Under the pieces are notes generated by a model that was given only the letters and a program-made list of their open reading frames with translations, was not told the DNA's origin and did not search any database. DNA of 64,000 nucleotides, taken from Alphaproteobacteria bacterium. Its GTDB lineage: Bacteria > Pseudomonadota > Alphaproteobacteria > Micavibrionales > UBA2020. Position numbers and translations under genes: made by a program. This document shows, one piece after another, positions 1-64,000 of the stretch (positions within the stretch are counted from its first letter, which is position 1; every line of letters begins with the position of its first letter). The stretch spans positions 215,301-279,300 of the forward strand of contig JAICWS010000001.1 of assembly GCA_025934695.1 (NCBI GenBank), read 5' to 3'.

Positions 1-797
1 TCGAGGTCATGGACCGCATCCTGCCCGTCGAGGACGCGGATATTTCCGCCTTCGCCCGCAAGTCGTTCGAGAAGCAGGGCATGAAGATCATGACCTCGGC
101 CAAGGTCGTGAAGCTCAACAAGGCGGCGAACGACGTCGAGGTTGAAATCGACGTCGGCGGCGGCAAGATCGACAAGGTCAAAGTCGACCGCGTCATTTCC
201 GCCGTTGGCATCACGGCCAATACCGAAAACCTCGGCCTTGAAAATACCAAGGTGAAGGTTGACCGCGGCCATATCGCGGTAAACCAGTGGCTGCAGACCG
301 ACGAGCCCGGCGTCTACGCCATCGGCGATTGCGTCGCGGGCCCCTGGCTCGCGCACAAGGCCAGCCACGAAGGCATCATCTGCGTCGAGAAGATCAAGGG
401 TCTGAACGACGTTCACCCGATGAAGCCGGAAAATATTCCCGGCTGCACCTATTGCATGCCGCAGGTGGCCTCCGTCGGCCTGACCGAGGCGAAGGCGAAA
501 GAGAAGGGATATACGGTAAAGGTCGGCAAATTCCCCTTCATCGGCAACGGCAAGGCCATCGCGCTCGGCGAACCCGAAGGCATGGTCAAGACCGTGTTCG
601 ACGCCAAGACCGGCGAGCTGCTGGGCGCGCATATGATCGGCGCGGAAGTAACCGAGCTGATCCAGGGCTTCGGCATCGCCAAGACGCTCGAGACGACCGA
701 GCTTGACCTCATGCACACGATCTTCCCGCACCCGACGCTGTCCGAGATGATGCATGAGTCCGTGCTCGATGCGTACGGCAAAGTCATCCATATGTGA
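1..797 (+). CDS. lpdA: Dihydrolipoyl dehydrogenase (E3), C-terminal part
   Basis: This is the C-terminal part of the FAD enzyme that reoxidises lipoamide in 2-oxoacid dehydrogenase complexes, using NAD+. The frame is open from the window edge, so the N-terminus (FAD-binding and redox Cys pair) lies outside. Visible are the end of the NAD domain, the FAD-contact segment around VYAIGDCVAGPWLAHKA and the whole dimerisation domain. The latter starts near CTYCMPQVASVGLTEAKA and carries the active-site HPHPTLSEMMHESV motif whose His/Glu pair acts as base. The GCTYCMPQ variant is one I associate with alphaproteobacterial E3. The next gene follows within 3 bases. Identity is secure. Which complex it serves (pyruvate or 2-oxoglutarate) cannot be told from here. 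Confidence 0.95.
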   Translation, partial: EVMDRILPVEDADISAFARKSFEKQGMKIMTSAKVVKLNKAANDVEVEIDVGGGKIDKVKVDRVISAVGITANTENLGLENTKVKVDRGHIAVNQWLQTDEPGVYAIGDCVAGPWLAHKASHEGIICVEKIKGLNDVHPMKPENIPGCTYCMPQVASVGLTEAKAKEKGYTVKVGKFPFIGNGKAIALGEPEGMVKTVFDAKTGELLGAHMIGAEVTELIQGFGIAKTLETTELDLMHTIFPHPTLSEMMHESVLDAYGKVIHM

Positions 798-799
798 TC

Positions 800-1054
800 A
801 TGAGCGATTTTTCCGACAACAAGGCGCAGAGCCGCTTCGAATACAAGGTGGGGAATACCTTCGCCTATGCCGATTACCGCCGCGAGGGCAAGACGCTGTT
901 CATCGACTATGTCGAAGCGCCGCCGGAATTGCGCGGCACCGGCACGGCGGGCCGCCTGATGGCGGAAATCGCCGAGGTCGCGAAGAAAGAACAGCTGGAG
1001 ATCGTACCCATCTGCAGCTACGCCGCGCACTGGCTGCGTCGGCACAAAGCATGA
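800..1054 (+). CDS. Small GNAT-type N-acetyltransferase (NATD1/YjdJ-like)
   Basis: This 84-residue single-domain protein belongs to the short predicted acetyltransferases (COG2388-like). It has the acetyl-CoA loop signature VEAPPELRGTGTAGRLM and the typical ending VPICSYAAHWLRRH. Family members are about 85–100 residues, so it is full length. Its substrate is unknown. The ATG at 800 lies three bases after the lpdA stop; a GTG at 794 is an alternative start. Its stop overlaps the next start as ATGA, which implies coupled translation with tapT. Confidence 0.85.
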   Translation: MSDFSDNKAQSRFEYKVGNTFAYADYRREGKTLFIDYVEAPPELRGTGTAGRLMAEIAEVAKKEQLEIVPICSYAAHWLRRHKA

Positions 1055-1695
1055 CCGAACTGGCGCCCCCGGAAATCTGCCCGCGCTGCGAAAAGCCGCT
1101 CGACCTCTGCGTCTGCGGCGCCATCGAGCAGGTCGACAACGATATCGCGGTCGTCATCCTGCGCCATCCGCAGGAGCAGGACCGCACGCTCGGCACCGCG
1201 CGCATCGCGGCGCTGCAGCTCAAGAATTCATTGCTTAAGACTGGCCTGTCCTGGCGCAACCTTGAAAAAGTCATCGGTCAGCCGGTCGACCCGAAGCTGT
1301 GGGGCGTGTTGTATCTTGGCACCGCTAATACCCATGTGCCGAAGGACGAAACCCTGACGGTCCTGACCAAGAAAGGCGATGTCGCGGAGGATCAGCGTAA
1401 AATTCTGGCGACGCTGCAGGGCATCATCCTGCTCGACGGCAACTGGCAGCAGGCAAAGGCGCTGTGGTGGCGCAACGCCTGGATGCTCAAATGCCGCCGC
1501 CTCGTCCTGCAGCCGCCCAAGCCATCCTACTACGGCCATCTGCGCAAGGAACCGCGGCGCGAAAGCGTCTCCACCATCGAGGCCGCCGCCTACGCGCTGG
1601 CCGCGCTCGAGAGCGACCCGAAACTGGCGGAGAAGATACTGAAGCCTTTCCATGCGCTTCTCGAAAAAGCGCGGGCGCGGGGCGGGAAGACCTAG
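1051..1695 (+). CDS. tapT: tRNA-uridine aminocarboxypropyltransferase (DTW domain)
   Basis: This 214-residue DTW-domain protein of the YfiP/TapT family is predicted to transfer the 3-amino-3-carboxypropyl group of SAM to a tRNA uridine (acp3U47 in E. coli). An N-terminal zinc-type Cys cluster is visible (CPRCEKPLDLCVC). So are the family core LLDGNWQQAKALWWRN, where the eponymous DTW reads DGNW, and the C-terminal RRESVSTIEAAAYAL motif. The start was chosen because the ATG overlaps the preceding stop by 4 bases and begins directly before the Cys cluster; upstream residues in the same frame are antisense noise. A family A palindromic repeat follows the stop. Confidence 0.88.
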   Translation: MTELAPPEICPRCEKPLDLCVCGAIEQVDNDIAVVILRHPQEQDRTLGTARIAALQLKNSLLKTGLSWRNLEKVIGQPVDPKLWGVLYLGTANTHVPKDETLTVLTKKGDVAEDQRKILATLQGIILLDGNWQQAKALWWRNAWMLKCRRLVLQPPKPSYYGHLRKEPRRESVSTIEAAAYALAALESDPKLAEKILKPFHALLEKARARGGKT

Positions 1696-1720
1696 AACAA
1701 TTTCAATTAAAATGAATTGT

Positions 1721-1817
1721 CCACCCCGACGAAAGTCGGGTCCAGTTTATTTAACTTCTACCGCTAAATTATGAGGTAGAAGTCGTATGAACTGGACCCC
1801 GACTTTCGTCGGGGTGG
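1721..1817. repeat. Family A palindromic element, copy 1
   Basis: This 97-bp element has outer arms CCACCCCGACGAAAGTCGGG and its inverse. Each arm is itself a small GAAA-loop hairpin, and an inner inverted pair (ACTTCTACC / GGTAGAAGT) surrounds an AT-rich centre. Near-identical copies occur at 13248, 24351 and 56755. The layout is that of paired REP (REPIN/BIME) elements. It sits between two convergent genes. Confidence 0.9.
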
Positions 1818-1849
1818 CTCGGTCGGTTGACTGACGTTAGCCGAAAACC

Positions 1850-2518
1850 TTATCCAAACCCCGGACGCTTGCGGCGGCGCAGCCACAGGGGCGCCATCAG
1901 CATCATGCCGAGCGCGGCGCCGGCGAGGCCGCCTTCGACGCCGAGCTGGTCGTGCATCTGCTGGGCCTGCAGCATGAAGGCGCCGACGTCCTTCGAGGTG
2001 TCCTCGTCGGTGGCGTCGTGGCTGAAGATCTGGGAAATCTGCTCGGCCACGTTGGCTTCCTGGTTGTAGGCGATGCCTTTCTCGTAGTTGCCGGTGATGG
2101 GCGACACGTCGACGCCGACGCGCTTGTCGTAGGCCGCCAAGAGCTTCGCGTAATCCTGCTCGGAGATATCCTTGGAAATGCGCAGGTCATTGATGAAGCT
2201 CACGGCGTCGCTTTGCAGCGACGACTGGTTCCACATGCCCTTCTCAGCCGTCATCGCGTCGATGCGGGCGTTGAAACTGGCCACGGCGGCGGTTTCCTGC
2301 GGCGTCACGACCTGGCCGCCGGGCATGCGGCCGGCGATGAACTGCCTTTCGGTGATATTGGTGTCGTTGACCTGGGAGAGGGTGAAATTGCTCGGCTGCG
2401 CCTGCAAATCGTGCTGGGCAATTTCCATGCCGGCATAGCCGCCGGCGGCGCCGAGGACGATGGTCGAGGCCGCGACAGCTGCGCGCGCCTTCTTGTTGAA
2501 GAATTCAGAAATCGTCAT
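1850..2518 (-). CDS. Hypothetical membrane-anchored protein
   Basis: I do not recognise this 222-residue protein. It has an N-terminal hydrophobic segment (about residues 13–32, Ala/Gly-rich) and a C-terminal Gly/Met-rich segment (about 195–213) followed by the basic tail RRRKRPGF. The middle 160 residues are polar and predicted helical. The termini suggest a protein anchored at both ends with a periplasmic middle, or a signal peptide plus a C-terminal sorting-like anchor. The latter is inference: Gly-Gly, then a hydrophobic stretch, then Arg-rich residues resembles sorting tripartite tails, although no PEP-CTERM motif is present. It is convergent with tapT and the next upstream gene is a separate unit. 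Confidence 0.6.
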   Translation of the reverse strand: MTISEFFNKKARAAVAASTIVLGAAGGYAGMEIAQHDLQAQPSNFTLSQVNDTNITERQFIAGRMPGGQVVTPQETAAVASFNARIDAMTAEKGMWNQSSLQSDAVSFINDLRISKDISEQDYAKLLAAYDKRVGVDVSPITGNYEKGIAYNQEANVAEQISQIFSHDATDEDTSKDVGAFMLQAQQMHDQLGVEGGLAGAALGMMLMAPLWLRRRKRPGFG

Positions 2519-2658
2519 CCGCTCTCCTTAAAGCGCCGCCCAGACCATATGCAGGGTGACAGCTGGTTTTATGATATGGCAATGCCGGATTTTATAGGAC
2601 GCCGGACGTTTTCTGTCAATGCTGCATACCGGCTTCGATATGTAAATGAAAGCGCAAT

Positions 2659-4815
2659 TTAGGGCGTTTTGTCAAGCAGCGGCGTCAGCCCGTCCATGAC
2701 CTCGCGCAGAGCCTCGCGGATGGCGTCCAGCACCGCCTTGCGCTCGGCCAGCGTCGCGGTGCGCATTCGTTCGGCCTTCTCGCAGGCGGCGCGCAGGCGC
2801 TCGGCGCGGATCATCGCGGCGCTGCCTTTGAGCCGGTGGGCGGCCTCGGTCCAGGCGTGGTTTTCACCGTCGGTGCACTGGGCCTGCAGGATGGCCTGCA
2901 TCTCGATGGCGCCGCCCGCGAAGGCATTGGCGAGGCCGCGCAGCTCGTCGTCGGTTTCGGCGAATTCCTTCAGCACGTCGATGATGGCGCGTTCACGACT
3001 GATCCCGGCAGCAGGGGACATCGGCGTTTCCGCGGTAGCCGGGAAGTCCAGCCAGCGTCCCATCAGCTCCTTGAGCTCGTCGGGGTCGATGGGCTTGGTG
3101 ATATAATCGTCCATGCCGACACGCAGGCAGCGCTCGCGCGTGCCGGGCATGGCGTCGGCGGTGACGGCCAAGATCGGAATGCGCTCGTTGCCGCCTGCGA
3201 TCTCCCGCGCGCGGATGTCGCGCGTCGCCTCGAAGCCGCTCATCACCGGCATATGGCAGTCCATCAGGATCATGGCATAGGCGTTCTGATTGACCGCCTC
3301 CACGGCGGCCTTTCCGTTGTCGACGATGTCGATGTTTTCCACGCCCATGCGCGTCAGCAGCTTGCGGATAAAGACCTGGTTGAGCTTGTAGTCCTCGACC
3401 ACCAGCAGCCGCGCGGATGCCGCATCTTTGCGCTGCGCTGGCGGGAGCTTCTCCTCCAAAGCCGGGCGCGGTTTTTTCTTCTTCGCCAAGGGAGCGCTGT
3501 CCGCGACGGGCAATTCCACCATGAACCAGAAATGCGAGCCAATGCCTTCCTCGCTGTCGAGGCCCATGCGCCCTTGCATCTTGTTGACGAGCTCGCGCGT
3601 GATGCTGAGGCCGAGGCCGGTGCCGCCGAAGCGCCGGGTGATGGAGGAATCGGCCTGTTCGAACTTTTCGAAAATCACGTCCTGCTTGTCCTCGGGGATG
3701 CCGATGCCCGTATCTGTCACGTCGAAACGCAGCATGACATGGCCCTCGTCGTCGGACGGACAGTCGGCTTCGACGGTGACGGAACCGCGCTCGGTGTATT
3801 TTATCGCGTTGTCGATGAGGTTGATCATGATGCGCGAGAGGCGCGAGGGATCACCGGTCACGAAGGGAATGTCGGCCTGCTGCGGCGCGTTGCACGAAAA
3901 GGCGAGGCCCTTGCCGCGGGCGAGCGGCGCCATGGTGTCGATGACGCCGTTGATTACATCGGGCAGCGAAAAGGATACTTTCTCCAGCTCGAACTGGCCC
4001 GATTCCACCTTCGAGAGGTCGAGAATATCGTCCACGATCGACAACAGGCTGCTGGCTGAACGGTAAGCGACGCGGGCCATGCTGCGCTGCTCGGCGCCGA
4101 TGTTCTTCTCCTCGTACATCAGCCGGTTCAGGCCGATGATGCTGTTCAAGGGCGTGCGCAGCTCGTGCGACATGTGCGACAGGAATTCGGACTTGGCCTG
4201 GTTTGCTCTGTTGGCCTCGTCGCGCGACATCCGCAGTTCTTCCTCGATCCGCTTTTGCGCTGTGATGTCGCTGACGGAGCCGGTCATGCGCGTGGCGCGG
4301 CCTTTTTCGTTCCAGACGCTCAAGCCCCGCGCGCGCAGCCAGACGTAATTGCCGCTGTCGGTGCGCATGCGGAACTGCGTGTCGTAGGGAGTGCGGTTCT
4401 TGGTATGGTCCTCGAGCTTGGCGACCACATAATCGCGGTCGTCGGGATGCAGGCGCGCCTTGAACTGGCTGTAGCTCGGAACGAAGGCGGGGTCGGTGAT
4501 GCCGAGGATCTCCTTGAATCGTTCGGACCAGAACAGCTCGTTGGTGCGCACGTCCCAGTCCCAGATGCCGTCGTTCGATCCCCTGACCGCCAGCGCGTAG
4601 CGCTCTTCTCCCTGCGCGACCAACGCCGTCGTGCTGCGCGCCACGATGGCGATCGCGCCGATGTTGACGAGCGTCAGGATCGACAGCAGCAGGTCTTCGC
4701 CGATCAGCCCGAAGCGGTGGACCAGCACGGCCAGGAAACAGGCGGCAGGCGGCAACATCACCGCGGCGGCGAGGGGCAGGCGCGCAGAACGGAGGATTTT
4801 ACTGCCGGAGAACAT
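2659..4815 (-). CDS. Hybrid sensor histidine kinase (PAS–HisKA–HATPase–REC–Hpt)
   Basis: This 718-residue inner-membrane hybrid kinase has two N-terminal membrane helices (about 14–33 and 40–60) with almost no periplasmic loop. A PAS/PAC domain follows (about 70–190, with WDWDVRTNELFWSERFKEIL). The HisKA H-box is MSHELRTPLNSI near residue 217, and the ATPase has N-box NLIDNAIKYTE, DTGIGIPEDK and GGTGLGLSI. The receiver has phospho-Asp LMDCHMPVMSGF and KPID, and an Hpt domain with AHRLKGSA follows. The complete internal His-Asp-His chain suggests it phosphorylates a separate receiver. Two stand-alone receivers lie just upstream on the same strand. The signal sensed is unknown. Confidence 0.92.
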   Translation of the reverse strand: MFSGSKILRSARLPLAAAVMLPPAACFLAVLVHRFGLIGEDLLLSILTLVNIGAIAIVARSTTALVAQGEERYALAVRGSNDGIWDWDVRTNELFWSERFKEILGITDPAFVPSYSQFKARLHPDDRDYVVAKLEDHTKNRTPYDTQFRMRTDSGNYVWLRARGLSVWNEKGRATRMTGSVSDITAQKRIEEELRMSRDEANRANQAKSEFLSHMSHELRTPLNSIIGLNRLMYEEKNIGAEQRSMARVAYRSASSLLSIVDDILDLSKVESGQFELEKVSFSLPDVINGVIDTMAPLARGKGLAFSCNAPQQADIPFVTGDPSRLSRIMINLIDNAIKYTERGSVTVEADCPSDDEGHVMLRFDVTDTGIGIPEDKQDVIFEKFEQADSSITRRFGGTGLGLSITRELVNKMQGRMGLDSEEGIGSHFWFMVELPVADSAPLAKKKKPRPALEEKLPPAQRKDAASARLLVVEDYKLNQVFIRKLLTRMGVENIDIVDNGKAAVEAVNQNAYAMILMDCHMPVMSGFEATRDIRAREIAGGNERIPILAVTADAMPGTRERCLRVGMDDYITKPIDPDELKELMGRWLDFPATAETPMSPAAGISRERAIIDVLKEFAETDDELRGLANAFAGGAIEMQAILQAQCTDGENHAWTEAAHRLKGSAAMIRAERLRAACEKAERMRTATLAERKAVLDAIREALREVMDGLTPLLDKTP

Positions 4816-4851
4816 CGAAGACGTCTCCGCCGGCCCTGGTGGGAACGAGGG

Positions 4852-5235
4852 TCATTGCTTCCCCATCAGTTGCTTGAGCACTTCCTTGAGCTGGCTGGGG
4901 TCGATCGGCTTGGAGATGATTTCGTCGGCGCCCGACTTGCGCGCCAGCTCGAGGTAATCGCCCTGTTCGGAGCGGCCGCCGCCCGAGACGGCGATGATCT
5001 TGAGTGCCGGGTACTTGGCCCGCAGCTCGCTGACGGTTTCAAGTCCGCCCTTGCGCGGCATGACGATGTCGGTGATGAGGACGTCGGGCGGGGACGATGC
5101 CGACAGCATTTCGATGGCCTGCATGCCGTCGCGCGCACCTTTCGTGTCGTAACCGAAGCTGGCGACCAGCTTGGAGATCATCGTCCGGACGAAATCGTCG
5201 TCGTCCACGATAAACACGGTTTTCCTGTCAGACAT
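4852..5235 (-). CDS. Single-domain response regulator (CheY-like receiver)
   Basis: This 127-residue receiver has no output domain. It has the acidic pair in FIVDDDDFVR, phospho-Asp in LITDIVMPRKGG, the switch Ser region IAVSGGG and the conserved Lys in IISKPIDP. The start MSDRK overlaps the stop of the upstream REC–kinase–REC gene by 8 bases, implying coupled translation, so the partner is likely that kinase or the hybrid kinase 36 bases downstream. It could act as a phosphate shuttle to an Hpt domain or as a protein-protein switch. Confidence 0.88.
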   Translation of the reverse strand: MSDRKTVFIVDDDDFVRTMISKLVASFGYDTKGARDGMQAIEMLSASSPPDVLITDIVMPRKGGLETVSELRAKYPALKIIAVSGGGRSEQGDYLELARKSGADEIISKPIDPSQLKEVLKQLMGKQ

Positions 5236-6829
5236 TTTCCCGCTTCCGTTTTCCCAAAGCGACGTGAATTTTGCGCGCCAGCGCTTCCTGGTGATAAGGT
5301 TTGCCGATGAAATCATCGTCCGGCGCGATCTTATTCGCGCGCACGGTATGTTCGGTGTAGCCGGAGGTGAATACCGCGGGCAGGGCGGGGAGCAGCGCGC
5401 GCGCTTCGCGTACCAGTTCCACCCCGTCGAAACCGCCCATGCAGATGTCGGTGAAAATAAGGTCGATCGCCGCCTGCTCGCGTTTTACGAGGTCGAGCGC
5501 GACTTTACCGTCTTTGGCCTGCAGCGTGCGGTAGCCCAGCTTTTCCAGCATCGTGACGGCGGTGCCGCGCACCTCGTCGTCGTTTTCCGCGACGAGGATG
5601 ATGCTGCCGGGCTGCACCGGCTCCGGCAGCACGGGCGCCGCTTCTGTCCGGTCTGGCTCGCCGGCCTTCGGCAGGTAAAGGCGGAACACCGTTCCGTGAC
5701 CGGGTTCGCTATAGACGTCGACATGACCGCCCGACTGGCGGACAAAGCCGTAGACCATGGCGAGGCCGAGGCCGGTGCCCTTTCCGGGAGGCTTGGTGGT
5801 GAAAAACGGCTCGAAAATCCGGTGGGCCACTTCGCGGTCGATGCCCGTGCCGGTATCGGATACCGCGACCATGACGTATTCGCCGGCTTTCACCTCTGGA
5901 TGCTGCGCGGCATAAAACTCGTCGAGGACGATGCTTCCCGTCTCGAAGGTCAGCTTGCCGCCGCCCGGCATCGCGTCGCGGGCATTGACCGACATGTTGA
6001 TCAGCACGTTGGCGAATTCGGAAACGTCGAGGGAAATGGAAGGAAGCCCCTCGGCCAGGATCATGGCGACCTCGATCGTCGCGCCCAGCGAAGCCTTGAG
6101 GAGGGTGGCGGCGTCGCGGATGCAATCGTTCACGTTGGCGGTCTGGCTGGCCAGCTGGCGCTGCCGGCTGAACAGCATCAGGCGCCGCACCAGCTCGGCC
6201 CCATTGCGGGCCACGGTTTCGATGGCCGTGAGCTCCTCGGCCAGCGCGTTCGTGTCCATCTTGCCCGGCGGCGCCGTGATCTGCTCCTGCATGAGGTAAA
6301 CGTTGCCCAGGACCACGCTGAGCAGATTGTTGAAGTCGTGGGCGACGCCGCTTGTCAGCTGGCCCACGGCCTCCATCTTCTGCGCTTGCTGCAGCTTTTC
6401 CTCGGCCATAGCGCGGTTGCGCTTGAGCTCGAAGACTTCCTTCGCCTTGGTCAGCGCGATTTTGAGGGAATGGAACGAGATATTGTCCTTGACGATGTAA
6501 TCCTGCGCGCCCCAGCGCAGCGCCTCGAGCATGACGGACTCGCTGCCCTTGCCGGTCAGCATGACGACGGGGACGCTGGCGAGGTCGGTCTTCGCGTCGT
6601 AGATCGAGCGCAACAGGTCCAGGCCGTTCATGTCAGGCAGCAGGTAATCGAGAAACACGCAGCCGAAGGAGCGGCTGTTGATCAGCTGGAGGCCTTCCAC
6701 GCCGGTGCCGGCGGTCCGGATGTTGACGTCGCCGTCGGGAAAGGCCTTGGCCAGGTGACGCCGCATGGCTTCCTGGTCGACGTCATCGTCGTCGATGACA
6801 AGAATTTCCGGTGATACGACCCTTCGCAC
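5228..6829 (-). CDS. Hybrid histidine kinase with receivers at both ends (REC–HisKA–HATPase–REC)
   Basis: This 533-residue soluble protein has no membrane segment. The N-terminal receiver (about 8–125) has [22 protein letters not shown] and the conserved Lys in YIVKDN. The kinase core has H-box [16 protein letters not shown] and an ATPase with [24 protein letters not shown] and [10 protein letters not shown]. The C-terminal receiver (about 400–520) has [12 protein letters not shown] and IGKPY. The AHDFNN type kinase core is the NtrB/blue-light-kinase-like subgroup. The N-terminal receiver makes it an acceptor kinase that integrates a signal from another kinase. An inverted repeat lies 15 bases upstream of the start. 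Confidence 0.9.
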
Positions 6830-6843
6830 ACGTGCCCCGCATT

Positions 6844-6867
6844 ATGTATTCTGAAAGATGAATACAT
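6844..6867. promoter_or_regulatory. Operator-like perfect inverted repeat
   Basis: ATGTATTC and GAATACAT are separated by 8 bases. The site lies 15–38 bases upstream of the REC–kinase–REC start, where a dimeric regulator could act. The regulator is unknown. Confidence 0.35.
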
Positions 6868-6888
6868 TGGAATAAACTAACAGCTGAA

Positions 6889-6925
6889 TTCCCCGATTTC
6901 AACCCAAAGTAGAGGCCTCGGGGAA
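6889..6925 (-). terminator. Inverted repeat, possible terminator of the TonB/YfiR/kinase operon
   Basis: The 8-bp arms TTCCCCGA / TCGGGGAA have a 21-base loop and lie about 80 bases after the stop of the receiver gene. There is no clear U-tract, so intrinsic termination is uncertain. Confidence 0.3.
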
Positions 6926-7002
6926 GGGTGAATACCATCGTATTCGCATCCCTCTTATCCGGCTCTCATTGTTCGCATATTTTGCCGGCGCCGGGCGGAT
7001 TG

Positions 7003-7452
7003 TCAGCCCTTCGTCAGCGGCGGGCAGGGCAGGAGGGCCGTGTCGAACCAGTATTCCTTCACCAACTGGATGGCCTTGGCGAAACTTTCATAATTAACCG
7101 GTTTGCTGACAAAACTGTTGGCGCCGAGACTGTAACAGGCGCGCACGTCCTCGTCGTAGGTGGAGCTGGTCAGGACGACGACGGGAATGTCCTTAAGCAG
7201 ACTGTCCTGCTTGATGATCTCGAGCGTCTTGCGGCCGCCGATGCCGGGCATGTTCAGGTCGAGCAGGATGATGTCGGGACGGTTCGCGGGATTGGCCTTC
7301 AGCGCGTCGAGCGCCTCTTCGCCGGAGGACAGGTGCTGGAGCGGCGCATCGTGGCCGGCCTGGCGGAACGCGCGGCGCGAGGCCTCGACGTCGTCGTCGC
7401 TGTCGTCGACGATCATGACGGAAACGGATTTAGGCGACTTCTTTGCGGTCAC
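7003..7452 (-). CDS. Single-domain response regulator (Rcp1-like receiver)
   Basis: This receiver-only protein of about 149 residues belongs to the type paired with phytochrome-like kinases. Motifs are MIVDDSDDDVEASRRAF, phospho-Asp in ILLDLNMPGIGG, VLTSST and SKPVNYE. I chose a GTG start at 7452 because a perfect GGAGG lies 5 bases before it; in-frame ATGs at 7464 and 7473 have no good ribosome site. It overlaps the upstream kinase by 23 bases. The tight overlap and the matching kinase subfamily make that kinase the obvious phosphodonor. The mechanism of output is not visible. Confidence 0.87.
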   Translation of the reverse strand: MTAKKSPKSVSVMIVDDSDDDVEASRRAFRQAGHDAPLQHLSSGEEALDALKANPANRPDIILLDLNMPGIGGRKTLEIIKQDSLLKDIPVVVLTSSTYDEDVRACYSLGANSFVSKPVNYESFAKAIQLVKEYWFDTALLPCPPLTKG

Positions 7453-9394
7453 TTTTGCCTCCATCCTCTTCATGCAGGGTAAAGTAAAAGGTCGTTCCCT
7501 TGCCGGGTTCTGAATCGAGCCAGATCATGCCGTCATGGCGCTCGATGATTTTCTTGACGAAGGTCAGGCCGACTCCGGTGCCGTCGCTGCCGGGACCCGG
7601 TTTCTCCAGGCGCCTGAAAATGCGGAAAATCTCGTCATGAAACTGGCGCGCGATACCGCGGCCGTTGTCCCGGACATAGAAGACATCCGTCCTGTCGCGG
7701 CCCGCCACGCGCATGGCAGGAATATAGCCGACGTCGATTGTTTTCGCGGCATTGTCGTTGTATTTGACGCCATTGACGACCAGATTGCGGAACACTTCCG
7801 CGACGCGCGGGCCGTCGCAAATGACCGTGGGGAGCACGCCGTCGATGCGGATTTTCGCATGGGCCTGCTCGAGGAATTCCTTTAGCGTGCTTTCGACATC
7901 GTGGACGACTGCATTGAGGTCGGTCGGCTGCTCGGCGAGCTCCTGCCGGCCGAGACGCGAGAAATAGAGCAGGTCGCTCACCAGCCGCTCGATGCGCTGG
8001 CTTAAGTAAAGCAGGCGGTCAATGCGCTTGAGGCTGTCCTTGTCCAGTTTTTCGCGGTTGTCCTCGAGCAGGAAGCGCGAATGGTTGTGAATGCCGCGCA
8101 ACGGCTCCTTGAGGTCGTGCGAGGCGATATAGGCGAAATCGTTCAGCTCCCGGTTGCTGCGCTCGAGGTCGCGGTTGTAGCGCTTGATGTCGACCATCGT
8201 CTTCTGGAACGAGCGCAGCACGCGGGCCAGCTTGCCGATCTCGTCCTGGCGGTCGTACGGCACGGGCAGGGAAACGACGTTCTTGCCTTCGGAGGTAATG
8301 AGCAGCGCGTCGACCAGCTCCTGGATGGGCTTGAGGACACGGCTCGTCACGATGCGGAAGCTGTAGAAACACAGGCCCAGCGAGGCCAGCAGGACGAGGA
8401 GCCGGATGCCGATGCCGTTGACCGCGCGCTCGCGCATGCCGTTGATATAGACCTGCGTCGCGTCGAGCGCGGCGTTCTTCAGCGTGTAAAGGGAGTCTGT
8501 CGCCTCCGTCGCCAGTTCCAGCCAGAAGCCGACGCTGATCGGATAGGGCAGGCGCTGCTTCACGCCCGGCAGGAAGAACATCTCGTGCATCATGTCATAG
8601 AGGTTCGAATAATGGCTGCGGGCGTCCTTGAAAGCGGGCTCGATCGCGGGGTAAAGGCCGGCCTGCGCGGCGATAAGGTCGTTGACCTCCCAGGAAAAGT
8701 CGACCTTGCCCTGCCAGCGCAGGAGGTCGGCCTGTTCGGCGGGCCGCGGCTCCCGGTTATGCACGAGCAGCCGCCCGATCAGCGCGCGTTCCTGGCCGGC
8801 ATATTCGGTGATGCCGCCCAGGAAGTATTTCAGGCGGATCTGCAGCGTAACATTGGCGTCGATATCGCCGAAATGGCCCATGAAATCGATCCAGACCGCG
8901 CGCGTGGCCGTCAGCATGTCGGTCATGTCATGGAACCAGCGGTCGGCGATGGCGGCATCGCGCTGCTTGAACGGCAGGGCGAGGTTCTTGTCCACGGCCG
9001 CGCGCAGCTCCTGCAGCTTCTTGCCGTCCTCGGTGATCTGCTGGAGGGCGGGCACCAGTTCCGGAAACGGGTATTTGCCGAGCGACGGCAGGACGGCCGC
9101 GATCTTGTCGCCGGCCTCGCGCCGCGATTCAGCGACGTCGCCTTTGAGGTCGGCCGCCGTTGCGGGGCCGGACGAATCCAGCGCTAAGAAGGTCACGTCG
9201 CGCTCGACCGACAGGCTTTCCGTCGCGTCGAACAGCTGGTCGCCCAGGACCATCGCCTGGCGGAGCTCCTGGATGCGTTCGAGCCGGTTCCACTGCTGGA
9301 GGGTTTCCTGCAGCGTGAACATCGCGACCAGCAGGCTGAGCGCGCCGATGGTGAGCATCAGGATATTGCGGATGGAGAGGTTCGGCTCGCGCAT
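7430..9394 (-). CDS. Transmembrane sensor histidine kinase with NIT-like periplasmic domain
   Basis: This 654-residue kinase has membrane helix 1 at about 10–30, a large helical periplasmic domain (about 31–325) and helix 2 at about 326–346. A HAMP domain, a HisKA of the phytochrome type (FAYIASHDLKEPLRG) and an ATPase with GIARQFHDEIFRIFRR and GTGVGLTFVKKI follow. The periplasmic part (ESLSVERDVTFLAL onward) resembles NIT-type all-helical sensors, but the ligand cannot be assigned. It starts 2 bases after the YfiR-like gene stop and overlaps the receiver downstream. The order TonB receptor, YfiR-like protein, kinase, receiver implies an envelope signal read through the YfiR-like protein. Confidence 0.9.
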   Translation of the reverse strand: MREPNLSIRNILMLTIGALSLLVAMFTLQETLQQWNRLERIQELRQAMVLGDQLFDATESLSVERDVTFLALDSSGPATAADLKGDVAESRREAGDKIAAVLPSLGKYPFPELVPALQQITEDGKKLQELRAAVDKNLALPFKQRDAAIADRWFHDMTDMLTATRAVWIDFMGHFGDIDANVTLQIRLKYFLGGITEYAGQERALIGRLLVHNREPRPAEQADLLRWQGKVDFSWEVNDLIAAQAGLYPAIEPAFKDARSHYSNLYDMMHEMFFLPGVKQRLPYPISVGFWLELATEATDSLYTLKNAALDATQVYINGMRERAVNGIGIRLLVLLASLGLCFYSFRIVTSRVLKPIQELVDALLITSEGKNVVSLPVPYDRQDEIGKLARVLRSFQKTMVDIKRYNRDLERSNRELNDFAYIASHDLKEPLRGIHNHSRFLLEDNREKLDKDSLKRIDRLLYLSQRIERLVSDLLYFSRLGRQELAEQPTDLNAVVHDVESTLKEFLEQAHAKIRIDGVLPTVICDGPRVAEVFRNLVVNGVKYNDNAAKTIDVGYIPAMRVAGRDRTDVFYVRDNGRGIARQFHDEIFRIFRRLEKPGPGSDGTGVGLTFVKKIIERHDGMIWLDSEPGKGTTFYFTLHEEDGGKSDRKEVA

Positions 9395-9396
9395 CT

Positions 9397-9948
9397 TTAA
9401 CCTCTCCCGCCGTGAACGACGGAGACAAGCCGCAGCATGCGTCCGCCCACATGCAGCCGCGCGGCGTTGACCGCGTCCATGTTGAGGAGAGCGCCCACAT
9501 GGTCGCCGCTGCGCGTGAATTCGATCATACCGCCGGAGCTTGCGAAACCGTCGAAATCGGAAACGGTGAGGACGCCCTTGCCGGACAGGGCGGACGCCAG
9601 CGATCCCCAGCGGTCGCGGGCACCGGCATTGACGAAAACAAGCTGGCAGGAGCCCGCTTCCCCGGCGCTGGAGATCACGCGCACGGAAATCGGCTTTTCA
9701 TGGACAGTCAGCCCCTGCGTATGGTCGAGGTATCCGCCGAACGGGTCGCCGCCGAACAGGCAGACGGAGATAGAGGGGCCGCTCAGTGCGCTTTCGGGAA
9801 ATTCCGTGTACTTGAGAAAGTTATACAGCAGCCCCGCCTTAATCTCGCGTTCGTGGAGCTGGATATTGTCGGCATACGACGGGCGGACCAGCGCCAGCAG
9901 CAGCGCCAGGAAAAAGACGATAGCGCTTCTTGCCCTTAAAATCTGCAT
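9397..9948 (-). CDS. YfiR-like (DUF4154) periplasmic protein
   Basis: This 183-residue exported protein starts with signal peptide MQILRARSAIVFFLALLLALVRPSYA. The mature part shows the family pattern: an opening that keeps YNFLKYTEFP, then ISVCLFGGDPFGGYL, a Cys in SCQLVFVNAG, VLTVSDFDGFASSGGMIEF and a C-terminal ML-RLV. In Pseudomonas, YfiR is a periplasmic repressor of a membrane diguanylate cyclase; in this cluster the neighbouring output is a histidine kinase instead. The start was picked because it begins the signal peptide and overlaps the TonB receptor stop by 13 bases. Confidence 0.85.
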   Translation of the reverse strand: MQILRARSAIVFFLALLLALVRPSYADNIQLHEREIKAGLLYNFLKYTEFPESALSGPSISVCLFGGDPFGGYLDHTQGLTVHEKPISVRVISSAGEAGSCQLVFVNAGARDRWGSLASALSGKGVLTVSDFDGFASSGGMIEFTRSGDHVGALLNMDAVNAARLHVGGRMLRLVSVVHGGRG

Positions 9949-11972
9949 GTGAGCCTGGCGAAGACGCTGCGGCGGATTTCGGCCGCGCTCGGATCGGCCG
10001 GAGCCGTGAATTCGCGGTGCTTGGCGTTGAACAGGTTCTGCCCGATCAGTTCCGCCTCGATGCCCTGGTTCACCTTCCAGCCCAGGCGCGTGTCCGCGCG
10101 CCAATAGCCGTCGACCTTGAAGTTCGACAGCTCGCTGACATGGTAAAGGGTGTTGTCCCACTGGAAGCGGTCGGTGACGTCCCAGCGCGCCTGCAGGTTC
10201 AGCTGGCTTTCGGGCGACTGTTTTTCCGCGACTTCGGCGCCGGCGGCTTGGGCAGCCGGCGGCCCTTCCAGCGTCATTTTCAGGAAGGTATGGTTGGCGA
10301 CAAGCTTCAGGTCCGGGCGGGCCTGCCACTCGAGGGTGGTCTCCACGCCGTAGGTCTGCCCGTGCGTGTCGTTGGTGAAGCTGATGGGCAGGGTGATGGA
10401 GGCGGGGAAGTTGGAGAAATCGGGCGCGTCGATGCTGAGCGTTTCCAGCTTGCTGTAATCGTTATAAAAGGTCGCGATGTCCAGTGAGGCATCCTGCGTC
10501 AGGCGCTGGCGGTAGCCCGCTTCGTAAGCGACGACGTCCTCGGCGTCGAAATTCGGGCTGGGAACGGTGGTCACGGCGATCGGTATGCCGGCGAAGGGGT
10601 TCGGCGGGGGCAGCGTGATCGTGCTGGTGAACAGGCGCAGGTCCTCCTCGACCTCGCTCGGCGTGCGGACGGCGCGCGAGACCGAGGTCCAGAGCGTGTG
10701 CGTCGGATCCGGAAACCACTGCAGGCGCGCGGAGGGCTCTATTTCAAAGCCGGTGAAATCGTTGTGTTCGAACTTGGAACCCAGCGTCAGCGTCCAGGTC
10801 TTCGGGACGAGCGTGATCTGGTCCTGGATGAAGGCGCTGTAAAGCTGCTCATCATGGTCCGGCGGAGCGGAGAGAACGACGTTCGTCACCGTATTAGGGG
10901 AAATGTCCTCGTGGCTGTAGCGGAAGCGCAGCCCCGTAATGACCTTGTGCTTGCCCATCGTCGGAAAATCGTATTGCGCCTCGGTATCGAAAGACGTGCG
11001 CCGGTCGTCGAGCACGAGCACATCGTCGCGATGCGTATAGTCGACATATGTCAGCCACTGGAGCTGCGAGTCGCCGGCCAGATTCCGGGTCCACCGCGCG
11101 AGCAGGTTGCCGCCGTCAGGTTCGATGCTGCCCAGCTGACGCGTGAAGAAAGGGGCCGCGGTGATGTTCGCGACGTCGCGCAGATAGCTTTCTCCGCTTT
11201 TATACAGATCGCCCTGCACGGTAAGCTTGTCGGCCACGTCGAGGTTCCAGTCGGAGCGGAAGCCGCCGCGCCAGGCCTGGTATCCGTCTTCGGCCGAGCC
11301 GCCGGCAAGCGACGCCTCTTCGCCGTGGTCCAGGAACTTGCCGTAGACGCGGTAATAGCCGCTGTCGCCGATCTTACCGCCGTACTGGCCGGTGCCGGTG
11401 AAATGCTCCTGGTTGCCTGCGATGGCGCTGGCGAGGCCACCCTGCGTTTCGGACGCGTCCTTGGTGATGATGTTGATGACGCCGTTGACCGCGTTCGCGC
11501 CCCACAGCGTGGCGCCGGGCCCGCGCACGACCTCGATGCGCTCGATGTCCTCGAGCGGCAGGTCCTGGATGTCCCAGTAGACGCCAGAGAAGAGATGGTC
11601 GTAGACCTCGCGCCCGTCGATGAGCACGAGCAGCTTGTTGTCGAGCGGCCCGTTGAAGCCGCGGATGCCGATGGCCCAGCCATCGGCATTGGTGCGCGCC
11701 ACGTCGACGCCGGGCACGAGGCGCAGCGCCTCGGGGATCGAGGTCGCGCCGGAGCGGTGAATGTCGTCCTGCGTCAGCACGGTGACGGCGGCGGGTGAAT
11801 CCCAGACGCTCGAAGGCGTTTTAGAAACTGAAGTGACGGTCGCGCCGAACAATTCCTCGGGCGACAGTTCCAGCGGGTTGACGCCGGGCGCATCGGCCGC
11901 GCAGGCGGGATGCAGCGCCAGGACGAGACAGGCCGCGGCGGTGCCGGCCAGCAGGCATCTGACGGCTTGCAT
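9936..11972 (-). CDS. TonB-dependent outer-membrane receptor
   Basis: This is a receptor of about 678 residues. The signal peptide (MQAVRCLLAGTAAACLVLAL…) ends at ACAADA. The plug domain has SPAAVTVLTQDDIHRSGATS, VPGVDVAR, IRGFNG, VLIDGREVYD and VVRGPGATLWGANAVNGVINI, followed by a 22-strand-type barrel ending in LTCRF, with terminal Phe as in outer-membrane proteins. The start at 11972 gives a clean signal peptide; an ATG 78 bases further upstream adds a non-signal tail. The substrate is unknown. The operon partner is a signalling set rather than a transporter, which suggests sensing or a coupled regulatory role. Confidence 0.92.
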   Translation of the reverse strand: MQAVRCLLAGTAAACLVLALHPACAADAPGVNPLELSPEELFGATVTSVSKTPSSVWDSPAAVTVLTQDDIHRSGATSIPEALRLVPGVDVARTNADGWAIGIRGFNGPLDNKLLVLIDGREVYDHLFSGVYWDIQDLPLEDIERIEVVRGPGATLWGANAVNGVINIITKDASETQGGLASAIAGNQEHFTGTGQYGGKIGDSGYYRVYGKFLDHGEEASLAGGSAEDGYQAWRGGFRSDWNLDVADKLTVQGDLYKSGESYLRDVANITAAPFFTRQLGSIEPDGGNLLARWTRNLAGDSQLQWLTYVDYTHRDDVLVLDDRRTSFDTEAQYDFPTMGKHKVITGLRFRYSHEDISPNTVTNVVLSAPPDHDEQLYSAFIQDQITLVPKTWTLTLGSKFEHNDFTGFEIEPSARLQWFPDPTHTLWTSVSRAVRTPSEVEEDLRLFTSTITLPPPNPFAGIPIAVTTVPSPNFDAEDVVAYEAGYRQRLTQDASLDIATFYNDYSKLETLSIDAPDFSNFPASITLPISFTNDTHGQTYGVETTLEWQARPDLKLVANHTFLKMTLEGPPAAQAAGAEVAEKQSPESQLNLQARWDVTDRFQWDNTLYHVSELSNFKVDGYWRADTRLGWKVNQGIEAELIGQNLFNAKHREFTAPADPSAAEIRRSVFARLTCRF

Positions 11973-12188
11973 ACGCAATGATAAAAAGCTTCTTGTCAGC
12001 CGCCCCTCCAGCCTCGTCCGCCCGAATTGAATTCCTTCACGATTCATCAAGTGCAGCCATCATCCTACGGTTGCAAGTTTGTGTAAACTGGAAAACGAAA
12101 GGCTCGAAAACTGTTGCACTTCGCGCCGCGCCTGCCCAGAATACCCTAGGGGAGGCTTCCAAAAAATGCAGATGGTTCAGGCGGCTCG

Positions 12189-13208
12189 ATGAAGCAATTC
12201 GAGCATATTATGGACAATATCCCGGACGGGATCATGACCCTGGACGCCGCCGGGAACATCGAGCGCTACAACCGCACCTGCGCCGATATATTCGGGTATG
12301 CAGCCGAGGAACTCGTCGGCAGGCATATCGGAACGCTGCTGCCTCAGGGCGCGATCGGCGAAGGCATCGCCGAAACCGGCGTTTTCGTGCAGGAGGTCGA
12401 GACGCGGCGCAAGAGCGGGGAGACGATCGCCGTCGAATTCCGCATGGCGAAGATCACGCTCGACGGCAAGAAGGCCTTTGCCTGCGCGGTGCAGGATATC
12501 TCCGAACGCAAGGCGGCCGAAGAGGCGCTGCGCCGCTCCCGCGACGAGATGGAGCAGTTTGCCTACATCGCTTCGCATGACCTGAAGGCGCCCCTGCGCG
12601 GCATCGACAACCTGGCGCAGTGGATCGCCGACGACCTGGCCTCCGTCATGACGCCTGAGGCGGAGAAAAACCTCAAGCTGCTGCGTAACCGCGTGGCGCG
12701 CATCGAGACGCTGCTGGAAGACATCCTGAAATACTCGCGCGCAGGCCGCGTGGTGGAAGAGGGGGAGGAGATCGAGACCGGCGAACTCATCGCCCAGATC
12801 GCCGAGCCGCTGGTCGCGAATGGGAAATTCACGCTATCAGTGGCAGACGGCATGCCGGTGGTCCGCTCGCCGCGCACCCCGCTGGAACAGGTGTTTTCGA
12901 ACCTCATCAGCAACGCCATCAAGCACCACGACAAGGGTGAGGGCACCTTGCGCATTGGTGCCGTGGACCGCGACCGCTACATCGAGTTCTTTGTCGGCGA
13001 CGACGGCCCCGGCATCCCGCCACAGCTGCACGAGCGCGCGTTTCAATTGTTTCAGACCCTCAAGCCGCGCGACAAGACCGGCGGCAGCACCGGCCTTGGC
13101 CTTTCCATCGTTAAAAAGCTCGTCGAATGGCAGGGCGGAAAAGTCTGGATCGTCTCCGAAGACGGCAAGCGCGGCGCCGAAGTGCGGTTTTTGTGGAAGA
13201 AGCGGTAG
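12189..13208 (+). CDS. PAS-domain sensor histidine kinase
   Basis: This 339-residue cytoplasmic kinase has a PAS domain (about 1–115, with MDNIPDGIMTLDAAGNIERYN and FGYAAEELVGRHI). The HisKA is of the phytochrome-like type (FAYIASHDLKAPLRGIDNL) and the ATPase has NLISNAIKHHDKG, DDGPGIPPQLHERAF and GSTGLGLSIVKKL. There are no membrane helices and no receiver. It is transcribed divergently from the TonB receptor, sharing a 216-base gap. No partner regulator is adjacent on this strand. The H-box region is like that of the NIT-like kinase, so the two may be related. Confidence 0.9.
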   Translation: MKQFEHIMDNIPDGIMTLDAAGNIERYNRTCADIFGYAAEELVGRHIGTLLPQGAIGEGIAETGVFVQEVETRRKSGETIAVEFRMAKITLDGKKAFACAVQDISERKAAEEALRRSRDEMEQFAYIASHDLKAPLRGIDNLAQWIADDLASVMTPEAEKNLKLLRNRVARIETLLEDILKYSRAGRVVEEGEEIETGELIAQIAEPLVANGKFTLSVADGMPVVRSPRTPLEQVFSNLISNAIKHHDKGEGTLRIGAVDRDRYIEFFVGDDGPGIPPQLHERAFQLFQTLKPRDKTGGSTGLGLSIVKKLVEWQGGKVWIVSEDGKRGAEVRFLWKKR

Positions 13209-13247
13209 GCTTTGCGTCTTTGAAGGCCCCCAGCCCGCCCTTAAGCG

Positions 13248-13346
13248 CCACCCCGACGAAAGTCGGGGTCCAGTTTATTTAACTTCTATCGCAAAATTTA
13301 TGAGGTAGAAGTCGTATGAACTGGACCCCGACTTTCGTCGGGGTGG
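13248..13346. repeat. Family A palindromic element, copy 2
   Basis: This 99-bp copy has the same outer arms and inner pair as copy 1 and the same orientation of the asymmetric centre (TATCGCAAAATTTATGAGG). It lies between codirectional genes. Confidence 0.9.
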
Positions 13347-13614
13347 TTTTCCTTTCGTGTCATGCGACGCAATCCGGTCGTGCGGAGAACGAAAAGATCC
13401 CTCGGCCGCGCCTCGGGATGACGTGGTTTTGCCGCCGTGGGGTGCCAAAACCCACGTCAATTTGCATCAAAACCAACATAAACCCCCGGTAAAGTTTACG
13501 GCCCTTCAAGCATTGATTCGTATAATGAAGAGGTAGCGCGCCGAAAGAATCCGGAACGCCAAAAACAAAAAAACGACAACAAACAACAACAAACAACTGA
13601 GGGAAAGAAACCAT
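13347..13614 (+). promoter_or_regulatory. Leader region of the Flp pilin gene with A/CAA-rich 5' tract
   Basis: No gene is visible in this stretch. Its last 50 bases are almost free of G and T (AAAAACAAAAAAACGACAAC, then CAAACAACAACAAACAAC). They are followed by GAGGGAAAG and the ATG. Such unstructured leaders favour ribosome loading, as expected for an abundant pilin. The open frame on the opposite strand looks spurious. Confidence 0.45.
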
Positions 13615-13770
13615 ATGTTCAAGAAGCTCATGCAATGCCAAGCCGGTGCAACAGCCATCGAATACGGTCTGATCGCCGCCGGGATCGCGGTCGCCATCGC
13701 GGTCGTCGTCTTCGCGCTCGGCACCAAGCTGAACTCCCTGTTCTCCAACATTAACGGCATGCTCCCGTAA
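13615..13770 (+). CDS. flp: Flp-type IVb pilin
   Basis: This 51-residue protein reads MFKKLMQCQAGATAIEYGLI followed by a hydrophobic helix and a short SLFSNINGMLP tail. This is the Flp/Tad pilin pattern: short basic leader, prepilin peptidase site before ATAIEYGLIAAGIAVAI, and the invariant Glu-Tyr pair at +5/+6 of the mature protein. The protein is exported by the Tad machinery and builds thin adhesive pili. No tad/rcp genes lie nearby, so assembly must rely on genes elsewhere. A terminator hairpin follows, so it is monocistronic. Confidence 0.88.
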   Translation: MFKKLMQCQAGATAIEYGLIAAGIAVAIAVVVFALGTKLNSLFSNINGMLP

Positions 13771-13807
13771 AGCCTTACCGGGCAGTCGCCTGCCTGCCCG
13801 CCGCGAC

Positions 13808-13852
13808 AAGGACGGCCAGCTTCCCAGAAAAAGAAGAAGCAGCCGTCCTTTT
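13808..13852 (+). terminator. Intrinsic terminator after the Flp pilin gene
   Basis: The stem AAGGACGGC / GCCGTCCTT has an A-rich 25-base loop and is followed by TT. It lies 38 bases after the pilin stop. Confidence 0.6.
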
Positions 13853-13969
13853 CGCGTGCCGGCAGTGGGGGAAGCCGATTTCTGTTTACCGCCGCCTGCC
13901 TCTTTCAGTACAAGGGAACCCGGCACCCCGGCCGATAATTGGGTAGGCGGGCAGATATACGTTTCATAT

Positions 13970-14608
13970 ATGAAAAAGAGCTATCCGATTTTTCTGATGC
14001 TTTTCCTGTCGCTTGCCGCAGTTCGCGCGGTGGGCGCGGGCGAATTCGCGGCGCAGCAGCTGTCGAACATCCGCCCCGCCGACATGCGCCGGCTGGACAG
14101 CAATTACAGCACCTTCCAGAAATACGCCGACCTTTATCATTTCGACACGCTAATGCTGGCGGCGCTGGCGTATCAGGAGTCGAAACTCAACCCGCATGCC
14201 TATAACCGCGCCGGTGGCTATGTCGGCATCATGCAGATCACCCCGCAGGCCGCGCGCACGGTCGGCATCCGGGACATCGGCTCGGTCGATGCCGATGTGC
14301 ATGCGGCGGCAAAGTACATGAATGCGTTGCTGGCCCGCTATTGCCCCGACGCGCATTTCGACGACCAGAACCGGTTCCTGTTCGGCATCGCCAGTTACAA
14401 TTCGGGCGGCGTCGCCGTGGCCGAGTTGCGCCGCCGGGCGCGCGACAAGGGCTATAACCCCGACCTCTGGTTCGACAACGTCGAGAAGGTCGCGACGAAG
14501 CACTCCGGGGTTTACGTGCGCAGCGTCTACAATTACTACACCGCCTACAAGCTCGCCCGCGCCGAGAAAGCCATCCGCAAGGACGAGCGGCGGGGGCAGG
14601 GCGGGTAG
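13970..14608 (+). CDS. Secreted lytic transglycosylase (SLT/GH23)
   Basis: This protein of about 212 residues has a signal peptide (MKKSYPIFLMLFLSLAAVRAVGA) and an SLT domain resembling the C-terminal half of MltF. The catalytic Glu is in LAALAYQESKLNPHAYN, followed by GYVGIMQITPQAARTVGI, YMNALLARYCP, FGIASYNSGG and the late VRSVYNYYTAYKLA. It cleaves the MurNAc–GlcNAc bond of peptidoglycan to give anhydro-MurNAc. The start at 13970 opens the signal peptide, while the frame extends upstream without a recognisable ribosome site. It is adjacent to the pilin, so it may open the wall for an envelope structure, but this is inference. Confidence 0.88.
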   Translation: MKKSYPIFLMLFLSLAAVRAVGAGEFAAQQLSNIRPADMRRLDSNYSTFQKYADLYHFDTLMLAALAYQESKLNPHAYNRAGGYVGIMQITPQAARTVGIRDIGSVDADVHAAAKYMNALLARYCPDAHFDDQNRFLFGIASYNSGGVAVAELRRRARDKGYNPDLWFDNVEKVATKHSGVYVRSVYNYYTAYKLARAEKAIRKDERRGQGG

Positions 14609-14611
14609 TTG

Positions 14612-15112
14612 CTATTCCAACCCCATCGTATCCTTTGACGGATCGCTTTTGACCGGAGTGGCGGATTTGTTGTCGCGGAGAAACTGTTCCAGCTGCGGGG
14701 CGTCGAAGACGGTCACAGCGCCGCCGCACGTCAGCGCGAAGTAATGGGCGCCGGGGTTGAGGAGGTATGCTTTTCCGCAGACGAGGACGGGCGGGGCCAG
14801 CTTGTTGGTCCAGCCCTTGGGCGCCTGGCCCCAGGTGACAAGGCCGCTGATGTTGCCGGCGGTGGTCGGGTTATCCGGCCCGGCGTCCCACACCAGCGCG
14901 TTGTCATGCATATTGTCCCAGCGATAGACCGAAATGGAACTGAGCGACACGCCGCCCGTCTGCGGGCATTGCGGCCCGTTCGACAGACACAGTTCGACCG
15001 TATCGCCTTTCTTGTGCGCGGCCAGATGCCAATCGTCGCCGCGCGCGGGGGAAAGGACCAGCAGGCTGCCGGTCAGCAGCAACAGGGCGAGGAGGGCGGT
15101 TCTCGTTTGCAT
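14612..15112 (-). CDS. Hypothetical secreted protein
   Basis: This 166-residue protein has a clear signal peptide (MQTRTALLALLLLTGSLLVLSPARG) and mature segments with four Cys (ELCLSNGPQCPQ, VLVCGKAYLL, FALTCGGAV), compatible with two disulfides. I do not recognise the family. It is convergent with the transglycosylase (3-base gap) and 25 bases downstream of the AsmA-like gene on the same strand, probably cotranscribed with it. Confidence 0.6.
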   Translation of the reverse strand: MQTRTALLALLLLTGSLLVLSPARGDDWHLAAHKKGDTVELCLSNGPQCPQTGGVSLSSISVYRWDNMHDNALVWDAGPDNPTTAGNISGLVTWGQAPKGWTNKLAPPVLVCGKAYLLNPGAHYFALTCGGAVTVFDAPQLEQFLRDNKSATPVKSDPSKDTMGLE

Positions 15113-15137
15113 GGAGGGCTCCGTTTTGCGGAAGGTT

Positions 15138-15881
15138 TTATTTGCCGAACAGCCCCTTGATGCCGCTCTTGACGCTGCCCTGGGCCGAGGTCACGCCTTT
15201 GACCGCGCCGTTCACGGCGCTCCCGGCCGCGCCTTGCAGGTTGCCGAGGCCCGCCTTGAGCGCGCCCGACGACGAGACCGCCACGATCTTGCGCATGACT
15301 TCACCCGCGACCTGCGACGGCGTGGCCGGATGGCTGGCGCTGCCGAGATCGGTCAGCGTGATGTCGGGCAGCGGAACGGGCGCATGCGCGGCGCCGATGG
15401 CGGGGATGACCTCGGCATGGATGATATGAAGCTTGCGGATGATGACCTTGATATTGTCGGACTTGCCGCCGCCGCCGGGCGCGGCACCGGCCGCGCTGGC
15501 GGTCGCCGCCTGGATATTCTTCTCGATGGCGTCGAGGTTGCTGCCGCCCGTGCCTAGCTCGTAAGTGACCGTCATGCCGTCGACCGTGACATCGCTGATC
15601 GTGACGGCCTGCTGGCTCACATCGGCCAGCGTGACCGAGACGTTCTTGGTCTCGAGCAGGTAGCTTTCCTTGAAGCCCTTCGGGTTCTTCACCGACAGTT
15701 TCGACAGGCTGGCGGATTTGTTGGCGATCGACGCGTCGAGCCCGCCGACGCTCACCGACGTGCCGGTCGCGCGGCTGCCCGCTTCCTCGATCGCGCGCTT
15801 CGCGGCGCTGCCGAAATTCATATACAGAAAGACGCCGCCGGCGATAACGACCGCGACGAGCGCAAGGGCGAATTTTTTCAT
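15138..15881 (-). CDS. AsmA-like / single-anchor envelope protein
   Basis: This 247-residue protein has one N-terminal membrane helix (MKKFALALVAVVIAGGVFLYMNF). The beta-rich segment contains VSVGGLDASIANKSASLSKLSVKNPKGF…LLETKNVSVTL, the pattern seen in AsmA/DUF748-type lipid-transfer proteins, only much shorter. The C-terminal 60 residues are Ala/Gly/Val-rich and low in complexity. The start has an upstream CGGAG ribosome site. The frame extends 28 codons further upstream into the flank of tRNA-Met, which is not coding. Function is inferred only from the fold-like pattern. Confidence 0.55.
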   Translation of the reverse strand: MKKFALALVAVVIAGGVFLYMNFGSAAKRAIEEAGSRATGTSVSVGGLDASIANKSASLSKLSVKNPKGFKESYLLETKNVSVTLADVSQQAVTISDVTVDGMTVTYELGTGGSNLDAIEKNIQAATASAAGAAPGGGGKSDNIKVIIRKLHIIHAEVIPAIGAAHAPVPLPDITLTDLGSASHPATPSQVAGEVMRKIVAVSSSGALKAGLGNLQGAAGSAVNGAVKGVTSAQGSVKSGIKGLFGK

Positions 15882-15932
15882 GGAAAAGCTCCGGAGTGAC
15901 TGAAATAAGTTCGACGAAACGGAGCGAGCCAA

Positions 15933-16009
15933 TGGTAGCGAGGGAGGGATTTGAACCCCCGACACAAGGATTATGATTCCTCTGCTCTAGCCAACTGAGC
16001 TACCCCGCC
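15933..16009 (-). tRNA. tRNA-Met (CAT), elongator
   Basis: This is a full 77-base cloverleaf: acceptor GGCGGGG/CCTCGCT, D arm GCTC/GAGC, anticodon stem GAGGA/TCCTT with loop ATCATAA (anticodon CAT), T arm with TTCAAAT, and encoded CCA. The sequence matches the alphaproteobacterial elongator type, not the initiator. A partial inverted copy lies at 16254–16297. Confidence 0.95.
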
Positions 16010-16115
16010 ATACCGATTTGGGTGTAATCTTATATGCTTCGCGGGGTATTTCTGTCAAGTTCATCTTTTTTCAAGGTTTTTCGGGGGTTTGGGGATATTA
16101 ACAGCCCCCCCCATG

Positions 16116-16230
16116 TGCCACCCCGGCGCAGGCCGGGGTCGACGGACTACATTCTCTCAGCGCGACAGATATACGCCGGTTCGTGGCCGTTCTTTCAAGT
16201 CCGTGGACCCCGGCCTGCGCCGGGGTGGCA
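16116..16230. repeat. Family B palindromic element, copy 1
   Basis: This 115-bp element has outer arms TGCCACCCCGGCGCAGGCCG and its inverse. Each arm forms a GGC/GCC hairpin, and the inner sequence contains CGGACTAC and AAGTCCG. The second copy is at 25114. Outer ends (CCACCCCG / CGGGGTGG) match those of family A, so the two families may be mobilised by the same enzyme. Confidence 0.85.
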
Positions 16231-16253
16231 TAGAAGGATGGATTGTGGAAAAA

Positions 16254-16297
16254 AATCATGATCCTTGTCGGGAGTTCAAATCCCTCCCTCGCTACCA
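16254..16297 (+). pseudogene. 3' fragment of tRNA-Met, inverted relative to the intact gene
   Basis: The fragment runs from the anticodon loop (AATCATGATCC) through a T arm with GTTCAAATCCCTCCCTCGCT to ACCA. It matches the intact tRNA-Met at 15933–16009 except for a few changes (one substitution in the anticodon loop flank, two lost bases in the variable loop and one G-to-A). No 5' half precedes it; instead there is family B repeat sequence, so it cannot fold as a tRNA. Confidence 0.8.
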
Positions 16298-16317
16298 TCC
16301 GTAGACGGCGGACCTGT

Positions 16318-17940
16318 TCAGCCGATCTCCAGCGAGTTGAGGGCGTTTTTGAGGTCGGCGGCGGCGAAGGGTTTGGAGATATATTCATCCATGCCGGCAC
16401 TCAGGAATTTCTCCCGGTCGCCCAGCAGCGCGTGCGCCGTCATGGCGATGAAGGGAGTGCGGCGGCCCCCGCGTTCCCGCTCGAGCCGGCGAAATTCCCG
16501 CGTCGCATCCATGCCGTTCGTATCGGGCATCTGGATATCCATCAGGACGACGTCATATTCGTTCCCGCGCAGTTTCTCCAATGCCTCGTCCGCCGAGGTC
16601 GCGCTGTCGAAAGAATAGCCCCAGGTCTCGAGATAGCCGCTCGTCACCTCGATGTTAGGCTCGTAATCGTCCACGATCAGAACCCGCGGAACATAGCCCG
16701 CGGGCCGGCTGTGCTCGAGCGCCAGCGGCGAGGCCTGGGCCGCTACGGCCGGCGCCCGGCGCAGCGGAAGCCGCACGGTGAAACGTGATCCGTGACCGGG
16801 TCGGCTGTCGACCTCGATGGTGCCGCGCATCATGCTCACCAGCTTTCGCGTGATGGAAAGGCCGAGACCCGTGCCGCCGTACTTGCGGCTGATCGTATTG
16901 TCCGCCTGCACGAATTTTTCGAAGATGGAATTCTGGTTGTCGGTCGAAATGCCGATACCTGTGTCGGTGACGGTGAGAGTGACATCGTCGGTATCGTCCC
17001 TCTGCGCCTCGCTGCGGAGCGTGACGGTGACGCCGCCGCTTTCGGTGAATTTCACGGCATTGCTGACAAGATTGGTGAGGATCTGCTGCATCCGCAGGGC
17101 GTCCCCGATATGCCGCGCGTCGGCGGGGATGTGGTTTTCGACGCTCAAGACGAGCCCTTTTTCCCGCACCTGCGGCCCCACCATGCTGGCGACGCCGTCG
17201 ACGACTGTCATCAGCGAGAAGGGCTGCCGCTCCAGCCTGATTTTGCCGGCTTCGATCTTTGAAATGTCGAGCAGGTCGTTGATGATGGCCAGCAGCGAAT
17301 CCGAACTCCGGCGCAGGATGCCGACGTATTTTTTCTGCCGCTCCGTCAGCGCCTCGCCCGTTTCCAGCAGCTGGGCGACGCCATAAATGGCGTTCATTGG
17401 CGTGCGGATTTCGTGGCTCATGTTCGCGAGGAAGTCGCTTTTGGCGATATTGGCGGCTTCCGACTTTTCCACCGCCGCTTTCAGGGCGGCCGCCTGCCGG
17501 TCGCGCTCGGCGATATAGCCGCGCAGCTCGTACTGCCGCTGCCGGTCGCGCAACGCTGCCTCGATCACGCTCACGAAGCCCGCGACCTGCACAGGGCGCT
17601 TGATAAGCGTCATATGGCCGATCATCTCCAGTGCGGCCAGCGTGGCCTGCGTGTCGGCGCGTCGCTGCGTCAACACGATGAGGGGAATATCCGACCAGGC
17701 GGGCTGCGCAGCGAGCGCAGCTTTCAGTTCGGCGCCGCTCGTCAGCAGCGCTTCTTCCGTGAGAATGGCGGCGCCGGCGCCTTTGGCGATTTCCGCGGCG
17801 ACCTGGCCGACGTTCTGGCAGACGAGGGAATCAATGCCCCGCATACGCAGAATGCGCGCAGTGCCTTCGCCGTCGCGGGCCGTCGGCGGCTGGATCAGAA
17901 CCCTGTGTTCAAGCAGAGAGATGTCTTCAATCGCGCTCAT
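16318..17940 (-). CDS. Hybrid histidine kinase with degenerate N-terminal receiver (KaiC partner)
   Basis: This 540-residue soluble protein starts with a receiver-like fold (about 10–130; VLIQPPTARDGEGTA, IPLIVLTQRR, LIKRPVQVAGF) that lacks the acidic pocket and the phospho-Asp. A coiled coil precedes HisKA ([15 protein letters not shown]), followed by an ATPase ([29 protein letters not shown]). The C-terminal receiver has VLIVDDYEPN, VLMDIQMPDTNG and ISKPFA. The start overlaps the KaiC-like gene by 14 bases. The degenerate domain resembles pseudo-receivers of clock kinases such as KaiA/SasA inputs only in role. Binding to the KaiC-like partner is my inference from the coupled genes. Confidence 0.88.
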   Translation of the reverse strand: MSAIEDISLLEHRVLIQPPTARDGEGTARILRMRGIDSLVCQNVGQVAAEIAKGAGAAILTEEALLTSGAELKAALAAQPAWSDIPLIVLTQRRADTQATLAALEMIGHMTLIKRPVQVAGFVSVIEAALRDRQRQYELRGYIAERDRQAAALKAAVEKSEAANIAKSDFLANMSHEIRTPMNAIYGVAQLLETGEALTERQKKYVGILRRSSDSLLAIINDLLDISKIEAGKIRLERQPFSLMTVVDGVASMVGPQVREKGLVLSVENHIPADARHIGDALRMQQILTNLVSNAVKFTESGGVTVTLRSEAQRDDTDDVTLTVTDTGIGISTDNQNSIFEKFVQADNTISRKYGGTGLGLSITRKLVSMMRGTIEVDSRPGHGSRFTVRLPLRRAPAVAAQASPLALEHSRPAGYVPRVLIVDDYEPNIEVTSGYLETWGYSFDSATSADEALEKLRGNEYDVVLMDIQMPDTNGMDATREFRRLERERGGRRTPFIAMTAHALLGDREKFLSAGMDEYISKPFAAADLKNALNSLEIG

Positions 17941-19444
17941 TCGCCCGGAGGAGCCTCGTAGGTTCGCCGCCGAAAACCGGCGTGCCGGTGAGGAGGCCCT
18001 GGAATTTGTGAAGCGGTTCGCCCGCCCGGATGCCCTTGTCGTCCATGCTGAATTCGCGCAGCGTTTTTTCATGCGCGCCGCTACGTTTCTTCACGACGGA
18101 AATAAGCTGGCGGATCTCGCCGGCCGTTTCGAAGTAACGGAACAGGATGACGGTGTCGGCCAGATAGCTCGCATCCACCGGCGCCTGCGCCGCGGTGCCG
18201 AAAAACCCGTGCTGCGCCACGACGAGGAACGACAGCACGTCGAGATGGCCGAGGTAGGTCAGCAGTTCATGCATCTGCGATATCAGGTGCCGTTCGTCGG
18301 GCATGGCGTTCAGGTAGCCGTTCAGGCTGTCGATGACGACGACCTTGGCCGGCGTGCGGCCGTCCGGTCCTTCGACCGCATGGCGCACCTTGGAGGCGAA
18401 TTCGCCGGGCGACAGTTCGGCAGGGTCCACCGCCTGGATGTCGACGAAACCGTCCTTGACGAATTCGTCCAGCGGCATTCCGAGGCCGCGCGCGCGGTGA
18501 AGCAGCGTTTCGATCCGCTCGTCGAACGTGAAGATGACGGCGCGCTTTTTGTGCTTCGCGGCCTGTATCGCATATTGGAGGGCGAGCGAGCTCTTGCCGA
18601 TCCCGGCGGGGCCCAGCAGTAGCGCGCTCGTGCCCGATTCCATGCCGCCGCCCAGCATTGCGTCGATCGCGGGAATGCCCGAAGTCACCAGCGTCATTTC
18701 CCGCCGCGCGGCATACTCGCCTGCGATGATGCGCGGGAATATCTTCAGGCCACCGTGGGCGATCGTGAAATCATGATAGCCGCCGCGGAAACGCTGGCCG
18801 CGCAGCTTGGTGATGCGAATGCGCCTGCGCTCGGCGCCATAGTCGGGCGACAGCTGCTCAAGCGTAATGACGCCGTGCGCGATACTTTCAAGTTGCATAT
18901 CTTCGGGATTGCTTGTGGTTTTGTCGTCGAGCAGGAAAACCGTGCAGCCGCGGCCGTTGAAGTACTGCTTGAGCGCCAGGACCTGGCGGCGGAAGCGCAA
19001 CGGGGTCTGTGCGAGCAGCTTGATTTCCGACAGGGAATCGATGACGAGCCGCGCGGGGCTGAAGCGTTCGACGCCCTCGAGGATCGCCTTGGTCGTCACG
19101 CCCAGTTCCACCTCGGAGGGCTGGTACATGGTGAATTGATTTTCGGGGTCAAGCTCGCCCTCGTTCGCCACAAGTTCAAGTATCTCGACGCCATCAAGCG
19201 ACATCCCGTGCGACGCTGCAACGGCCAGCAGTTCGTTTTTGGTTTCCGACAGGGTGACATAGAGAACTTTTTCGCCGAGGCGGACGCCTTCGAGCAGGAT
19301 CTGGAGCGACAAGGTTGTCTTCCCCGAGCCCGGCGAGCCATTCAGGAGATAGACGCGCTCGGGCGCAAGGCCGCCGCCGAGCAGGTCGTCGAATTCGGGG
19401 ATACCGGAGCTGATGGTTTTTGGTTTGATAAATTTGGCGGGCAT
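17927..19444 (-). CDS. KaiC-like double RecA-domain ATPase
   Basis: This 505-residue protein has two KaiC/RadA-like domains. Domain 1 has Walker A GSPGSGKTTLSLQILLEG, catalytic-region TLSETKNEL and LVIDSLSE. Domain 2 has Walker A GPAGIGKSSLALQYA, TFDERIETLLHRA and VVVIDSLNGYL. The length matches KaiC (about 519 in cyanobacteria) but without the long autophosphorylation tail motif. No KaiA or KaiB lies nearby. It is coupled by overlap to a hybrid kinase, an arrangement known for KaiC homologues of non-clock signalling in proteobacteria. A plausible role is a timer or energy-sensing switch for that kinase. Confidence 0.88.
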   Translation of the reverse strand: MPAKFIKPKTISSGIPEFDDLLGGGLAPERVYLLNGSPGSGKTTLSLQILLEGVRLGEKVLYVTLSETKNELLAVAASHGMSLDGVEILELVANEGELDPENQFTMYQPSEVELGVTTKAILEGVERFSPARLVIDSLSEIKLLAQTPLRFRRQVLALKQYFNGRGCTVFLLDDKTTSNPEDMQLESIAHGVITLEQLSPDYGAERRRIRITKLRGQRFRGGYHDFTIAHGGLKIFPRIIAGEYAARREMTLVTSGIPAIDAMLGGGMESGTSALLLGPAGIGKSSLALQYAIQAAKHKKRAVIFTFDERIETLLHRARGLGMPLDEFVKDGFVDIQAVDPAELSPGEFASKVRHAVEGPDGRTPAKVVVIDSLNGYLNAMPDERHLISQMHELLTYLGHLDVLSFLVVAQHGFFGTAAQAPVDASYLADTVILFRYFETAGEIRQLISVVKKRSGAHEKTLREFSMDDKGIRAGEPLHKFQGLLTGTPVFGGEPTRLLRANERD

Positions 19445-19503
19445 GGGTCCTCAATTCCGTTATTTGGCAAAAATCCGCATAAGCGAAAATTCGCGGAGGG
19501 ATG

Positions 19504-19533
19504 ATAATATTTATCTAGGAGGATTTCCCTCAA
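19504..19533 (-). promoter_or_regulatory. Candidate promoter of the kaiC-like operon
   Basis: On the minus strand TTGAGG, an 18-base spacer and TATTAT lie about 60 bases before the KaiC-like start. Confidence 0.35.
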
Positions 19534-19672
19534 AATATTGAGAGTATTTCCTGCATGCGCGGGAACTGGAACACTATTGTACCGCGCATGGCACGGTCAG
19601 CGATGTAACGTTTCCTAACGCATTGATTTTTTTAAAAAGCGCCGATTTGCCGAAGGGGGAGCGGGCGCTTCC

Positions 19673-20698
19673 TCACAAACCCCACTTGTGCCTTACAATT
19701 TTCCGCACGTTGCGCTTGCCGATGTCTTTTTCGGCTTGTTCGAGCAATTGCATGGATTTGCCGAAGTCGACGCCGCCATTATTGGCCGGAAGCTGGGACT
19801 GGGGAACGGGGCCTTGCGACATCATCGCCTGATGCGCGGCGGAGAAATGTTCCTGGGCGTGCTGGCGCGGGGTGCGGCCCTGGTTGTTCTTCAAGAGCAG
19901 CGGCGAGCCTTTTTCGATCAGCAGGTCGACGATCTCGTGCAGGCCGCGCTCGGCGGCGAGGTGCAGGGCCGATCCGTCGGTGCGGCTGACATGCTTGAGG
20001 TTCGCGCCCGCGTCGATCAGCTTTTCCGCCACGCGCACATCGGGATTGTGGCTGATGAGGGCCAGGAGCGGCGTCTGCTCCGACTTGTCGACCGGGTCGC
20101 TTTTCGCGCCTGCCTTCAGCAGCAGGTCGATGACCGGGTTGCGCCGATCGTCCGCCGCATCCTTCTGCCCCTTGGGCCGCGCGGCTGCGATGGTGTGCAG
20201 CGGCGTCTGGCCGAAAAAGCCCTTGGCGTTCGGGTTGGCGCGGTTGTTCAAAAGCTCGGCCACCATCTCGGGGTTCTGGCTGTGGCTGCAGGCGAAATGC
20301 AGCGGCTTGGACGAGCCGAACTGGTCGATATTCACGTCGGCGTTCACATCCGCGCCGCGCTTGATCATGTGCCGGAGCACCGTCACGTCGTTGGACTGGC
20401 AGATGATGCCGAAGGGCGAGGCGTCGTGCCCCTGCGGCTGGTTCAGCTTGCCGCCCGCATCGATCAGCGTGTCGATGATGGCGAGGTTCACCGCGTTGCG
20501 ATAGACAAGCGCGCAGGCCTTGCGCAGCTCGGTGGTCAGGAAATCCGCGCGTTCCTGCCGCGGCAGCCGCAGGTCTTTCACCAGCGACTTCAGCTTGTCG
20601 ACGTCCTGCGTGAAAATCGCGTGGTCGAAATCCGCATACGGCTTCTTGCCGCGCGTGCTGCCCGAATTGAAATCCCCGGACAGGTTTTCGTCTGCCAT
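19673..20698 (-). CDS. Ankyrin-repeat protein
   Basis: This 341-residue protein is without signal peptide or membrane helix. About six ankyrin repeats span residues 65–285, with consensus cores such as KPLHFACSHSQNPEMVAELL, QTPLHTIAAARP, QTPLLALISHNPDVRVAEKL, SALHLAAERGLHEIVDLLIE and RTPRQHAQEH. The first 60 residues and the last 45 (basic, GKRNVRKIVRHKWG) are unique. It is predicted to bind proteins in the cytoplasm; the partner is unknown. It is one of four ankyrin genes in the window, with no sequence beyond the repeats shared with the others. Confidence 0.85.
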   Translation of the reverse strand: MADENLSGDFNSGSTRGKKPYADFDHAIFTQDVDKLKSLVKDLRLPRQERADFLTTELRKACALVYRNAVNLAIIDTLIDAGGKLNQPQGHDASPFGIICQSNDVTVLRHMIKRGADVNADVNIDQFGSSKPLHFACSHSQNPEMVAELLNNRANPNAKGFFGQTPLHTIAAARPKGQKDAADDRRNPVIDLLLKAGAKSDPVDKSEQTPLLALISHNPDVRVAEKLIDAGANLKHVSRTDGSALHLAAERGLHEIVDLLIEKGSPLLLKNNQGRTPRQHAQEHFSAAHQAMMSQGPVPQSQLPANNGGVDFGKSMQLLEQAEKDIGKRNVRKIVRHKWGL

Positions 20699-20853
20699 GT
20701 ATCGCTCCTCTATCTACCGTGGGCGGATACTAATATCTTCGGCGGGGAAAGATAGGGGGTTTGAAGGGTTGTTATTCTTTAAGTACGCGAAGCTCGAGCC
20801 ACGATATTTATTTCCAAATAAGCTTCAGAAAACGCGACAAAATATATAATCAT

Positions 20854-20882
20854 TTGACGTAATAATGAGCGCCAACTATACT
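20854..20882 (+). promoter_or_regulatory. Sigma70-type promoter
   Basis: TTGACG, a 17-base spacer and TATACT lie 25 bases before the ATG at 20908. The match to the housekeeping consensus is near optimal. Confidence 0.6.
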
Positions 20883-20907
20883 GTTCCGGTTTGACGGGAG
20901 CAGCCTC

Positions 20908-21231
20908 ATGGATGCAATGACCGAACGCCTGATCCGCGAAGCCGAGCAGATCACCAAGGCTAGCCAGGCCCGGGGCCTCATTGACCCCGACAAGCTCATC
21001 GCCGCGAGCGAGCGGTTGCAGCGCCTCATCGACCGGGAGAACGCCGCGCGCGGAAAACGCCTGAAGCAGCTGGAAGACACTCAAGAGACGCTGCGGCGGC
21101 GCTCGGACGAGCTTACCGCGGTCCTGGCCGAGGAAGCGGAAAAAACCTGCGTGATCGAAGCGACAATCCTCCAGCAGGACCTATCGATCCACAAGCCGCT
21201 GAAGCTGAAAGCGCCGCGCCGTATTCCCTAA
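20908..21231 (+). CDS. Small coiled-coil protein, unknown
   Basis: This 107-residue protein consists almost entirely of charged helix (EAEQITKASQARGLIDPDKL, ERLQRLIDRENAARGKRLKQ, LEDTQETLRRRSDELTAVL). It is likely a coiled coil with a short basic Pro-containing tail. It has its own good promoter. It is convergent with and overlaps the next gene by 4 bases. I do not recognise a family and can say nothing of its role beyond oligomerisation. Confidence 0.6.
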   Translation: MDAMTERLIREAEQITKASQARGLIDPDKLIAASERLQRLIDRENAARGKRLKQLEDTQETLRRRSDELTAVLAEEAEKTCVIEATILQQDLSIHKPLKLKAPRRIP

Positions 21232-21917
21232 TGGCTCATATTCGCGATGGTGACATTCATTGCTGCGATCGTGGCTGCGGTCGCCGCTGTCGTTGACGCG
21301 CTGGCGGCGTCGGCGTCTGCCTGAGCCTTTTTTTCCATTGCCGCGCGGTGGATGCGGTTTTCTCGCACTTCCATCTTCAGCGACGCGTGACGGAAGGCAG
21401 AGCGGAATTCGTCGCGCACGGTGGGATCCTTCGAGAACAGGGATTTGTCCATCGCATCGAGTTCTTGCCCGATGCGGGCCTGCATCTTGTCGTTCCGGGC
21501 CGTCATAATCTCGCGCGCCTCCCGGCCTTCGCGTTCCGGCCTGGAGGAGAGGATGCCATAGGTGGCGGCGCCCGACAGCAATCCCGCCATGATTCCGATG
21601 CCGCCAGCGGCGATGCCGATGACCAGGTCGACCGGCGCCAGAAGCACGGCCACGCCAATGAAGACCCCGACGGCGGTCAGGCCGAAGGCGATGTTGGAGG
21701 GCGTGCCGGCGCGTTTTTGCGCGCGCGCTTTCGTGACGTCGCCGATCTCCTTGTCGGTCTTGTCAAAGGCATCCCACAGCCTTTCGCGCAGGTTGAAAAG
21801 CTTCATCGCCTTGCCGAGGAAATCCGGTTCCTTCACCGCGTCGTCAAGAGCGGAAGTTTTAGCGACCTCGCCGAAGGCATCATCCTTGAGAATCAAGGTC
21901 ATGGGGTGTTCCGTCAT
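21228..21917 (-). CDS. Hypothetical protein with two membrane helices
   Basis: This 229-residue protein has two adjacent membrane helices near residues 75–122 (IAFGLTAVGVFIGVAVLL, IGIAAGGIGIMAGLLSGAA). They are flanked by a charged N-terminal helical domain and a long basic helix (REIMTARNDKMQARIGQELD). The C-terminus is an Ala/Thr-rich run (AAATTAATAATIAAM type). The two helices form a hairpin, so both ends face the cytoplasm. The family is unknown. Confidence 0.6.
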   Translation of the reverse strand: MTEHPMTLILKDDAFGEVAKTSALDDAVKEPDFLGKAMKLFNLRERLWDAFDKTDKEIGDVTKARAQKRAGTPSNIAFGLTAVGVFIGVAVLLAPVDLVIGIAAGGIGIMAGLLSGAATYGILSSRPEREGREAREIMTARNDKMQARIGQELDAMDKSLFSKDPTVRDEFRSAFRHASLKMEVRENRIHRAAMEKKAQADADAASASTTAATAATIAAMNVTIANMSH

Positions 21918-21996
21918 TATTAATGCGTTCTCAATTTATTCAAGCTTAGTCCTGGAAATAAGGGTCGTCAAAGACATCCGAAAATATCATATTAAA

Positions 21997-22221
21997 TCAA
22001 TAGGAAAAGAATGATATATACCGGAAGTGAGCATAATCGAATGAGGCCGCCGCCGACGATTCGGATTCGGCAGACAAAAAGGCGCGACCCCGGCATCGCG
22101 CCGGGATCGCTTTAGCTTTCGGTAGGGTCAGCTTACTCGGCTGCGCCACTTTCGCGGCTTTTTCGAGTTTGCGCTGGCGGCGGACCATGCGGAAGAAGGT
22201 TTTTTCGTCAGCGACCTTCAC
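21997..22221 (-). CDS. Possible small basic protein
   Basis: This is a 74-residue frame with a GTG start and a Lys/Arg-rich first half (MVRRQRKLEKAAKVAQPSKL). The second half lies in a hairpin region and reads poorly as protein. There is no ribosome site at normal spacing and no similarity I recognise. It lies 68 bases after mnmA on the same strand. It may be spurious. Confidence 0.25.
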   Translation of the reverse strand: MKVADEKTFFRMVRRQRKLEKAAKVAQPSKLTLPKAKAIPARCRGRAFLSAESESSAAASFDYAHFRYISFFSY

Positions 22222-22289
22222 ACCTTTGTTGAAGGCTTTCTGCAGCTTAAAAAATATACGGCAATAAATAGGGGAGAAATGCCAGCCGC

Positions 22290-23417
22290 TTAAGCCGCCA
22301 CCTGGACCTTGCTGTTTTCCGAGCCGACAATCCAGCCGCCGCCGAGAACGCGGTTGCCGGTATAGGCGACGCAGGCCTGCCCCGCGGCCACGCCAAAGGC
22401 GGGGCTTTGCAGTACCACGCGGTCTTTATACAGACGCGCGGGCAGGGGCGGCTGGGCGGAGCGGAGTTTCACCTCCACGTCCATGCCGTCCTCAGGGATA
22501 TCTGTCACGAGCCAGTTGCATTCCTTCATGAAGACCGTGTCGCGCGCCAAGGCTTCGTAGGGGCCGACGAGCACCTGGTTTCTATCTGGTTTCAGGCCGA
22601 CGACGAAGAGCGGGGTGTTGCCTTCGGTATGGCCGCCGCCGATGCCGAGGCCGCGGCGCTGGCCCACCGTGTAATTGATGATCCCGTCATGCTGCCCGAG
22701 CACGCGCCCGTCGATATGGACGATATCGCCCGGGCTCATGGCACCGGGGCGGAATTTCTCGACCACCTTTGCATAAGAGCCGCCCGGCACGAAGCAAATG
22801 TCCATGCTATCCGGTTTATCGGCGACAATAAGACCGAAGCGTTCGGCGTGCCGCCTTGTGATGTCTTTCGTCCAGCCGCCCAAGGGGAAGCGCAGGAAGT
22901 CGAGCTGTTCTTGCGTTGTGGCGAACAGGAAATAGCTCTGGTCCTTCGATGGATCGATGGCGCGATGCAGCTCCGCGCCCGCCGTGCCCATGACGCGCTG
23001 GATATAGTGGCCGGTCGCCATGCAATCCGCACCTAAATCCTGAGCCGTTTGCAGCAAGTCCTTGAATTTGACGTTCTGGTTGCACTTGACGCAGGGGATC
23101 GGCGTCTCGCCTTTAAGGTAGCTGTCAACAAAGTCCTCGATCACGCTGTTTTGAAAGCGGCTTTGATAGTTGAGCACATAATGCTCAAAGCCCATGGCTT
23201 CCGCCACGCGCTTGGCGTCATAGATGTCTTGGCCGGCGCAGCAGGCGCCTTTCTTTTGAATGGCTTCGCCGTGATCGTAAAGCTGCAAGGTGATGCCCAC
23301 GACTTGGTATCCCTGCTCGTGCAGCAGGGCAGCCGTCACCGAGCTGTCCACGCCGCCCGACATGGCGACGACAACGCGGGTATCTTTCGGGTCTTTGTTA
23401 ATGCCAAGACTATTCAC
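22290..23417 (-). CDS. mnmA: tRNA-specific 2-thiouridylase MnmA
   Basis: This 375-residue enzyme adds sulfur to U34 of tRNA-Lys/Glu/Gln using ATP and a persulfide relay. PP-loop motif [15 protein letters not shown], catalytic Cys in IPCVKCN and the second active Cys in [12 protein letters not shown] are present, along with tRNA-contact motif TGHY and DQSYFL. The GTG start at 23417 gives the NSLG…[11 protein letters not shown] opening usual in this class and has GAAGG 7 bases upstream. An ATG at 23438 or further out would read through the palindromic element just upstream. The sulfur relay partner (cysteine desulfurase) is encoded 3 kb away. Confidence 0.93.
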
Positions 23418-23432
23418 GTTAACACCTTCATT

Positions 23433-23514
23433 CGTCATTCCCGCGAAAGCGGGAATCTCGGGCCGCAAGAGCGTACTCATTCTGCACAAGATCCCCGCTT
23501 TCGCGGGGATGACG
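23433..23514. repeat. Family C palindromic element
   Basis: Arms CGTCATTCCCGCGAAAGCGG and its near inverse (ATCCCCGCTTTCGCGGGGAT, GACG) flank 33 unrelated bases. It is an 82-bp REP pair of the type whose translation reads IPAFAGMT. It sits 4 bases from the ribosome site of mnmA. Only one copy is in the window. Confidence 0.8.
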
Positions 23515-23628
23515 CGGGGTAGAAAATAAACCTTTTCGACAGGAAAAACAAGCATTTTTCATAATTTAAAATCAAAGCAGGCATTCCTGTTGATTGACCA
23601 TAAACGAAGTGCCGCCTATAAGGAGGCC

Positions 23629-23901
23629 ATGTCCGATGTTTTTGACCATAACGATGACGAATTTATCGAGTTCACGCCCGAACCGGGGCTGAAAATCGAG
23701 GCGGTCGCGCCGATCATCACCCGGATGACCAAAGAGCTCGAAATGGACGCTGAAATCCATTTCCCGGCCTTCACGCTGCACGTGCCGCAGGCGGCCACGA
23801 CGAAGGACGTCTGCGACGCCTATTACAAGGTCAGCGTCGAATACCTGCCGGAATTGCGTCCCGGCTTCAAACCGCCCGAAAGAGGTCCGCGCCTGGGCTG
23901 A
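23629..23901 (+). CDS. Small uncharacterised protein, paralogue A
   Basis: This 90-residue acidic protein reads FIEFTPEPGLKIEAVAPIIT, then AEIHFPAFTLHVP and DAYYKVSVEYLPEL. The next gene encodes a diverged copy sharing the EFTPE-G-I-A spacing, the IH-P core and the closing Tyr helix. Start: an AGGAGG two bases from the ATG, slightly close. There is no signal peptide. The domain appears alpha/beta and about 70 residues. The function is unknown. Confidence 0.65.
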   Translation: MSDVFDHNDDEFIEFTPEPGLKIEAVAPIITRMTKELEMDAEIHFPAFTLHVPQAATTKDVCDAYYKVSVEYLPELRPGFKPPERGPRLG

Positions 23902-24011
23902 TATTTTCCGAATAGTCAGCCACTTACGCCGGATTTTAACGCTTCGTTCAACGCGACCTGTTATACTAAGATCGCGGGAACAGTACCCGCGCTGTTTCAG
24001 GTAAAGGGAAC

Positions 24012-24329
24012 ATGGCCGGCAAGAAAAAGAATAACGGAAAGTCCAGCGGATCGAACGGCAATGGTCATGGCAATGGCCACGGAACCGGCGATCACGAGCA
24101 TGTCCTCGAATTCACGCCGGAAGGCGGTTTCAATATCCGCACCGCGGCGCGGCATTTTTCGCAGCTGATGGAAAAATCCGGGCAGGCGCTCATCATCCAC
24201 CTGCCGCATGTCTCGGTCGAATTCGAGGCCGGCTGCACGCCCCGGGAAATCATCGAAGGCTATAACCAGGCCATGCAGTCGCGCTTCATCGTCAAGCCGT
24301 CGAACGCGAACGTGAAGACGGTGAAGTAA
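24012..24329 (+). CDS. Small uncharacterised protein, paralogue B
   Basis: This 105-residue protein has a Gly/Asn/His-rich N-terminal tail (NGKSSGSNGNGHGNGHGTGD). It is followed by a domain matching paralogue A (VLEFTPEGGFNIRTAARHF, ALIIHLPHVSVEF, TPREIIEGYNQAM). The tail may bind metal or be a flexible tether; this is inference. AAAGG lies 6 bases upstream of the ATG. A family A repeat follows 21 bases after the stop. Confidence 0.65.
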   Translation: MAGKKKNNGKSSGSNGNGHGNGHGTGDHEHVLEFTPEGGFNIRTAARHFSQLMEKSGQALIIHLPHVSVEFEAGCTPREIIEGYNQAMQSRFIVKPSNANVKTVK

Positions 24330-24350
24330 GCTCCACGAAGCTGACTTAAT

Positions 24351-24448
24351 CCACCCCGACGAAAGTCGGGATCCAGTCCCGTTACTTCTACCTCATAAAT
24401 TTAGCGATAGAAGTTGCATAAACTGGACCCCGACTTTCGTCGGGGTGG
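24351..24448. repeat. Family A palindromic element, copy 3 (opposite orientation)
   Basis: This 98-bp copy has a centre (CCTCATAAATTTAGCGATAG) that is the reverse complement of that in copies 1–2, so the element was inserted or copied in the other direction. It lies between convergent genes. Confidence 0.9.
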
Positions 24449-24468
24449 TTCGACTGCAATTTTGCTTT

Positions 24469-25011
24469 TCAAACCCGATTGGGTTTCGGCGCGGATACAG
24501 TTGTCTGCGCCACCGGCAGTTTGGCTGGACTCAGCGTCTGGTCGGGATTGCGCATGCGCAAGACGCCGTGGCCGCCATGCGCCTCGTATTCCATCGGTCC
24601 GTCATGGTGATAGGCGGAAGGGGCACGGGTGCCAGCCAGGTTTTCGGCCTGAACGAGTCCGCGCAAATAGTTCGTCAGCTTCAGCGGGTTCTGGCGGTTC
24701 CATTCCGACCCGCCGCCGTCGACGACATAGTTCTTGAGCGTGGGATTGGTCGAGGCCGCCGATACCAACTGCAGGCTCGTCTTGAGTGTGGCCATCAGCG
24801 CCTTCGCATGCTTGTCCTCGAAGGCCAGCTGGCCGGGATTGCGCCCTTTTCCGGCATGGACTTCCGCATTGTAATCGGTAATTTGCTTGCGGATCTGGTC
24901 GGCATTCGCAGCGACGCCCGGCGCATTGTTATAAGGCGGGCAGTTTTCGACGAAGGTCAGATATTCCTGCGCGGTGCTGATGACATTGCGAACGGACGGT
25001 TTGTGATCCAT
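24469..25011 (-). CDS. Hypothetical cytoplasmic protein
   Basis: This 180-residue protein opens MDHKPSVRNVISTAQEYLTF, then a helical region (ADQIRKQITDYNAEVHAG, AFEDKHAKALMATLKTSL) and a Pro/Thr-rich tail. No motif I know and no signal peptide. The start has AGAGG at usual spacing; the frame continues 30 codons upstream without a plausible start. It is monocistronic between repeats. Confidence 0.6.
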   Translation of the reverse strand: MDHKPSVRNVISTAQEYLTFVENCPPYNNAPGVAANADQIRKQITDYNAEVHAGKGRNPGQLAFEDKHAKALMATLKTSLQLVSAASTNPTLKNYVVDGGGSEWNRQNPLKLTNYLRGLVQAENLAGTRAPSAYHHDGPMEYEAHGGHGVLRMRNPDQTLSPAKLPVAQTTVSAPKPNRV

Positions 25012-25113
25012 GGACAACCTCTGTTTGACGGAGTCATGAAATATTATAACCCCGCGAGATTTAATAAAAGATGAACGGTGTGCTGCATCGTTCTCGCACA
25101 ATTGGTAATCCTA

Positions 25114-25230
25114 GTGCCACCCCGGCGCAGGCCGGGGTCCACGGACTTGGAAGAGCATTCTTGAACTGGCCGACACCTGTTGCGCTGAAAGGATGTAGTC
25201 CGTGGACCCCGGCTTTCGCCGGGGTGGCAC
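25114..25230. repeat. Family B palindromic element, copy 2
   Basis: This 117-bp element has arms GTGCCACCCCGGCGCAGGCC and GGCTTTCGCCGGGGTGGCAC. The inner sequence shares CGGACT and GTAGTCCG with copy 1. Confidence 0.85.
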
Positions 25231-25263
25231 GTATGAATCCCGCCGGCGCATGAGCAAAATAAG

Positions 25264-25293
25264 AAAGGCCGCCGGTTGTGCGCGGCGGCCTTT
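25264..25293 (-). terminator. Intrinsic terminator of the repeat-rich exported protein gene
   Basis: The 10-bp GC-rich stem AAAGGCCGCC / GGCGGCCTTT, read on the minus strand, is followed by CTTATTTTG. It is 22 bases after the stop. Confidence 0.7.
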
Positions 25294-25314
25294 CGATTGG
25301 GGCATGCTGGTATT

Positions 25315-25929
25315 TTAGTTCGTCGTCGTATTCGTGTTGGCGTTGTGCTTGCGGCGGAAGATGTTTCGGCTGCGCACGTTTTCGCTGTGCTGGATGCGCG
25401 CCTGTTCGCGGGCGCCAACGCGGCCGTTACGGGCGGCGCGGGCCTCGAGGCGGGTATTGCGCATCTGGCCGCGTTCGGAACGCGCGGCTTCCTTCGTCGT
25501 CATCGAGCCGTTATTGACACCGTTGCTGATGCGCTGCTGCTGGTTCGCGTCGCGCTGTACGTCGGCCTGCATGCGCTCGCTGGACTTGCTGTCCGGATTG
25601 CCGGTCTGCGCGTCATGCTTCTGGTTGTAGATCGCGCTGCTCTCGCGGTTTTCCATGCGGTTGAGCTGCTTCCGCTCCTGCGTGGAGACGGAGCCGTCCT
25701 TCATGTCCTTGGCTTCCTGGTGCTCGATCGCGGTTTCGCCGCGCTCAAGCTTGCCGGCTTCTTTCGTCGTCAACTGGCCGTCCTTGAGGCCGTTCTCGAT
25801 GCGCTCCTGCTGGTTAGCGTCGCGCTGGATGCTGGTGTTGGTGGTCGTGTTCGTCGCCGTCTGCGCGAAGGCGGGAGACGACAAAGTGGCGACCACGGCG
25901 GTCGCGATAAGGAGATGCTGGATCTTCAT
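25315..25929 (-). CDS. Exported protein with EF-hand-like helical repeats
   Basis: This 204-residue protein has a signal peptide ending SSPAFAQ. The mature part begins with an Asn/Thr tract (TATNTTTNTS) and ends with NANTNTTTN. Between them are four diverged repeats of about 32 residues of the form DGQLTTKEAGKLERGE, DGSVSTQERKQLNRME, NGSMTTKEAARSERGQ and NGRVGAREQARIQH, two of them preceded by QRDANQQ(E/Q)RI. The (D/N)G-x-(L/V/M)-(T/S)-x-x-E core recalls an EF-hand loop, but the full set of Ca ligands is not present. Similar proteins are common and uncharacterised in proteobacteria. The start at 25929 opens the signal peptide. Confidence 0.75.
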   Translation of the reverse strand: MKIQHLLIATAVVATLSSPAFAQTATNTTTNTSIQRDANQQERIENGLKDGQLTTKEAGKLERGETAIEHQEAKDMKDGSVSTQERKQLNRMENRESSAIYNQKHDAQTGNPDSKSSERMQADVQRDANQQQRISNGVNNGSMTTKEAARSERGQMRNTRLEARAARNGRVGAREQARIQHSENVRSRNIFRRKHNANTNTTTN

Positions 25930-26079
25930 GACTGTTACCCTTTTTGTTTGTTTCAAGTGCGCGTGTCCCGTTCGTCGCGCTATATGCCCATTATACGGCG
26001 CGCGGCATCGGTCACATGCGCAACGGTCTATTAATTCTTTGCAATCTTGGAATTTCCGGCAAACAGCCTGATATGGCTG

Positions 26080-26409
26080 TTATTTTTCCCAAGGGATCGG
26101 CGCGCCGGGAAGGGCGACCACGAGGCCGTCGAGTTCATTTGTCATTAATATCTGACAGCCCAGACGCGACGTTTTCTTCAGGTCGAAGGCGAGGTCAAGC
26201 ATGTCTTCCTCGTCCTCGCGCTTGCTCGCCAGCTTCTCGTACCAGTCGGGCCGCACGATGACATGGCAGGTCGCGCAGGCCAGGCATCCGCCGCAGGCGC
26301 CTTCGATGTCGACGCCGTGCTTGTGCGAAATCTCCATGACGGAGAGCCCGAGCGGCGCTTCGACTTCAAGCGCGTTGCCGTTCTTTTCGATGAAGGTCAT
26401 TTTAGGCAT
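26080..26409 (-). CDS. fdx: [2Fe-2S] ferredoxin, Isc/adrenodoxin type
   Basis: This 109-residue electron carrier has cluster ligands in ACGGCLACATCHV and the fourth Cys in SRLGCQIL, which is the C-x5-C-x2-C…C pattern. An acidic patch EDEEDMLDLAFD precedes the last ligand, where adrenodoxin-type proteins bind reductase. It probably donates electrons in Fe–S cluster assembly, as supported by the cysteine desulfurase gene 55 bases upstream on the same strand. Confidence 0.9.
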   Translation of the reverse strand: MPKMTFIEKNGNALEVEAPLGLSVMEISHKHGVDIEGACGGCLACATCHVIVRPDWYEKLASKREDEEDMLDLAFDLKKTSRLGCQILMTNELDGLVVALPGAPIPWEK

Positions 26410-26464
26410 TGTAATACTCGTTCATATCCGAAGAAGGGGACTTTAAGAGAATTGCCATATCGGG

Positions 26465-27586
26465 TCAAGCCGCGCTCAGGCGCGACTTGATGCGGTTGTA
26501 CATCTCGGTCCATTTCGCGATGAAGAACTCGACGTCCTTCGCATGCGTATTCCAGCCAAGGCTGACGCGCAGCGACGATCCGGCTTCCGCGTCCGACGCG
26601 CCCATGGCCTTCAACACATGCGAGGGCTTGACTGTTCCGCTGGAGCAGGCCGAGCCATTGCTCACGCAAATGCCGGCCAGGTCGAGCGCGATGAGCTGCG
26701 TTTCCGACGGGGCGCCGGGCAGGGCGAACATGCTGGTATTATGCACGCGCGGGGCCTCGAAGCCGAAGATCCGCAGGGAAGGGGCCAGCGCTTTAAGTTC
26801 CGCTTCAAGTTTGTCGCGCAACACGCCGAGCTTATGAAACTCTTTGACGTCCAATTGCTCCGCCGCCGTGGCAAAACCCACGATGCCGGCGAGATTTTCC
26901 GTGCCGGCGCGCAGGTTCTTTTCCTGATTGCCGCCGCGCAAAATCGGGCCGACCGTGGCGCAGTTGGCCATGACCAGGCAACCCATGCCCTGCGGGCCGC
27001 CGATTTTGTGCGCGGAGAGTGTCAGCATGTCGACGCCGAGCTTCTGGATGTCCAGCGGCATGCGGCCGAAAGCCTGCACCGCGTCGGTATGCACGAGCGC
27101 CCCGCGCTTGCGCGCTATTCGGACAACCTCTTCGACGGGCTGGATGACGCCGGTCTCGTTATTGACGAGCATGACCGAAATGAGCGTCTGGCGCGTATTG
27201 CCCTCGAGCATCTTGTCGAGCGCCGCAAGATCGATCACGCCGCCCGGCAGAACCGGAAGAATGTCGGGGTGGGGAAGCGCCTGCAGGACGGACGGATGCT
27301 CGATCGCGGAGACAATGACGCGCTCCATCTCGGCGCCGCGGAGCGCCATATTGTTGGCTTCCGTCGCGCCCGACGTGAAGACGATCACATCCTTGGGCCC
27401 GCAGTTTAGTTGCTTCGCGATCGTCTGGCGCGCGCCTTCGATTCTGCGCCGCGCTTCGCGTCCTGCCTTGTGGACCGAGGATGCGTTGCCCGGAAATCCA
27501 AGCAGTTCAAGCATCGACTCGCGCACGGCGGGCTTCAAGGGACTCGTGGCGTTATGATCCAGATATGTGCCGTTAAAAAGCTCCAT
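26465..27586 (-). CDS. Cysteine desulfurase (NifS/IscS family)
   Basis: This 373-residue PLP enzyme transfers sulfur from L-cysteine to a protein persulfide. YLDHNATSPLKPAV opens the fold; the SGATEANN motif, TDAVQAFG, the PLP Lys in LSAHKIGGPQG and the catalytic Cys loop SNGSACSSGTVKPSHVL are all present. The Cys loop is of the long IscS type. It partners with the ferredoxin for Fe–S assembly and possibly with MnmA for tRNA thiolation. No scaffold (IscU or SufB) lies in the window on this side. The gene may be iscS or a second paralogue, so the symbol is left blank. Confidence 0.9.
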   Translation of the reverse strand: MELFNGTYLDHNATSPLKPAVRESMLELLGFPGNASSVHKAGREARRRIEGARQTIAKQLNCGPKDVIVFTSGATEANNMALRGAEMERVIVSAIEHPSVLQALPHPDILPVLPGGVIDLAALDKMLEGNTRQTLISVMLVNNETGVIQPVEEVVRIARKRGALVHTDAVQAFGRMPLDIQKLGVDMLTLSAHKIGGPQGMGCLVMANCATVGPILRGGNQEKNLRAGTENLAGIVGFATAAEQLDVKEFHKLGVLRDKLEAELKALAPSLRIFGFEAPRVHNTSMFALPGAPSETQLIALDLAGICVSNGSACSSGTVKPSHVLKAMGASDAEAGSSLRVSLGWNTHAKDVEFFIAKWTEMYNRIKSRLSAA

Positions 27587-27666
27587 CAGAGCACATCCAT
27601 TTTCCGTAACCTAAGTTAACTTTCCAGTGCAAGCTTTTGAATTAGCTACCATAATTCACTATTTTC

Positions 27667-27694
27667 TTGCCTAAAAAATTGCATAATGTATAGT
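27667..27694 (+). promoter_or_regulatory. Candidate promoter and CAA-rich leader of the hydrolase gene
   Basis: TTGCCT, a 16-base spacer and TATAGT. The leader that follows (27721–27762) is A/C-rich with CAACAACAACC, like that of the Flp pilin, and GGAGG precedes the start. Confidence 0.4.
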
Positions 27695-27781
27695 CCCGAA
27701 CCTAGTAGAGGTTGTATCGCAAAACAAGAACAAAAATAAGAAACTGCAACAACAACCAAAAGCCACGGAGGCTTAGACTGC

Positions 27782-28447
27782 ATGCCTGAAATTATGATTA
27801 CCGGTCCTGCCGGTAGACTTGAAGGGCGCTACAAGCACGCCAAAATTCCCGGCTCGCCGATCGCGCTCATCCTGCACCCGAACCCTCAGCGGGGCGGGAC
27901 GATGAACAACAAGATTTCCTACGCTCTGTTCCAGACTTTCGCCGATCGCGGATTTTCAACGTTACGGTTCAACTTCCGTGGCGTCGGCCGGTCCCAGGGC
28001 GAATTCTCGCACGGCGAGGGCGAACTCTCCGATGCCGCCTCCGCGCTGGACTGGCTCCAGAGCGTGAATCCCGGTGCGTCTTCCGTCTGGGTCGCGGGCT
28101 TTTCCTTCGGCGCCTGGATCGGCATGCAATTGCTGATGCGCCGCCCGGAGATCGACGGCTACGTTTCAATCGCGCCGCCGGCGAACATCTACGATTTCAA
28201 CTTCCTGGCGCCGTGCCCGAACGAAGGCCTGATTGTCCAGGGCGACACCGATCAGGTCGTCGCGATTGAATCGGTCAACAAGCTCGTCGACAAGCTGCGC
28301 GACCAGCGCGGCCCGAACGGCGTCGACTATAAAGTCATCCAGGGCGCCGGGCATTTCTTCAATAACCCCGGCGAAACCGAAGCGATGCTCGGTTACGTCA
28401 ACAGCTACCTGAACCAGGCGCTGACCGCCCAGGAAGCTGCGGCTTAA
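27782..28447 (+). CDS. Alpha/beta hydrolase (COG2945 type)
   Basis: This 221-residue hydrolase contains HPNPQRGGTMNNK, LRFNFRGVGRSQGEF and the nucleophile elbow GFSFGAW. The acid lies in VQGDTDQVV and the His in GAGHFFNN. This is the compact family often encoded divergent from or next to cysteine desulfurase and suf genes in alphaproteobacteria; its substrate is unknown. Here it is divergent from the desulfurase with a 195-base shared gap, and it ends at a strong terminator. Confidence 0.85.
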   Translation: MPEIMITGPAGRLEGRYKHAKIPGSPIALILHPNPQRGGTMNNKISYALFQTFADRGFSTLRFNFRGVGRSQGEFSHGEGELSDAASALDWLQSVNPGASSVWVAGFSFGAWIGMQLLMRRPEIDGYVSIAPPANIYDFNFLAPCPNEGLIVQGDTDQVVAIESVNKLVDKLRDQRGPNGVDYKVIQGAGHFFNNPGETEAMLGYVNSYLNQALTAQEAAA

Positions 28448-28470
28448 CGAACAGAACTACTAGCCATAGT

Positions 28471-28503
28471 AAAAGCCGCTCCAGCAATGGGGCGGCTTTT
28501 CTA
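28471..28503 (+). terminator. Intrinsic terminator after the hydrolase
   Basis: The stem AAAAGCCGC / GCGGCTTTT has a 12-base loop, and the 3' arm supplies the U-run. It is 24 bases after the stop. Confidence 0.8.
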
Positions 28504-28529
28504 TTAGGTCGCGGATAACGCGGCTCGTC

Positions 28530-28793
28530 TTACAGCTCGTCCTCTTCGACGGCCTTGGCCAGCTTGGTCAGCGGCAGCTTGTAAAAGGCGCAGAGGATGA
28601 TCGCGGTCTTCAGCGTGGGAATGCTGCGGCCGTTTTCAAAATGCGAAATCCCGCCGCTCAGCAGACCCGTAGCGGCTTCGACGTCGCGCAGCGTCATGTT
28701 CTTCTGCTCGCGGCATTTGCGCAGCATGGTTCCGGCTTTGGTCTTGCGGGGCCGGCGGCGCAGCCGGTTGGGTTGCTTCTTGGTGCTTTTCAT
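28530..28793 (-). CDS. XRE-family helix-turn-helix regulator
   Basis: This 87-residue protein has a very basic N-terminal 20 residues (KKQPNRLRRRPRKTK) followed by a Cro/C1 HTH: LRKCREQKNMTLRDVEAATG, LLSGGISHFENGRSIPTL and a closing helix. The recognition helix is around SGGISHFENG. It has no ligand domain, so it is probably a simple repressor or accessory regulator. A candidate operator lies about 130 bases upstream. Confidence 0.85.
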   Translation of the reverse strand: MKSTKKQPNRLRRRPRKTKAGTMLRKCREQKNMTLRDVEAATGLLSGGISHFENGRSIPTLKTAIILCAFYKLPLTKLAKAVEEDEL

Positions 28794-29228
28794 GTCTGTT
28801 ATGGCCTTATCGCGTCAAAATTAAAATGTGAGAAATGCTTCGGGAGCTACGATACTTCCATCAGAACCGTTTCTCAAGCTTTCCGACGCCCGAAAACGGA
28901 TGGAAGTTCGCGTTGGGGGTGTCATACCCTGGTATGACTAAATGTGTGATAATATATATTATGGAAAATAAACGAGATACCAAGGACGCCGTATTTCCAA
29001 TGGCTTAATTCCAGCCTGACTATAAACTCACCATCTTCATCGCACAATGCGCTCGATGTGCACTGCACGATGCTTTCCGGGCGGATTTCATCCAGCAAAC
29101 CGGTTGATTGACGATGCCGATTGTCGCGGAGTTCATCGGCGCAGGTCCTTTTATCTGTTGCCATTATCATCGCCGCCGGGATTGCGTTGCTGGCCGATAT
29201 TCCGTGGCTGAACTCCAGCAAATTATAT
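28794..29228. other. AT-richer gene-poor stretch
   Basis: I see no convincing gene. Short open frames exist on both strands (28922–29221 minus; 29121 onward plus) but have poor composition and no ribosome sites. It carries the palindrome at 28921. A membrane-like segment (VLLSVAIIIAAGIALLADI) can be read on the plus strand, in frame with the next gene, but the promoter at 29229 argues against its use. Confidence 0.4.
28921..28938. promoter_or_regulatory. Operator-like palindrome
   Basis: GTCATACC and GGTATGAC are a perfect 8+8 inverted repeat with a 2-base spacer. The length and symmetry fit a helix-turn-helix dimer; the XRE gene is the nearest candidate regulator and target. Confidence 0.4.
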
Positions 29229-29257
29229 TTGACAGAATATGTATGGATTTGTTATGA
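29229..29257 (+). promoter_or_regulatory. Sigma70-type promoter of the tandem paralogue array
   Basis: TTGACA, 17 bases and TTATGA lie about 38 bases upstream of the ATG at 29295. Confidence 0.5.
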
Positions 29258-29294
29258 AAATATACCGCTTTCTTGCGAAGGAGCACCATACATA

Positions 29295-29834
29295 ATGATC
29301 GGACTGGACGGACATGGCTGGATCGGCCGCGATAAAAACGGCAATACGATCTACAAAAGCGACGATGACCTCGAGCGTGAACGGTGGCAGCGCGAAGCCG
29401 ACAAGTCGCGCCGCGAACAGCTCTATGTCTCCGAGGCCTATAAGGTCTTCTTCCTCACCAAGCAAACCGGTCCCGAGGGCTGCGACGACGGCCGCAACGC
29501 CTATATCTCGGTGAAGCCCTTCAGCGAGGTTCCGGCCGACGCTCTCGAGGAGATGAAAACCCGCGCCGAGCCCTGGAGCCCGGCCAGTCAGGTCCGCATC
29601 GAAGCGAAAGATCCGCTGCTCGTTTTCCACGACGACATTACCAAGACCGAGTCGAACATATATATCGGCGAACTGGACGCCGATGTGCGCCAGAAGCTGC
29701 GCGGCCAAGGTGCGAAAAACGCCTGGAGTGCCCTGTTCGATAAGGCCGCCGCCGCCAATCCCATTGCCGCCGTCACGGCGAAGGACGACGTCCAGGTTCA
29801 TCGTCCGCTGGCGCTCAAGAAGCCAGTGTTATAG
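29295..29834 (+). CDS. Uncharacterised tandem family member 1
   Basis: This 179-residue soluble protein starts MIGLDGHGWIGRDKNGNTIY and a charged helix (DDLERERWQREADKSRREQ). It then has the family core: LYVSEAYKVFFLTKQ, AYISVKPFSEVPADALEEMK, LLVFHDDITKTES, GELDADVR and a C-terminal RPLALKKPVL. The next two genes encode diverged copies of the core. The start was chosen from the promoter position, GAAGGAG before the ATG, and the absence of an N-terminal membrane helix in the copies. The family is not one I recognise and its function is unknown. The spacing to the next gene is 9 bases. Confidence 0.7.
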   Translation: MIGLDGHGWIGRDKNGNTIYKSDDDLERERWQREADKSRREQLYVSEAYKVFFLTKQTGPEGCDDGRNAYISVKPFSEVPADALEEMKTRAEPWSPASQVRIEAKDPLLVFHDDITKTESNIYIGELDADVRQKLRGQGAKNAWSALFDKAAAANPIAAVTAKDDVQVHRPLALKKPVL

Positions 29835-29843
29835 GAGCGCGCC

Positions 29844-30263
29844 ATGGTCATGGATGCCGACGGCAATATCCGCAACCGTGTCGAAACATTGTTCGTCAGC
29901 GATGAACACCAGCTGTTCTTTCTGACCGGCCAGCCGACCGGCAACGGACGCAAAGCGCGGATTTCCGTATTGCCGTTTCATGCGCTCGATGAAGAAACAT
30001 ATGCAGGCATGCGCAACAGCGCCACGATTTGGACGCCAAAAGAAAAATGTCTCATCACGATAAAGCCGGGCACGAATATCGTTACGTTCAGAGACGATGC
30101 GACAGGCGTCGAAACCGTCATTTCTCGCCGCGAGCTTGAACCTGACTTCAAGGGTACGAAAGGCATTTCGCCGGCTTTCGAAAGATATGCGCCGCCATCG
30201 ACGAAAACGGCACAGGCCATCACCATCCGGAAACCGCTGACATTCAGGAACGCTGCGCCATGA
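29844..30263 (+). CDS. Uncharacterised tandem family member 2
   Basis: This 139-residue protein is the shortest copy and lacks the charged N-terminal helix. Core: LFVSDEHQLFFLTGQ, ARISVLPFHALDEETYAGM, TIWTPKEKCLITIKPGT, IVTFRDDATGVETV, RRELEPDFKG and the C-terminal RKPLTFRNA. GGAG lies 4 bases before the ATG. The stop overlaps the next start by 4 bases. All three copies share the VSDEYK-type beta-strand, a PF-x-L-x(5-8)-M segment and a D-x-T-x-x-E segment. Confidence 0.7.
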   Translation: MVMDADGNIRNRVETLFVSDEHQLFFLTGQPTGNGRKARISVLPFHALDEETYAGMRNSATIWTPKEKCLITIKPGTNIVTFRDDATGVETVISRRELEPDFKGTKGISPAFERYAPPSTKTAQAITIRKPLTFRNAAP

Positions 30264-30781
30264 AAATGCGCGACGAGTTTGGTCCAAGTTACAGCGCCGG
30301 CGTCGGCTCCCATACCGCCGTCCCCACGCCGCCAAAACCGCGCGAAGAAGAGTTGTTTGTCTCCGACGAGTACAAGATTTTCATTATCGTGAATGCGGTC
30401 GATCCGGACACGCAGCGCTTGCATCCGATCGCCGTGCGTCCGTTTCATTTAATGCCGCCGGACGCACTCGGAAAGATGCTTCCCATCGCGAAGCCCTGCA
30501 GCGCAGGAAAATGCGCGGGCATCGACATATGGCCAAACGGACAAACGCTCATGTTCTCAGACGAGACCGGCGTGACCGTGGAAACATTCCCTGTCAGCGA
30601 GCTCGATCCTGAAGTTCGCGATCGGATCCAGAACGCTGACGGCAACCAGGATCCTTTCACGGCAAGCCTGTGGAAAAAATATCTGGATGCCGCATCGAAT
30701 GTCGTCCGGCCCGAGCCCCAGATCGCGACAGGCAGCACGCTGCCGTTCCGAAAGCCCATTACGCTGAAGCGGAACCCTTAA
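30260..30781 (+). CDS. Uncharacterised tandem family member 3
   Basis: This 173-residue protein has a Pro-rich linker (VPTPPKPREEE) before the core: LFVSDEYKIFIIVNA, PIAVRPFHLMPPDALGKM, LMFSDETGVTVETF, SELDPEVRDRI and the C-terminal FRKPITLKRNP. Two Cys (PCSAGKCAG) are unique to this copy. It overlaps member 2 by 4 bases, so the three form one transcription unit, convergent with the iron locus. The C-terminal (R/K)(K)P(L/I)(T/A)(L/F)(K/R) motif is common to all. Confidence 0.7.
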   Translation: MKMRDEFGPSYSAGVGSHTAVPTPPKPREEELFVSDEYKIFIIVNAVDPDTQRLHPIAVRPFHLMPPDALGKMLPIAKPCSAGKCAGIDIWPNGQTLMFSDETGVTVETFPVSELDPEVRDRIQNADGNQDPFTASLWKKYLDAASNVVRPEPQIATGSTLPFRKPITLKRNP

Positions 30782-31293
30782 AGCGCGATTTCCATGAAGA
30801 GCGTGTCGTAAGACGCGCCGTCGACATCAAAGACCTGCCGCTTCGTTTCCCGGAAGCCGAGGCTTTTGTAAAGCCCGATAGCAGCCATCTGCGTGACCGT
30901 GACATGCAGCTCAAGAATGCCATAGCCGAACCTTTCGGCATCATCCATCAGCGTGACCGCAAGACGCCTGCCCAGCCCCTGCCCGTGGTAATCGGGATGA
31001 AGATGCAGGTTGCAGAGCTCCGCGCGGCCATCGCCCTTGTTCTTGAGGCCGCCGAAGCCGATGAGTTCGCCAGAGGTTAAAAACAGGCCCAGCATTTCGC
31101 CATTGTCGGAAGCATATTTCTGCGCGCGCTCGAGGATGTCGCCGTGGAAGTCCGGATTCTGCACGAAACCCGCCGCGTTGCGGCCCAGCGACAGCGCATA
31201 AAGTTTGCGCAGCGGTTCCGCGTCCTTAGCCGAGAGCGGGCGGACGACCGGGACCCGCGACAGGTCCGGCTTTGGGCTTTTTGTTGCGGTCAT
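30778..31293 (-). CDS. GNAT-family N-acetyltransferase
   Basis: This 171-residue acetyltransferase has LIGFGGLKNKGDGRAELCNL, then the acetyl-CoA motif LHPDYHGQGLGRRLAVTLMD and IGLYKSLGFRETKRQVF. It overlaps the end of dapE by 68 bases, so it is the last gene of the iron-locus transcription unit. The ATG at 31293 was taken, as the ATG 21 bases upstream has no better site. The substrate is unknown; a role in modifying a metallophore or DAP-derived product is only a possibility from position. Confidence 0.85.
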   Translation of the reverse strand: MTATKSPKPDLSRVPVVRPLSAKDAEPLRKLYALSLGRNAAGFVQNPDFHGDILERAQKYASDNGEMLGLFLTSGELIGFGGLKNKGDGRAELCNLHLHPDYHGQGLGRRLAVTLMDDAERFGYGILELHVTVTQMAAIGLYKSLGFRETKRQVFDVDGASYDTLFMEIAL

Positions 31294-32608
31294 AATTCGA
31301 TACCGTTTCTTCAAAAATTTTTCGCAAATTAATCAGGTCATCCAGAGACGCACGCTCGTCGACCTGGTGCATGCCGCCTTTTGACAGGTAATCCTGCGCC
31401 TTGTGGCCGCACGGAATTCCGCCGCGCTCCGGCAGGCCGAGCTCGATGATTTCGGCGCCGGGGAAAAGCTTCGCGGCGAAGCGTCCGTCGGTCGTGCCGC
31501 CGCTGCCGTCCAGCTTCGCGTCTGTGCCGAGCGTGGATTTGATCGCGGCTTTCGCGGAATCCGCCAGCATGCCGGGCGCGCTGTAATAAGGCGCCGAGGC
31601 CGTGTCTTTGTTCGCCTTGACCGTGACATCCTTCAGCAGCGCGGCGTCAGGATGCTGCTTCGCCCAGTCCGGCGGATTGGCGAGCGCATCATTGATCCAT
31701 GTTTCGAGGCTCTCGGGCGTCTGGGACGGCGTGAAGCGAATGTTCCAGAGCGCCTGCGCCTCGCCGGGAATAATGGCGCTGGCATTGAAATCGCCGGACT
31801 TGAGCGCGACGGCCTCGAAATTCGTATCGGGGAAATTGGCGTTGCCGTCGTTCCACGCCTTGCTGTTGAGAATGGCGATGGCGAGCGACAGCGCGCGATT
31901 TGGGTTTTCGAACAGCTCCTGGTAGGCGGCATGCCCCTGCACGCCTTTCACGTTGAAAGTTCCGACCAGGCTGCCGCGGCGGCCGATCTTGATGTGGCTG
32001 CCCAGCGTATCCTGCGACGAGGGCTCGCCGACAATGAAGGCGTCAGGCTCCTCACCCTTGTCTTTCATCCATTTCAGCACTTTTTCGGTGCCGTTGACGG
32101 CGGCCCATTCCTCGTCGGTCGTCAGGATCATCGTGACCTTGATGTTGCCGGAGGCTTTCAGCTCGTCGAGCTTTTCCCCGATCGCGCTGATAAAGGCGGC
32201 GACGCTGCCTTTCATGTCGGTCACACCGCGGCCATGCAGGTATCCGTCCTCTATCCTGCCGCCGTACGGATCATCCGACCACTTCGCGTCATCGCCCGGC
32301 GGCACGACGTCGAGATGGCCGATATAGCAGATATGCTTGTCCGGTTTCCCGAACGACCATTCGAGAACGAGGTTTTCGACCTTATAGTCCCATTTCGGAT
32401 GATCGCCTTCGAACGCCTGGCGCGTGGCTGTCGCGCCCGCTTTCAGCCCTGCGGCGGCCGCGACGTCCAGGCTTTTCTGCGCCGCGGGATAATCCTTCGC
32501 GTCGATGGGCGTGACGCTGGGCACGCGGACGAGCGCCTGGGCAAGTTTCACCGTCGCGTCCTGCGCGGCGTCGATATCTTCCTTGTGCTGAAGGTCACGC
32601 GGCGGCAT
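31226..32608 (-). CDS. dapE: Succinyl-diaminopimelate desuccinylase
   Basis: This is a 460-residue M20 metallopeptidase-fold enzyme that hydrolyses N-succinyl-LL-DAP to succinate and DAP for lysine and cell wall synthesis. Metal and catalytic motifs: GHLDVVPPGDDAKW, GRGVTDMKGS, TTDEEWAAVNGTEKVL, GEPSSQDTLG, IKIGRRGSL, VKGVQGHAAYQ, GGTTDGRF and MHQVDERA. It is longer than the usual 375–400 residues, with about 40 extra N-terminal residues and a Pro/Lys tail. The start overlaps the nicotianamine-synthase-like gene by 14 bases. The unusual operon context, in an iron locus, raises the question of a role beyond lysine. Confidence 0.9.
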   Translation of the reverse strand: MPPRDLQHKEDIDAAQDATVKLAQALVRVPSVTPIDAKDYPAAQKSLDVAAAAGLKAGATATRQAFEGDHPKWDYKVENLVLEWSFGKPDKHICYIGHLDVVPPGDDAKWSDDPYGGRIEDGYLHGRGVTDMKGSVAAFISAIGEKLDELKASGNIKVTMILTTDEEWAAVNGTEKVLKWMKDKGEEPDAFIVGEPSSQDTLGSHIKIGRRGSLVGTFNVKGVQGHAAYQELFENPNRALSLAIAILNSKAWNDGNANFPDTNFEAVALKSGDFNASAIIPGEAQALWNIRFTPSQTPESLETWINDALANPPDWAKQHPDAALLKDVTVKANKDTASAPYYSAPGMLADSAKAAIKSTLGTDAKLDGSGGTTDGRFAAKLFPGAEIIELGLPERGGIPCGHKAQDYLSKGGMHQVDERASLDDLINLRKIFEETVSNYDRNKKPKAGPVAGPGRPPALG

Positions 32609-33413
32609 GGGCGTCGCGTTCGTAATAGCGGCTGGTGTTGATGCGGCGCGGGTCGACGGCGGTCTTGGCGACCTGGCGGAACCCCTCTTCCGGCAGTTCC
32701 GCCGCTTTATAGAGGAATTGATAAGCGCCTTCGGAATCACGCACGATCATGGCGCAGTTGCGGCTGCGCAGCTGGCGGTAGACTTCTTCGCGGCCCTGCA
32801 GCAGGCTCGCGCAGATCACCAGTTCGTTGTCGCAAGGAACATATTGCAGCGCGTCCATGCAGCGGATATCGACATCATTCGCGACGCCAATTTTTCTGCT
32901 GAGCCGTCGCGCCAGATCACAGGCTTCGGCATCAAAATCGACGCAGGTCACTTTCACGCCGGGAAGATGGCGCGCGAGCAGGAAGGCGGTCAGCGGCAGC
33001 GCGCCCGAGCCCAGGAAGCTGATCGTCTCGAAGCGGCGCGTTTCGAACAGTTCTTTCTCGGCGCGGCAGAGTTCCTGATATTCCGGATAATACCAGAATT
33101 TCGTCACATCGCAGACATCGCAGGAAATCAGGTGCCGTGCCCAGTATTTTTCCATCTCGCATTCCGCGGCGCCGCACAGGGCGGGAAGGTATTCAAGCTC
33201 CGTCGCGAGCGCGGGCGCATTGAGCAGGTCGTTAGAAATTCCTGCCGACTGGCAGTGCGCCAGCGTCCGCACGAGTTCGGTCAGCTGCGCATTCACGCGC
33301 GGATTTGCGGGAGAGAGGTCCTGCTCCGTCGACAGCAGGCTGTAGCTGCGGCGGATCGTTTCGACCGCGTGCGCTTTCAGCTCGGCATGGGGCATCCAGT
33401 GGTCGTCGGCCAT
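32595..33413 (-). CDS. Nicotianamine-synthase-like aminobutyrate transferase (metallophore biosynthesis)
   Basis: This 272-residue protein has the nicotianamine synthase layout. An N-terminal helical domain contains ECEMEKYWARHL (residues 84–95, including the conserved Glu). It is followed by FWYYPEYQELCRAEKEL and a Rossmann SAM domain opening with FLGSGALPLTAFLLARHLPG (133–152) and VTCVDFDAEACDLARRL (155–171). The family moves aminobutyrate from SAM onto an amine: nicotianamine in plants, staphylopine and pseudopaline precursors by CntL in bacteria. No opine dehydrogenase or EamA exporter is adjacent, so the product is open. It lies 16 bases after the FTR1-fusion gene and overlaps dapE. It is less conserved at the C-terminus (RRINTSRYYE). 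Confidence 0.8.
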   Translation of the reverse strand: MADDHWMPHAELKAHAVETIRRSYSLLSTEQDLSPANPRVNAQLTELVRTLAHCQSAGISNDLLNAPALATELEYLPALCGAAECEMEKYWARHLISCDVCDVTKFWYYPEYQELCRAEKELFETRRFETISFLGSGALPLTAFLLARHLPGVKVTCVDFDAEACDLARRLSRKIGVANDVDIRCMDALQYVPCDNELVICASLLQGREEVYRQLRSRNCAMIVRDSEGAYQFLYKAAELPEEGFRQVAKTAVDPRRINTSRYYERDAHAAA

Positions 33414-33429
33414 GTCGGGGAAGTCCTGT

Positions 33430-34962
33430 TCAGAAGACGGTTTCGTATTCCAGCTTGAGGCGCGTCGCGATGTTGGCGGCGACACCGCTGACGCCGGCCA
33501 GCAGGGCCGCTTCGTATTTCAGTCCGCCGGCGATTTCGCCATAGGCGGCGGGGCCGATGTAGTGTTCCTGCCGGCTGAAGTGACCAAGCGTATTGTCCTG
33601 GCCGAAATCGCTCTGGATCTCGAAACCGGGCTCGAAGTGCATGTTGTAGCGGTAGCGGCTGCTCCAGACGAGGCTGACGTCGGGGCCGCCGGCGGCATTC
33701 GGACCAATTTCCTGCGCCACGCCGATATTCGCCACGTGCAGGAATTTGCCCGACTGTTTTTCCAGCAGGAGCTTTGCCTCGATATCGTCGGCGCCATCAT
33801 GATGCGTCGCATGGCCATAAGCCAGCAAAGCGCCGGCGTCGAGCCATTTCGCTCCCTGCTCCCAGAATTGCAGCGTATTTTCCCACTCGGAAGCCGATAT
33901 TTCGGCGTCCTTGCCAGGCTCGCGCGACATGTCGAGAGTGATTTCCGTCTGCCAGCGGTCGGTCGGCGCATAGCCGATCTCTACCTGCTGCTCCTGCCCG
34001 AGATTCTTCGATTTGTCGCCGTCGAAGGTGCTGACGAAGTTATATTCAAGTTCCGCCTCGCCCTTGTTGACGATCGGCGAATAAATTTTGTCGATCGCGA
34101 AGGCCGAATGCGACAGGACCAAGGCCGCGATAAAGACCGCCGCCGCCATGTTCCGGCGCTGCATCTTCCCGTCGATGACGGCGATCATGCCGATCAGCGC
34201 CGCCAGCGTCCCGCCATAGATCATCAGCTGGATCGTCGTCGGCTTCGCGCAATAGCCGATCAGGCTATGCAGGGCCTGGCCGACCAGGCTGCCATCGGAG
34301 AGCAGCCAGGACGTGTCCCACACCGGATGCGACATGGTGTCGAAATATCCGGCGGCCGTGAGGAAGCCGACGGCCTGCGCGGCGAGACCCGCCACCAGCA
34401 GCATCAAAATCCAGCTCGTCACCTGCAGCATGTATTTGGCCGACATGCGGATGAGCCCGGCGTAAAAGGCGACGCCTGCCGCCGTGCCGAGGAGAATCCC
34501 GAGCAGCGAGCCGGAAATGATGCTTGTCCCCGTCTCGCCCGAAGCGATCATGCCGTAGATGAACAGGACAATTTCAGATCCTTCGCGCAGCATGGCGAGG
34601 GCGATGATGGCCGATAGCGAATAGCGTGGGAGATTGCCTGCCGTGACGTCCATGCCGACCTGGCGGAGCTTCGCGGACATGTCACGGACATGCTTGCGCA
34701 TCCACAAAACCGTCCAGCCGATGAACATGGCGGCGGTGAACAGCACGCCTGCGTTAAACAGTTCCTGTCCCGCGCCCTGGGCCATGTTCGAAATCGTGTC
34801 GGCGAAATAGGCGACCAGGCCGGCGCCGAAGACGCCTGCGAGCGCGCCGCCGACAATCCAGTACAAACGGCCCGGCAGGTCGCGCGTGGCGGCCAGCACG
34901 ATGCCGAGGATCAGCGAAATTTCAAGGGATTCTCTGAAAATGACGATGGCGGTGGACAGCAT
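33430..34962 (-). CDS. FTR1-type iron permease fused to an outer-membrane beta-barrel domain
   Basis: This is a 510-residue protein. Residues 1–265 form a seven-helix FTR1 permease with the two iron-binding signatures FRESLE (9–14) and REGSE (126–130). Residues 267–290 are a perfect signal-peptide-like stretch (MQRRNMAAAVFIAALVLSHS, then AFA). Residues 291–510 are beta-rich with alternating hydrophobics (AELEYNFVSTFDG, WQTEITLDMS, GFEIQSDFGQD, GGLKYEAALL) and end LKLEYETVF, a C-terminal Phe signature of outer-membrane barrels. No stop or frameshift separates them. The natural reading is two proteins: a permease and a separately exported barrel, produced by cleavage or internal initiation at 34164. 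It is cotranscribed with the cupredoxin upstream. Confidence 0.82.
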   Translation of the reverse strand: MLSTAIVIFRESLEISLILGIVLAATRDLPGRLYWIVGGALAGVFGAGLVAYFADTISNMAQGAGQELFNAGVLFTAAMFIGWTVLWMRKHVRDMSAKLRQVGMDVTAGNLPRYSLSAIIALAMLREGSEIVLFIYGMIASGETGTSIISGSLLGILLGTAAGVAFYAGLIRMSAKYMLQVTSWILMLLVAGLAAQAVGFLTAAGYFDTMSHPVWDTSWLLSDGSLVGQALHSLIGYCAKPTTIQLMIYGGTLAALIGMIAVIDGKMQRRNMAAAVFIAALVLSHSAFAIDKIYSPIVNKGEAELEYNFVSTFDGDKSKNLGQEQQVEIGYAPTDRWQTEITLDMSREPGKDAEISASEWENTLQFWEQGAKWLDAGALLAYGHATHHDGADDIEAKLLLEKQSGKFLHVANIGVAQEIGPNAAGGPDVSLVWSSRYRYNMHFEPGFEIQSDFGQDNTLGHFSRQEHYIGPAAYGEIAGGLKYEAALLAGVSGVAANIATRLKLEYETVF

Positions 34963-34989
34963 CTCGAAATCCGCTTTGTTCTTGTTCTT

Positions 34990-35319
34990 TTACTGGGCCT
35001 TGATGGTGCCGACCGTCGTATCCTTGTGGAAATCATCAAATATTCCATAGACACCCGGATCGAGCGGGCCGATGAGGACGGTAATCTCCTCTCCTCCCTT
35101 AACGACCTTCTCGCGGTTCAGGTCGTAGCTTTCGAATTCGGACGGTGTCTTGTCCGTATTTTTTACCGTAATCCGGACCTTTTTGCCAGCGGGAATTACC
35201 AGTTGCTGGGGCACAAATTTATGGTCTTTCAGCGTCAGAACGTAATCGTCGGCCATAGCGATCCCTGCCATGAGCAGATACGCACAGCCGACGATCAGAG
35301 CAAAAGTATAGCGGATCAT
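34990..35319 (-). CDS. Periplasmic cupredoxin-like protein of the iron permease
   Basis: This 109-residue protein has a signal peptide MIRYTFALIVGCAYLLMAGIAMA. The cupredoxin-like fold has YVLTLKDHKFVPQQLVIPAG, ITVKNTDKTPSEFESYDL and NREKVVKGGEEITVLIGPL, then PGVYGIFDDFH. This is the EfeO-N/Cupredoxin_1 type found next to FTR1 permeases; the Glu/Asp/His set in EFES and DDFH probably binds iron or copper and aids oxidation or delivery. The start has GAAGG 6 bases before it. It is the first gene of the unit, preceded by a Fur site and a structured leader. Confidence 0.85.
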   Translation of the reverse strand: MIRYTFALIVGCAYLLMAGIAMADDYVLTLKDHKFVPQQLVIPAGKKVRITVKNTDKTPSEFESYDLNREKVVKGGEEITVLIGPLDPGVYGIFDDFHKDTTVGTIKAQ

Positions 35320-35375
35320 TGACCTTCTTCCGTGTATCCCCCTGAACGGCTTCATTCCCCTGCTTGTATCCCTCT

Positions 35376-35419
35376 CCCGCCACAGCCAAGCCCGAAAACC
35401 GGACTAACACCGTGGCGGG
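35376..35419 (-). promoter_or_regulatory. Nested hairpin in the leader of the iron operon
   Basis: On the minus-strand RNA the outer stem CCCGCCAC / GTGGCGGG encloses the inner perfect stem AGTCCG-GTTTT-CGGGCT. There is no U-tract, so it is not an obvious terminator. It lies 57 bases upstream of the cupredoxin start. It may regulate translation or stability. Confidence 0.45.
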
Positions 35420-35483
35420 GGGATCTTCACTTACACGACGAAGCTTCTTGCCAGGTTGGTTATTACCTTCTTCTTTTATGATA

Positions 35484-35502
35484 TTGCAAATCATTCTCAT
35501 TT
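35484..35502 (-). promoter_or_regulatory. Fur box upstream of the iron operon
   Basis: On the minus strand AAATGAGAATGATTTGCAA has the 7-1-7 symmetry of Fur sites (TGAGAAT-G-ATTTGCA). It is the best iron-regulator match in the window and lies 165 bases before the cupredoxin start. It predicts repression when iron is plentiful. Confidence 0.7.
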
Positions 35503-35722
35503 GTAAATAGGAGTTTTCCCGGCTTTCGGACGGGATGGAAAATAACCATAGGTATCAACTAGTTATTATTTCCATATATTTTAGCGCCCGGTTTAGGATG
35601 GCTCTTCTGTTTCGACCTCCTCCATCGGCGACTCAAAGAAATGATGTAGCAATCAAGTTTCCAGTTTCCCTCCGGTTTCAGGCCCCTTAATCTTCTAGGG
35701 AATTACTTGGGGGGAGGAGCAC
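35503..35722. other. Intergenic region between the iron operon and the reductase gene
   Basis: AT-richer sequence without a gene. It holds promoters for divergent units; no clear consensus was picked out. GGGGGGAGGAG before 35723 is a strong ribosome site. Confidence 0.4.
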
Positions 35723-36676
35723 ATGCAGAAACGCAAACTGGGCAATTCCGGGCTGGAAGTCGCGCCGCTATGCTTCGGCGGAAATGTGTTCGGCTGGACG
35801 GTCGACGAAAAGACGGCCTTCGATTTGCTCGATGCCTTCGTCAATGCCGGTTTCAACTTCGTCGACACGGCCGATCTTTATTCGAAGTGGATCCCCGGCA
35901 ACAAGGGCGGCGAGTCCGAAACCATCATCGGCAACTGGTTCAAGGCACACGGACGGCGCAAGAGCGTAGTGCTCGCAACCAAGGTCGGCTTCGAGATGGC
36001 GCCCGACAGGAAAGGCCTGTCAAAGAAACACATCATCGCCTCCGCCGAAGAGTCGCTGAAGCGGCTGCAAACCGACTATATCGACCTCTACCAGTCGCAT
36101 ACCGACGACGAAACCGTGCCGCAGGAAGAAACGCTGGAGGCTTATCAGCAGCTGATCAAGGCCGGCAAGGTGCGCGCCATCGGCGCCTCGAACTTCACCG
36201 CCGCGCGGCTGAAAAGCGCGCTCGAGACCGCGAAGAAGCACGGTCTCCCCTCCTACACCAGCCTGCAGCCGGAATATAATCTCTATTACCGCAAGAACTA
36301 CGAGACCGAGCTGGAACCCATCTGCCGCGCCAATAACATCGGCGTCATGAATTATTACGCGCTGGCCCGCGGCTTCCTGTCGGGCAAATACCGCCTGCCC
36401 TCCGACGCCGGCAAGAGCCCGCGCGGCGAAAAGGCCATCGCGACTTACCTGAACGAGCGCGGTTATCGGATCTTGAAAGTGCTTGATGAGCTGTCCGCGA
36501 AATTGAAGTCTACGCCCGCCCAGATTTCGCTGGCCTGGCTCATGGCCCGTCCCGGCATCACCGCCCCCATCGCCAGCGCGACCAAGATGGAGCAGCTCCG
36601 CGACATGATGAAAGCCGCGACCCTCGAACTGGAGCCGGAACATATCCAAAAACTGGATGAGGCGAGCAGGTATTAA
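35723..36676 (+). CDS. Aldo/keto reductase
   Basis: This is a 317-residue NADPH-dependent reductase of the AKR fold (TIM barrel). Catalytic residues: Asp and Tyr in NFVDTADLYSKW, Lys in LATKVGFEM and His in LYQSHTDD. The cofactor part has ARGFLSGKYRLP, and IASATKMEQL follows. It belongs to the broad YajO/AKR11-like group; the substrate is unknown. A strong GGAGGAG precedes the start. It converges on the mgtE unit and is not obviously part of the iron locus. Confidence 0.88.
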   Translation: MQKRKLGNSGLEVAPLCFGGNVFGWTVDEKTAFDLLDAFVNAGFNFVDTADLYSKWIPGNKGGESETIIGNWFKAHGRRKSVVLATKVGFEMAPDRKGLSKKHIIASAEESLKRLQTDYIDLYQSHTDDETVPQEETLEAYQQLIKAGKVRAIGASNFTAARLKSALETAKKHGLPSYTSLQPEYNLYYRKNYETELEPICRANNIGVMNYYALARGFLSGKYRLPSDAGKSPRGEKAIATYLNERGYRILKVLDELSAKLKSTPAQISLAWLMARPGITAPIASATKMEQLRDMMKAATLELEPEHIQKLDEASRY

Positions 36677-36680
36677 TCCC

Positions 36681-36923
36681 CTACCCCGTCGGTGCGCTAA
36701 GACTGCCGCCGTGGTAATAGTTTTTGCCGTCGTCGCAGGACCATGACCGGCCGGATGGGTCGCTCGCCATCGCATGGCAATGGTGTTGGGCCTTAAAGAT
36801 TTCCCACTCGGTGTTCCGGTCGATGAAAATATAGGCAACCACGCCGCCAAAAACGCACAGGCCTGCCAGGACGAAACCGATATCCTTCGGCGTGACCCTG
36901 CCCCTGGGCTTCGCCTTTTTCAC
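36681..36923 (-). CDS. Small membrane protein coupled to mgtE
   Basis: This 80-residue protein has one membrane helix (IGFVLAGLCVFGGVVAYIFI) after a basic tail (KKAKPRGR), and a soluble C-terminus with two Cys and four His (QHHCHAMASD, WSCDDGKNYYHGG). A GTG start overlaps the mgtE stop by 4 bases (GTGA), the usual coupling. An extracytoplasmic Cys/His module could bind metal, which would fit a magnesium transporter operon, but no family is recognised. Confidence 0.6.
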   Translation of the reverse strand: MKKAKPRGRVTPKDIGFVLAGLCVFGGVVAYIFIDRNTEWEIFKAQHHCHAMASDPSGRSWSCDDGKNYYHGGSLSAPTG

Positions 36924-38275
36924 GCGAGATGCCCGCCCAGCACGACGCCCGCGACAGTGAAATAGATGACGAGGCCCGTCACGTCGACGAGCGTCGCGAT
37001 GAACGGCGCGGAGGCGGTCGCGGGATCGAAGCCGAGGCGGCGCAGCAGCAAGGGCAGCATGGAGCCCATCAGCGTGCCCCAGGTCACGATGCCGATCAGG
37101 CTGCAGCCGACCGCAATAGCCACGAGGCCGTAATGTTCGCCGTACAGTTTTTCCCGCTGGGGCCAGAAATAGATGCGGCACAGTCCGACGGCGCCCAGGA
37201 TCAGGCCGAGGACCACGCCGGACATGATCTCGCGCATGAACACGCGCCACCAGTCGATCAGGCGCACTTCGCCGAGCGCCATGGCGCGGATGACCAGCGT
37301 CGTCGCCTGCGAGCCCGAGTTGCCGCCCGACGACATCACGAGCGGGATGAACAGCGCGAGGACGACGGCCTTGGCGATTTCATCCTCGTAGTAGCCCATG
37401 GCGGTCGCGGTCAGCATTTCCGAGACGAAGAGAACCAGCAGCCATCCGGCGCGTTTCTTGATCATCGTTAGGAAGGCGACCTTGAAATAGGGTTCGTCGA
37501 GCGCTTCGACACCGCCCATCTTCTGGATGTCTTCGGTCGCCTCTTCCTGGACGATGGCGACGACGTCGTCGAGGGTGATGATGCCCTTCATGTGCCCGCT
37601 TTCGTCGAGGACGGGCAGCGCCTTGTGTTCCTTTTTCGAGAAGTGGCGAGCGATTTCCTCCTGCGTCTCGTTCTCGCGGATGAAGGCGACCTGGTCGCCC
37701 GTCGCCATGATGTCGTTCACCTTCTTGTCGTTCGTGGCGCTGAAGAGCTCGCGCAGCGACACGGCGCCCAGCAGCCGCTGTTCACGGTCGAGGACATAGG
37801 CGTAATAAATCGTCTCGACCTGGGCCCGGGTTTGCTCGCGAAGGTAGCGCAGGGCCTCGTCCACCGTCATATCGGGGCGCAGGCGCGCATAGCGCGAATT
37901 CATGAGGCCGCCTGCCTCGTCCTCCTTGTAGGCCATGAGGCCGAGGACTTCCATGCGCGTCGGCGTATCCAGCAGTTCGAGCGCGTGGGCCCGGTCTTTC
38001 TCAGGGAGTTCCTGGATCATGTCGGCCGCATCGTCGGGCGGCAGGATGCGGATCCACGACTTGCGTTCGAAGGCCGGCAGCTGGGCGAAAATCTCCGCCT
38101 GGCTATGCCCGTCGAGCCGCAGGAATAATTCTTCCGCCGCGTGCTTATCGAGTCTCTTGAATATCGCTTCGTGTTCTTCCGTCGGGATACTTCCCCATTC
38201 GGCGAGGAGCTGTTCGAGTTCCGTCTCGGACAGGGAGCGCGATTTTTTGAAGTCGTGTGTCAGGTTCGAGGGCAT
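36920..38275 (-). CDS. mgtE: Magnesium transporter MgtE
   Basis: This is a 451-residue Mg2+ channel. The MgtE-N helical domain (about 20–130; AEELFLRLDGHSQAEIFAQL) is followed by two CBS domains (LMNSRYARLRPDMTVDEAL; IITLDDVVAIVQEEATEDIQ), the plug helix and five membrane helices. The helices include MSSGGNSGSQATTLVIRAMALGEV, the pore signature, and APFIATLVDVTGLVIYF. Cytosolic Mg2+ closes the channel through the CBS/N domains. The start at 38275 has AAGGGG. A tRNA gene lies 70 bases upstream. Confidence 0.93.
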   Translation of the reverse strand: MPSNLTHDFKKSRSLSETELEQLLAEWGSIPTEEHEAIFKRLDKHAAEELFLRLDGHSQAEIFAQLPAFERKSWIRILPPDDAADMIQELPEKDRAHALELLDTPTRMEVLGLMAYKEDEAGGLMNSRYARLRPDMTVDEALRYLREQTRAQVETIYYAYVLDREQRLLGAVSLRELFSATNDKKVNDIMATGDQVAFIRENETQEEIARHFSKKEHKALPVLDESGHMKGIITLDDVVAIVQEEATEDIQKMGGVEALDEPYFKVAFLTMIKKRAGWLLVLFVSEMLTATAMGYYEDEIAKAVVLALFIPLVMSSGGNSGSQATTLVIRAMALGEVRLIDWWRVFMREIMSGVVLGLILGAVGLCRIYFWPQREKLYGEHYGLVAIAVGCSLIGIVTWGTLMGSMLPLLLRRLGFDPATASAPFIATLVDVTGLVIYFTVAGVVLGGHLA

Positions 38276-38344
38276 GCGTAAAAGCCCCTTCTCGATCGCA
38301 GGATGCCCGGAACCGGGCGGTTGCACGATAATACCACAAAAGAA

Positions 38345-38421
38345 TGGTCGGAGTGGCGGGACTCGAACCCGCGGCCTCTTGCTCCCGAAGCAAGCACTCT
38401 ACCAGGCTGAGCTACACTCCG
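38345..38421 (-). tRNA. tRNA-Pro (CGG)
   Basis: This is a 77-base cloverleaf with acceptor CGGAGTG/CACTCCG, D arm GCTC…GAGT, anticodon stem CTTGC/GCAAG with loop TTCGGGA (anticodon CGG), T loop TTCGAGT and encoded CCA. Confidence 0.95.
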
Positions 38422-38684
38422 ATTGGCGGGAGAAACAAGGACACCTGTGTCGCATATTTTGTGAAATGGCGCAATTGCTTTCACCCGTCAAGGGATATTC
38501 TTTACATAATAAAAAGAGATTCGGCAAGCCATTTCGACGGGTTGGCGGGAGATTTTTGTTCGCAACCCATCAACAGCGCCACCCCGGCATTCGTTGAGGG
38601 GTTTCGCTTCAATTCGCGTGACTCTCCCAAACGAGAAGAGAAAATGATATCGTTCTCAAAACGCCAACCTTCTTCGCCCATCCC

Positions 38685-39818
38685 ATGAAACAAATCCTGA
38701 TCGCCATCGCCATTCTTGTCGTCGCGGTCGGTATCGGCCTCGGTGGGCATATTTACAGCCTGCACGAACGCCTGGGGGGCAAGGCCGACCGCGTGAAGGC
38801 GGAGATGGAGGACTGGATCGAGCATGGCTACGATCCGGGCGCGGCGATCATCCTGCTCAAACAGGTGCCCGATGCCCTCACCCATGGCGATCTCGAAGAG
38901 GCCGAGAGGCTGATCGACAAGGCCAGCGCAGATCTGGACGTGCCGCCGAACAAGCGCCCGAAGCCGCATCCCGCTCCCGGCGAAGAGTCGAGCGACCTTT
39001 ACGGCAACGCGAAACCCGTCGAGATCGAAGGCTATGACGGCAGTTCGATGGAGCCCTTTATATCTCCCGACGGGCACTACCTGTTCTTCAACAACGAAAA
39101 CGACCCTGACGCGCAGACCGACCTGCATGTCGCGGAGCGTACAGGCCCGTACAAGTTCAAGTACCTGGGCAAACTGAAGAATGCCAATTCCTCGGCCCTC
39201 GATGCGGTGGCCAGCATGGACAAGGCGAAGAATTTTTATTTCACCTCGACGCGCGAGTACCAGAAAACCTTCAAGTCCATCTTTACCGGAAAATTCGATG
39301 GTCGTGACATCGCCGGTGTCCACCCGGTCGAGGGCGACATCAATCCGAATAAACTCGGCACCGTCAATATGGATGTGGGCATCAGCCCCGATGGTAATAC
39401 GCTCTATATTTCGCGAGCGGATTTCACGCCGGGTTTGAACGGTCCCGACCATTCGCGCCTGATGGTTGCGCATCTCAAGGACGATGGCAAATTTGTCATG
39501 GACCCGAAGAGCGACGAAATTATGAAGAACATCAATAATGATCAGCTGCAGTATGCGCCCGCCATATCGCAGGACGGCCGCGAACTGTTCTTCACCCGCT
39601 CGCAAGCTCCCGAAGGCAAGCTGGAAGGCCCGCAATTCCGCATCATGGTGGCCCTGCGCGCGGCGGATGGCCAGATTTTCGGCAAGCCCAAGGTGCTTCC
39701 CTTCACGGGGATGGTCGAGGCACCGACGGTCTCGCTGGATGAGAGCGAGATGTTCTTTCACAAGAAGGTCGATGGAAAATGGGTGATTTATCGCGCGCTG
39801 CGCAAGGGCGCGCATTGA
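38685..39818 (+). CDS. Membrane-anchored PD40/TolB-like beta-propeller protein
   Basis: This 377-residue protein has one N-terminal membrane helix (MKQILIAIAILVVAVGIGLG), a charged helical stretch to about residue 90, then a propeller. The propeller blades show the PD40 signature: EPFISPDGHYLFFNN, DVGISPDGNTLYISR, APAISQDGRELFFTR and PTVSLDESEMFFHKK. At least four blades are visible, so a periplasmic ligand- or protein-binding propeller is likely. The function cannot be told. It is followed with a 4-base overlap by an acetyltransferase. Confidence 0.78.
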   Translation: MKQILIAIAILVVAVGIGLGGHIYSLHERLGGKADRVKAEMEDWIEHGYDPGAAIILLKQVPDALTHGDLEEAERLIDKASADLDVPPNKRPKPHPAPGEESSDLYGNAKPVEIEGYDGSSMEPFISPDGHYLFFNNENDPDAQTDLHVAERTGPYKFKYLGKLKNANSSALDAVASMDKAKNFYFTSTREYQKTFKSIFTGKFDGRDIAGVHPVEGDINPNKLGTVNMDVGISPDGNTLYISRADFTPGLNGPDHSRLMVAHLKDDGKFVMDPKSDEIMKNINNDQLQYAPAISQDGRELFFTRSQAPEGKLEGPQFRIMVALRAADGQIFGKPKVLPFTGMVEAPTVSLDESEMFFHKKVDGKWVIYRALRKGAH

Positions 39819-40345
39819 CCGCTGCCGCCAAAATACGCCCGGCAACCTCCGCCGATATTCCCGCGATTGCTGACATTTACGCCCACCATGTGCGCCACGG
39901 CACAGCCTCTTTCGAGCTGGATGCGCCAGATACCGCCGAAATGCTGCGCCGCTGGCAGGATATCACCGCCAAAAACATGCCCTATTTCGTCGCCGAAGCG
40001 GACGGTGCCATCGTGGGTTACGCGTATGCCGGTCCCTATCGTCCCCGCCCTGCCTACCGTTTCACGGTCGAAGATTCCATTTACGTGCACAAGGATCACG
40101 CTGGCAAAGGCATCGGGGCACTGCTGTTGCCGGCGCTGATCGCGTCCTGCGAGAGCCTTGGCCTGAGGCAGATGATCGCCGCGATCGGCGACAGCGGCAA
40201 TGCCGCCTCCATCGGCCTGCATCGCAAGTTCGGATTCACGCAAGCGGGATTGATGAAAGATGTCGGCTTCAAGTTCGGCAAATGGCTGGACGTCGTCTTC
40301 ATGCAGCGGACGCTGGGACCCGGCGCGACGACAGTGCCGGAATAA
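39815..40345 (+). CDS. GNAT acetyltransferase, phosphinothricin-acetyltransferase-like
   Basis: This is a 176-residue enzyme of the PAT/MddA group: RPATSADIPAIADIYAHHVR, GTASFELDAPDTAEML and YAYAGPYRPRPAYRFTVEDS. The acetyl-CoA motif is HKDHAGKGIGALLLPALIAS, with NAASIGLHRKFGFTQAG following. The family acetylates amines such as phosphinothricin or methionine derivatives; the natural substrate here is unknown. I used the TTG start that overlaps the preceding stop (TTGA); an ATG at 39779 would add 12 residues. Confidence 0.85.
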   Translation: MTAAAKIRPATSADIPAIADIYAHHVRHGTASFELDAPDTAEMLRRWQDITAKNMPYFVAEADGAIVGYAYAGPYRPRPAYRFTVEDSIYVHKDHAGKGIGALLLPALIASCESLGLRQMIAAIGDSGNAASIGLHRKFGFTQAGLMKDVGFKFGKWLDVVFMQRTLGPGATTVPE

Positions 40346-40400
40346 CCTTCCTTTCCAATTGTTCTCGCTGCGTTCCCAATTTAACTCATTTTTCATAATT

Positions 40401-40429
40401 TTGACAGTTTCGCATACCGCTGATAGAAT
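40401..40429 (+). promoter_or_regulatory. Sigma70-type promoter of the repeat-protein gene
   Basis: TTGACA, a 17-base spacer and TAGAAT lie 36 bases before the ATG at 40465. Confidence 0.6.
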
Positions 40430-40464
40430 CCGAATATGAGACATCTATCGGGGAGGTTGTCGAC

Positions 40465-41805
40465 ATGCCAAGGAACAAGTTATCTGCCGCCTTCAATGCA
40501 AACGGCTCTCTCGACCAGCAGCTAGAGGCCGCGGCCCAGGACGGAGACTTCGCAGCCGTCAAAGCCCTGATCGCCGGCATGGCCCCCGACGATATCGACA
40601 AGCTCCAGGATGGAACGGCGGCGAAGGTCGTCAAGGCATTCATTGACCCTGACGCCGATCGCGCCTCCGCCGCCCGCGTCAGCGAAATCATGCAGCGGAT
40701 CGGCTCGTCCGGCGACGGTACGTCACTTGGCGCCACAATACGGGCCGCCGCACAATCGGGTAATTTCGAAACCATGCAGGCCATCGCCGACCACATGACG
40801 AAGGACCAGGTCGCAGAGATGCAAGGTTCCGTCACAGGAGATGCCGTCACCCAGATCGTGTCGCAAGCGGACGGACGGGACAATGAAGCGGCCGGACGCA
40901 TCGATAAGCTGATGAAGGCCTCAGGAGATTCCGCCGACGGACCCTCCATGTCGGAAGCCCTGAGTGCTGCGTCTTTGTCGCCCCCGGCGGTCAAGGCAAT
41001 CGCCAACAATCTGAGCGACGACCAGGTGGACGCGCTCGACGCCCCGACAGTCGGCAAGGTCATTCAATCCCTTGCGCGAGGCCAGTCGCCGGCGCGGGCG
41101 AATGCAGGGGCGAAAGACATCGACACGGTCATGAAGAAGATCGGACGCCGTGCGGACGCTGACGACCTCGGCGCGGCCATGGCCGACGCAGCGGCTTTCG
41201 GCCAGGTGCAGACGGTGCGCGCGATTGCGGATAACCTCAGCCCCGATCAGGTCGGGAATTTTTCGCCCTCGATCGCGGCCGACATCATTGAAAAAATGGC
41301 GTCACAGCCCGCGGGCAAACAAGCCGAAAAAAGGGCGAACGACATCGCGGATGTGCTGGCAAAGCTCCCCGGCCGCGCCGATGGAAGCGCTCTCGGGCGC
41401 ACGATGGCCGAGGCGGCGCAGGCGCAAGATTTGCCCACCCTGCGCGCCATCAATGCCGCGCTCACGCCGGACCAGGTGGCGAAGCTTGACGAACAGGACG
41501 CCGGTGCGATCGTGAAGAGCCTGGTGATGAACGCGCGGCCCGACAATCAGTCGGCAGACGCGAAAGCGCTGGCCGAAGTGTTGCAGAAGATCGGCGGGCG
41601 CGCCAGCAATCGTGACCTCGAACTGGCCAGTTCCGAAGCAACGCGGTTCGGCAACGAGGCCGCCTTTAAAGCCATCATGGATAATCTGCCGGAGCATGCG
41701 AAGCCTGCAAGCAAATTCGCGCCGGGCCCGGAAGCTCCCGCAACCCCATCGCCCGACCGTAAAACCATCCGCCGCAATCCCTCGCCTGTCCGCACACCGG
41801 GATAG
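40465..41805 (+). CDS. Novel-looking helical repeat protein
   Basis: This 446-residue soluble protein is built of five full and one partial repeats of about 72–75 residues (about 18–395), then a Pro/Arg-rich tail (RKTIRRNPSPVR). Each repeat reads A-(A/x)-A-x-(x)-G-(D/N/Q)-F/V…(V/M/T)-(K/Q/R)-A-(I/L), a (N/D)-(L/M)-(S/T)-x-(D)-(Q/D)-(V/I)-x-x-(L/M/F) turn and an (I/V)-(V/I)-x-(S/A) helix. It closes with a (I/V)-(M/L)-(K/Q/A)-(K/R)-(I/L)-(G/P) helix. The last repeat is only half length. It resembles HEAT/ankyrin-like solenoids but is no class I can name. It has a clean promoter and no signal peptide. Confidence 0.78.
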   Translation: MPRNKLSAAFNANGSLDQQLEAAAQDGDFAAVKALIAGMAPDDIDKLQDGTAAKVVKAFIDPDADRASAARVSEIMQRIGSSGDGTSLGATIRAAAQSGNFETMQAIADHMTKDQVAEMQGSVTGDAVTQIVSQADGRDNEAAGRIDKLMKASGDSADGPSMSEALSAASLSPPAVKAIANNLSDDQVDALDAPTVGKVIQSLARGQSPARANAGAKDIDTVMKKIGRRADADDLGAAMADAAAFGQVQTVRAIADNLSPDQVGNFSPSIAADIIEKMASQPAGKQAEKRANDIADVLAKLPGRADGSALGRTMAEAAQAQDLPTLRAINAALTPDQVAKLDEQDAGAIVKSLVMNARPDNQSADAKALAEVLQKIGGRASNRDLELASSEATRFGNEAAFKAIMDNLPEHAKPASKFAPGPEAPATPSPDRKTIRRNPSPVRTPG

Positions 41806-42004
41806 CGTTTCCGTCACGGACATCTTTCCGGATGCGCAACGAATTCCAGAATCCGACTCTTCCTCCCTTCTTCGGGCTAGAAGATGCTATACTTCCGTTC
41901 AAATAATGATAATATCGCTTTCGGGAAAGGCTGCGGGCAGGCGGAGTAATCAACCAACTAGCAGCTTACTAATTGACTATCTATCTCAACCTTAGAGGAC
42001 CATC

Positions 42005-42169
42005 ATGAAAAAACTGACCTATCTGGTCGCAGTTGCGGCCGTGGCTTTCGTTCTTGCTTCTCCGGCTTTCGCCGCTGACGATGCAGCTCCTGCAACCAAC
42101 ACCACCAGCAGCGACACGAATACCACCACGAACACCACCACCAATACGACGACCCCGGACGGCAAGTAA
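42005..42169 (+). CDS. Small secreted Asn/Thr-rich peptide
   Basis: This is a 54-residue protein with a signal peptide (MKKLTYLVAVAAVAFVLASP, then AFA) and a mature part of about 31 residues made mostly of Asn and Thr (TNTTSSDTNTTTNTTTNTTT). AGAGG precedes the start and a strong terminator follows. The low-complexity mature part suggests a flexible coat, glycosylation substrate or spacer. Two other proteins in the window carry similar tracts. It is below usual length thresholds and easily missed. Confidence 0.75.
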   Translation: MKKLTYLVAVAAVAFVLASPAFAADDAAPATNTTSSDTNTTTNTTTNTTTPDGK

Positions 42170-42190
42170 TACGTTCCGCGGTAAGCGATT

Positions 42191-42242
42191 AAAATCCACG
42201 ACGTGGCGCCCTTGCGGCTTGCGATGTCGTGGATTTTCTTTT
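42191..42242. terminator. Bidirectional intrinsic terminator
   Basis: The 12-bp stem AAAATCCACGAC / GTCGTGGATTTT is followed by CTTTT on the plus strand. It serves the secreted peptide gene and lies just after the stop of the convergent gene. Confidence 0.85.
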
Positions 42243-42247
42243 CGGAT

Positions 42248-42826
42248 TTATTCCGGCTGGATCAGCTTGCGCACCTGCTGCGCATCCGCCTCGGGCAGAT
42301 CGGCGCCGCGGGACTGGAGCTGGATAAAGGCGGCGGTGTTGGGCGACGAGCGCATGAAAACGCCGGCATTGTGCTCGCGCGCGTCGCCATCCCCGATGTC
42401 GTAGCGAATGAAGACGCTGGGTTCGCCGTTGCCGGCGCGGAAGGATTCAGTCTTGATGATCGTCGCCCCCGCCTTGCCGTACTGCGCATTCATGCCGTTC
42501 AGAATGCTGTTCATGAGGGCGAGGTCGACATCCGGTTTACCGCTAAGCGAATAAACGGTCACGGTCATGGCGCGCGTCCAGGCATTCGTCCGGGCGGTGT
42601 CATAGGGAACATAGGCGAGATCGGCGATCTTGCCCTGATCAGCTAAATTCGCGAAAGCGAATTTCGAGCAGCCGAATTTGTCCGCCATCAGCTGGTAATG
42701 CCGGCCCATTTTCTGCAGCGTCAGGTATTCCGCGCTGTCGTCCTTGAAGGGCGATTCAAAAGCACCCGCCGCGCCGGCGACGGTGAGGAAAATCGCGGTA
42801 AAAACCGCCACATAGCGCATATCCAT
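42248..42826 (-). CDS. Hypothetical secreted protein
   Basis: This 192-residue protein has a signal peptide (MDMRYVAVFTAIFLTVAGAA, then GAFE). The mature domain has YQLMADKFGCSKFAFANLAD, RTNAWTRAMTVTVYSLSG, ALMNSILNGMNAQYGKAG, TESFRAGNGEPSVFIRYDIGD and EADAQQVRKLI. A single Cys is present. It is of a length and layout seen in uncharacterised alphaproteobacterial exported proteins, without an assignable function. It is convergent with the Asn/Thr-rich peptide gene. Confidence 0.65.
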   Translation of the reverse strand: MDMRYVAVFTAIFLTVAGAAGAFESPFKDDSAEYLTLQKMGRHYQLMADKFGCSKFAFANLADQGKIADLAYVPYDTARTNAWTRAMTVTVYSLSGKPDVDLALMNSILNGMNAQYGKAGATIIKTESFRAGNGEPSVFIRYDIGDGDAREHNAGVFMRSSPNTAAFIQLQSRGADLPEADAQQVRKLIQPE

Positions 42827-42936
42827 GAAAACTCCCCATGTTTTCAGAATATAAGTCCCGGAGATTGCTTATCAATCCCTCGCTATATATGATTGATGAT
42901 GCCGCCCGCGCCCGCTATTCTCGGGCCGGATTTTAA

Positions 42937-44286
<1,350 letters not shown>

Positions 44287-44307
44287 GTTTGACGACCGAT
44301 AACGCTT

Positions 44308-44526
44308 TTAACGCGGAGGCCCGGAGAGCCGGAGATTCATTTCCGTCTTGGCGCGAAGCGCATTTACTTCACCAGGGCGCAACCGCACGAAGTTACGAAG
44401 TAACGAAGGAATCTTTCTGCGGCGAAGTATCTTCGTATCTTCGTAACTTCGTGCGCGCCGCCTTGGAAATATGTGCGCTGCGCGCGAAGTCAAAAACATC
44501 TCCGGGTCTCCGGGCCTCCGCGTTAA
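44308..44526. repeat. 219-bp nested palindromic element
   Basis: The ends are a 29-bp imperfect inverted repeat (starting TTAACGCGGAGGCCCGGAGA; ending TCTCCGGGCCTCCGCGTTAA). Inside is a second inverted pair (CGCACGAAGTTACGAAGTAA around 44388; TTCGTAACTTCGTGCG around 44440) made of repeated ACGAAG units. There are no similarities to the other element families. It is wholly open in the frame of the next gene. Confidence 0.75.
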
Positions 44527-44528
44527 CT

Positions 44529-45392
44529 ATGTTTGTCGCGGTCGTCCTGTTCGCGCTTCCAGCGGCCGCCGGCGACACGGGCAAGATGTCCACGCCGCCG
44601 CCCAAGGGCGACACCCCTTACGAGCAGAAATACTATGCCGACCCGTTCTATGACGAGATCGAGCAGCTGGCCCGGAAAAAGCCGGCGCGCGACGTTATCG
44701 CCATGATCGACCTGAAAGTGCAGGATAAGCCCGAGCGCATCAACGCTGCGTCGCTGTGGCTGCGCGACAATTCCATCGGCCAGCGCGATATCGACCGCAT
44801 GGACTCGCTCTACTTCATGGCCTATTCCGACGTGACGCTGCAGCTCGCGCGCGCCTACGAAAAGGCGGGCATCCGCGATTCCTACCTCGATCTGCTGAAA
44901 AGCTCGGTCATGGCGCTCTATGCCTATGAAATGCTGGCGGGCATCGACGCCCTGCGCTGCGCCGACCCGACGGCGCTCGCCGCCATGCGCGAAAACACGC
45001 TGATGCCGCGGTACGCGAAGCTGGGCGATGCTTTCGACCTGCTGTCGAAATCCGATTTCGACCTGTTCGAGACGACCGCCTTCATCGCCGACAACAAGTT
45101 CGCGCACCGCAAGCCCAATGATTTCATCTGCGGGCTGGGCGCTGCGCATCTCTCCGACATCCAGCGGCAGGACGGCGCCCAGACTTTCAAGGCCGTCAAC
45201 CCGGCGACGGGGCAGGATTCCACCCGCGTCATTCCGCCTGCCGGCTATTCCTATACTCCGGCCTATGTCGACGACACGGAATGGAACAAGCGCCGCGAAG
45301 AGATGAAGAAGCATCAGACCAAGCTCTGGAAAGACCGCTATGACCGGCTGAAGAAGGCCGATGCGCCTTCTCCGAAAACGGAAAAAGACTAA
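44529..45392 (+). CDS. Hypothetical exported protein
   Basis: This protein of about 287 residues begins with a hydrophobic stretch (MFVAVVLFALPAAAGDTGK) that would be a signal peptide without the usual basic start. The mature part is helical: YADPFYDEIEQLARKKPARD, IDRMDSLYFMAYSDVTLQLA, IRDSYLDLLKSSVMALYAYE, DALRCADPTALAAMREN and NDFICGLGAAHL, with two Cys. It resembles no family I know. The frame is open 82 codons upstream through the palindromic element, so a longer product cannot be excluded. It converges on the hybrid kinase, which stops 2 bases later. Confidence 0.6.
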   Translation: MFVAVVLFALPAAAGDTGKMSTPPPKGDTPYEQKYYADPFYDEIEQLARKKPARDVIAMIDLKVQDKPERINAASLWLRDNSIGQRDIDRMDSLYFMAYSDVTLQLARAYEKAGIRDSYLDLLKSSVMALYAYEMLAGIDALRCADPTALAAMRENTLMPRYAKLGDAFDLLSKSDFDLFETTAFIADNKFAHRKPNDFICGLGAAHLSDIQRQDGAQTFKAVNPATGQDSTRVIPPAGYSYTPAYVDDTEWNKRREEMKKHQTKLWKDRYDRLKKADAPSPKTEKD

Positions 45393-45393
45393 A

Positions 45394-47640
45394 TTATTTC
45401 GCCGCCGCCGCCACACCGATGCTTTCGGCCTGCATGGCTTCCATTTCCTTAAGTTCGTTTTCGCCGTCGTGGACGAGGACCTGGATGATGTCCTTGAGCG
45501 CGGCGGCGTCGCGCTTGCGAGCAGTTTTTTCGATGACTTCGGCGATGCGGCATGTTTCCGTCATGCCGATGAGGCCGCTGACGCTCTTGAGGTCGTGGGC
45601 GGTGCGTTCCATGATCTCAAGGTCCTGCTTTGCGAATTGTTCTTCGATCACGCCGATCAGGCGCGAGACTTCGCTGAGGGTATTGCGGATCAGCTCTTCC
45701 ATATATTCGGCGCCGAGATCGGCGCGTATCTGGCGCAGGTTCTCGTTCAGCGTGCGCTCGCGCCGCGCGGGCGGTTTTTGAGGCTGCGGCGCTGGCGTCC
45801 CGGCTGTCGCGGGCGCCGGGGCGATTTCGATCTTCGGCAAAGTCTTTGACGCTCCCGACTTGTCGACATGTCCCGGCAACAATCCGGCGATCGTACGGTA
45901 AAGCTCGGCGGGAGAGAAAGGCTTGGCCACATGTGCGTTCATTCCGGCTTCGTAGCATTTGGCGATATGGTCTTCGAGAACGCTCGCGGTCAGCGCGATG
46001 ATTGGCGTCTTGCGCAACTTGCCGCCCAGGGCGCGGATCTCCTGCGTGGCTGCGAAACCGCTCTTTTCCGGCATGTTCACGTCCATGAGAATAAGATCGA
46101 ACTGGCCTTCTTTTGCGAGACGCACGACCGCATTGCCGTCGTCGGCGACGGTAACCTTGTGGCCCTTCCGGCTGAGCAGGCGCGTCGCGATCTGCTGGTT
46201 GATCTTGTTGTCCTCGGCGACGAGGATGTTGAGCGGCATGAGTTCAGCGGCATCCTCTTCGCTCCCCGCCTCCGACGCGACGACGGGCGGGTGATAGGGC
46301 ACTTCGAACCAGAAAGTGCTGCCCTTTCCTTCGACGCTTTTGACGCCGATCTTGCCGCCCATCAGGCCGAGCAGGCTCTTGATGATCGACAGGCCCAGAC
46401 CCGTGCCGCCGTATTTGCGCGCGACGGAGCTGTCGGCCTGCACGAACTTGCGGAATAGCTTCTTCTGATTTTCGGGGCTGATGCCGACGCCGGTATCGCG
46501 CACCTCGACCCGCAGGACCGGCACGGCGCCCGCCTTGAAGCTCGCCGCCAGCTCTACGCCGCCCGCCGCCGTGAATTTGATCGCGTTGTTGAGGAGGTTG
46601 ATGACGATCTGCTGAGTGCGGTGCGGATCGCCATAGACCATCTTTGGAACGGCATCGTCCAGCGTCATCTTCAGGTAAATCCCCTTGGTCTCGGCATTGC
46701 GCGTGAGGATCCGGATGGTATTGGACAGCACGGCGTGGAAATCGAAGTTGATGTTGCTGATCTGCAGCTTGCCCGCTTCCAGTTTGGAGACGTCGAGAAT
46801 GTCGTTCAGCGTGTTCAGGAGAGTCTTCGAGCATTCGCTGACCGTGTTGATGTACCCCGACTGCTCAGGCGTGAGCGGCGTATCCTTCATGAAATCGATC
46901 ATGCCGAGGATCCCCGCCATCGGCGTCCGGATTTCGTGGCTCATCAACGCGAGGAACTGGGATTTCGCCTCGTTCGCCGCTTGGGCCTGGCGCGTGGAGG
47001 CCACCAGCGCGACTGCCGACTGGCGTATCTTGCGGGCGATGAAGAAGCAATAGCCGCAGAACATCGCAAAACCGATACCCAGGTATTTCGTCTCCTGGAT
47101 GTCGAGGTTCTCGAGCGTCACGAAGGACGAGAAGACGAACATGACGCCGATGTCGAACAGCAGCAATTCCCACATCGACGCGCTGGCGGAAGCGTAAAGC
47201 GACGTTGCGCAGAAAACGAAAAAATACCCCAGCACGTGCTCATACAGGAGAGCCGACTTGATCGGCACGAACAGCGCCGCAAGCCAAGGCACCATGTAAA
47301 GCATTTTGTTGAGCGCGATTTCGGCCGCGACCCTCGTCACCTGCGCTTCTTCAAGTTCGTTCCGGTGGCGCAGGAGGCGCCGGTATACCTGGCGCTGGCG
47401 CATGAGCATCAGCACGCTGACGACCAGCCCGGCCTCCATGGTGAAAAGCGATGCCAACTCGTCGGGAAATCCGTACATGTAAAACCGCAGACCCAGGAAC
47501 AGCGCGCCGATCGCGCCATAGGCCTGCAGGGGCATATAATGGTTGCGCACGTAAACGATGAGCAGCTCTTTCTTCATCTGCCCATCGCTTGGAGGCCGCG
47601 CGCTCCGCGCGGCTGCTGATTTCGCCTTTACCTTCCCCAC
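45394..47640 (-). CDS. Hybrid sensor histidine kinase, multi-pass (TM–HisKA–HATPase–REC–Hpt)
   Basis: This 748-residue protein has about six membrane helices between residues 40 and 215 with short loops, so it senses within the membrane or at its face. HisKA ([21 protein letters not shown]), ATPase ([35 protein letters not shown]), receiver ([38 protein letters not shown]) and Hpt ([15 protein letters not shown]) follow. The BarA/TorS-like architecture suggests relay to a separate regulator. A divergent receiver gene lies 270 bases away. The start may be MKKELL (22 residues in) rather than the first Met. Confidence 0.9.
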
Positions 47641-47910
47641 AATATGCCCATGGTATGCCTTGGGAAAGGAACCCCCGGTTCCTCGTGTGCCTGAAAGCTG
47701 CGGGTCTCACGCTTGTCGACCGCAAGGGACGCAAGACTATGCCCTATTTCAATGATCGCCCTTTCGGGTTAACTTTCCCTGAACATTTATAACGTGTTGA
47801 AGGCGATCTTGAACGCATGCCGGCGATGGCAAATTTCCCGAACTATTCCAGTCAGTTGCAGGGTGATTTCTTTTCAGTTAAGCTGTTTGGGAAGGGGATT
47901 TTTTTAGGGC

Positions 47911-48336
47911 ATGCCGACCATCAACCGCGCAGATCTGGCCGTTCTTGTCGTCGATGATCAGATGATTTCGCGCAATCACGTGAAGCAAAATCTGCTCGCG
48001 ATGGGGTTCAAGGACATCGACATGGCCGCGACGAGCAACGAGGCCGAGGAAAAGATATCGCAAAAACACTACGACATCGTGTTCTGCGACTGGCACATGC
48101 CGGGCAAGAGCGGCTTCGCCATGATGCAAGCCTTCCGCCAGGAACGCGAGTTCGATCATGTCGCCTTCGTCATGGTCACAGCGGAGTCCGAAGAACGGCA
48201 CATGCTGGAAGCGATGAAGGCCGGCGTCACCTCCTATATCCTCAAACCCATCATGCCCAAGCCTTTCCAGGCCAAGGTCGAGCATGTGCTCGAATGGGTC
48301 GGCAAGGTCAATCCGAAGTATAAGTGCATTCCCTGA
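47911..48336 (+). CDS. Single-domain response regulator (CheY-like)
   Basis: This 141-residue receiver has LAVLVVDDQMISRNHVKQNL, phospho-Asp in DIVFCDWHMPGKSG, MVTAESEER and LKPIMPKPFQAKV. It has no output domain. It is divergent from the multi-pass hybrid kinase whose Hpt domain is a likely phosphodonor, and it converges on pyrG. The sequence is closest to chemotaxis-type receivers with the CDWHMP motif. Confidence 0.88.
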   Translation: MPTINRADLAVLVVDDQMISRNHVKQNLLAMGFKDIDMAATSNEAEEKISQKHYDIVFCDWHMPGKSGFAMMQAFRQEREFDHVAFVMVTAESEERHMLEAMKAGVTSYILKPIMPKPFQAKVEHVLEWVGKVNPKYKCIP

Positions 48337-48355
48337 GATGAAGGGATTGCCGGCG

Positions 48356-49981
48356 CTAGACCAACCGGCTCTGATCCACCGCCGCCTTGATGAAGGACGT
48401 GAACAGCGGATGCGGCTCGAAGGGCTTCGATTTCAGCTCGGGATGGAACTGCACACCCACGAACCAGGGATGATCCTTGAGCTCCACGATCTCCGGCAGC
48501 TTGCCGTCGGGTGACATGCCGCTGAAGATGAGGCCCGCGTCCTCGAGCTGCTTTTTGTACGTCGTGTTGACTTCGTAACGGTGGCGATGGCGTTCGGAGA
48601 TTGTATCGGCGCCGTAGATATTCCGCACGAGCGTGTCGGCCCCCAGCTTCGCGGGATAGGCGCCAAGACGCATCGTGCCGCCGAGGTCGCCTTTATCGTT
48701 GCGCTTCTCGAGCTCGTTGCCCTTCATCCATTCCGTCATCAGCCCCACGACAGGGTTGCCGTATTTCCCAAGCTCCGACGAGCCAACGTCGTTGAGGCCG
48801 GCGCAGTTGCGCGCGATCTCGATGACCGCCATCTGCATGCCGAAGCAAATGCCGAAATACGGTATCTTGTGCTCCCGCGCGAACTGCACGGCCTTGATCT
48901 TGCCTTCCGTCCCCCGTTCGCCAAAGCCGCCGGGCACGAGGATGCCATCGACATTCTCCAGCAGGTGCAGGCTGTCGTTCTTTTCGAAAATCTCGGAATT
49001 CAACCAGGATAAATTGACCTTCACATTGTTCGCGAAGCCGCCATGCGCGAGAGCCTCGGACAAGGACTTGTAGCTGTCGAGCAGCGCCGTGTACTTGCCG
49101 ACGATGCCGATGGTGACTTCGCCTTCGGGGTGCTGGATCTTGTGGACAATCTGCTCCCATTTCGACAGGTCCGGCTGCGGCGCGGTCATGTCGAAATATT
49201 TCAGCACCTGCTCGTCGAGGCCTTCCTTATGGTAGCTGATCGGCACCATGTAGATGTTCGGCACGTCGAGCGCCGGAATGACGCGCTCGGGCAGGATGTT
49301 GCAAAACAGCGCGATCTTGCGGCGCTCTTCGGCCGGGATTTCGCGGTCGGCGCGCACCAGCAGGATGGAAGGCTGGATCCCCACGGACAGCAGCTCTTTC
49401 ACAGAGTGCTGCGTCGGCTTGGTCTTGAGTTCGCCCGCCGTCTTGATAAAGGGCATCAGCGTGACGTGGATGAACAGCGCGTTCTTGAGGCCGATTTCGT
49501 TGCCGAACTGGCGGATGGCTTCAAGGAACGGCGTGCTTTCGATGTCTCCCACCGTGCCACCGACTTCACAGAGCACGAAGTCCGCGTCCCCGTTGTCGCG
49601 GGCAAGGAAATCCTTGATCTCGTTCGTGATGTGCGGAATGACCTGGATGGTTGCGCCCAGATAGTCGCCCTTGCGCTCTTTCTCGAGGACGTTCCAGTAA
49701 ATGCGCCCGGTCGTGATGTTGTCGGACTTGCGCGCGGCGACGCCGGTGAAACGCTCGTAGTGGCCGAGATCGAGATCGGTTTCCGCGCCGTCATCCGTTA
49801 CATAGCACTCGCCGTGCTGGTAAGGGCTCATCGTGCCGGGGTCGACGTTCAGGTAGGGATCGAGCTTGCGCAGGCGGACTTTAAAGCCCCGCGCCTGCAG
49901 GACGCTGCCGAGCGCAGCCGACGCCAAACCCTTGCCAAGCGAAGACACCACCCCGCCCGTGATAAAGATATAACGTGGCAT
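48356..49981 (-). CDS. pyrG: CTP synthase
   Basis: This is a 541-residue enzyme converting UTP to CTP with ATP and glutamine. The synthetase domain has [40 protein letters not shown] and [10 protein letters not shown]. The glutaminase domain has [12 protein letters not shown], the Cys nucleophile in [14 protein letters not shown] and the His/Glu pair in [13 protein letters not shown]. The length is standard. secG lies 27 bases upstream on the same strand, the order typical of the class. Confidence 0.97.
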
Positions 49982-50008
49982 GTGGCCCTCCCCCTTTTTG
50001 GCTATGGT

Positions 50009-50431
50009 CTATTTCGTTTGCGGTGCTTTCGGAATGTCGGACTTCGGCGCGCCCTTCCCAGGCTTTTTGCCGTTGGTCTCCGCCGCATTCATTGTATTGG
50101 TGGTGGTATTCGTCGCCCCCGTCGTATTCGTATCCGCGGGAGCCGGCGCTTTTTGCTCCGTCTTGGCACCGCCGTCGACTTCGAGAATGCTCTTGGCGGC
50201 GGGATGCTGGCTTGCGGCGATGGCCAGCAGCAGGCTGGTCGCAAAGAACAATCCAGCGAGTATCGTCGTGGTGCGCGTCATCACATCGGCCGAGCGGCGC
50301 GGCGCCATCAGGTTCGACATCGACCCCTGGCCCAGGAATCCGCCGGCATCCGACGGCTGCACCATGATGATGACGATCATCGAGACCGCCACAATCAGGT
50401 GGATAACAAGGATGACGGCTTCATAATTCAT
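50009..50431 (-). CDS. secG: Preprotein translocase subunit SecG
   Basis: This 140-residue inner-membrane protein has two membrane helices (residues about 5–22: VILVIHLIVAVSMIVIIM; about 55–72: TILAGLFFATSLLLAIA). Between them is the family loop VQPSDAGGFLGQGSMSNLM with AAPRR-like RSADVMTR. The tail of about 65 residues is low in complexity with Asn/Thr (ADTNTTGATNTTTNT) and a Lys-rich end. It is upstream of pyrG and cotranscribed. tpiA, the usual next upstream neighbour, is separated by an inserted ankyrin gene. Confidence 0.93.
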   Translation of the reverse strand: MNYEAVILVIHLIVAVSMIVIIMVQPSDAGGFLGQGSMSNLMAPRRSADVMTRTTTILAGLFFATSLLLAIAASQHPAAKSILEVDGGAKTEQKAPAPADTNTTGATNTTTNTMNAAETNGKKPGKGAPKSDIPKAPQTK

Positions 50432-50684
50432 TGTTGTGAGGCTCTTTTTTATGTGAACTTGCGCTTCTTTATTTCAGCTCGAATATCTAATGCGCTTCCC
50501 TCCAAAAAGCCAGAGGTATTTGAACGGCAAAGCACCCGAATGGAAGCGGATTTCACAGCGGCCAGATATTCCCAAAGGGCAAAGCTGGTCCGATATCAGC
50601 CACCTCGGTAGGCTTTGAGAGCAAGGTCAGAGACTCGCAGAAATCGCTGAATTTAAATGAATTTCACGTCATTTAACATAATAA
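50432..50684. other. Divergent intergenic region of secG and the ankyrin gene
   Basis: No gene is visible. AT-rich near the right end, where a good promoter for the ankyrin gene begins. It must also hold the secG–pyrG promoter, but no clear match stands out. Confidence 0.4.
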
Positions 50685-50713
50685 TTGACAGGGGCGCTTA
50701 TTATGTATAATAT
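50685..50713 (+). promoter_or_regulatory. Sigma70-type promoter of the ankyrin gene
   Basis: TTGACA and TAATAT are separated by 17 bases; TATAAT also occurs 2 bases earlier. It lies 25 bases before the ATG. Confidence 0.55.
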
Positions 50714-50738
50714 CGTCCAGAATTAACAGGCGATGTTC

Positions 50739-52586
50739 ATGAGCTTACGGTCCATCTTCAATAGCGCGGCCCAGGCAGGCGCACCCAGCCCGGCGAACGA
50801 ATTGCGCAACAGCAATGCGGATAGCGCACGCCTTCTGTTTGATGCCGTAGATGGGAATAACCTGGCCCGAGTGACCACCCTCCTCACCGACCATGCTTCG
50901 GTCGATGCGCGCAATGATCTCGGGGAAACGCCGCTGATGCATGCGGTGCATCGCCGTTTTCCGCTGGTCGCGGAAGAACTGCTCAAGCGCAAAGCGGATC
51001 CGAATGCTGTGACCAATGAACAGCTGAGCCCACTGTGCTATGCGGCGCAAGCGGGGAACTGGGACATGGTACAACTGCTCGCCGAAAATGGCGCGCGCAT
51101 CTCGGGTTCGAACGCCAAGGAATTTCTGCTTCTGAACGCCCTCCTCCTCCGCGGCATCGAGGAGAACAACCCGGATCAATGTGCCGCGCTGAAGGCCGCC
51201 GGAGTCCACGACGCGGATGTGCTGAAGACCAAGGTCTTCGGCCTGATCGAAAAGAAGGATATCGCGGGTCTCGACCACTGCCTCGCGGCGGGTGTCCCGG
51301 CCGATCTGCGCGACGCTTGGGGAAATACGCTTTTCATGAAAGCGATTGTCACAGGCACGACAGGCGCCTTCGATATTCTCGCGCACTATGGCGCGGACGT
51401 CAGCGCCGTCAATCGCGCGGGCGATGACGCGATGTCCCTTGCCCAGAAATATGGCCAGTTCGCGGCGGTGATTTTCCTGCGCGCCCGGGGCGTATCGGGC
51501 AGCGCCCCTTTGACGCCAGAAGAACGCGAGCATGCGCTGCATGCGGCCGTTTATAACGGCGGCGCGGCGGCCGTTGAATCGCTTCTGAACGAAGGCGCTT
51601 CCGCGAATGGCGCGACGCCCGACGGCAAGCCCCTCATCCAGCTGGCGGTGGAAAGAGGCCATCCGGAAATCGCGGCCCAGCTCTTCAACGCGGGTGCCAA
51701 CCCGGCTGATGTCGGCGTCCCGGGCGTCTTCACCCTTGGGGTCGCTCTCGTCAAAAGCGGCGATGCCGCCGCCGTCAAAAAATTCCTGGATTCAGGCGCG
51801 CTGAATAAAAACACCGGCCCAGCGGCTTTCACCAAATTCAATCTTTTGCATGTCGCCGCCGAGGCAGACGTCAGCATCGCCAAGCTCGTGATCGCGGCTT
51901 ATCCCGGCCTCGTCAACCGCAAGGAAGACTGGGGCAGCACGCCACTGCGCGTCGCGCTCGAACACAATAACCTGCCGATGGCGCAGGCGTTGCTCGACGC
52001 TGGCTCGGATCCGCGCACTCTCGGCAAAAGCCCGAAATCCGAAGAAATGACCGACGCAGCCTTCGCGCAGAAATACTGCTCGAATGCCCTGGCGACCGCT
52101 GTCGACCTCAGCTGCAAGAAATTCGAACTGATCCAGGCGGCCTCGCGCGGCGACGCCGTGGCACTGGAATCCGCCCTCGGACAGGGCGTTTCTCCCAATG
52201 TGACCGATGGCCACGGAACGTCGCTACTCAAACATGCGGTCGCGAGCAACCATATCGATGTCGTCAAGACACTCCTCAGGCACAAAGCGGACGTGAGTGG
52301 CACCAACGGGGTCGACATTGTCGTGGCCGCCATCGCCGCGGGAAATCCGGACACTGTCCGGCTGCTCGGCGACGCCGGCGCCAGCGTCGCGGCGCAGGAC
52401 AGCCGCGGCTTCGTCCCGGCCAGTTATCTCATTCTCGGCGGAGTCAATGACGATATGAAGAGCGCCATCAGCTATTGCAAGGATCTCGATATCGTCCGGA
52501 TGTCGAAGCAGGCAACGCAGCTCGACCACCAGGTATCCGTCAGCAAGAAGATCAAGTTCAGAACGAGCCCCGCCATTTCGGCTTAG
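50739..52586 (+). CDS. Large ankyrin-repeat protein
   Basis: This 615-residue protein has about 12 ankyrin or ankyrin-like repeats over nearly its whole length, for example ETPLMHAVHRRFPLVAEELL, LSPLCYAAQAGNWDMVQLLA, KPLIQLAVERGHPEIAAQLF, STPLRVALEHNNLPMAQALL and TSLLKHAVASNHIDVVKTLL. There is no signal peptide or membrane helix. The gene has its own promoter and lies between tpiA and secG in the opposite orientation. ATG 50739 has AGG at the right spacing; another ATG is 6 bases upstream. It is a binding scaffold of unknown target. Confidence 0.85.
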   Translation: MSLRSIFNSAAQAGAPSPANELRNSNADSARLLFDAVDGNNLARVTTLLTDHASVDARNDLGETPLMHAVHRRFPLVAEELLKRKADPNAVTNEQLSPLCYAAQAGNWDMVQLLAENGARISGSNAKEFLLLNALLLRGIEENNPDQCAALKAAGVHDADVLKTKVFGLIEKKDIAGLDHCLAAGVPADLRDAWGNTLFMKAIVTGTTGAFDILAHYGADVSAVNRAGDDAMSLAQKYGQFAAVIFLRARGVSGSAPLTPEEREHALHAAVYNGGAAAVESLLNEGASANGATPDGKPLIQLAVERGHPEIAAQLFNAGANPADVGVPGVFTLGVALVKSGDAAAVKKFLDSGALNKNTGPAAFTKFNLLHVAAEADVSIAKLVIAAYPGLVNRKEDWGSTPLRVALEHNNLPMAQALLDAGSDPRTLGKSPKSEEMTDAAFAQKYCSNALATAVDLSCKKFELIQAASRGDAVALESALGQGVSPNVTDGHGTSLLKHAVASNHIDVVKTLLRHKADVSGTNGVDIVVAAIAAGNPDTVRLLGDAGASVAAQDSRGFVPASYLILGGVNDDMKSAISYCKDLDIVRMSKQATQLDHQVSVSKKIKFRTSPAISA

Positions 52587-53326
52587 GCGCTCGCCTCCGC
52601 AATTTGCATGAACTCATCGGCCTTCAGGCTCGCACCGCCGACGAGGACGCCGTCGACATTGGCCAGATGCAGGATTTCCTTCGCATTCGCGCCTTTGACC
52701 GAACCGCCGTAAAGAATGCGCGATTTCACTTTCGACTTTTCGCGGATCAGGGCATGCATCTTCAATATATCGTCGGTCGAGGCGACTTTGCCGGTACCGA
52801 TGGCCCAGACCGGTTCGTACGCGATGACCGTATTTTCGACCGTGGCTGTTTCCGGCACGGAATCCGCGAGCTGGGACGCCACGATCTCGTTCGCCTTGCC
52901 AGCCGTGCGTTCCGCATCGGTTTCGCCGATGCAGATGATGGCGGTGAGGCCCGCCGCGTGGACGGCTGACGCCTTGGCTTTGACGTCGACGCTGGTTTCC
53001 CTGTGATACTGGCGCCGCTCGGAATGACCGACGATGACATAGGAGCAGCCGAGGTCTTTAAGCATCGGCGCTGCGATATCGCCCGTAAAGGCGCCCGAGG
53101 CCTGGGCATGGCAATCCTGGCCACCCAATTTGATCACAGAATCCTTCAGCTGCCAGGCCGTGACGGCGATGAGGGTCGCGGGTGGACATAATACCATATT
53201 GTAGCCAGTGGACTTTCCGGCAGCGACAGCGGCGGCAAGCTTCGCCACCCGCTCCTGGCCGTCCGCGCGCAGGCCGTTCATCTTCCAGTTACCCACAATC
53301 AGCTTGTCCGCACCCATAAATGACAT
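52583..53326 (-). CDS. tpiA: Triose-phosphate isomerase
   Basis: This is a 247-residue TIM-barrel enzyme interconverting DHAP and glyceraldehyde-3-phosphate. Lys in VGNWKMNGL, electrophilic His in YVIVGHSERRQYHRET, catalytic Glu in VIAYEPVWAIGTGKVA and the phosphate loop ILYGGSVKGANA are all present. Standard length. The start may be the ATG 9 bases further in (MGADKL). It overlaps the ankyrin gene's end by 4 bases and is divergent from ppiD. Confidence 0.96.
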   Translation of the reverse strand: MSFMGADKLIVGNWKMNGLRADGQERVAKLAAAVAAGKSTGYNMVLCPPATLIAVTAWQLKDSVIKLGGQDCHAQASGAFTGDIAAPMLKDLGCSYVIVGHSERRQYHRETSVDVKAKASAVHAAGLTAIICIGETDAERTAGKANEIVASQLADSVPETATVENTVIAYEPVWAIGTGKVASTDDILKMHALIREKSKVKSRILYGGSVKGANAKEILHLANVDGVLVGGASLKADEFMQIAEASA

Positions 53327-53411
53327 ATCTCCTCTTTCAAAGACTTGACATCTTGGCCAAATCCCTGTGGATTATCAAGGCATTTTACCGTCCTACGAAA
53401 GAGTACATCCC

Positions 53412-55355
53412 ATGCTCAGGTTCCTGCGTTCCGGCACCCATTCTGTGATTTTCAAGTACCTGTTTTTCGGCCTGATCCTGGGCGGAACGCTGGTCGGCGT
53501 CGCCTTGTTCGGCGTACAGGATGTTTTCCGGGGCGGCTTCCACACCGACACGGTCGCGAAGATCGGACATGAAGCGATTTCCAAAAGGGACGTCGACCGC
53601 CTCGTGTCGCAAACCCTGCGTGCGAAAAGAATGACGCGCGAAGACGCCTACCGCCAGGGCGTGCCGCTCGAGGAACTGCAGCGCGAGATCAACAGCCGGG
53701 TCTTCCTGCGCGCCGCCAGCGACATGGGCATCGTCGTTGACGACGCCACCGTGCGCCGCCAGATCGACAACCTCCTGAAGCCCGCGACCGATAAGGGCAT
53801 GACCGAAGCCCAGGCGCTCGACAACCTGCTGCAGAGCTTTGAGTTGAGCGAGGCCGGCCTTGTCGCGACGCTGAAATCCGAAATCGCGGTCGAGAACCTG
53901 TCGCACGCGCTGGCCGACGGCGCCTTCGCGCCGCCCGAGATGGTCAATGACTTCATGAAGTACCGCAACGAATGGCGCCGCGGCGATTATATCAAGCTGA
54001 CGTCCGCCGACGCCGAGGTGAAAGAGCCGTCCGACAGCGACTTGAAAGACATGTACCAGGCGGAAATGCAGATTCATTACATGCAGCCTGAATACCGCAA
54101 GTTCGCCGTTCTCGTCCTGAACGCGCAGTCGCTGCCGGGCGCCGTGCAGAAGCCCGTCGTGGACGCCAAGACCTTCTATGAACAGCACAAGCAGCAGTTC
54201 ACCGTTCCCGAGCAGCGTGTCATCTCGGAAGTGTCGGTAAGCGACGCGGCGCTGGCGCAGAGCATCTACACCAAAGCGGCCGCCAAGAAGGACCTTAAGG
54301 AACTCGCCGCACAGGCAGGCAAGGACAAGGCGCAGTTTGTTTCCGACACTTACACGCAGGATTCCTTCATTCCGGCGGAACTCGCCGACGATGTTTTCAA
54401 GGCGCCCGCGGGAACCGTTTTGCCGCCGAAACAGGCGTCGATGGGCCGCACTTTCGTCGCGCGCGTCGACAAGATCATTCCCGCTTCCGTCAAATCCTTT
54501 GACGAAGTCAAAGCCGATATCGAGAAAGCCCTCGCGGCGCAGAACCAGGGCCAGAACGGCGAAGCCGTTTATAAAATGGCCAACGATGTCGACGAGATGA
54601 TCGGCAGCGGCAAGTCGCTGGCCGAGGTCGCGCAGCATTACAACCTCAAAACCGTCGACTTCGATGCTGTGAGCGCACAGGGACAGGATCCCTCGGGCAA
54701 GCCCGTCGATCCCCATGGCGTCCCCGATTTCGACGCGGTCGTGAAAACCGCCTATAGCCTCGATAAAGGCTCGACCAGTCAGCCCGCGCAGGCAAAAAAC
54801 GGCGACTTCTTTGTGGTCGAGTTGCGTGACATCCAGGCGGCGCAGGCCAAGCCCTTCGAATCCGTCAAGGCCGACGTCGTCAAGGCATGGAAAGAAAAAC
54901 AGGCCGGCATGACGCTGGACGCGAAGGCCGACAAGATCATGCAGCGCCTGAACATGGGCGAGACGCTCGAAAAAGTGGCCGACGACTTGCACAAGCCGAT
55001 CCAGCACACCCCCCTTCTGCAACGCAATACGAAGCCGGATAAGTCCAGCCCCGTCGAGCCTGGTGTGGTGCTGGCGCTCTTTTCGATCGACAAGACAGGC
55101 CAGTCGACGGCTGTCCCCGGCCCCGGCGCGGTGACGATCCTGCGCCTGGTCGAGCGCAAGACGGACACGTCGAAAGCGCCCTCGAAGGAAGAAGCCGACG
55201 CGATGCAGTCGATGCTGAGCCAGTCGCTGCAAAGCGACCTGCTCGAGGAATACCGCAAGAGCCTGATGGCGAAATACAGCGTCACCATCGACATGGATTC
55301 CCTTAAACGGATGTATGCGCCCGCCGAAGGCGCAGAGGAAGACCAGCAGCAGTGA
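53412..55355 (+). CDS. ppiD: Membrane-anchored peptidyl-prolyl isomerase, PpiD/SurA-like
   Basis: This is a 647-residue periplasmic foldase. The N-terminal anchor is FKYLFFGLILGGTLVGVALFG, followed by a SurA-N-type chaperone region (HEAISKRDVDRLVSQTLRAK, LEELQREINSRVFLRAASDM). A parvulin-like domain spans roughly residues 220–340 (EQRVISEVSVSDAALAQSIY). A second degenerate unit follows (PDFDAVVKTAYSLDKGSTSQ). It assists outer-membrane and secreted proteins near SecYEG. In alphaproteobacteria it commonly lies beside tpiA, as here. The ATG at 53412 was taken since upstream residues are not signal-like. Confidence 0.9.
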   Translation: MLRFLRSGTHSVIFKYLFFGLILGGTLVGVALFGVQDVFRGGFHTDTVAKIGHEAISKRDVDRLVSQTLRAKRMTREDAYRQGVPLEELQREINSRVFLRAASDMGIVVDDATVRRQIDNLLKPATDKGMTEAQALDNLLQSFELSEAGLVATLKSEIAVENLSHALADGAFAPPEMVNDFMKYRNEWRRGDYIKLTSADAEVKEPSDSDLKDMYQAEMQIHYMQPEYRKFAVLVLNAQSLPGAVQKPVVDAKTFYEQHKQQFTVPEQRVISEVSVSDAALAQSIYTKAAAKKDLKELAAQAGKDKAQFVSDTYTQDSFIPAELADDVFKAPAGTVLPPKQASMGRTFVARVDKIIPASVKSFDEVKADIEKALAAQNQGQNGEAVYKMANDVDEMIGSGKSLAEVAQHYNLKTVDFDAVSAQGQDPSGKPVDPHGVPDFDAVVKTAYSLDKGSTSQPAQAKNGDFFVVELRDIQAAQAKPFESVKADVVKAWKEKQAGMTLDAKADKIMQRLNMGETLEKVADDLHKPIQHTPLLQRNTKPDKSSPVEPGVVLALFSIDKTGQSTAVPGPGAVTILRLVERKTDTSKAPSKEEADAMQSMLSQSLQSDLLEEYRKSLMAKYSVTIDMDSLKRMYAPAEGAEEDQQQ

Positions 55356-55394
55356 GGCCGGCCTAACCTCAACCGCCGCTATGCCGGGCTCTCT

Positions 55395-55434
55395 GCGGCG
55401 GACGAATCGCCGAAGCCAAAGGATCGTCCGCCGC
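55395..55434. terminator. GC-rich hairpin after ppiD
   Basis: GCGGCGGACGA and TCGTCCGCCGC form an 11-bp perfect stem with an 18-base loop, 40 bases after the ppiD stop. There is no U-run, so it may be a Rho-dependent or stabilising structure. Confidence 0.45.
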
Positions 55435-55537
55435 GGGCGAGCGCCGTAGTTCTTCCGGAAAATTTGCTCTCGAGGAACCCGGCTTTGGTTCCATCGTTAA
55501 TCCTGTAAGGCACAAATCACTTTACAGGAGAGCTCCC

Positions 55538-55966
55538 ATGAAAAACCTCGCAAAAATGCTGGGTCTGACCATGATTCTCGGCGCATTCCTTTCCGCGGCC
55601 CCGGCTCGGGCATGGTACGACCAGGACGGCAACTGGCACAGCGGCGGATGGCATCGCATGGAAGAGAGCCGCGTGTTCTTTCGCGATAGCGATAGGACAT
55701 TCCTGAGAGGCTACGTCAATCATAGCAGTGTCTTCTGTCCCCTTTCGGGTTATCGCCGCGGTTGCGTGCAACGTCCGCAAAATGTCGTCTTCTACCAGCC
55801 CGGCAGCGTCATCCCGAGGGACGTCGCCTATACCGAGTTGCCCGAGTCCGTTTCCGCGCGTCTTCCCGCGGCGCCGGAGGGTACGATTTACGTCCGCGCG
55901 AACGACAATATCTATCTGATGAACCGGCGCAACCACATGGTCATCGACGCCATGAATATATTCTGA
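55538..55966 (+). CDS. Hypothetical secreted protein
   Basis: This 142-residue protein has a signal peptide (MKNLAKMLGLTMILGAFLSA, then APARA) and a Trp/His-rich start to the mature part (WYDQDGNWHSGGWHRMEESR). It contains two Cys (VFCPLSGYRRGCVQ) and a C-terminal segment IYVRANDNIYLMNRRNHMVI that looks like the RcnB/DUF1236-type ending. ACAGGAGAG lies before the ATG. It is inferred to be periplasmic; the role is unknown. Confidence 0.65.
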   Translation: MKNLAKMLGLTMILGAFLSAAPARAWYDQDGNWHSGGWHRMEESRVFFRDSDRTFLRGYVNHSSVFCPLSGYRRGCVQRPQNVVFYQPGSVIPRDVAYTELPESVSARLPAAPEGTIYVRANDNIYLMNRRNHMVIDAMNIF

Positions 55967-56050
55967 ACAACAAACCAATAACACAGCGGCAGGGTCTTCT
56001 TTCCGAACCCGGAAAGCAGGCCCTGCCCTCAACCTTAGAGGGTGAACGTC

Positions 56051-56740
56051 ATGCAACAACCGCCGCTTCAGGCCGATGATTTGAATGTCCGCCTCGGCGC
56101 CGAAACGCCGGTGCGTCTTTACATGGAAAACGCCATGCTGTCTGGCGATCTTTATATCCCGCCGGACGCCATGGGGCTCGTCGTCTTCGCGCATGGCAGC
56201 GGCAGCAGCCGCTTCAGCCCGCGCAACCGTTTCGTCGCCCGCGAGTTGAACGAGGCGCATTTGGGCACCTTTCTCGTCGACCTGCTGACGCCGGAAGAAG
56301 AAACGGCGGACGCCGCGACAGGCTATTTCCGCTTCGACATTCCGCGTCTCGCGCAACGGCTTGTCCAGATCACCGAGTGGACGGAAACCCAGGAAGATCT
56401 GGCGAAGTTTCCGCTCGGCTTCTTCGGCGCCAGCACCGGCGCGGGCGCGGCCCTCATCGCGGCGGCGCGCCGCTCGGATCTTGTCCGCGCCGTGGTGTCG
56501 CGCGGGGGACGCCCCGACCTTGCAGGACCCTATCTTGAAAAAGTCGCGGCGCCGACGCTGCTGATCGTCGGCGGTTTCGATGAGCCCGTGATCGACATGA
56601 ATAAGGAGGCCGAACGCAAGATGCGCTGCGCGACCGAGCTGAAGATCGTGCCGAACGCGACGCATCTGTTCGAGGAGCCCGGCGCCCTTGACGAAGTCGC
56701 CCAGCTCGCGACCGACTGGTTCCGGCGCTTCCTGCGTTAG
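56051..56740 (+). CDS. Alpha/beta hydrolase, dienelactone-hydrolase-like
   Basis: This is a 229-residue hydrolase with VVFAHGSGSSRFSPRNRFVA, LLTPEEET, FRFDIPRLAQRL, the nucleophile position GFFGASTGAGAAL and RGGRPDLAG, then LIVGGFDEPVI and NATHLFEEPG with the catalytic His. The group is that of hydrolases often fused to a phosphoribosyltransferase; here the hydrolase stands alone. The start at 56051 has AGAGG 8 bases upstream; a GTG at 56042 is possible. The substrate is unknown. Confidence 0.85.
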   Translation: MQQPPLQADDLNVRLGAETPVRLYMENAMLSGDLYIPPDAMGLVVFAHGSGSSRFSPRNRFVARELNEAHLGTFLVDLLTPEEETADAATGYFRFDIPRLAQRLVQITEWTETQEDLAKFPLGFFGASTGAGAALIAAARRSDLVRAVVSRGGRPDLAGPYLEKVAAPTLLIVGGFDEPVIDMNKEAERKMRCATELKIVPNATHLFEEPGALDEVAQLATDWFRRFLR

Positions 56741-56754
56741 CTCTAACAACCGCC

Positions 56755-56853
56755 CCACCCCGACGAAAGTCGGGGTCCAGTTCATTCAACCTCTACCTCA
56801 TAAATTTAGCGATAGAAGTTGTATAAACTGGCCCCCGACTTTCTTCGGGATGG
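56755..56853. repeat. Family A palindromic element, copy 4 (decayed end)
   Basis: This 99-bp copy has the same orientation of the centre as copy 3. The right arm carries changes (TTCTTCGGGATGG) that break the symmetry with the left arm. It lies between convergent genes. Confidence 0.88.
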
Positions 56854-56873
56854 GACATGCTTTAAGTGATTTT

Positions 56874-57779
56874 TTAAATGCCTGGCGCCGGGAGTTTTTT
56901 CTTGGGCCCGGCGTCGCCGGCGCAGCCGCCTTGGCGGATGAGTTCGGCGTGCGCCGCTTCGATGCGCTCGGACGCGTCGAGCTCGGAAAAGGATTTCATC
57001 GACTGGCTTTCCGCGCGGGTTTCCAGGTTGGCGGAAATCTGGGTGTAAGTGCGCGACGAAAAATTGAATATCTCCGTGACGCGGTACCCGATGGCTTCCT
57101 TGATGCTCACATGCGCGATTTCATCGGGCGCGACGAGCTTCCAGCCCGGATCCGCCGGCGGCGGGAGTTCGGACGCGGTCTTGCCGCGGATCATCGCCGC
57201 AAGCGCCGGGAATTCCTTTTCGGCGACATCGGCGGGGGTGTTCATCGTCGCGTTGGCGGCGGCGACGTTCGCCCCCTTTTCGATCAGGTAAGCGGCCAGG
57301 TTTGCATAGCCCTTCATCGCCGCGAAATGCAGCGCCGTATTGCCGTCCTTCAACTGCGCGTTGACGTCGGCACCGTGCTCGACCAGCAGCTTTACGATGT
57401 CGCCCGCGCCTTCGCTTGCGGCGGAAATGATCTCGGGGTCGCGGTATTCGTTGCCGCCGGTGATGCGCGCACCGGCTTCCAGCAGCGCCCGCGTCATTTC
57501 CACGTTCTTCTTTTGCACGGCCAGCATCAGGGGCGGCCTGTTGTATTTCCCGGGCGTATTCGGGTCGGCGCCCTTTTCAAGCAGCAGCTTGGCGATATCG
57601 GCGCGGTTCCGGTTGGCCGCCCACCAGAGCATGGGTCCGCGCTCGTAATCGAATTTATAGGTGGCATTGACGTCCCCGCCGGCCGCGATCCGTTTCTCAA
57701 CTTCCTCAAGCTGGCTGTTGTAGTTGATGGCCGTGCCGAGGCTCCGGTTGCGCCGGTCCTGCTTGCGGAAAATACTCAT
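56874..57779 (-). CDS. Ankyrin protein with shared C-terminal domain, copy 1
   Basis: This 301-residue soluble protein has four to five ankyrin repeats (about 20–195): PMLWWAANRNRADIAKLLLE, PPLMLAVQKKNVEMTRALLE, PEIISAASEGAGDIVKLLVE and TALHFAAMKGYANLAAYLIE. A separate domain of about 80 residues follows: GWKLVAPDEIAHVSIKEAIG, TEIFNFSSRTYTQI and LETRAESQSMKSF. The same domain ends the upstream gene's product. The start overlaps that gene's stop by 4 bases, so the two proteins are made together. No domain name comes to mind for the C-terminal part. Confidence 0.82.
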   Translation of the reverse strand: MSIFRKQDRRNRSLGTAINYNSQLEEVEKRIAAGGDVNATYKFDYERGPMLWWAANRNRADIAKLLLEKGADPNTPGKYNRPPLMLAVQKKNVEMTRALLEAGARITGGNEYRDPEIISAASEGAGDIVKLLVEHGADVNAQLKDGNTALHFAAMKGYANLAAYLIEKGANVAAANATMNTPADVAEKEFPALAAMIRGKTASELPPPADPGWKLVAPDEIAHVSIKEAIGYRVTEIFNFSSRTYTQISANLETRAESQSMKSFSELDASERIEAAHAELIRQGGCAGDAGPKKKLPAPGI

Positions 57780-58615
57780 GGTGTGCCTCCCTGCGGGCGC
57801 GCAAGCGTCGGCTTATCGAGTTTTTTGACGGCGTCCGCCGCTGCGCCGCCCAGGCGCGTCAGCGCTTCCTGCGCGCGGTCAAGCGCGCTGCGGTCGGTGA
57901 ACTCGTCGAAGAACCGCAAGGACTGGCTCTCGGCCCCGGTTTCAAGATTGCGGGCGATGCGGGTGTAGATGCCTGCTCCGAAATTGAAGATCTCGGTCAG
58001 GCGATAGCCGATCTCCGCCTTCTCCGAGACGTTCGAGACCTCGTCGCGCGCGGTCAGGCGCCAGCCCTCTGCGGAGGCCTTGGGCGCGGCCGGCTCTTTG
58101 TTTTTCGCCGCGAACTTCTGAATCGCTTCGGCGACGCGAGGGTAATACGTATGCGCGGCATCGGCCGCCGTGTTCATGCGATTGTCGGCGATATCAGGAT
58201 CGGCACCCTTGTCGAGCAGCAACTTCACGATCTCGCCGCGTCCGCGCGAGGCTGCCTCATGCAGGGCCGTGCAGCCGTCAGACCGAACATCATTCAGCCG
58301 GGCGCCGCGCTCGATGAGCGCCTTGACGGTATCGATATCCGCATAAGCGGCGGCGCGCATCAGGCAGGTACGCCTGATGCCATCGGCGGCATTCGGGTTG
58401 GCGTTCGCCTTTAAAAGCACCCGGGCGCCAGCGCCAAAGCCGGCGTCGAGTACCCGCATCAGCGGCGTGTCGGAATCACCGTCGCCGGCATCTTCGACAT
58501 CGGCGCCCGCCGCAATCGCCTCTTCCATTCTCTCCACGTCACTATCCTTGCAGGCGCGGCGCAGGCGGCGCTGGAGTTTTTGCTTTTCGGTCGCGAAGAA
58601 ACCCATGGAAGTCAA
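57776..58615 (-). CDS. Ankyrin protein with shared C-terminal domain, copy 2
   Basis: This 279-residue paralogue of the downstream gene has ankyrin repeats at about 15–165 (TPLMRVLDAGFGAGARVLLK, TCLMRAAAYADIDTVKALIE, TALHEAASRGRGEIVKLLLD). The shared domain has GWRLTARDEVSNVSEKAEIG, TEIFNFGAGIYTRI and NLETGAESQSLRFFDEF. The ankyrin part has diverged while the C-terminal domain is more conserved, so that domain is under stronger constraint. The start may be at MGFFATEK (58606). Confidence 0.82.
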   Translation of the reverse strand: MTSMGFFATEKQKLQRRLRRACKDSDVERMEEAIAAGADVEDAGDGDSDTPLMRVLDAGFGAGARVLLKANANPNAADGIRRTCLMRAAAYADIDTVKALIERGARLNDVRSDGCTALHEAASRGRGEIVKLLLDKGADPDIADNRMNTAADAAHTYYPRVAEAIQKFAAKNKEPAAPKASAEGWRLTARDEVSNVSEKAEIGYRLTEIFNFGAGIYTRIARNLETGAESQSLRFFDEFTDRSALDRAQEALTRLGGAAADAVKKLDKPTLARPQGGTP

Positions 58616-58794
58616 CGGCCCTTGATTAACATATGGCGGCGATTTTATTCATAACATCGCCCACTGTCAAACGGGCATCGAGATGCTAATTTATGTAAAC
58701 TATGCTATACTAAATTATAGGATTGGCGGCGGATTTGCATTCTTTTCCCGGCATTTGATAGACTGGCGCTGCCATTTCCTGAAAGGATGCCCGC

Positions 58795-59736
58795 ATGGAA
58801 AATCCCGTCGAAGATAAAGGCGTTGGCTCGGCCTATCATTACACTTCCGCCGAAGGCTGGACGCCGGGCAATCTCGATTTCTTCGTGGTGCCGCAGCGCC
58901 AATATACGCCCGAAGACCACGAGATCTGGAAGATTTTATACAAACGGCAGGAGCAGATCCTTCCCAACCGCGCCATCAGCCTGTTCATGGACAGCCTCTC
59001 CACGCTCGGCATCAACCGCGAGCGCATCCCCGACTTTAACGAAGTGAACGAGATTTTGAAGAAGCGCACCGGCTGGCAGGTCGTGGCCGTCCCGGGCCTG
59101 ATCCCGGAAGAACCGTTCTTCGAGCTGCTGGCGAACCGCCGCTTTCCGGCGGGGAATTTCATCCGCCAGCGCGAGCAACTCGACTATATCCAGGAACCCG
59201 ATGTGTTTCATGACCTGTTCGGCCATGTGCCGATCCTGGCCGATCCCGTCTTCGGCGATTACATGGAAGCCTACGGCAAGGGCGGCCTCAAGGCCGCGAA
59301 GCTGGGCACGGTCGACAAGCTGGCGCGGCTTTACTGGTACACGGTGGAATTCGGCCTGATCCGCGAGCCCAAGGGATTGCGCATCTACGGCGCTGGCATC
59401 CTGTCGTCGAATACCGAGTCCGTCTTCAGCCTTGAAAGCCCCTCGCCGCACCGCATCGGCTTTAACCTTCGGCGCATGCTCCAGACCCATTACCAGATCG
59501 ACGATTTCCAGGATAATTACTTCGTCATCGACAGTTTCAAACAGCTCTTCGACGAGACCTATGAAGACTTCACGCCGCTCTATGCCGAACTGAAGGGCAA
59601 GCCCGAATATTCTGCCGGCATGCTTCTGCCCACGGATAATGTGATCACCAAAGGTACCGGCGAATATGCCCGCGACGCCGCACGTCGCCGCGCCGAGCGC
59701 AAGAAAAAGGCGCAGGAAACGGTGAAGCAGGCCTAG
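58795..59736 (+). CDS. phhA: Phenylalanine 4-hydroxylase
   Basis: This is a 313-residue non-haem iron, tetrahydropterin-dependent enzyme that converts phenylalanine to tyrosine. The core has LPNRAISLFMDSLSTLGI, GWQVVAVPGLIPEEPFFELL, RREQ-like FIRQREQLDYIQEPDVFHDL, the two His ligands in DVFHDLFGHVP and the Glu in YTVEFGLI, then YGAGILSSNTES. Bacterial enzymes lack the regulatory domain, as here. The C-terminal 40 residues are extra and basic. It converges with and overlaps the OmpR-type gene by 4 bases. TGCTATACT at 58703 may be an extended −10 element. Confidence 0.94.
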   Translation: MENPVEDKGVGSAYHYTSAEGWTPGNLDFFVVPQRQYTPEDHEIWKILYKRQEQILPNRAISLFMDSLSTLGINRERIPDFNEVNEILKKRTGWQVVAVPGLIPEEPFFELLANRRFPAGNFIRQREQLDYIQEPDVFHDLFGHVPILADPVFGDYMEAYGKGGLKAAKLGTVDKLARLYWYTVEFGLIREPKGLRIYGAGILSSNTESVFSLESPSPHRIGFNLRRMLQTHYQIDDFQDNYFVIDSFKQLFDETYEDFTPLYAELKGKPEYSAGMLLPTDNVITKGTGEYARDAARRRAERKKKAQETVKQA

Positions 59737-60413
59737 CCGTTCCGGTAGCCGTCGGCCGCCGAGACGATGATCTGGGGCGCGTCCGAGTCTTTTTCGATTT
59801 TTCGCCGCAGCTGCGAGATATGCCAGGGCACAAGCTGGGTTTCACCCGCCGGATGGCCGGTCCAGCAATATTCCATTAGCTCCGCGGGTTTCACGGTGCG
59901 GCCCTTATTTCCGGAGAAATGGCGCAGGATGCCGATGTCGCGGAAGTTCAGCTCGATGGCGTCGCCGCCGCGCTCGGCCCGCAACTGTCCTGGATAGACG
60001 CGAATATCGCCGATGTCGAAGTATTCGGCGTAAAGGGCCGGATTGTCGCGCGCGATGCAGCGCCGGGCGCTGCCGCGCATCTTTGCCGCGATGTCGGACA
60101 GGTCGTAGGGCTTGGCGATATAGCCGTTGGCGCCCGCTTCCATGCCGGAGGCGAAATCCTTCTCTTCCGATTTCGACGTCACCATGATGATAGTCAGCTT
60201 CGGGTCGCTTTTGCGGATTTCCTTGCAAACCTCGATGCCCGAAAGATCGTCCATCATGACGTCGAGACACAGGATGTCGGGCTGGAATTCGCGGTATTTG
60301 GCCAGCGCTTCGCGGCCGCTGTTGGCGCGAACCGTCTCGAACCCCTCCTTGTCGAGCAGCGAGGTCAGCATCGACTGCATCTTGGGGTTATCTTCGGCGA
60401 CAAGCACTTTCAT
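59733..60413 (-). CDS. OmpR-type response regulator
   Basis: This 226-residue regulator has a receiver (MKVLVAEDNPKMQSMLTSLL, phospho-Asp in DILCLDVMMDDLSG, KPYDLSD) and a winged-helix output (AIELNFRDIGILRHFSGN, VPWHISQLRRKIEKDSDAPQ). It ends in IIVSAADGYRNG. It is the only receiver in the window with a DNA-binding domain, hence the natural output for orphan kinases. The start at 60413 is where the receiver begins; the frame extends upstream without coding character. No kinase is adjacent. Confidence 0.88.
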   Translation of the reverse strand: MKVLVAEDNPKMQSMLTSLLDKEGFETVRANSGREALAKYREFQPDILCLDVMMDDLSGIEVCKEIRKSDPKLTIIMVTSKSEEKDFASGMEAGANGYIAKPYDLSDIAAKMRGSARRCIARDNPALYAEYFDIGDIRVYPGQLRAERGGDAIELNFRDIGILRHFSGNKGRTVKPAELMEYCWTGHPAGETQLVPWHISQLRRKIEKDSDAPQIIVSAADGYRNG

Positions 60414-60430
60414 GAGAAATTCGTTCCGTT

Positions 60431-61075
60431 CTAATGCGTCAGCACGAGCTTGGGCAACTGATGCGTCGCGTCCCAGAGTTTCGGCGCCGGCGTCGACGTC
60501 AACACGTCCTTGTCGAAATCGACGAGTTCCCAGGCGCCGGAGGTGATGTCCTGCTCGAGCTGCCGCGGTCCCCAGCTGAAGTAGCCTTTCACCACGATAT
60601 ACCATTTGGGCGCCGGTTTGGCGCTTTTCAGTTTTGCCACGGCTTCGGCGCCTTCGACCACCCCAATGCCGGCGTCCTGCATCGGCAGCGTCTCGGGCAA
60701 TTGCACGTCGAGCGAATGCAAGGCGAAGACCTTCGTGGGCTCAACCGGCCCGCCGAAGCCTGGCGCGCCTTTTGCCCCCGGCGCATTCACGGCCAGGGCC
60801 AGCGCGCCGCCGCGGTCGTCGCGGATGATGAACAGAACTTTCTTCTGAAGGTCCGGCCTGGGCATCGCCGCCGTCGCGACGAGGAACCGGTGCTGTCCCT
60901 GCATCGGCGCGCCGCTGAAGACCCAGGAGATCGCGAGCAGCGCGGCGCCGAGAAGCACGAAACCGTAAGAGCTGAGGAAGCTTTCTTTCTTCTTTTCCGG
61001 CGGTTTGTCGCCCTGCGGCTGAGCCTCCGGCTTCGGCCGGGCCTTGCGGAGGTTCATGAGGTTCGACAGGGTCAT
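60431..61075 (-). CDS. YqgE/AlgH-family protein with N-terminal membrane anchor
   Basis: This 214-residue protein has a Lys/Pro-rich start, a membrane helix near residues 36–54 (SYGFVLLGAALLAISWVFSG), then the YqgE core: RFLVATAAMPRPDLQKKVLF, GALALAVNAPG, GGPVEPTKVFALHS and GYFSWGPRQLEQDITSGAW. The family is normally soluble (about 185 residues) and its function unknown. The anchor is unusual. It lies 17 bases before the OmpR-type gene and 10 bases after the acetyltransferase-like gene on the same strand. Confidence 0.8.
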   Translation of the reverse strand: MTLSNLMNLRKARPKPEAQPQGDKPPEKKKESFLSSYGFVLLGAALLAISWVFSGAPMQGQHRFLVATAAMPRPDLQKKVLFIIRDDRGGALALAVNAPGAKGAPGFGGPVEPTKVFALHSLDVQLPETLPMQDAGIGVVEGAEAVAKLKSAKPAPKWYIVVKGYFSWGPRQLEQDITSGAWELVDFDKDVLTSTPAPKLWDATHQLPKLVLTH

Positions 61076-61085
61076 CGTATCGTTT

Positions 61086-61814
61086 TTAAGGGTTAAACTT
61101 TTCGCGGAAGGTCTTGAGGCCGTGCGCGGGGTTCGGAACGGCGGGATCGCCGAAATCCAGGCCCGAGACTTTCTTGACCTCGTCGTGGAGCATCGTCGTC
61201 AGCACGCATTTGCTGAAATCGAGCTCGAATTCCTCGCCGGTTTTCTTGTTCTTGACGGTGGGATTCTTCTCCCCGTCGAGATAGAGCTTGGCGAAATGCG
61301 GCATGCTTTCGATGCCGAGCTGGAACCACTCGACGTCCATCTCCTGCCCCGGCTGCATCGTCGCGTTGACCTTGTCGGCGAGTTCCTTGGGGATGGCCCA
61401 GAGCGTCGCGCCCTCTTTCAGGTAGACGTGCTTGGAATGCTCGTTGCCCTTAACGATCTCGATCGCGAAACGGTCTTCCGGCGGTTCAAGCAGATAGGCG
61501 CGCATGATGTGCGCCGCCATAAGGGGCTTGAACAGCCCGATGCCTTCGAGAGCGACACGGACCGAGCCGATTTCCGACCATTTGTGCACGTCTTCGCCCT
61601 TGTCGTCTTTTACGACGAGGGGATAATGGATGCTGGAGGCGACGATCTTGCCCTTTTCGTCCTCGATCAGCGTAACGGCGCCCGACGCGATGCGCTCCTT
61701 CCAGAGCTCGGGATCGCGCTTGGCGACAAACTTGTGCTCGTTCTCGCTGTAGAAATCAAAGATCTTGTCTTCGTCGGCGGCGGTGGAAAACCGCACATAG
61801 AGCTTCCTGGCCAT
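61086..61814 (-). CDS. GNAT-fold-like protein
   Basis: This 242-residue protein has an opening KLYVRFSTAADEDKIFDFYS, then VTLIEDEKGKIVASSIHYPL, WSEIGSVRVALEGIGLFKPL and EIVKGNEHSKHVYLKEGATL. The order resembles an acetyltransferase fold, with the cofactor loop weakly conserved (IGLFKPLMAAHIMRAYLLEP). The C-terminal 60 residues are separate. GGGGTG lies 6 bases before the ATG at 61814; a GTG at 61823 is possible. It is probably cotranscribed with the YqgE-like gene. Confidence 0.55.
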   Translation of the reverse strand: MARKLYVRFSTAADEDKIFDFYSENEHKFVAKRDPELWKERIASGAVTLIEDEKGKIVASSIHYPLVVKDDKGEDVHKWSEIGSVRVALEGIGLFKPLMAAHIMRAYLLEPPEDRFAIEIVKGNEHSKHVYLKEGATLWAIPKELADKVNATMQPGQEMDVEWFQLGIESMPHFAKLYLDGEKNPTVKNKKTGEEFELDFSKCVLTTMLHDEVKKVSGLDFGDPAVPNPAHGLKTFREKFNP

Positions 61815-61903
61815 TAAAGTCACCCCAAGTAAAGACGTTTAACCCCTTTATTACGGCCAATTTTTAGCTATAGTACCAGACGGTTAGCCGAGGTCTATAG
61901 CCA

Positions 61904-62173
61904 ATGTCGCAGGATAACGTGAAATCCTTCGAGCTCGAGGCGTACAAGAAAAAGCTCTCGAAGCTCAGCACCCAGAAGGAGGTCGAAGACGGTGAATTCG
62001 CCGATGCGGTTTACACTGCGATCAGCCGCTTTGGCGTCGATGAAGATGCGTTTCGCGATACTTTCGGCCTGTCCAAGGGCGCGGTCGAGCGATGGACCAT
62101 GCGCAAGAACCTGCCCCAGCCGGGCGTGCGTCCACGCGTCCTGGGTTGGATTCTGCAAAAACTTTCCGGTTGA
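61904..62173 (+). CDS. Small putative helix-turn-helix protein
   Basis: This 89-residue protein has a Lys-rich N-terminal helix (ELEAYKKKLSKLSTQKEVED) followed by an HTH-like segment: ADAVYTAISRFGVDEDAFRD, FGLSKGAVERWTMRKNLPQP and a closing RPRVLGWILQKLSG helix. The GLSKGAVERWTMRKN pattern is like XRE or MerR recognition helices. Its target is unknown. It is divergent from the acetyltransferase-like gene and convergent with the desaturase gene. Confidence 0.6.
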   Translation: MSQDNVKSFELEAYKKKLSKLSTQKEVEDGEFADAVYTAISRFGVDEDAFRDTFGLSKGAVERWTMRKNLPQPGVRPRVLGWILQKLSG

Positions 62174-62186
62174 ATTACGGTAAAAG

Positions 62187-63341
62187 TCAGGCGGCCTTTT
62201 TCTTCTTCTGCGGCACCAGCGGATAGAAGAACTGCTTCACGTAACCGAGCGGTACGGGATGGCCTTTGATGCCATATCCCTTCGGCCAGGCGCTTTCCGG
62301 CATGTAGTGGGTTCCGAACAGCCTGTCGAGCAGCGGGAAATGGATCGCGAAATTCACGTCGATCGCCTCGCGCTCGATGCCGTGGTGCCAGTGGTGGAAC
62401 CGCGGCGTCACCAGCCACTTCTCCAGCCATGCCGGAGAAAAACGGATGTTGGTATGGATGAAGGTCGAATAGGCGTAGACGATCAGGATATAGGCCTGCA
62501 CCGCGATCTGCGCGTAACCCAGCGTCATCATCGGGATGACGGTAATGCCGCGCAGCAGCAGGATTTCGATGAAATGCATGCGCGCCCCCGCCATCCAGTC
62601 CAGCGTCTTCGCAGAATGATGCACGGCGTGAAAGTTCCACAGGAACGGCAGTCGGTGGAAGCTACGGTGCACCCAGTATTGCACGAGATCCGTCAGCAGC
62701 ATGATTTCAATCACCTGCAGCACGAGCGGCTGGCCACCGACGGTCGCGCGGAAATCCGTCCAGGCGGTATGCGCCAGGATCTGCTGTGAGGGCAGCAGCG
62801 ACAGGAAGGCCAGCACCTGCACCATCAGGCTGCTGATGAAGTAGTAAAACAGGTCCTCGCGCCATTCCTCGCGGAACAGCGGCTGCGCCTTGTGGAGCGG
62901 AAACAGGTTTTCGACAGGAATGAAAAGCGTTCCCGTGAACAGTACGTTCAGGATGAACCAATCGAGCCCGAAATAGACATGCCCCGCCTGCACCGCCGGA
63001 ACGTGCGACTGGAAATTGCCGATGAAATTGGTGGCAAGCACGATAAAGATCGCCGTGAAACCCATCACCTTCGCGCGGCGCAGGACGAGATTCAGCAGCG
63101 CCAGCGCAAAAGCGATCAGCATGCCTGCATGCACCAGCAGCAGCACGGGCAATTTGTCGTAGATGCCGGTCAATTGCGGCGTGGTCGTCAGCGATGGAAA
63201 CAAGATGCAAACGGTCGCGAAGAAGGAGGCCGTCGCGGTGATGAGGGCGGCGATGCCGCTGATCCAGCCGGTGCCGAACTTGCGGTCTTCCTCGGTGGTT
63301 TCAACTTCCTTGCGAAGATGCTTGCGGAGCTTTGATTTCAT
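62187..63341 (-). CDS. Sterol desaturase / fatty acid hydroxylase family membrane protein
   Basis: This 384-residue protein has about seven membrane helices. The FAH superfamily His clusters that bind the di-iron centre are present in order: HRSFHRLPFLWNFHAVHHSA, then FHHWHHGIEREA. A basic N-terminus (KSKLRKHLRKEV) precedes the first helix. The enzymes hydroxylate or desaturate lipids with oxygen. The substrate here, probably a hopanoid or membrane lipid, is unknown. The start at 63341 is preferred over the ATG 54 bases upstream, which adds a poorly coding stretch. Confidence 0.86.
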   Translation of the reverse strand: MKSKLRKHLRKEVETTEEDRKFGTGWISGIAALITATASFFATVCILFPSLTTTPQLTGIYDKLPVLLLVHAGMLIAFALALLNLVLRRAKVMGFTAIFIVLATNFIGNFQSHVPAVQAGHVYFGLDWFILNVLFTGTLFIPVENLFPLHKAQPLFREEWREDLFYYFISSLMVQVLAFLSLLPSQQILAHTAWTDFRATVGGQPLVLQVIEIMLLTDLVQYWVHRSFHRLPFLWNFHAVHHSAKTLDWMAGARMHFIEILLLRGITVIPMMTLGYAQIAVQAYILIVYAYSTFIHTNIRFSPAWLEKWLVTPRFHHWHHGIEREAIDVNFAIHFPLLDRLFGTHYMPESAWPKGYGIKGHPVPLGYVKQFFYPLVPQKKKKAA

Positions 63342-63492
63342 GAAAATTGACGACTGCCCTGAAAAGGTTGATAAGGATGGGATTGTATTCCCCATCGGGA
63401 TTTTGCCAGAAGTTATAACTGCTTACACGGATATAATAGACGCCGCCAATGAACGGTGTTATGTTAACGTAATTTCAAAAAGAACCGCTCCC

Positions 63493-64000
63493 ATGAAGAA
63501 GCACAACCCCCTGCTCTACCCTGCGCACGAAGCCCAGCGTTTCGGCCTGAAAGCCTATTTCAACGCCCTCTCGGCGGGGCTCGCGTTCCAGCAGGCGATG
63601 GTGAGTTGCGCGGAAGCTTATGGATTTGCGCCCAAACCCTATGCGGAGCTGACGAAGGACATTCTTTCCGCCTCGCACGAGATGTCGGAACGCTTCGCGA
63701 AGGACTACACGAAGCCTGCCTTCCACCTGGCCGAGACGGAAATCGGCGGGAAAGCCGTAAAGGTGACCGAGGAAATCATCGACGACAAGGCCTTCGGCTC
63801 GCTGCTCCATTTCAAGCGCGATACGGACCGCAACGATCCCAAGCTGCTTATCGTCGCGCCGATGTCGGGCCATTACGCGACGCTGCTGCGCGATACGGTG
63901 GCGGAAATGCTGCCGAACCACGATGTCTACATCACCGACTGGAAAGACGCGCGCGAAGTGCCGCTGTCGAAGGGTGACTTCGGCCTCGACGACTATATCG
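63493..64000 (+). CDS. phaZ: Intracellular PHA depolymerase, N-terminal part
   Basis: This frame is open from ATG 63493 to the window edge (169 residues). It has the LLYPAHEAQRFGLKAYFNAL opening of the intracellular polyhydroxyalkanoate depolymerase family, then LLIVAPMSGHYATLLRDTVA and HDVYITDWKDAREVPLSKG, FGLDDYI. The nucleophile region lies beyond the window. It would mobilise stored poly-3-hydroxybutyrate. It is divergent from the desaturase gene with a gap of 151 bases. Partial at its 3' end. Confidence 0.88.
   Translation, partial: MKKHNPLLYPAHEAQRFGLKAYFNALSAGLAFQQAMVSCAEAYGFAPKPYAELTKDILSASHEMSERFAKDYTKPAFHLAETEIGGKAVKVTEEIIDDKAFGSLLHFKRDTDRNDPKLLIVAPMSGHYATLLRDTVAEMLPNHDVYITDWKDAREVPLSKGDFGLDDYI

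Follow-up and report, generated by a model that had tools for sequence, protein, structure and literature searches.

A stretch of alphaproteobacterial DNA, 64,000 nucleotides long and referred to here as the window, encodes a protein resembling nicotianamine synthase (NAS) in a run of five codirectional genes. The question raised by this locus is which of the neighboring genes act together with the NAS-like enzyme, and what they might make. The original prediction had joined this enzyme to an FTR1 permease and a cupredoxin. As judged from the gene neighborhoods compared below, the conserved unit is not NAS-FTR1, but NAS with a DapE-like hydrolase, named DapE2 here, and a GNAT acyltransferase.

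Layout of the operon and its putative promoter

The five genes, all on the minus strand, encode, in order, a cupredoxin-like protein, an FTR1-barrel fusion, the NAS-like protein, DapE2 and GNAT. Upstream of them, a promoter-like pair and a Fur-like site overlap. The features are:

35478 to 35507, minus strand: promoter-like pair, -35/-10 TTTACA-18-TATCAT, with the Fur-like site between and over the two (motif scans)
35368 to 35445, minus strand: 5' untranslated RNA element, a small hairpin and a long hairpin (folding, covariation, no Rfam match)
34990 to 35319, minus strand: cupredoxin-fold secreted protein with an EFES..LNREK motif; alternative start at 35355 (Pfam, alignment)
34177 to 34962, minus strand: FTR1 iron permease domain with both R-E-x-x-E motifs (Pfam, alignment)
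34096 to 34164, minus strand: signal-peptide-like segment MQRRN..SHSAFA/IDK between permease and barrel (slash, putative cleavage point; sequence)
33430 to 34095, minus strand: 12-strand outer-membrane-type beta-barrel, fused to FTR1 (predicted structure; model starts at 34068)
32595 to 33413, minus strand: NAS-like enzyme, PF03059 (Pfam, structure-sequence match, alignment)
31226 to 32608, minus strand: DapE2, paralogue of DapE-like M20 metallo-amidohydrolases (Pfam, NCBIfam, alignment)
31373 to 31435, minus strand: DapE2-specific loop LPERGG..Y..GG, 21 residues, just before the last metal-ligand His (alignment)
30778 to 31293, minus strand: GNAT acyltransferase with an NxxGF(V/I)Q-type motif (Pfam, alignment)

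The genes lie where they had been predicted, and the close spacing claimed for the first four was confirmed, with gaps of 27 nt between cupredoxin and FTR1 and of 16 nt between FTR1 and NAS, and an overlap of 14 nt between NAS and DapE2; DapE2 and GNAT overlap by 68 nt. All five products score above the curated Pfam cut-offs, namely for Cupredoxin_1 (92.3 bits), FTR1 (123.3), NAS (79.6), Peptidase_M20 (108.5) and Acetyltransf_1 (64.9).

The Fur-like site, TGAGAATGATTTGCA, lies inside TTTACA-18-TATCAT at 35507-35478 and agrees in 13 of 15 positions with the Fur consensus. The promoter scan returned 2 promoter-like sites versus 1.7 in shuffles, which proves little by itself. The near-consensus Fur site that had been predicted is kept in relatives: sites with at least 13/15 matches precede NAS in 12 of the 17 upstream regions scanned (L021-L028, L030, L033, L084, L132), including 8/8 family loci (L021-L028); none was found in the other 5 (G017, G233, G251, G036, G033). 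DapE2 in G033 and G042 has no such site in the scan either, which, for the three genomes with NAS and DapE2 apart, covered NAS in G033 and G036, and DapE2 in G033 and G042. Cupredoxin and FTR1 are likewise preceded by such a site (at least 13/15) in 10 of the 11 loci scanned. The site is a predicted target of Fur, and the operon is probably switched by iron.

The encoded proteins

The description of the third protein as NAS-like stands, with 79.6 bits against PF03059 (cut-off 27.1) and relatedness to the structures of MtNAS and CntL (E 1.3e-12 and 7.3e-5); the closest solved structures are 3fpe and 3o31. The available part of PMC10248798 places the active site of AtNAS1 at E77/Y106, with counterparts in MtNAS. 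In the window protein, E84, E88 and Y112 are invariant among the 11 sequences of alignment A1, with E86 replaced by Q in one. E86 and Y112 align with chain positions 81 and 107 of MtNAS, whose counterpart residues are numbered E81/Y107. On this alignment, the active-site Glu and Tyr are present, with E84, E86 and E88 as candidate counterparts of the Glu, and the enzyme is predicted to transfer an aminobutyryl group from S-adenosylmethionine (SAM). There is one NAS copy in the genome of the window; three plasmid records carry NAS, and none was found in IMG/VR.

The fourth protein had been called DapE. This holds in that it is a DapE-like M20 enzyme (Peptidase_M20, 108.5 bits), but not in that it is the housekeeping DapE, which is a separate gene on contig C1 and scores 520.6 versus 323.5 bits for DapE2. 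DapE2 is 42% identical to this housekeeping enzyme and, as judged by eye, retains the catalytic residues of DapE; the loop before the last metal-ligand His comprises 21-22 residues in DapE2 versus 5 in housekeeping DapE. As for the DapE equivalogs, DapE2 scores 325.5 against NF009557 (cut-off 284) and 262.8 against TIGR01246 (cut-off 361.8). Because the first of these cut-offs is passed, DapE2 may have a plain desuccinylase activity. The GNAT fold is promiscuous; HP0935, the nearest solved relative of the GNAT protein, has both free amino acids and a protein as acetylation substrates. GNAT occurs in 24 plasmid records, the best 15 of which are at most 36% identical.

The predicted cupredoxin was upheld for the fold (Cupredoxin_1, 92.3 bits) and not for type-1 copper ligands: the mature protein contains no Cys, and a 14-row alignment, inspected by eye, has no conserved Cys/His column for the His, Cys, His set. 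The permease scores 123.3 bits against FTR1 in Pfam (cut-off 25.3) and falls below the cut-off of the EfeU equivalog (114 versus 255 bits); R10-E11..E14 and R126-E127..E130 are invariant in 6 alignment rows. FTR1 is present in one copy in this genome. The structure predictions bear out the barrel that was originally proposed as its fusion partner. The barrel modelled alone has 12 strands and a mean pLDDT of 92.5, with FapF (Z 21.4, 204 aligned, 2.4 A) and the COG4313 channel (Z 19.8) as best PDB matches, while the fold of the whole protein is a poor model (pLDDT 60). No Pfam family was found for the barrel (1/17 members matched, E 0.05), nor a family in PHROGs. Free-standing barrels begin with the same kind of signal-peptide-like segment as that at the permease-barrel joint, where the fusion may be cleaved. 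A literature search for FTR1, cupredoxin, beta-barrel and outer membrane gave PMC11966278 alone, in the available text of which the word 'fusion' is absent; DUF3299 and FtsX are unmentioned in the available part of PMC10957091.

Conserved and accessory partners of NAS

Gene content was compared in 55 relatives, 18 family genomes and 385 class genomes, and in 143 relatives for the leader RNA; the 385 drawn for NAS and those drawn for DapE2 are treated as one set, because their number and handles match. DapE2 is found in 13/55 relatives, all of which have NAS, even where the two genes are apart (0.84 Mb in G033; on different contigs in G036 and G042). In the class it occurs in 3/385 genomes, again all with NAS, at 740-795 bits versus 278 for the next match. 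The association with NAS is significant by genus (4/4 versus 10/30, p 0.008) and in the class without the genome of the window (2/2 versus 13/384, p 0.001). NAS, DapE2 and GNAT are adjacent in all 10 DapE2-bearing family genomes, that of the window included, and in G233 (RI_95). NAS is divergent from a fur-DapE2-GNAT set in Azospirillum sp. CAG:239, and from DapE2 in G104. GNAT follows DapE2 in 14/14 loci with a continuing contig (the contigs of G036 and G104 stop there). These distributions, together with the full DapE on contig C1, rule out a housekeeping DapE that merely adjoins NAS. Not every NAS needs DapE2, since 6 of 19 NAS-bearing relatives (G017, G020, G022, G052 and, with weak NAS matches, G021 and G054) and 11 of 14 such class genomes lack it. 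NAS sequences that accompany DapE2 are spread over more than one clade (4 label changes). This is the only use made of the NAS tree, in which long branches are flagged as unsure and from which G118 (twice), G237 (twice) and G054 were left out as poor or partial family members, and G061 as too short.

One alternative is that DapE2 and GNAT are a back-up of lysine/DAP metabolism under iron limitation, sharing only the promoter with NAS. The retained catalytic residues and the DapE model passed by DapE2 would fit this, but a full DapE is already present, and DapE2 is set apart by a conserved loop and stays linked to NAS even at a distance in the genome; we consider this reading improbable.

The original prediction had named unconserved neighbors as grounds for its own refutation. 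Conservation as neighbors of NAS, which is so strong for DapE2 and GNAT, fails for the partners originally proposed: 2 of the 10 trio-bearing family loci (that of the window and G001) have FTR1 and cupredoxin next to NAS, and the eleventh family NAS locus, in G017, also lacks them. Among the 18 family genomes, which are related and some of them only 77-88% complete, 3 have FTR1 and NAS, 8 NAS only, 6 FTR1 only and 1 neither (Fisher p 0.05). Of 12 fetched loci with cupredoxin and FTR1, 11 are from genomes without NAS. Neighbors and distribution thus exclude FTR1 as a conserved NAS partner. A recent insertion of cupredoxin and FTR1 in two genomes is excluded as well, by remnants of the barrel gene. 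In five relatives, the last codons of this gene persist as a scar before NAS, with Smith-Waterman scores of 27 (G008), 16 (G002), 15 (G005), 14 (G003) and 15 (G004); G003, G004 and G005 are near-copies. For each, 0/300 shuffles scored as high (shuffle maxima 12-15), while the three g2 loci scored 10-11, at chance. The scars show that FTR1 was lost in the five relatives, and that its link to NAS predates the two genomes where it persists. On this comparison, FTR1 is a real but dispensable partner of NAS, an accessory absent from most close relatives with the trio.

These data bear on the possibility of a single uptake system. Once exported, the NAS product would bind iron and pass it on to FTR1 via the cupredoxin. 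The operon and promoter common to both in the window and G001 favor such a system, as do the scars, which suggest that genus g1 and its sister g4 inherited the link from their ancestor. Against it, the trio lies under a similar Fur-like site in 8 family genomes that gave no FTR1 match (some 77-84% complete), six family genomes have cupredoxin-FTR1 without NAS, and the operon has no exporter. We regard a single system as quite unlikely.

The absence of an opine dehydrogenase, a TonB receptor and an EamA exporter, noted in the original prediction, was corroborated for the 10 window proteins scanned, among which an MgtE-type transporter past the divergent AKR gene is the only transporter. The opine dehydrogenase family PF10100 matched 0/18 genomes, and the control genomes likewise gave no match. 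Some trios do have a transporter gene close by, against the notion that none is adjacent: EamA in G002, TauE in G006 and G009, MgtE in the window, G001 and G008, MntP before NAS in RI_95, and a DMT_6 protein after NAS in CAG:239. Because such genes adjoin some trios, the product may be exported.

It is conceivable, though somewhat unlikely, that NAS, DapE2 and GNAT make a secreted metallophore whose exporter and receptor vary by genome or are encoded elsewhere. According to the available part of PMC7438024, characterised CntL products are secreted metallophores, and some zincophore clusters have acetyltransferases. Such a metallophore would also suit the Fur-like control, the DMT_6 gene of CAG:239 and the EamA gene of G002, which is of the exporter type of zincophore clusters and lies two genes past the trio. 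However, no transporter is common to the trio loci (flanks inspected by eye and partly scanned), and the EamA protein of G002 has no homologue in the window or in 14 other loci compared.

A structured leader RNA

Between promoter and first gene, 7 genomes carry a structured RNA element, in which a small hairpin (CUUCG..UGAAG) precedes a long hairpin with an invariant AGA bulge and a covarying upper stem. An invariant run of 28 nt extends across the 7 genomes, versus longest runs of 9 in NAS, 14 in DapE2 and 8 in AKR. Five pairs of the upper stem are changed on both sides, a covariation score reached by 0/500 shuffles, and the 5 of these 7 sequences that were folded singly gave z of -4.8 to -5.7. 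Alternatively, the block could encode a leader peptide or be a DNA site to which a protein binds. One frame can be read as LRRVSEDPPA in the genomes inspected by eye, and the lower helices show no variation at all. Against these options stand the 28 nt without any change in 7 genomes, the lengths of 78, 80, 81 and 82, which shift the frame of the 3' half, and the compensatory pairs of the upper stem. We give them little credence.

Rfam 15 contains no match at gathering score (best 14.4 bits versus 60, other strand, E 1.4). No second copy was found in the genome of the window: besides the exact match it gave two near ones, of which the closer (L062) has the look of a chance match. The element occurs in 7/143 relatives, that of the window included, besides a weak match within an ORF of G013 (21.9 bits), and in 1/385 class genomes, namely that of the window; the exact core is absent from IMG/VR. 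Its range so far is one genus and its sister genus. It is a candidate new metal- or metabolite-sensing element, for which the 7 sequences are a starting set.

Proposed pathway and known systems

Our preferred model, which we consider reasonably probable, is that the operon makes an aminobutyryl amino-acid chelator under the control of Fur, by a pathway that uses acylation and deacylation in place of an opine dehydrogenase, and that the Fe(II) import module in front is optional. The operon would consist of a core module B (NAS, DapE2, GNAT) and an optional module A (barrel, cupredoxin-fold protein, FTR1). Under iron shortage, Fur would leave the promoter and both modules would be made, with the leader RNA as a second control on whichever gene stands first. 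The NAS-like enzyme would attach the 2-aminobutyrate part of SAM to the amino group of a starting amino acid. An acyl group would be added and removed by GNAT and DapE2, for protection or product tailoring. The product would be a nicotianamine-like amino-acid chelator formed without opine dehydrogenase, while module A would import Fe(II) through the outer-membrane barrel, the periplasmic cupredoxin-fold protein and the FTR1 permease. The chemistry of the trio, the sequence of the two acyl-group steps, the metal and the RNA ligand are conjectural in this model. A variant, in which the chelator is an intracellular iron(II) buffer like plant nicotianamine and Fur is complemented by a new leader RNA that senses product or metal, seems unlikely, the more so in view of the transporter genes near some trios. 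Such a product would be a bacterial counterpart of the plant iron buffer, with a bearing on how cells handle labile iron(II).

To our knowledge, an opine dehydrogenase completes every bacterial NAS product characterised so far. A set in which NAS is instead accompanied by an M20 hydrolase and an acyltransferase points to a different chemical class, and the recurrence of NAS with the same two amino-acid-modifying enzymes suggests an undescribed route to a small metal-binding molecule. The set is present in some uncultured alphaproteobacteria, distant ones among them, mostly under a Fur-like site, and provides three named genes to assay. Within the non-subscription literature, no paper pairing nicotianamine synthase with a desuccinylase was found, and the matches listed include no M20/acetyltransferase NAS metallophore cluster.

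The opine-type CntL-CntM clusters (staphylopine, pseudopaline, bacillopaline; the example read is on a Paenibacillus sp. 37 plasmid) likewise have a NAS-family aminobutyryl transferase in a metal-linked cluster. The window operon differs in having no Nik-type importer and no opine dehydrogenase that we could find, with a DapE-like M20 enzyme, GNAT and Fur-like sites instead, and its NAS scores 24.9 bits against the NCBIfam CntL cut-off of 350. With archaeal MtNAS and plant nicotianamine synthase it shares PF03059, but lies in an operon with M20 and GNAT. Like the succinyl-diaminopimelate desuccinylase DapE, DapE2 is of the M20 family; unlike it, DapE2 is a second copy with a longer loop and a tie to NAS. 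Finally, the FTR1-family ferrous uptake systems EfeU, FtrABCD and FetMP combine an FTR1 permease with a cupredoxin-fold periplasmic protein, as does the window under its Fur-like site, where, in contrast, a signal-peptide-like segment joins the permease to an outer-membrane-type barrel, the cupredoxin is without type-1 copper ligands, and the operon has no further Efe/Ftr component.

The five-gene row and its regulatory region

The original prediction placed five codirectional genes at this locus, and they are indeed there. On the minus strand of the window the order is cupredoxin-like, FTR1-barrel fusion, nicotianamine-synthase-like (NAS), DapE-like (a second, M20-type paralogue, hereafter DapE2) and GNAT. 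The first two junctions leave 27 nt between cupredoxin and FTR1 and 16 nt between FTR1 and NAS; further on, NAS overlaps DapE2 by 14 nt and DapE2 overlaps GNAT by 68 nt. Each of the five families is borne out by Pfam. The genome (4.1 Mb) carries one copy each of NAS and FTR1; the nearest named NAS records come from MAGs labelled Alphaproteobacteria, Micavibrio and others. Also in the window, at 29121-30781 on the plus strand, are three tandem ORFs, judged alike by eye:

29121-29834 (+), first tandem ORF
29844-30263 (+), second tandem ORF, no match in Pfam or PHROG
30260-30781 (+), third tandem ORF, no match in Pfam or PHROG

Homologues of any of these were absent from the relatives' loci compared.

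The Fur-like site claimed for the operon is likewise present, within a promoter-like pair. Sites scoring at least 13/15 precede NAS in 12 of 17 regions (all of loci L021-L028, plus L030, L033, L084 and L132), compared with 0.2 expected per 64 kb and strand in order-1 random sequence. No site of that score was found upstream of NAS in L029, L032, L034, L082 and L130, or upstream of DapE2 in L143 and L144. We take the motif to be that of Fur rather than Zur, and the identity of the regulator is putative. A second site in the window, at 19502, scores equally with that of the operon.

Between the promoter and the first gene lies a leader of 78-82 nt, found in seven genomes and each time before this operon. 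All seven share the same initial 28 nt. By comparison, uninterrupted invariant stretches reach at most 14 nt in DapE2, 9 nt in NAS and 8 nt in AKR, a divergent aldo/keto reductase gene beside the row. The leader is predicted to form a long hairpin with an invariant 3-nt bulge. In its variable upper stem five pairs have changed on both sides, with 99.4% of cells paired. The covariation score was reached by none of 500 shuffles, for a structure drawn from RNAfold of the same sequences and so favoured over slid versions; the lower helices are uninformative because they never vary. Single folds of five of the seven leaders gave z-scores of -4.8 to -5.7 against shuffles, and Rfam contained no match. 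The leader occupies this position in front of cupredoxin and NAS alike; thus it acts, if at all, on the operon and not on a single gene. A weak match to the leader model (21.9 bits) in genome G013, at L128 4323-4425 (-), lies inside an aminotransferase-like ORF and is probably due to chance.

The partners of NAS across genomes

The original prediction joined NAS to FTR1. This association is a real finding at the locus, but an accessory one: NAS, DapE2 and GNAT stand together in 10 genomes of the family (18 related genomes, our own included in both counts), and cupredoxin and FTR1 genes accompany this trio in only two of the 10, namely our own and G001. AKR lies divergently beside the trio in nine of them; the other, G006, is cut off by its contig end. 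Outside the family, the order NAS-DapE2-GNAT recurs in RI_95 (G233). In Azospirillum sp. CAG:239, NAS is divergent from fur-DapE2-GNAT, the Fur family being confirmed, and in G104 it is divergent from DapE2, where the contig ends. The DapE2-GNAT pair stands away from NAS in G033 and G042, as does DapE2 in G036, within which the contig runs out; G022 has NAS-GNAT by themselves.

NAS was found in 19 of 55 relatives, including our own genome, and NAS-linked DapE2 (at least 62% identity) in 13, all within those 19; the remaining DapE-type matches listed had 37-43% identity. Among 385 genomes of the class, the DapE2 profile gave three matches at 740-795 bits, followed by a drop to 278, and all three genomes carry NAS. 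The genome-level p for the association, 2e-8, is inflated by kinship; counted per genus, DapE2 occurs with NAS in 4/4 (p 0.008), and in the class minus our own genome in 2/2 (p 0.001). NAS occurs without DapE2 in six of the 19 relatives, two of these being weak NAS matches, and in 11 of the 14 NAS-positive class genomes.

DapE2 carries a loop of 21-22 residues (LPE.GG..Y..GG) immediately ahead of the last metal-ligand histidine, whereas housekeeping DapE has 5 residues there. The loop was seen in 15 of 15 NAS-linked DapE2 sequences aligned; in the same alignment it was absent from our own housekeeping DapE, the typed H. influenzae DapE and one of two G251 enzymes. In G251 (L130) an M20-GNAT-M20 set is divergent from NAS, and a loop of the DapE2 type is present in just one of its two M20 enzymes.

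No transporter is common to the trio loci compared. MgtE lies past AKR in our own genome, G001 and G008; TauE is near the trio in G006 and G009; a DMT_6 protein gene follows NAS in CAG:239; and EamA is two genes beyond the trio in G002, its protein being without a homologue both in the window and in the remaining loci compared. In RI_95 a putative manganese efflux pump of the MntP type directly precedes the trio (L082, 9310-9876, +); metals other than iron may therefore be involved as well.

Other NAS neighbourhoods were also seen. Genes for an ABC transporter, comprising an ATPase and a permease of FtsX/MacB type, adjoin NAS in L029/L083 (G017) and L131 (G420), the latter with a DUF3299 protein as well; this is a different context and may be metal-linked. 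Two NAS-family genes share a contig in L133 (G271), L136 (G118) and L139 (G237), and a methyltransferase-like gene precedes NAS in L133 and L036.

The link of NAS with DapE2 and GNAT is stronger than that with FTR1, and also the more interesting of the two. The trio mostly has a Fur-like site ahead of it and, within the genus, a structured leader RNA as well.

The FTR1 module

FTR1 is an optional module. In the family, three genomes have both the permease and NAS, eight NAS alone, six FTR1 alone and one neither (Fisher p 0.05, a raw value that ignores kinship and incomplete assemblies). Of 11 loci scanned elsewhere, 10 have a separate Fur-like site for the cupredoxin-FTR1 pair; by eye, a Fur-family gene adjoins the pair in several, as confirmed for L118.

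In G002-G005 and G008, a remnant resembling the final codons of the barrel gene lies in the stretch from leader to NAS. It aligned with scores of 14-27, above all of 300 shuffles each; G008 is clear (27, where the best shuffle scored 15), and the other four are modest, three being near-copies. Three loci of one genus (g2) without the leader scored at chance. From these remnants, FTR1 genes probably stood at this place in the ancestor of these genera.

Permease and barrel are fused in six genomes:

33430-34962 (-), FTR1-barrel fusion of the window
L020 and L115-L118, FTR1-barrel fusions of the other genomes

In several relatives the barrel is a separate gene, also adjoining FTR1, with its own signal peptide. 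The six aligned fusions have a signal-peptide-like segment between permease and barrel, which suggests that the exported protein is cut in two, leaving the permease in the inner membrane and the barrel in the outer one. Modeled alone, the barrel is confident (pLDDT 92.5) and matches the channels FapF (Z 21.4), COG4313 (19.8) and KdgM (18.8); a common fold is no evidence of function. The cupredoxin-like protein has no type-1 copper ligand set; it retains an acidic EFES..LNREK motif.

A proposed pathway

Judging by the families, the simplest use of GNAT, NAS and DapE2 would be a cycle that combines N-acylation and deacylation with aminobutyryl transfer. Such acylation/deacylation cycles operate in lysine and arginine biosynthesis. 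The Fur-like site would tie this pathway to iron. The closest solved relative of GNAT is HP0935, for which acetylation of free amino acids and of a protein is reported (PMC12273574). NAS-family enzymes, including MtNAS, CntL and those of plants, transfer an aminobutyrate group of SAM onto an amine (PMC10248798). In opine metallophore clusters (PMC7438024), of which a Paenibacillus sp. 37 plasmid carries an example, NAS is accompanied by an opine dehydrogenase and transporters, whereas here its companions are a GNAT and an M20 amidohydrolase.
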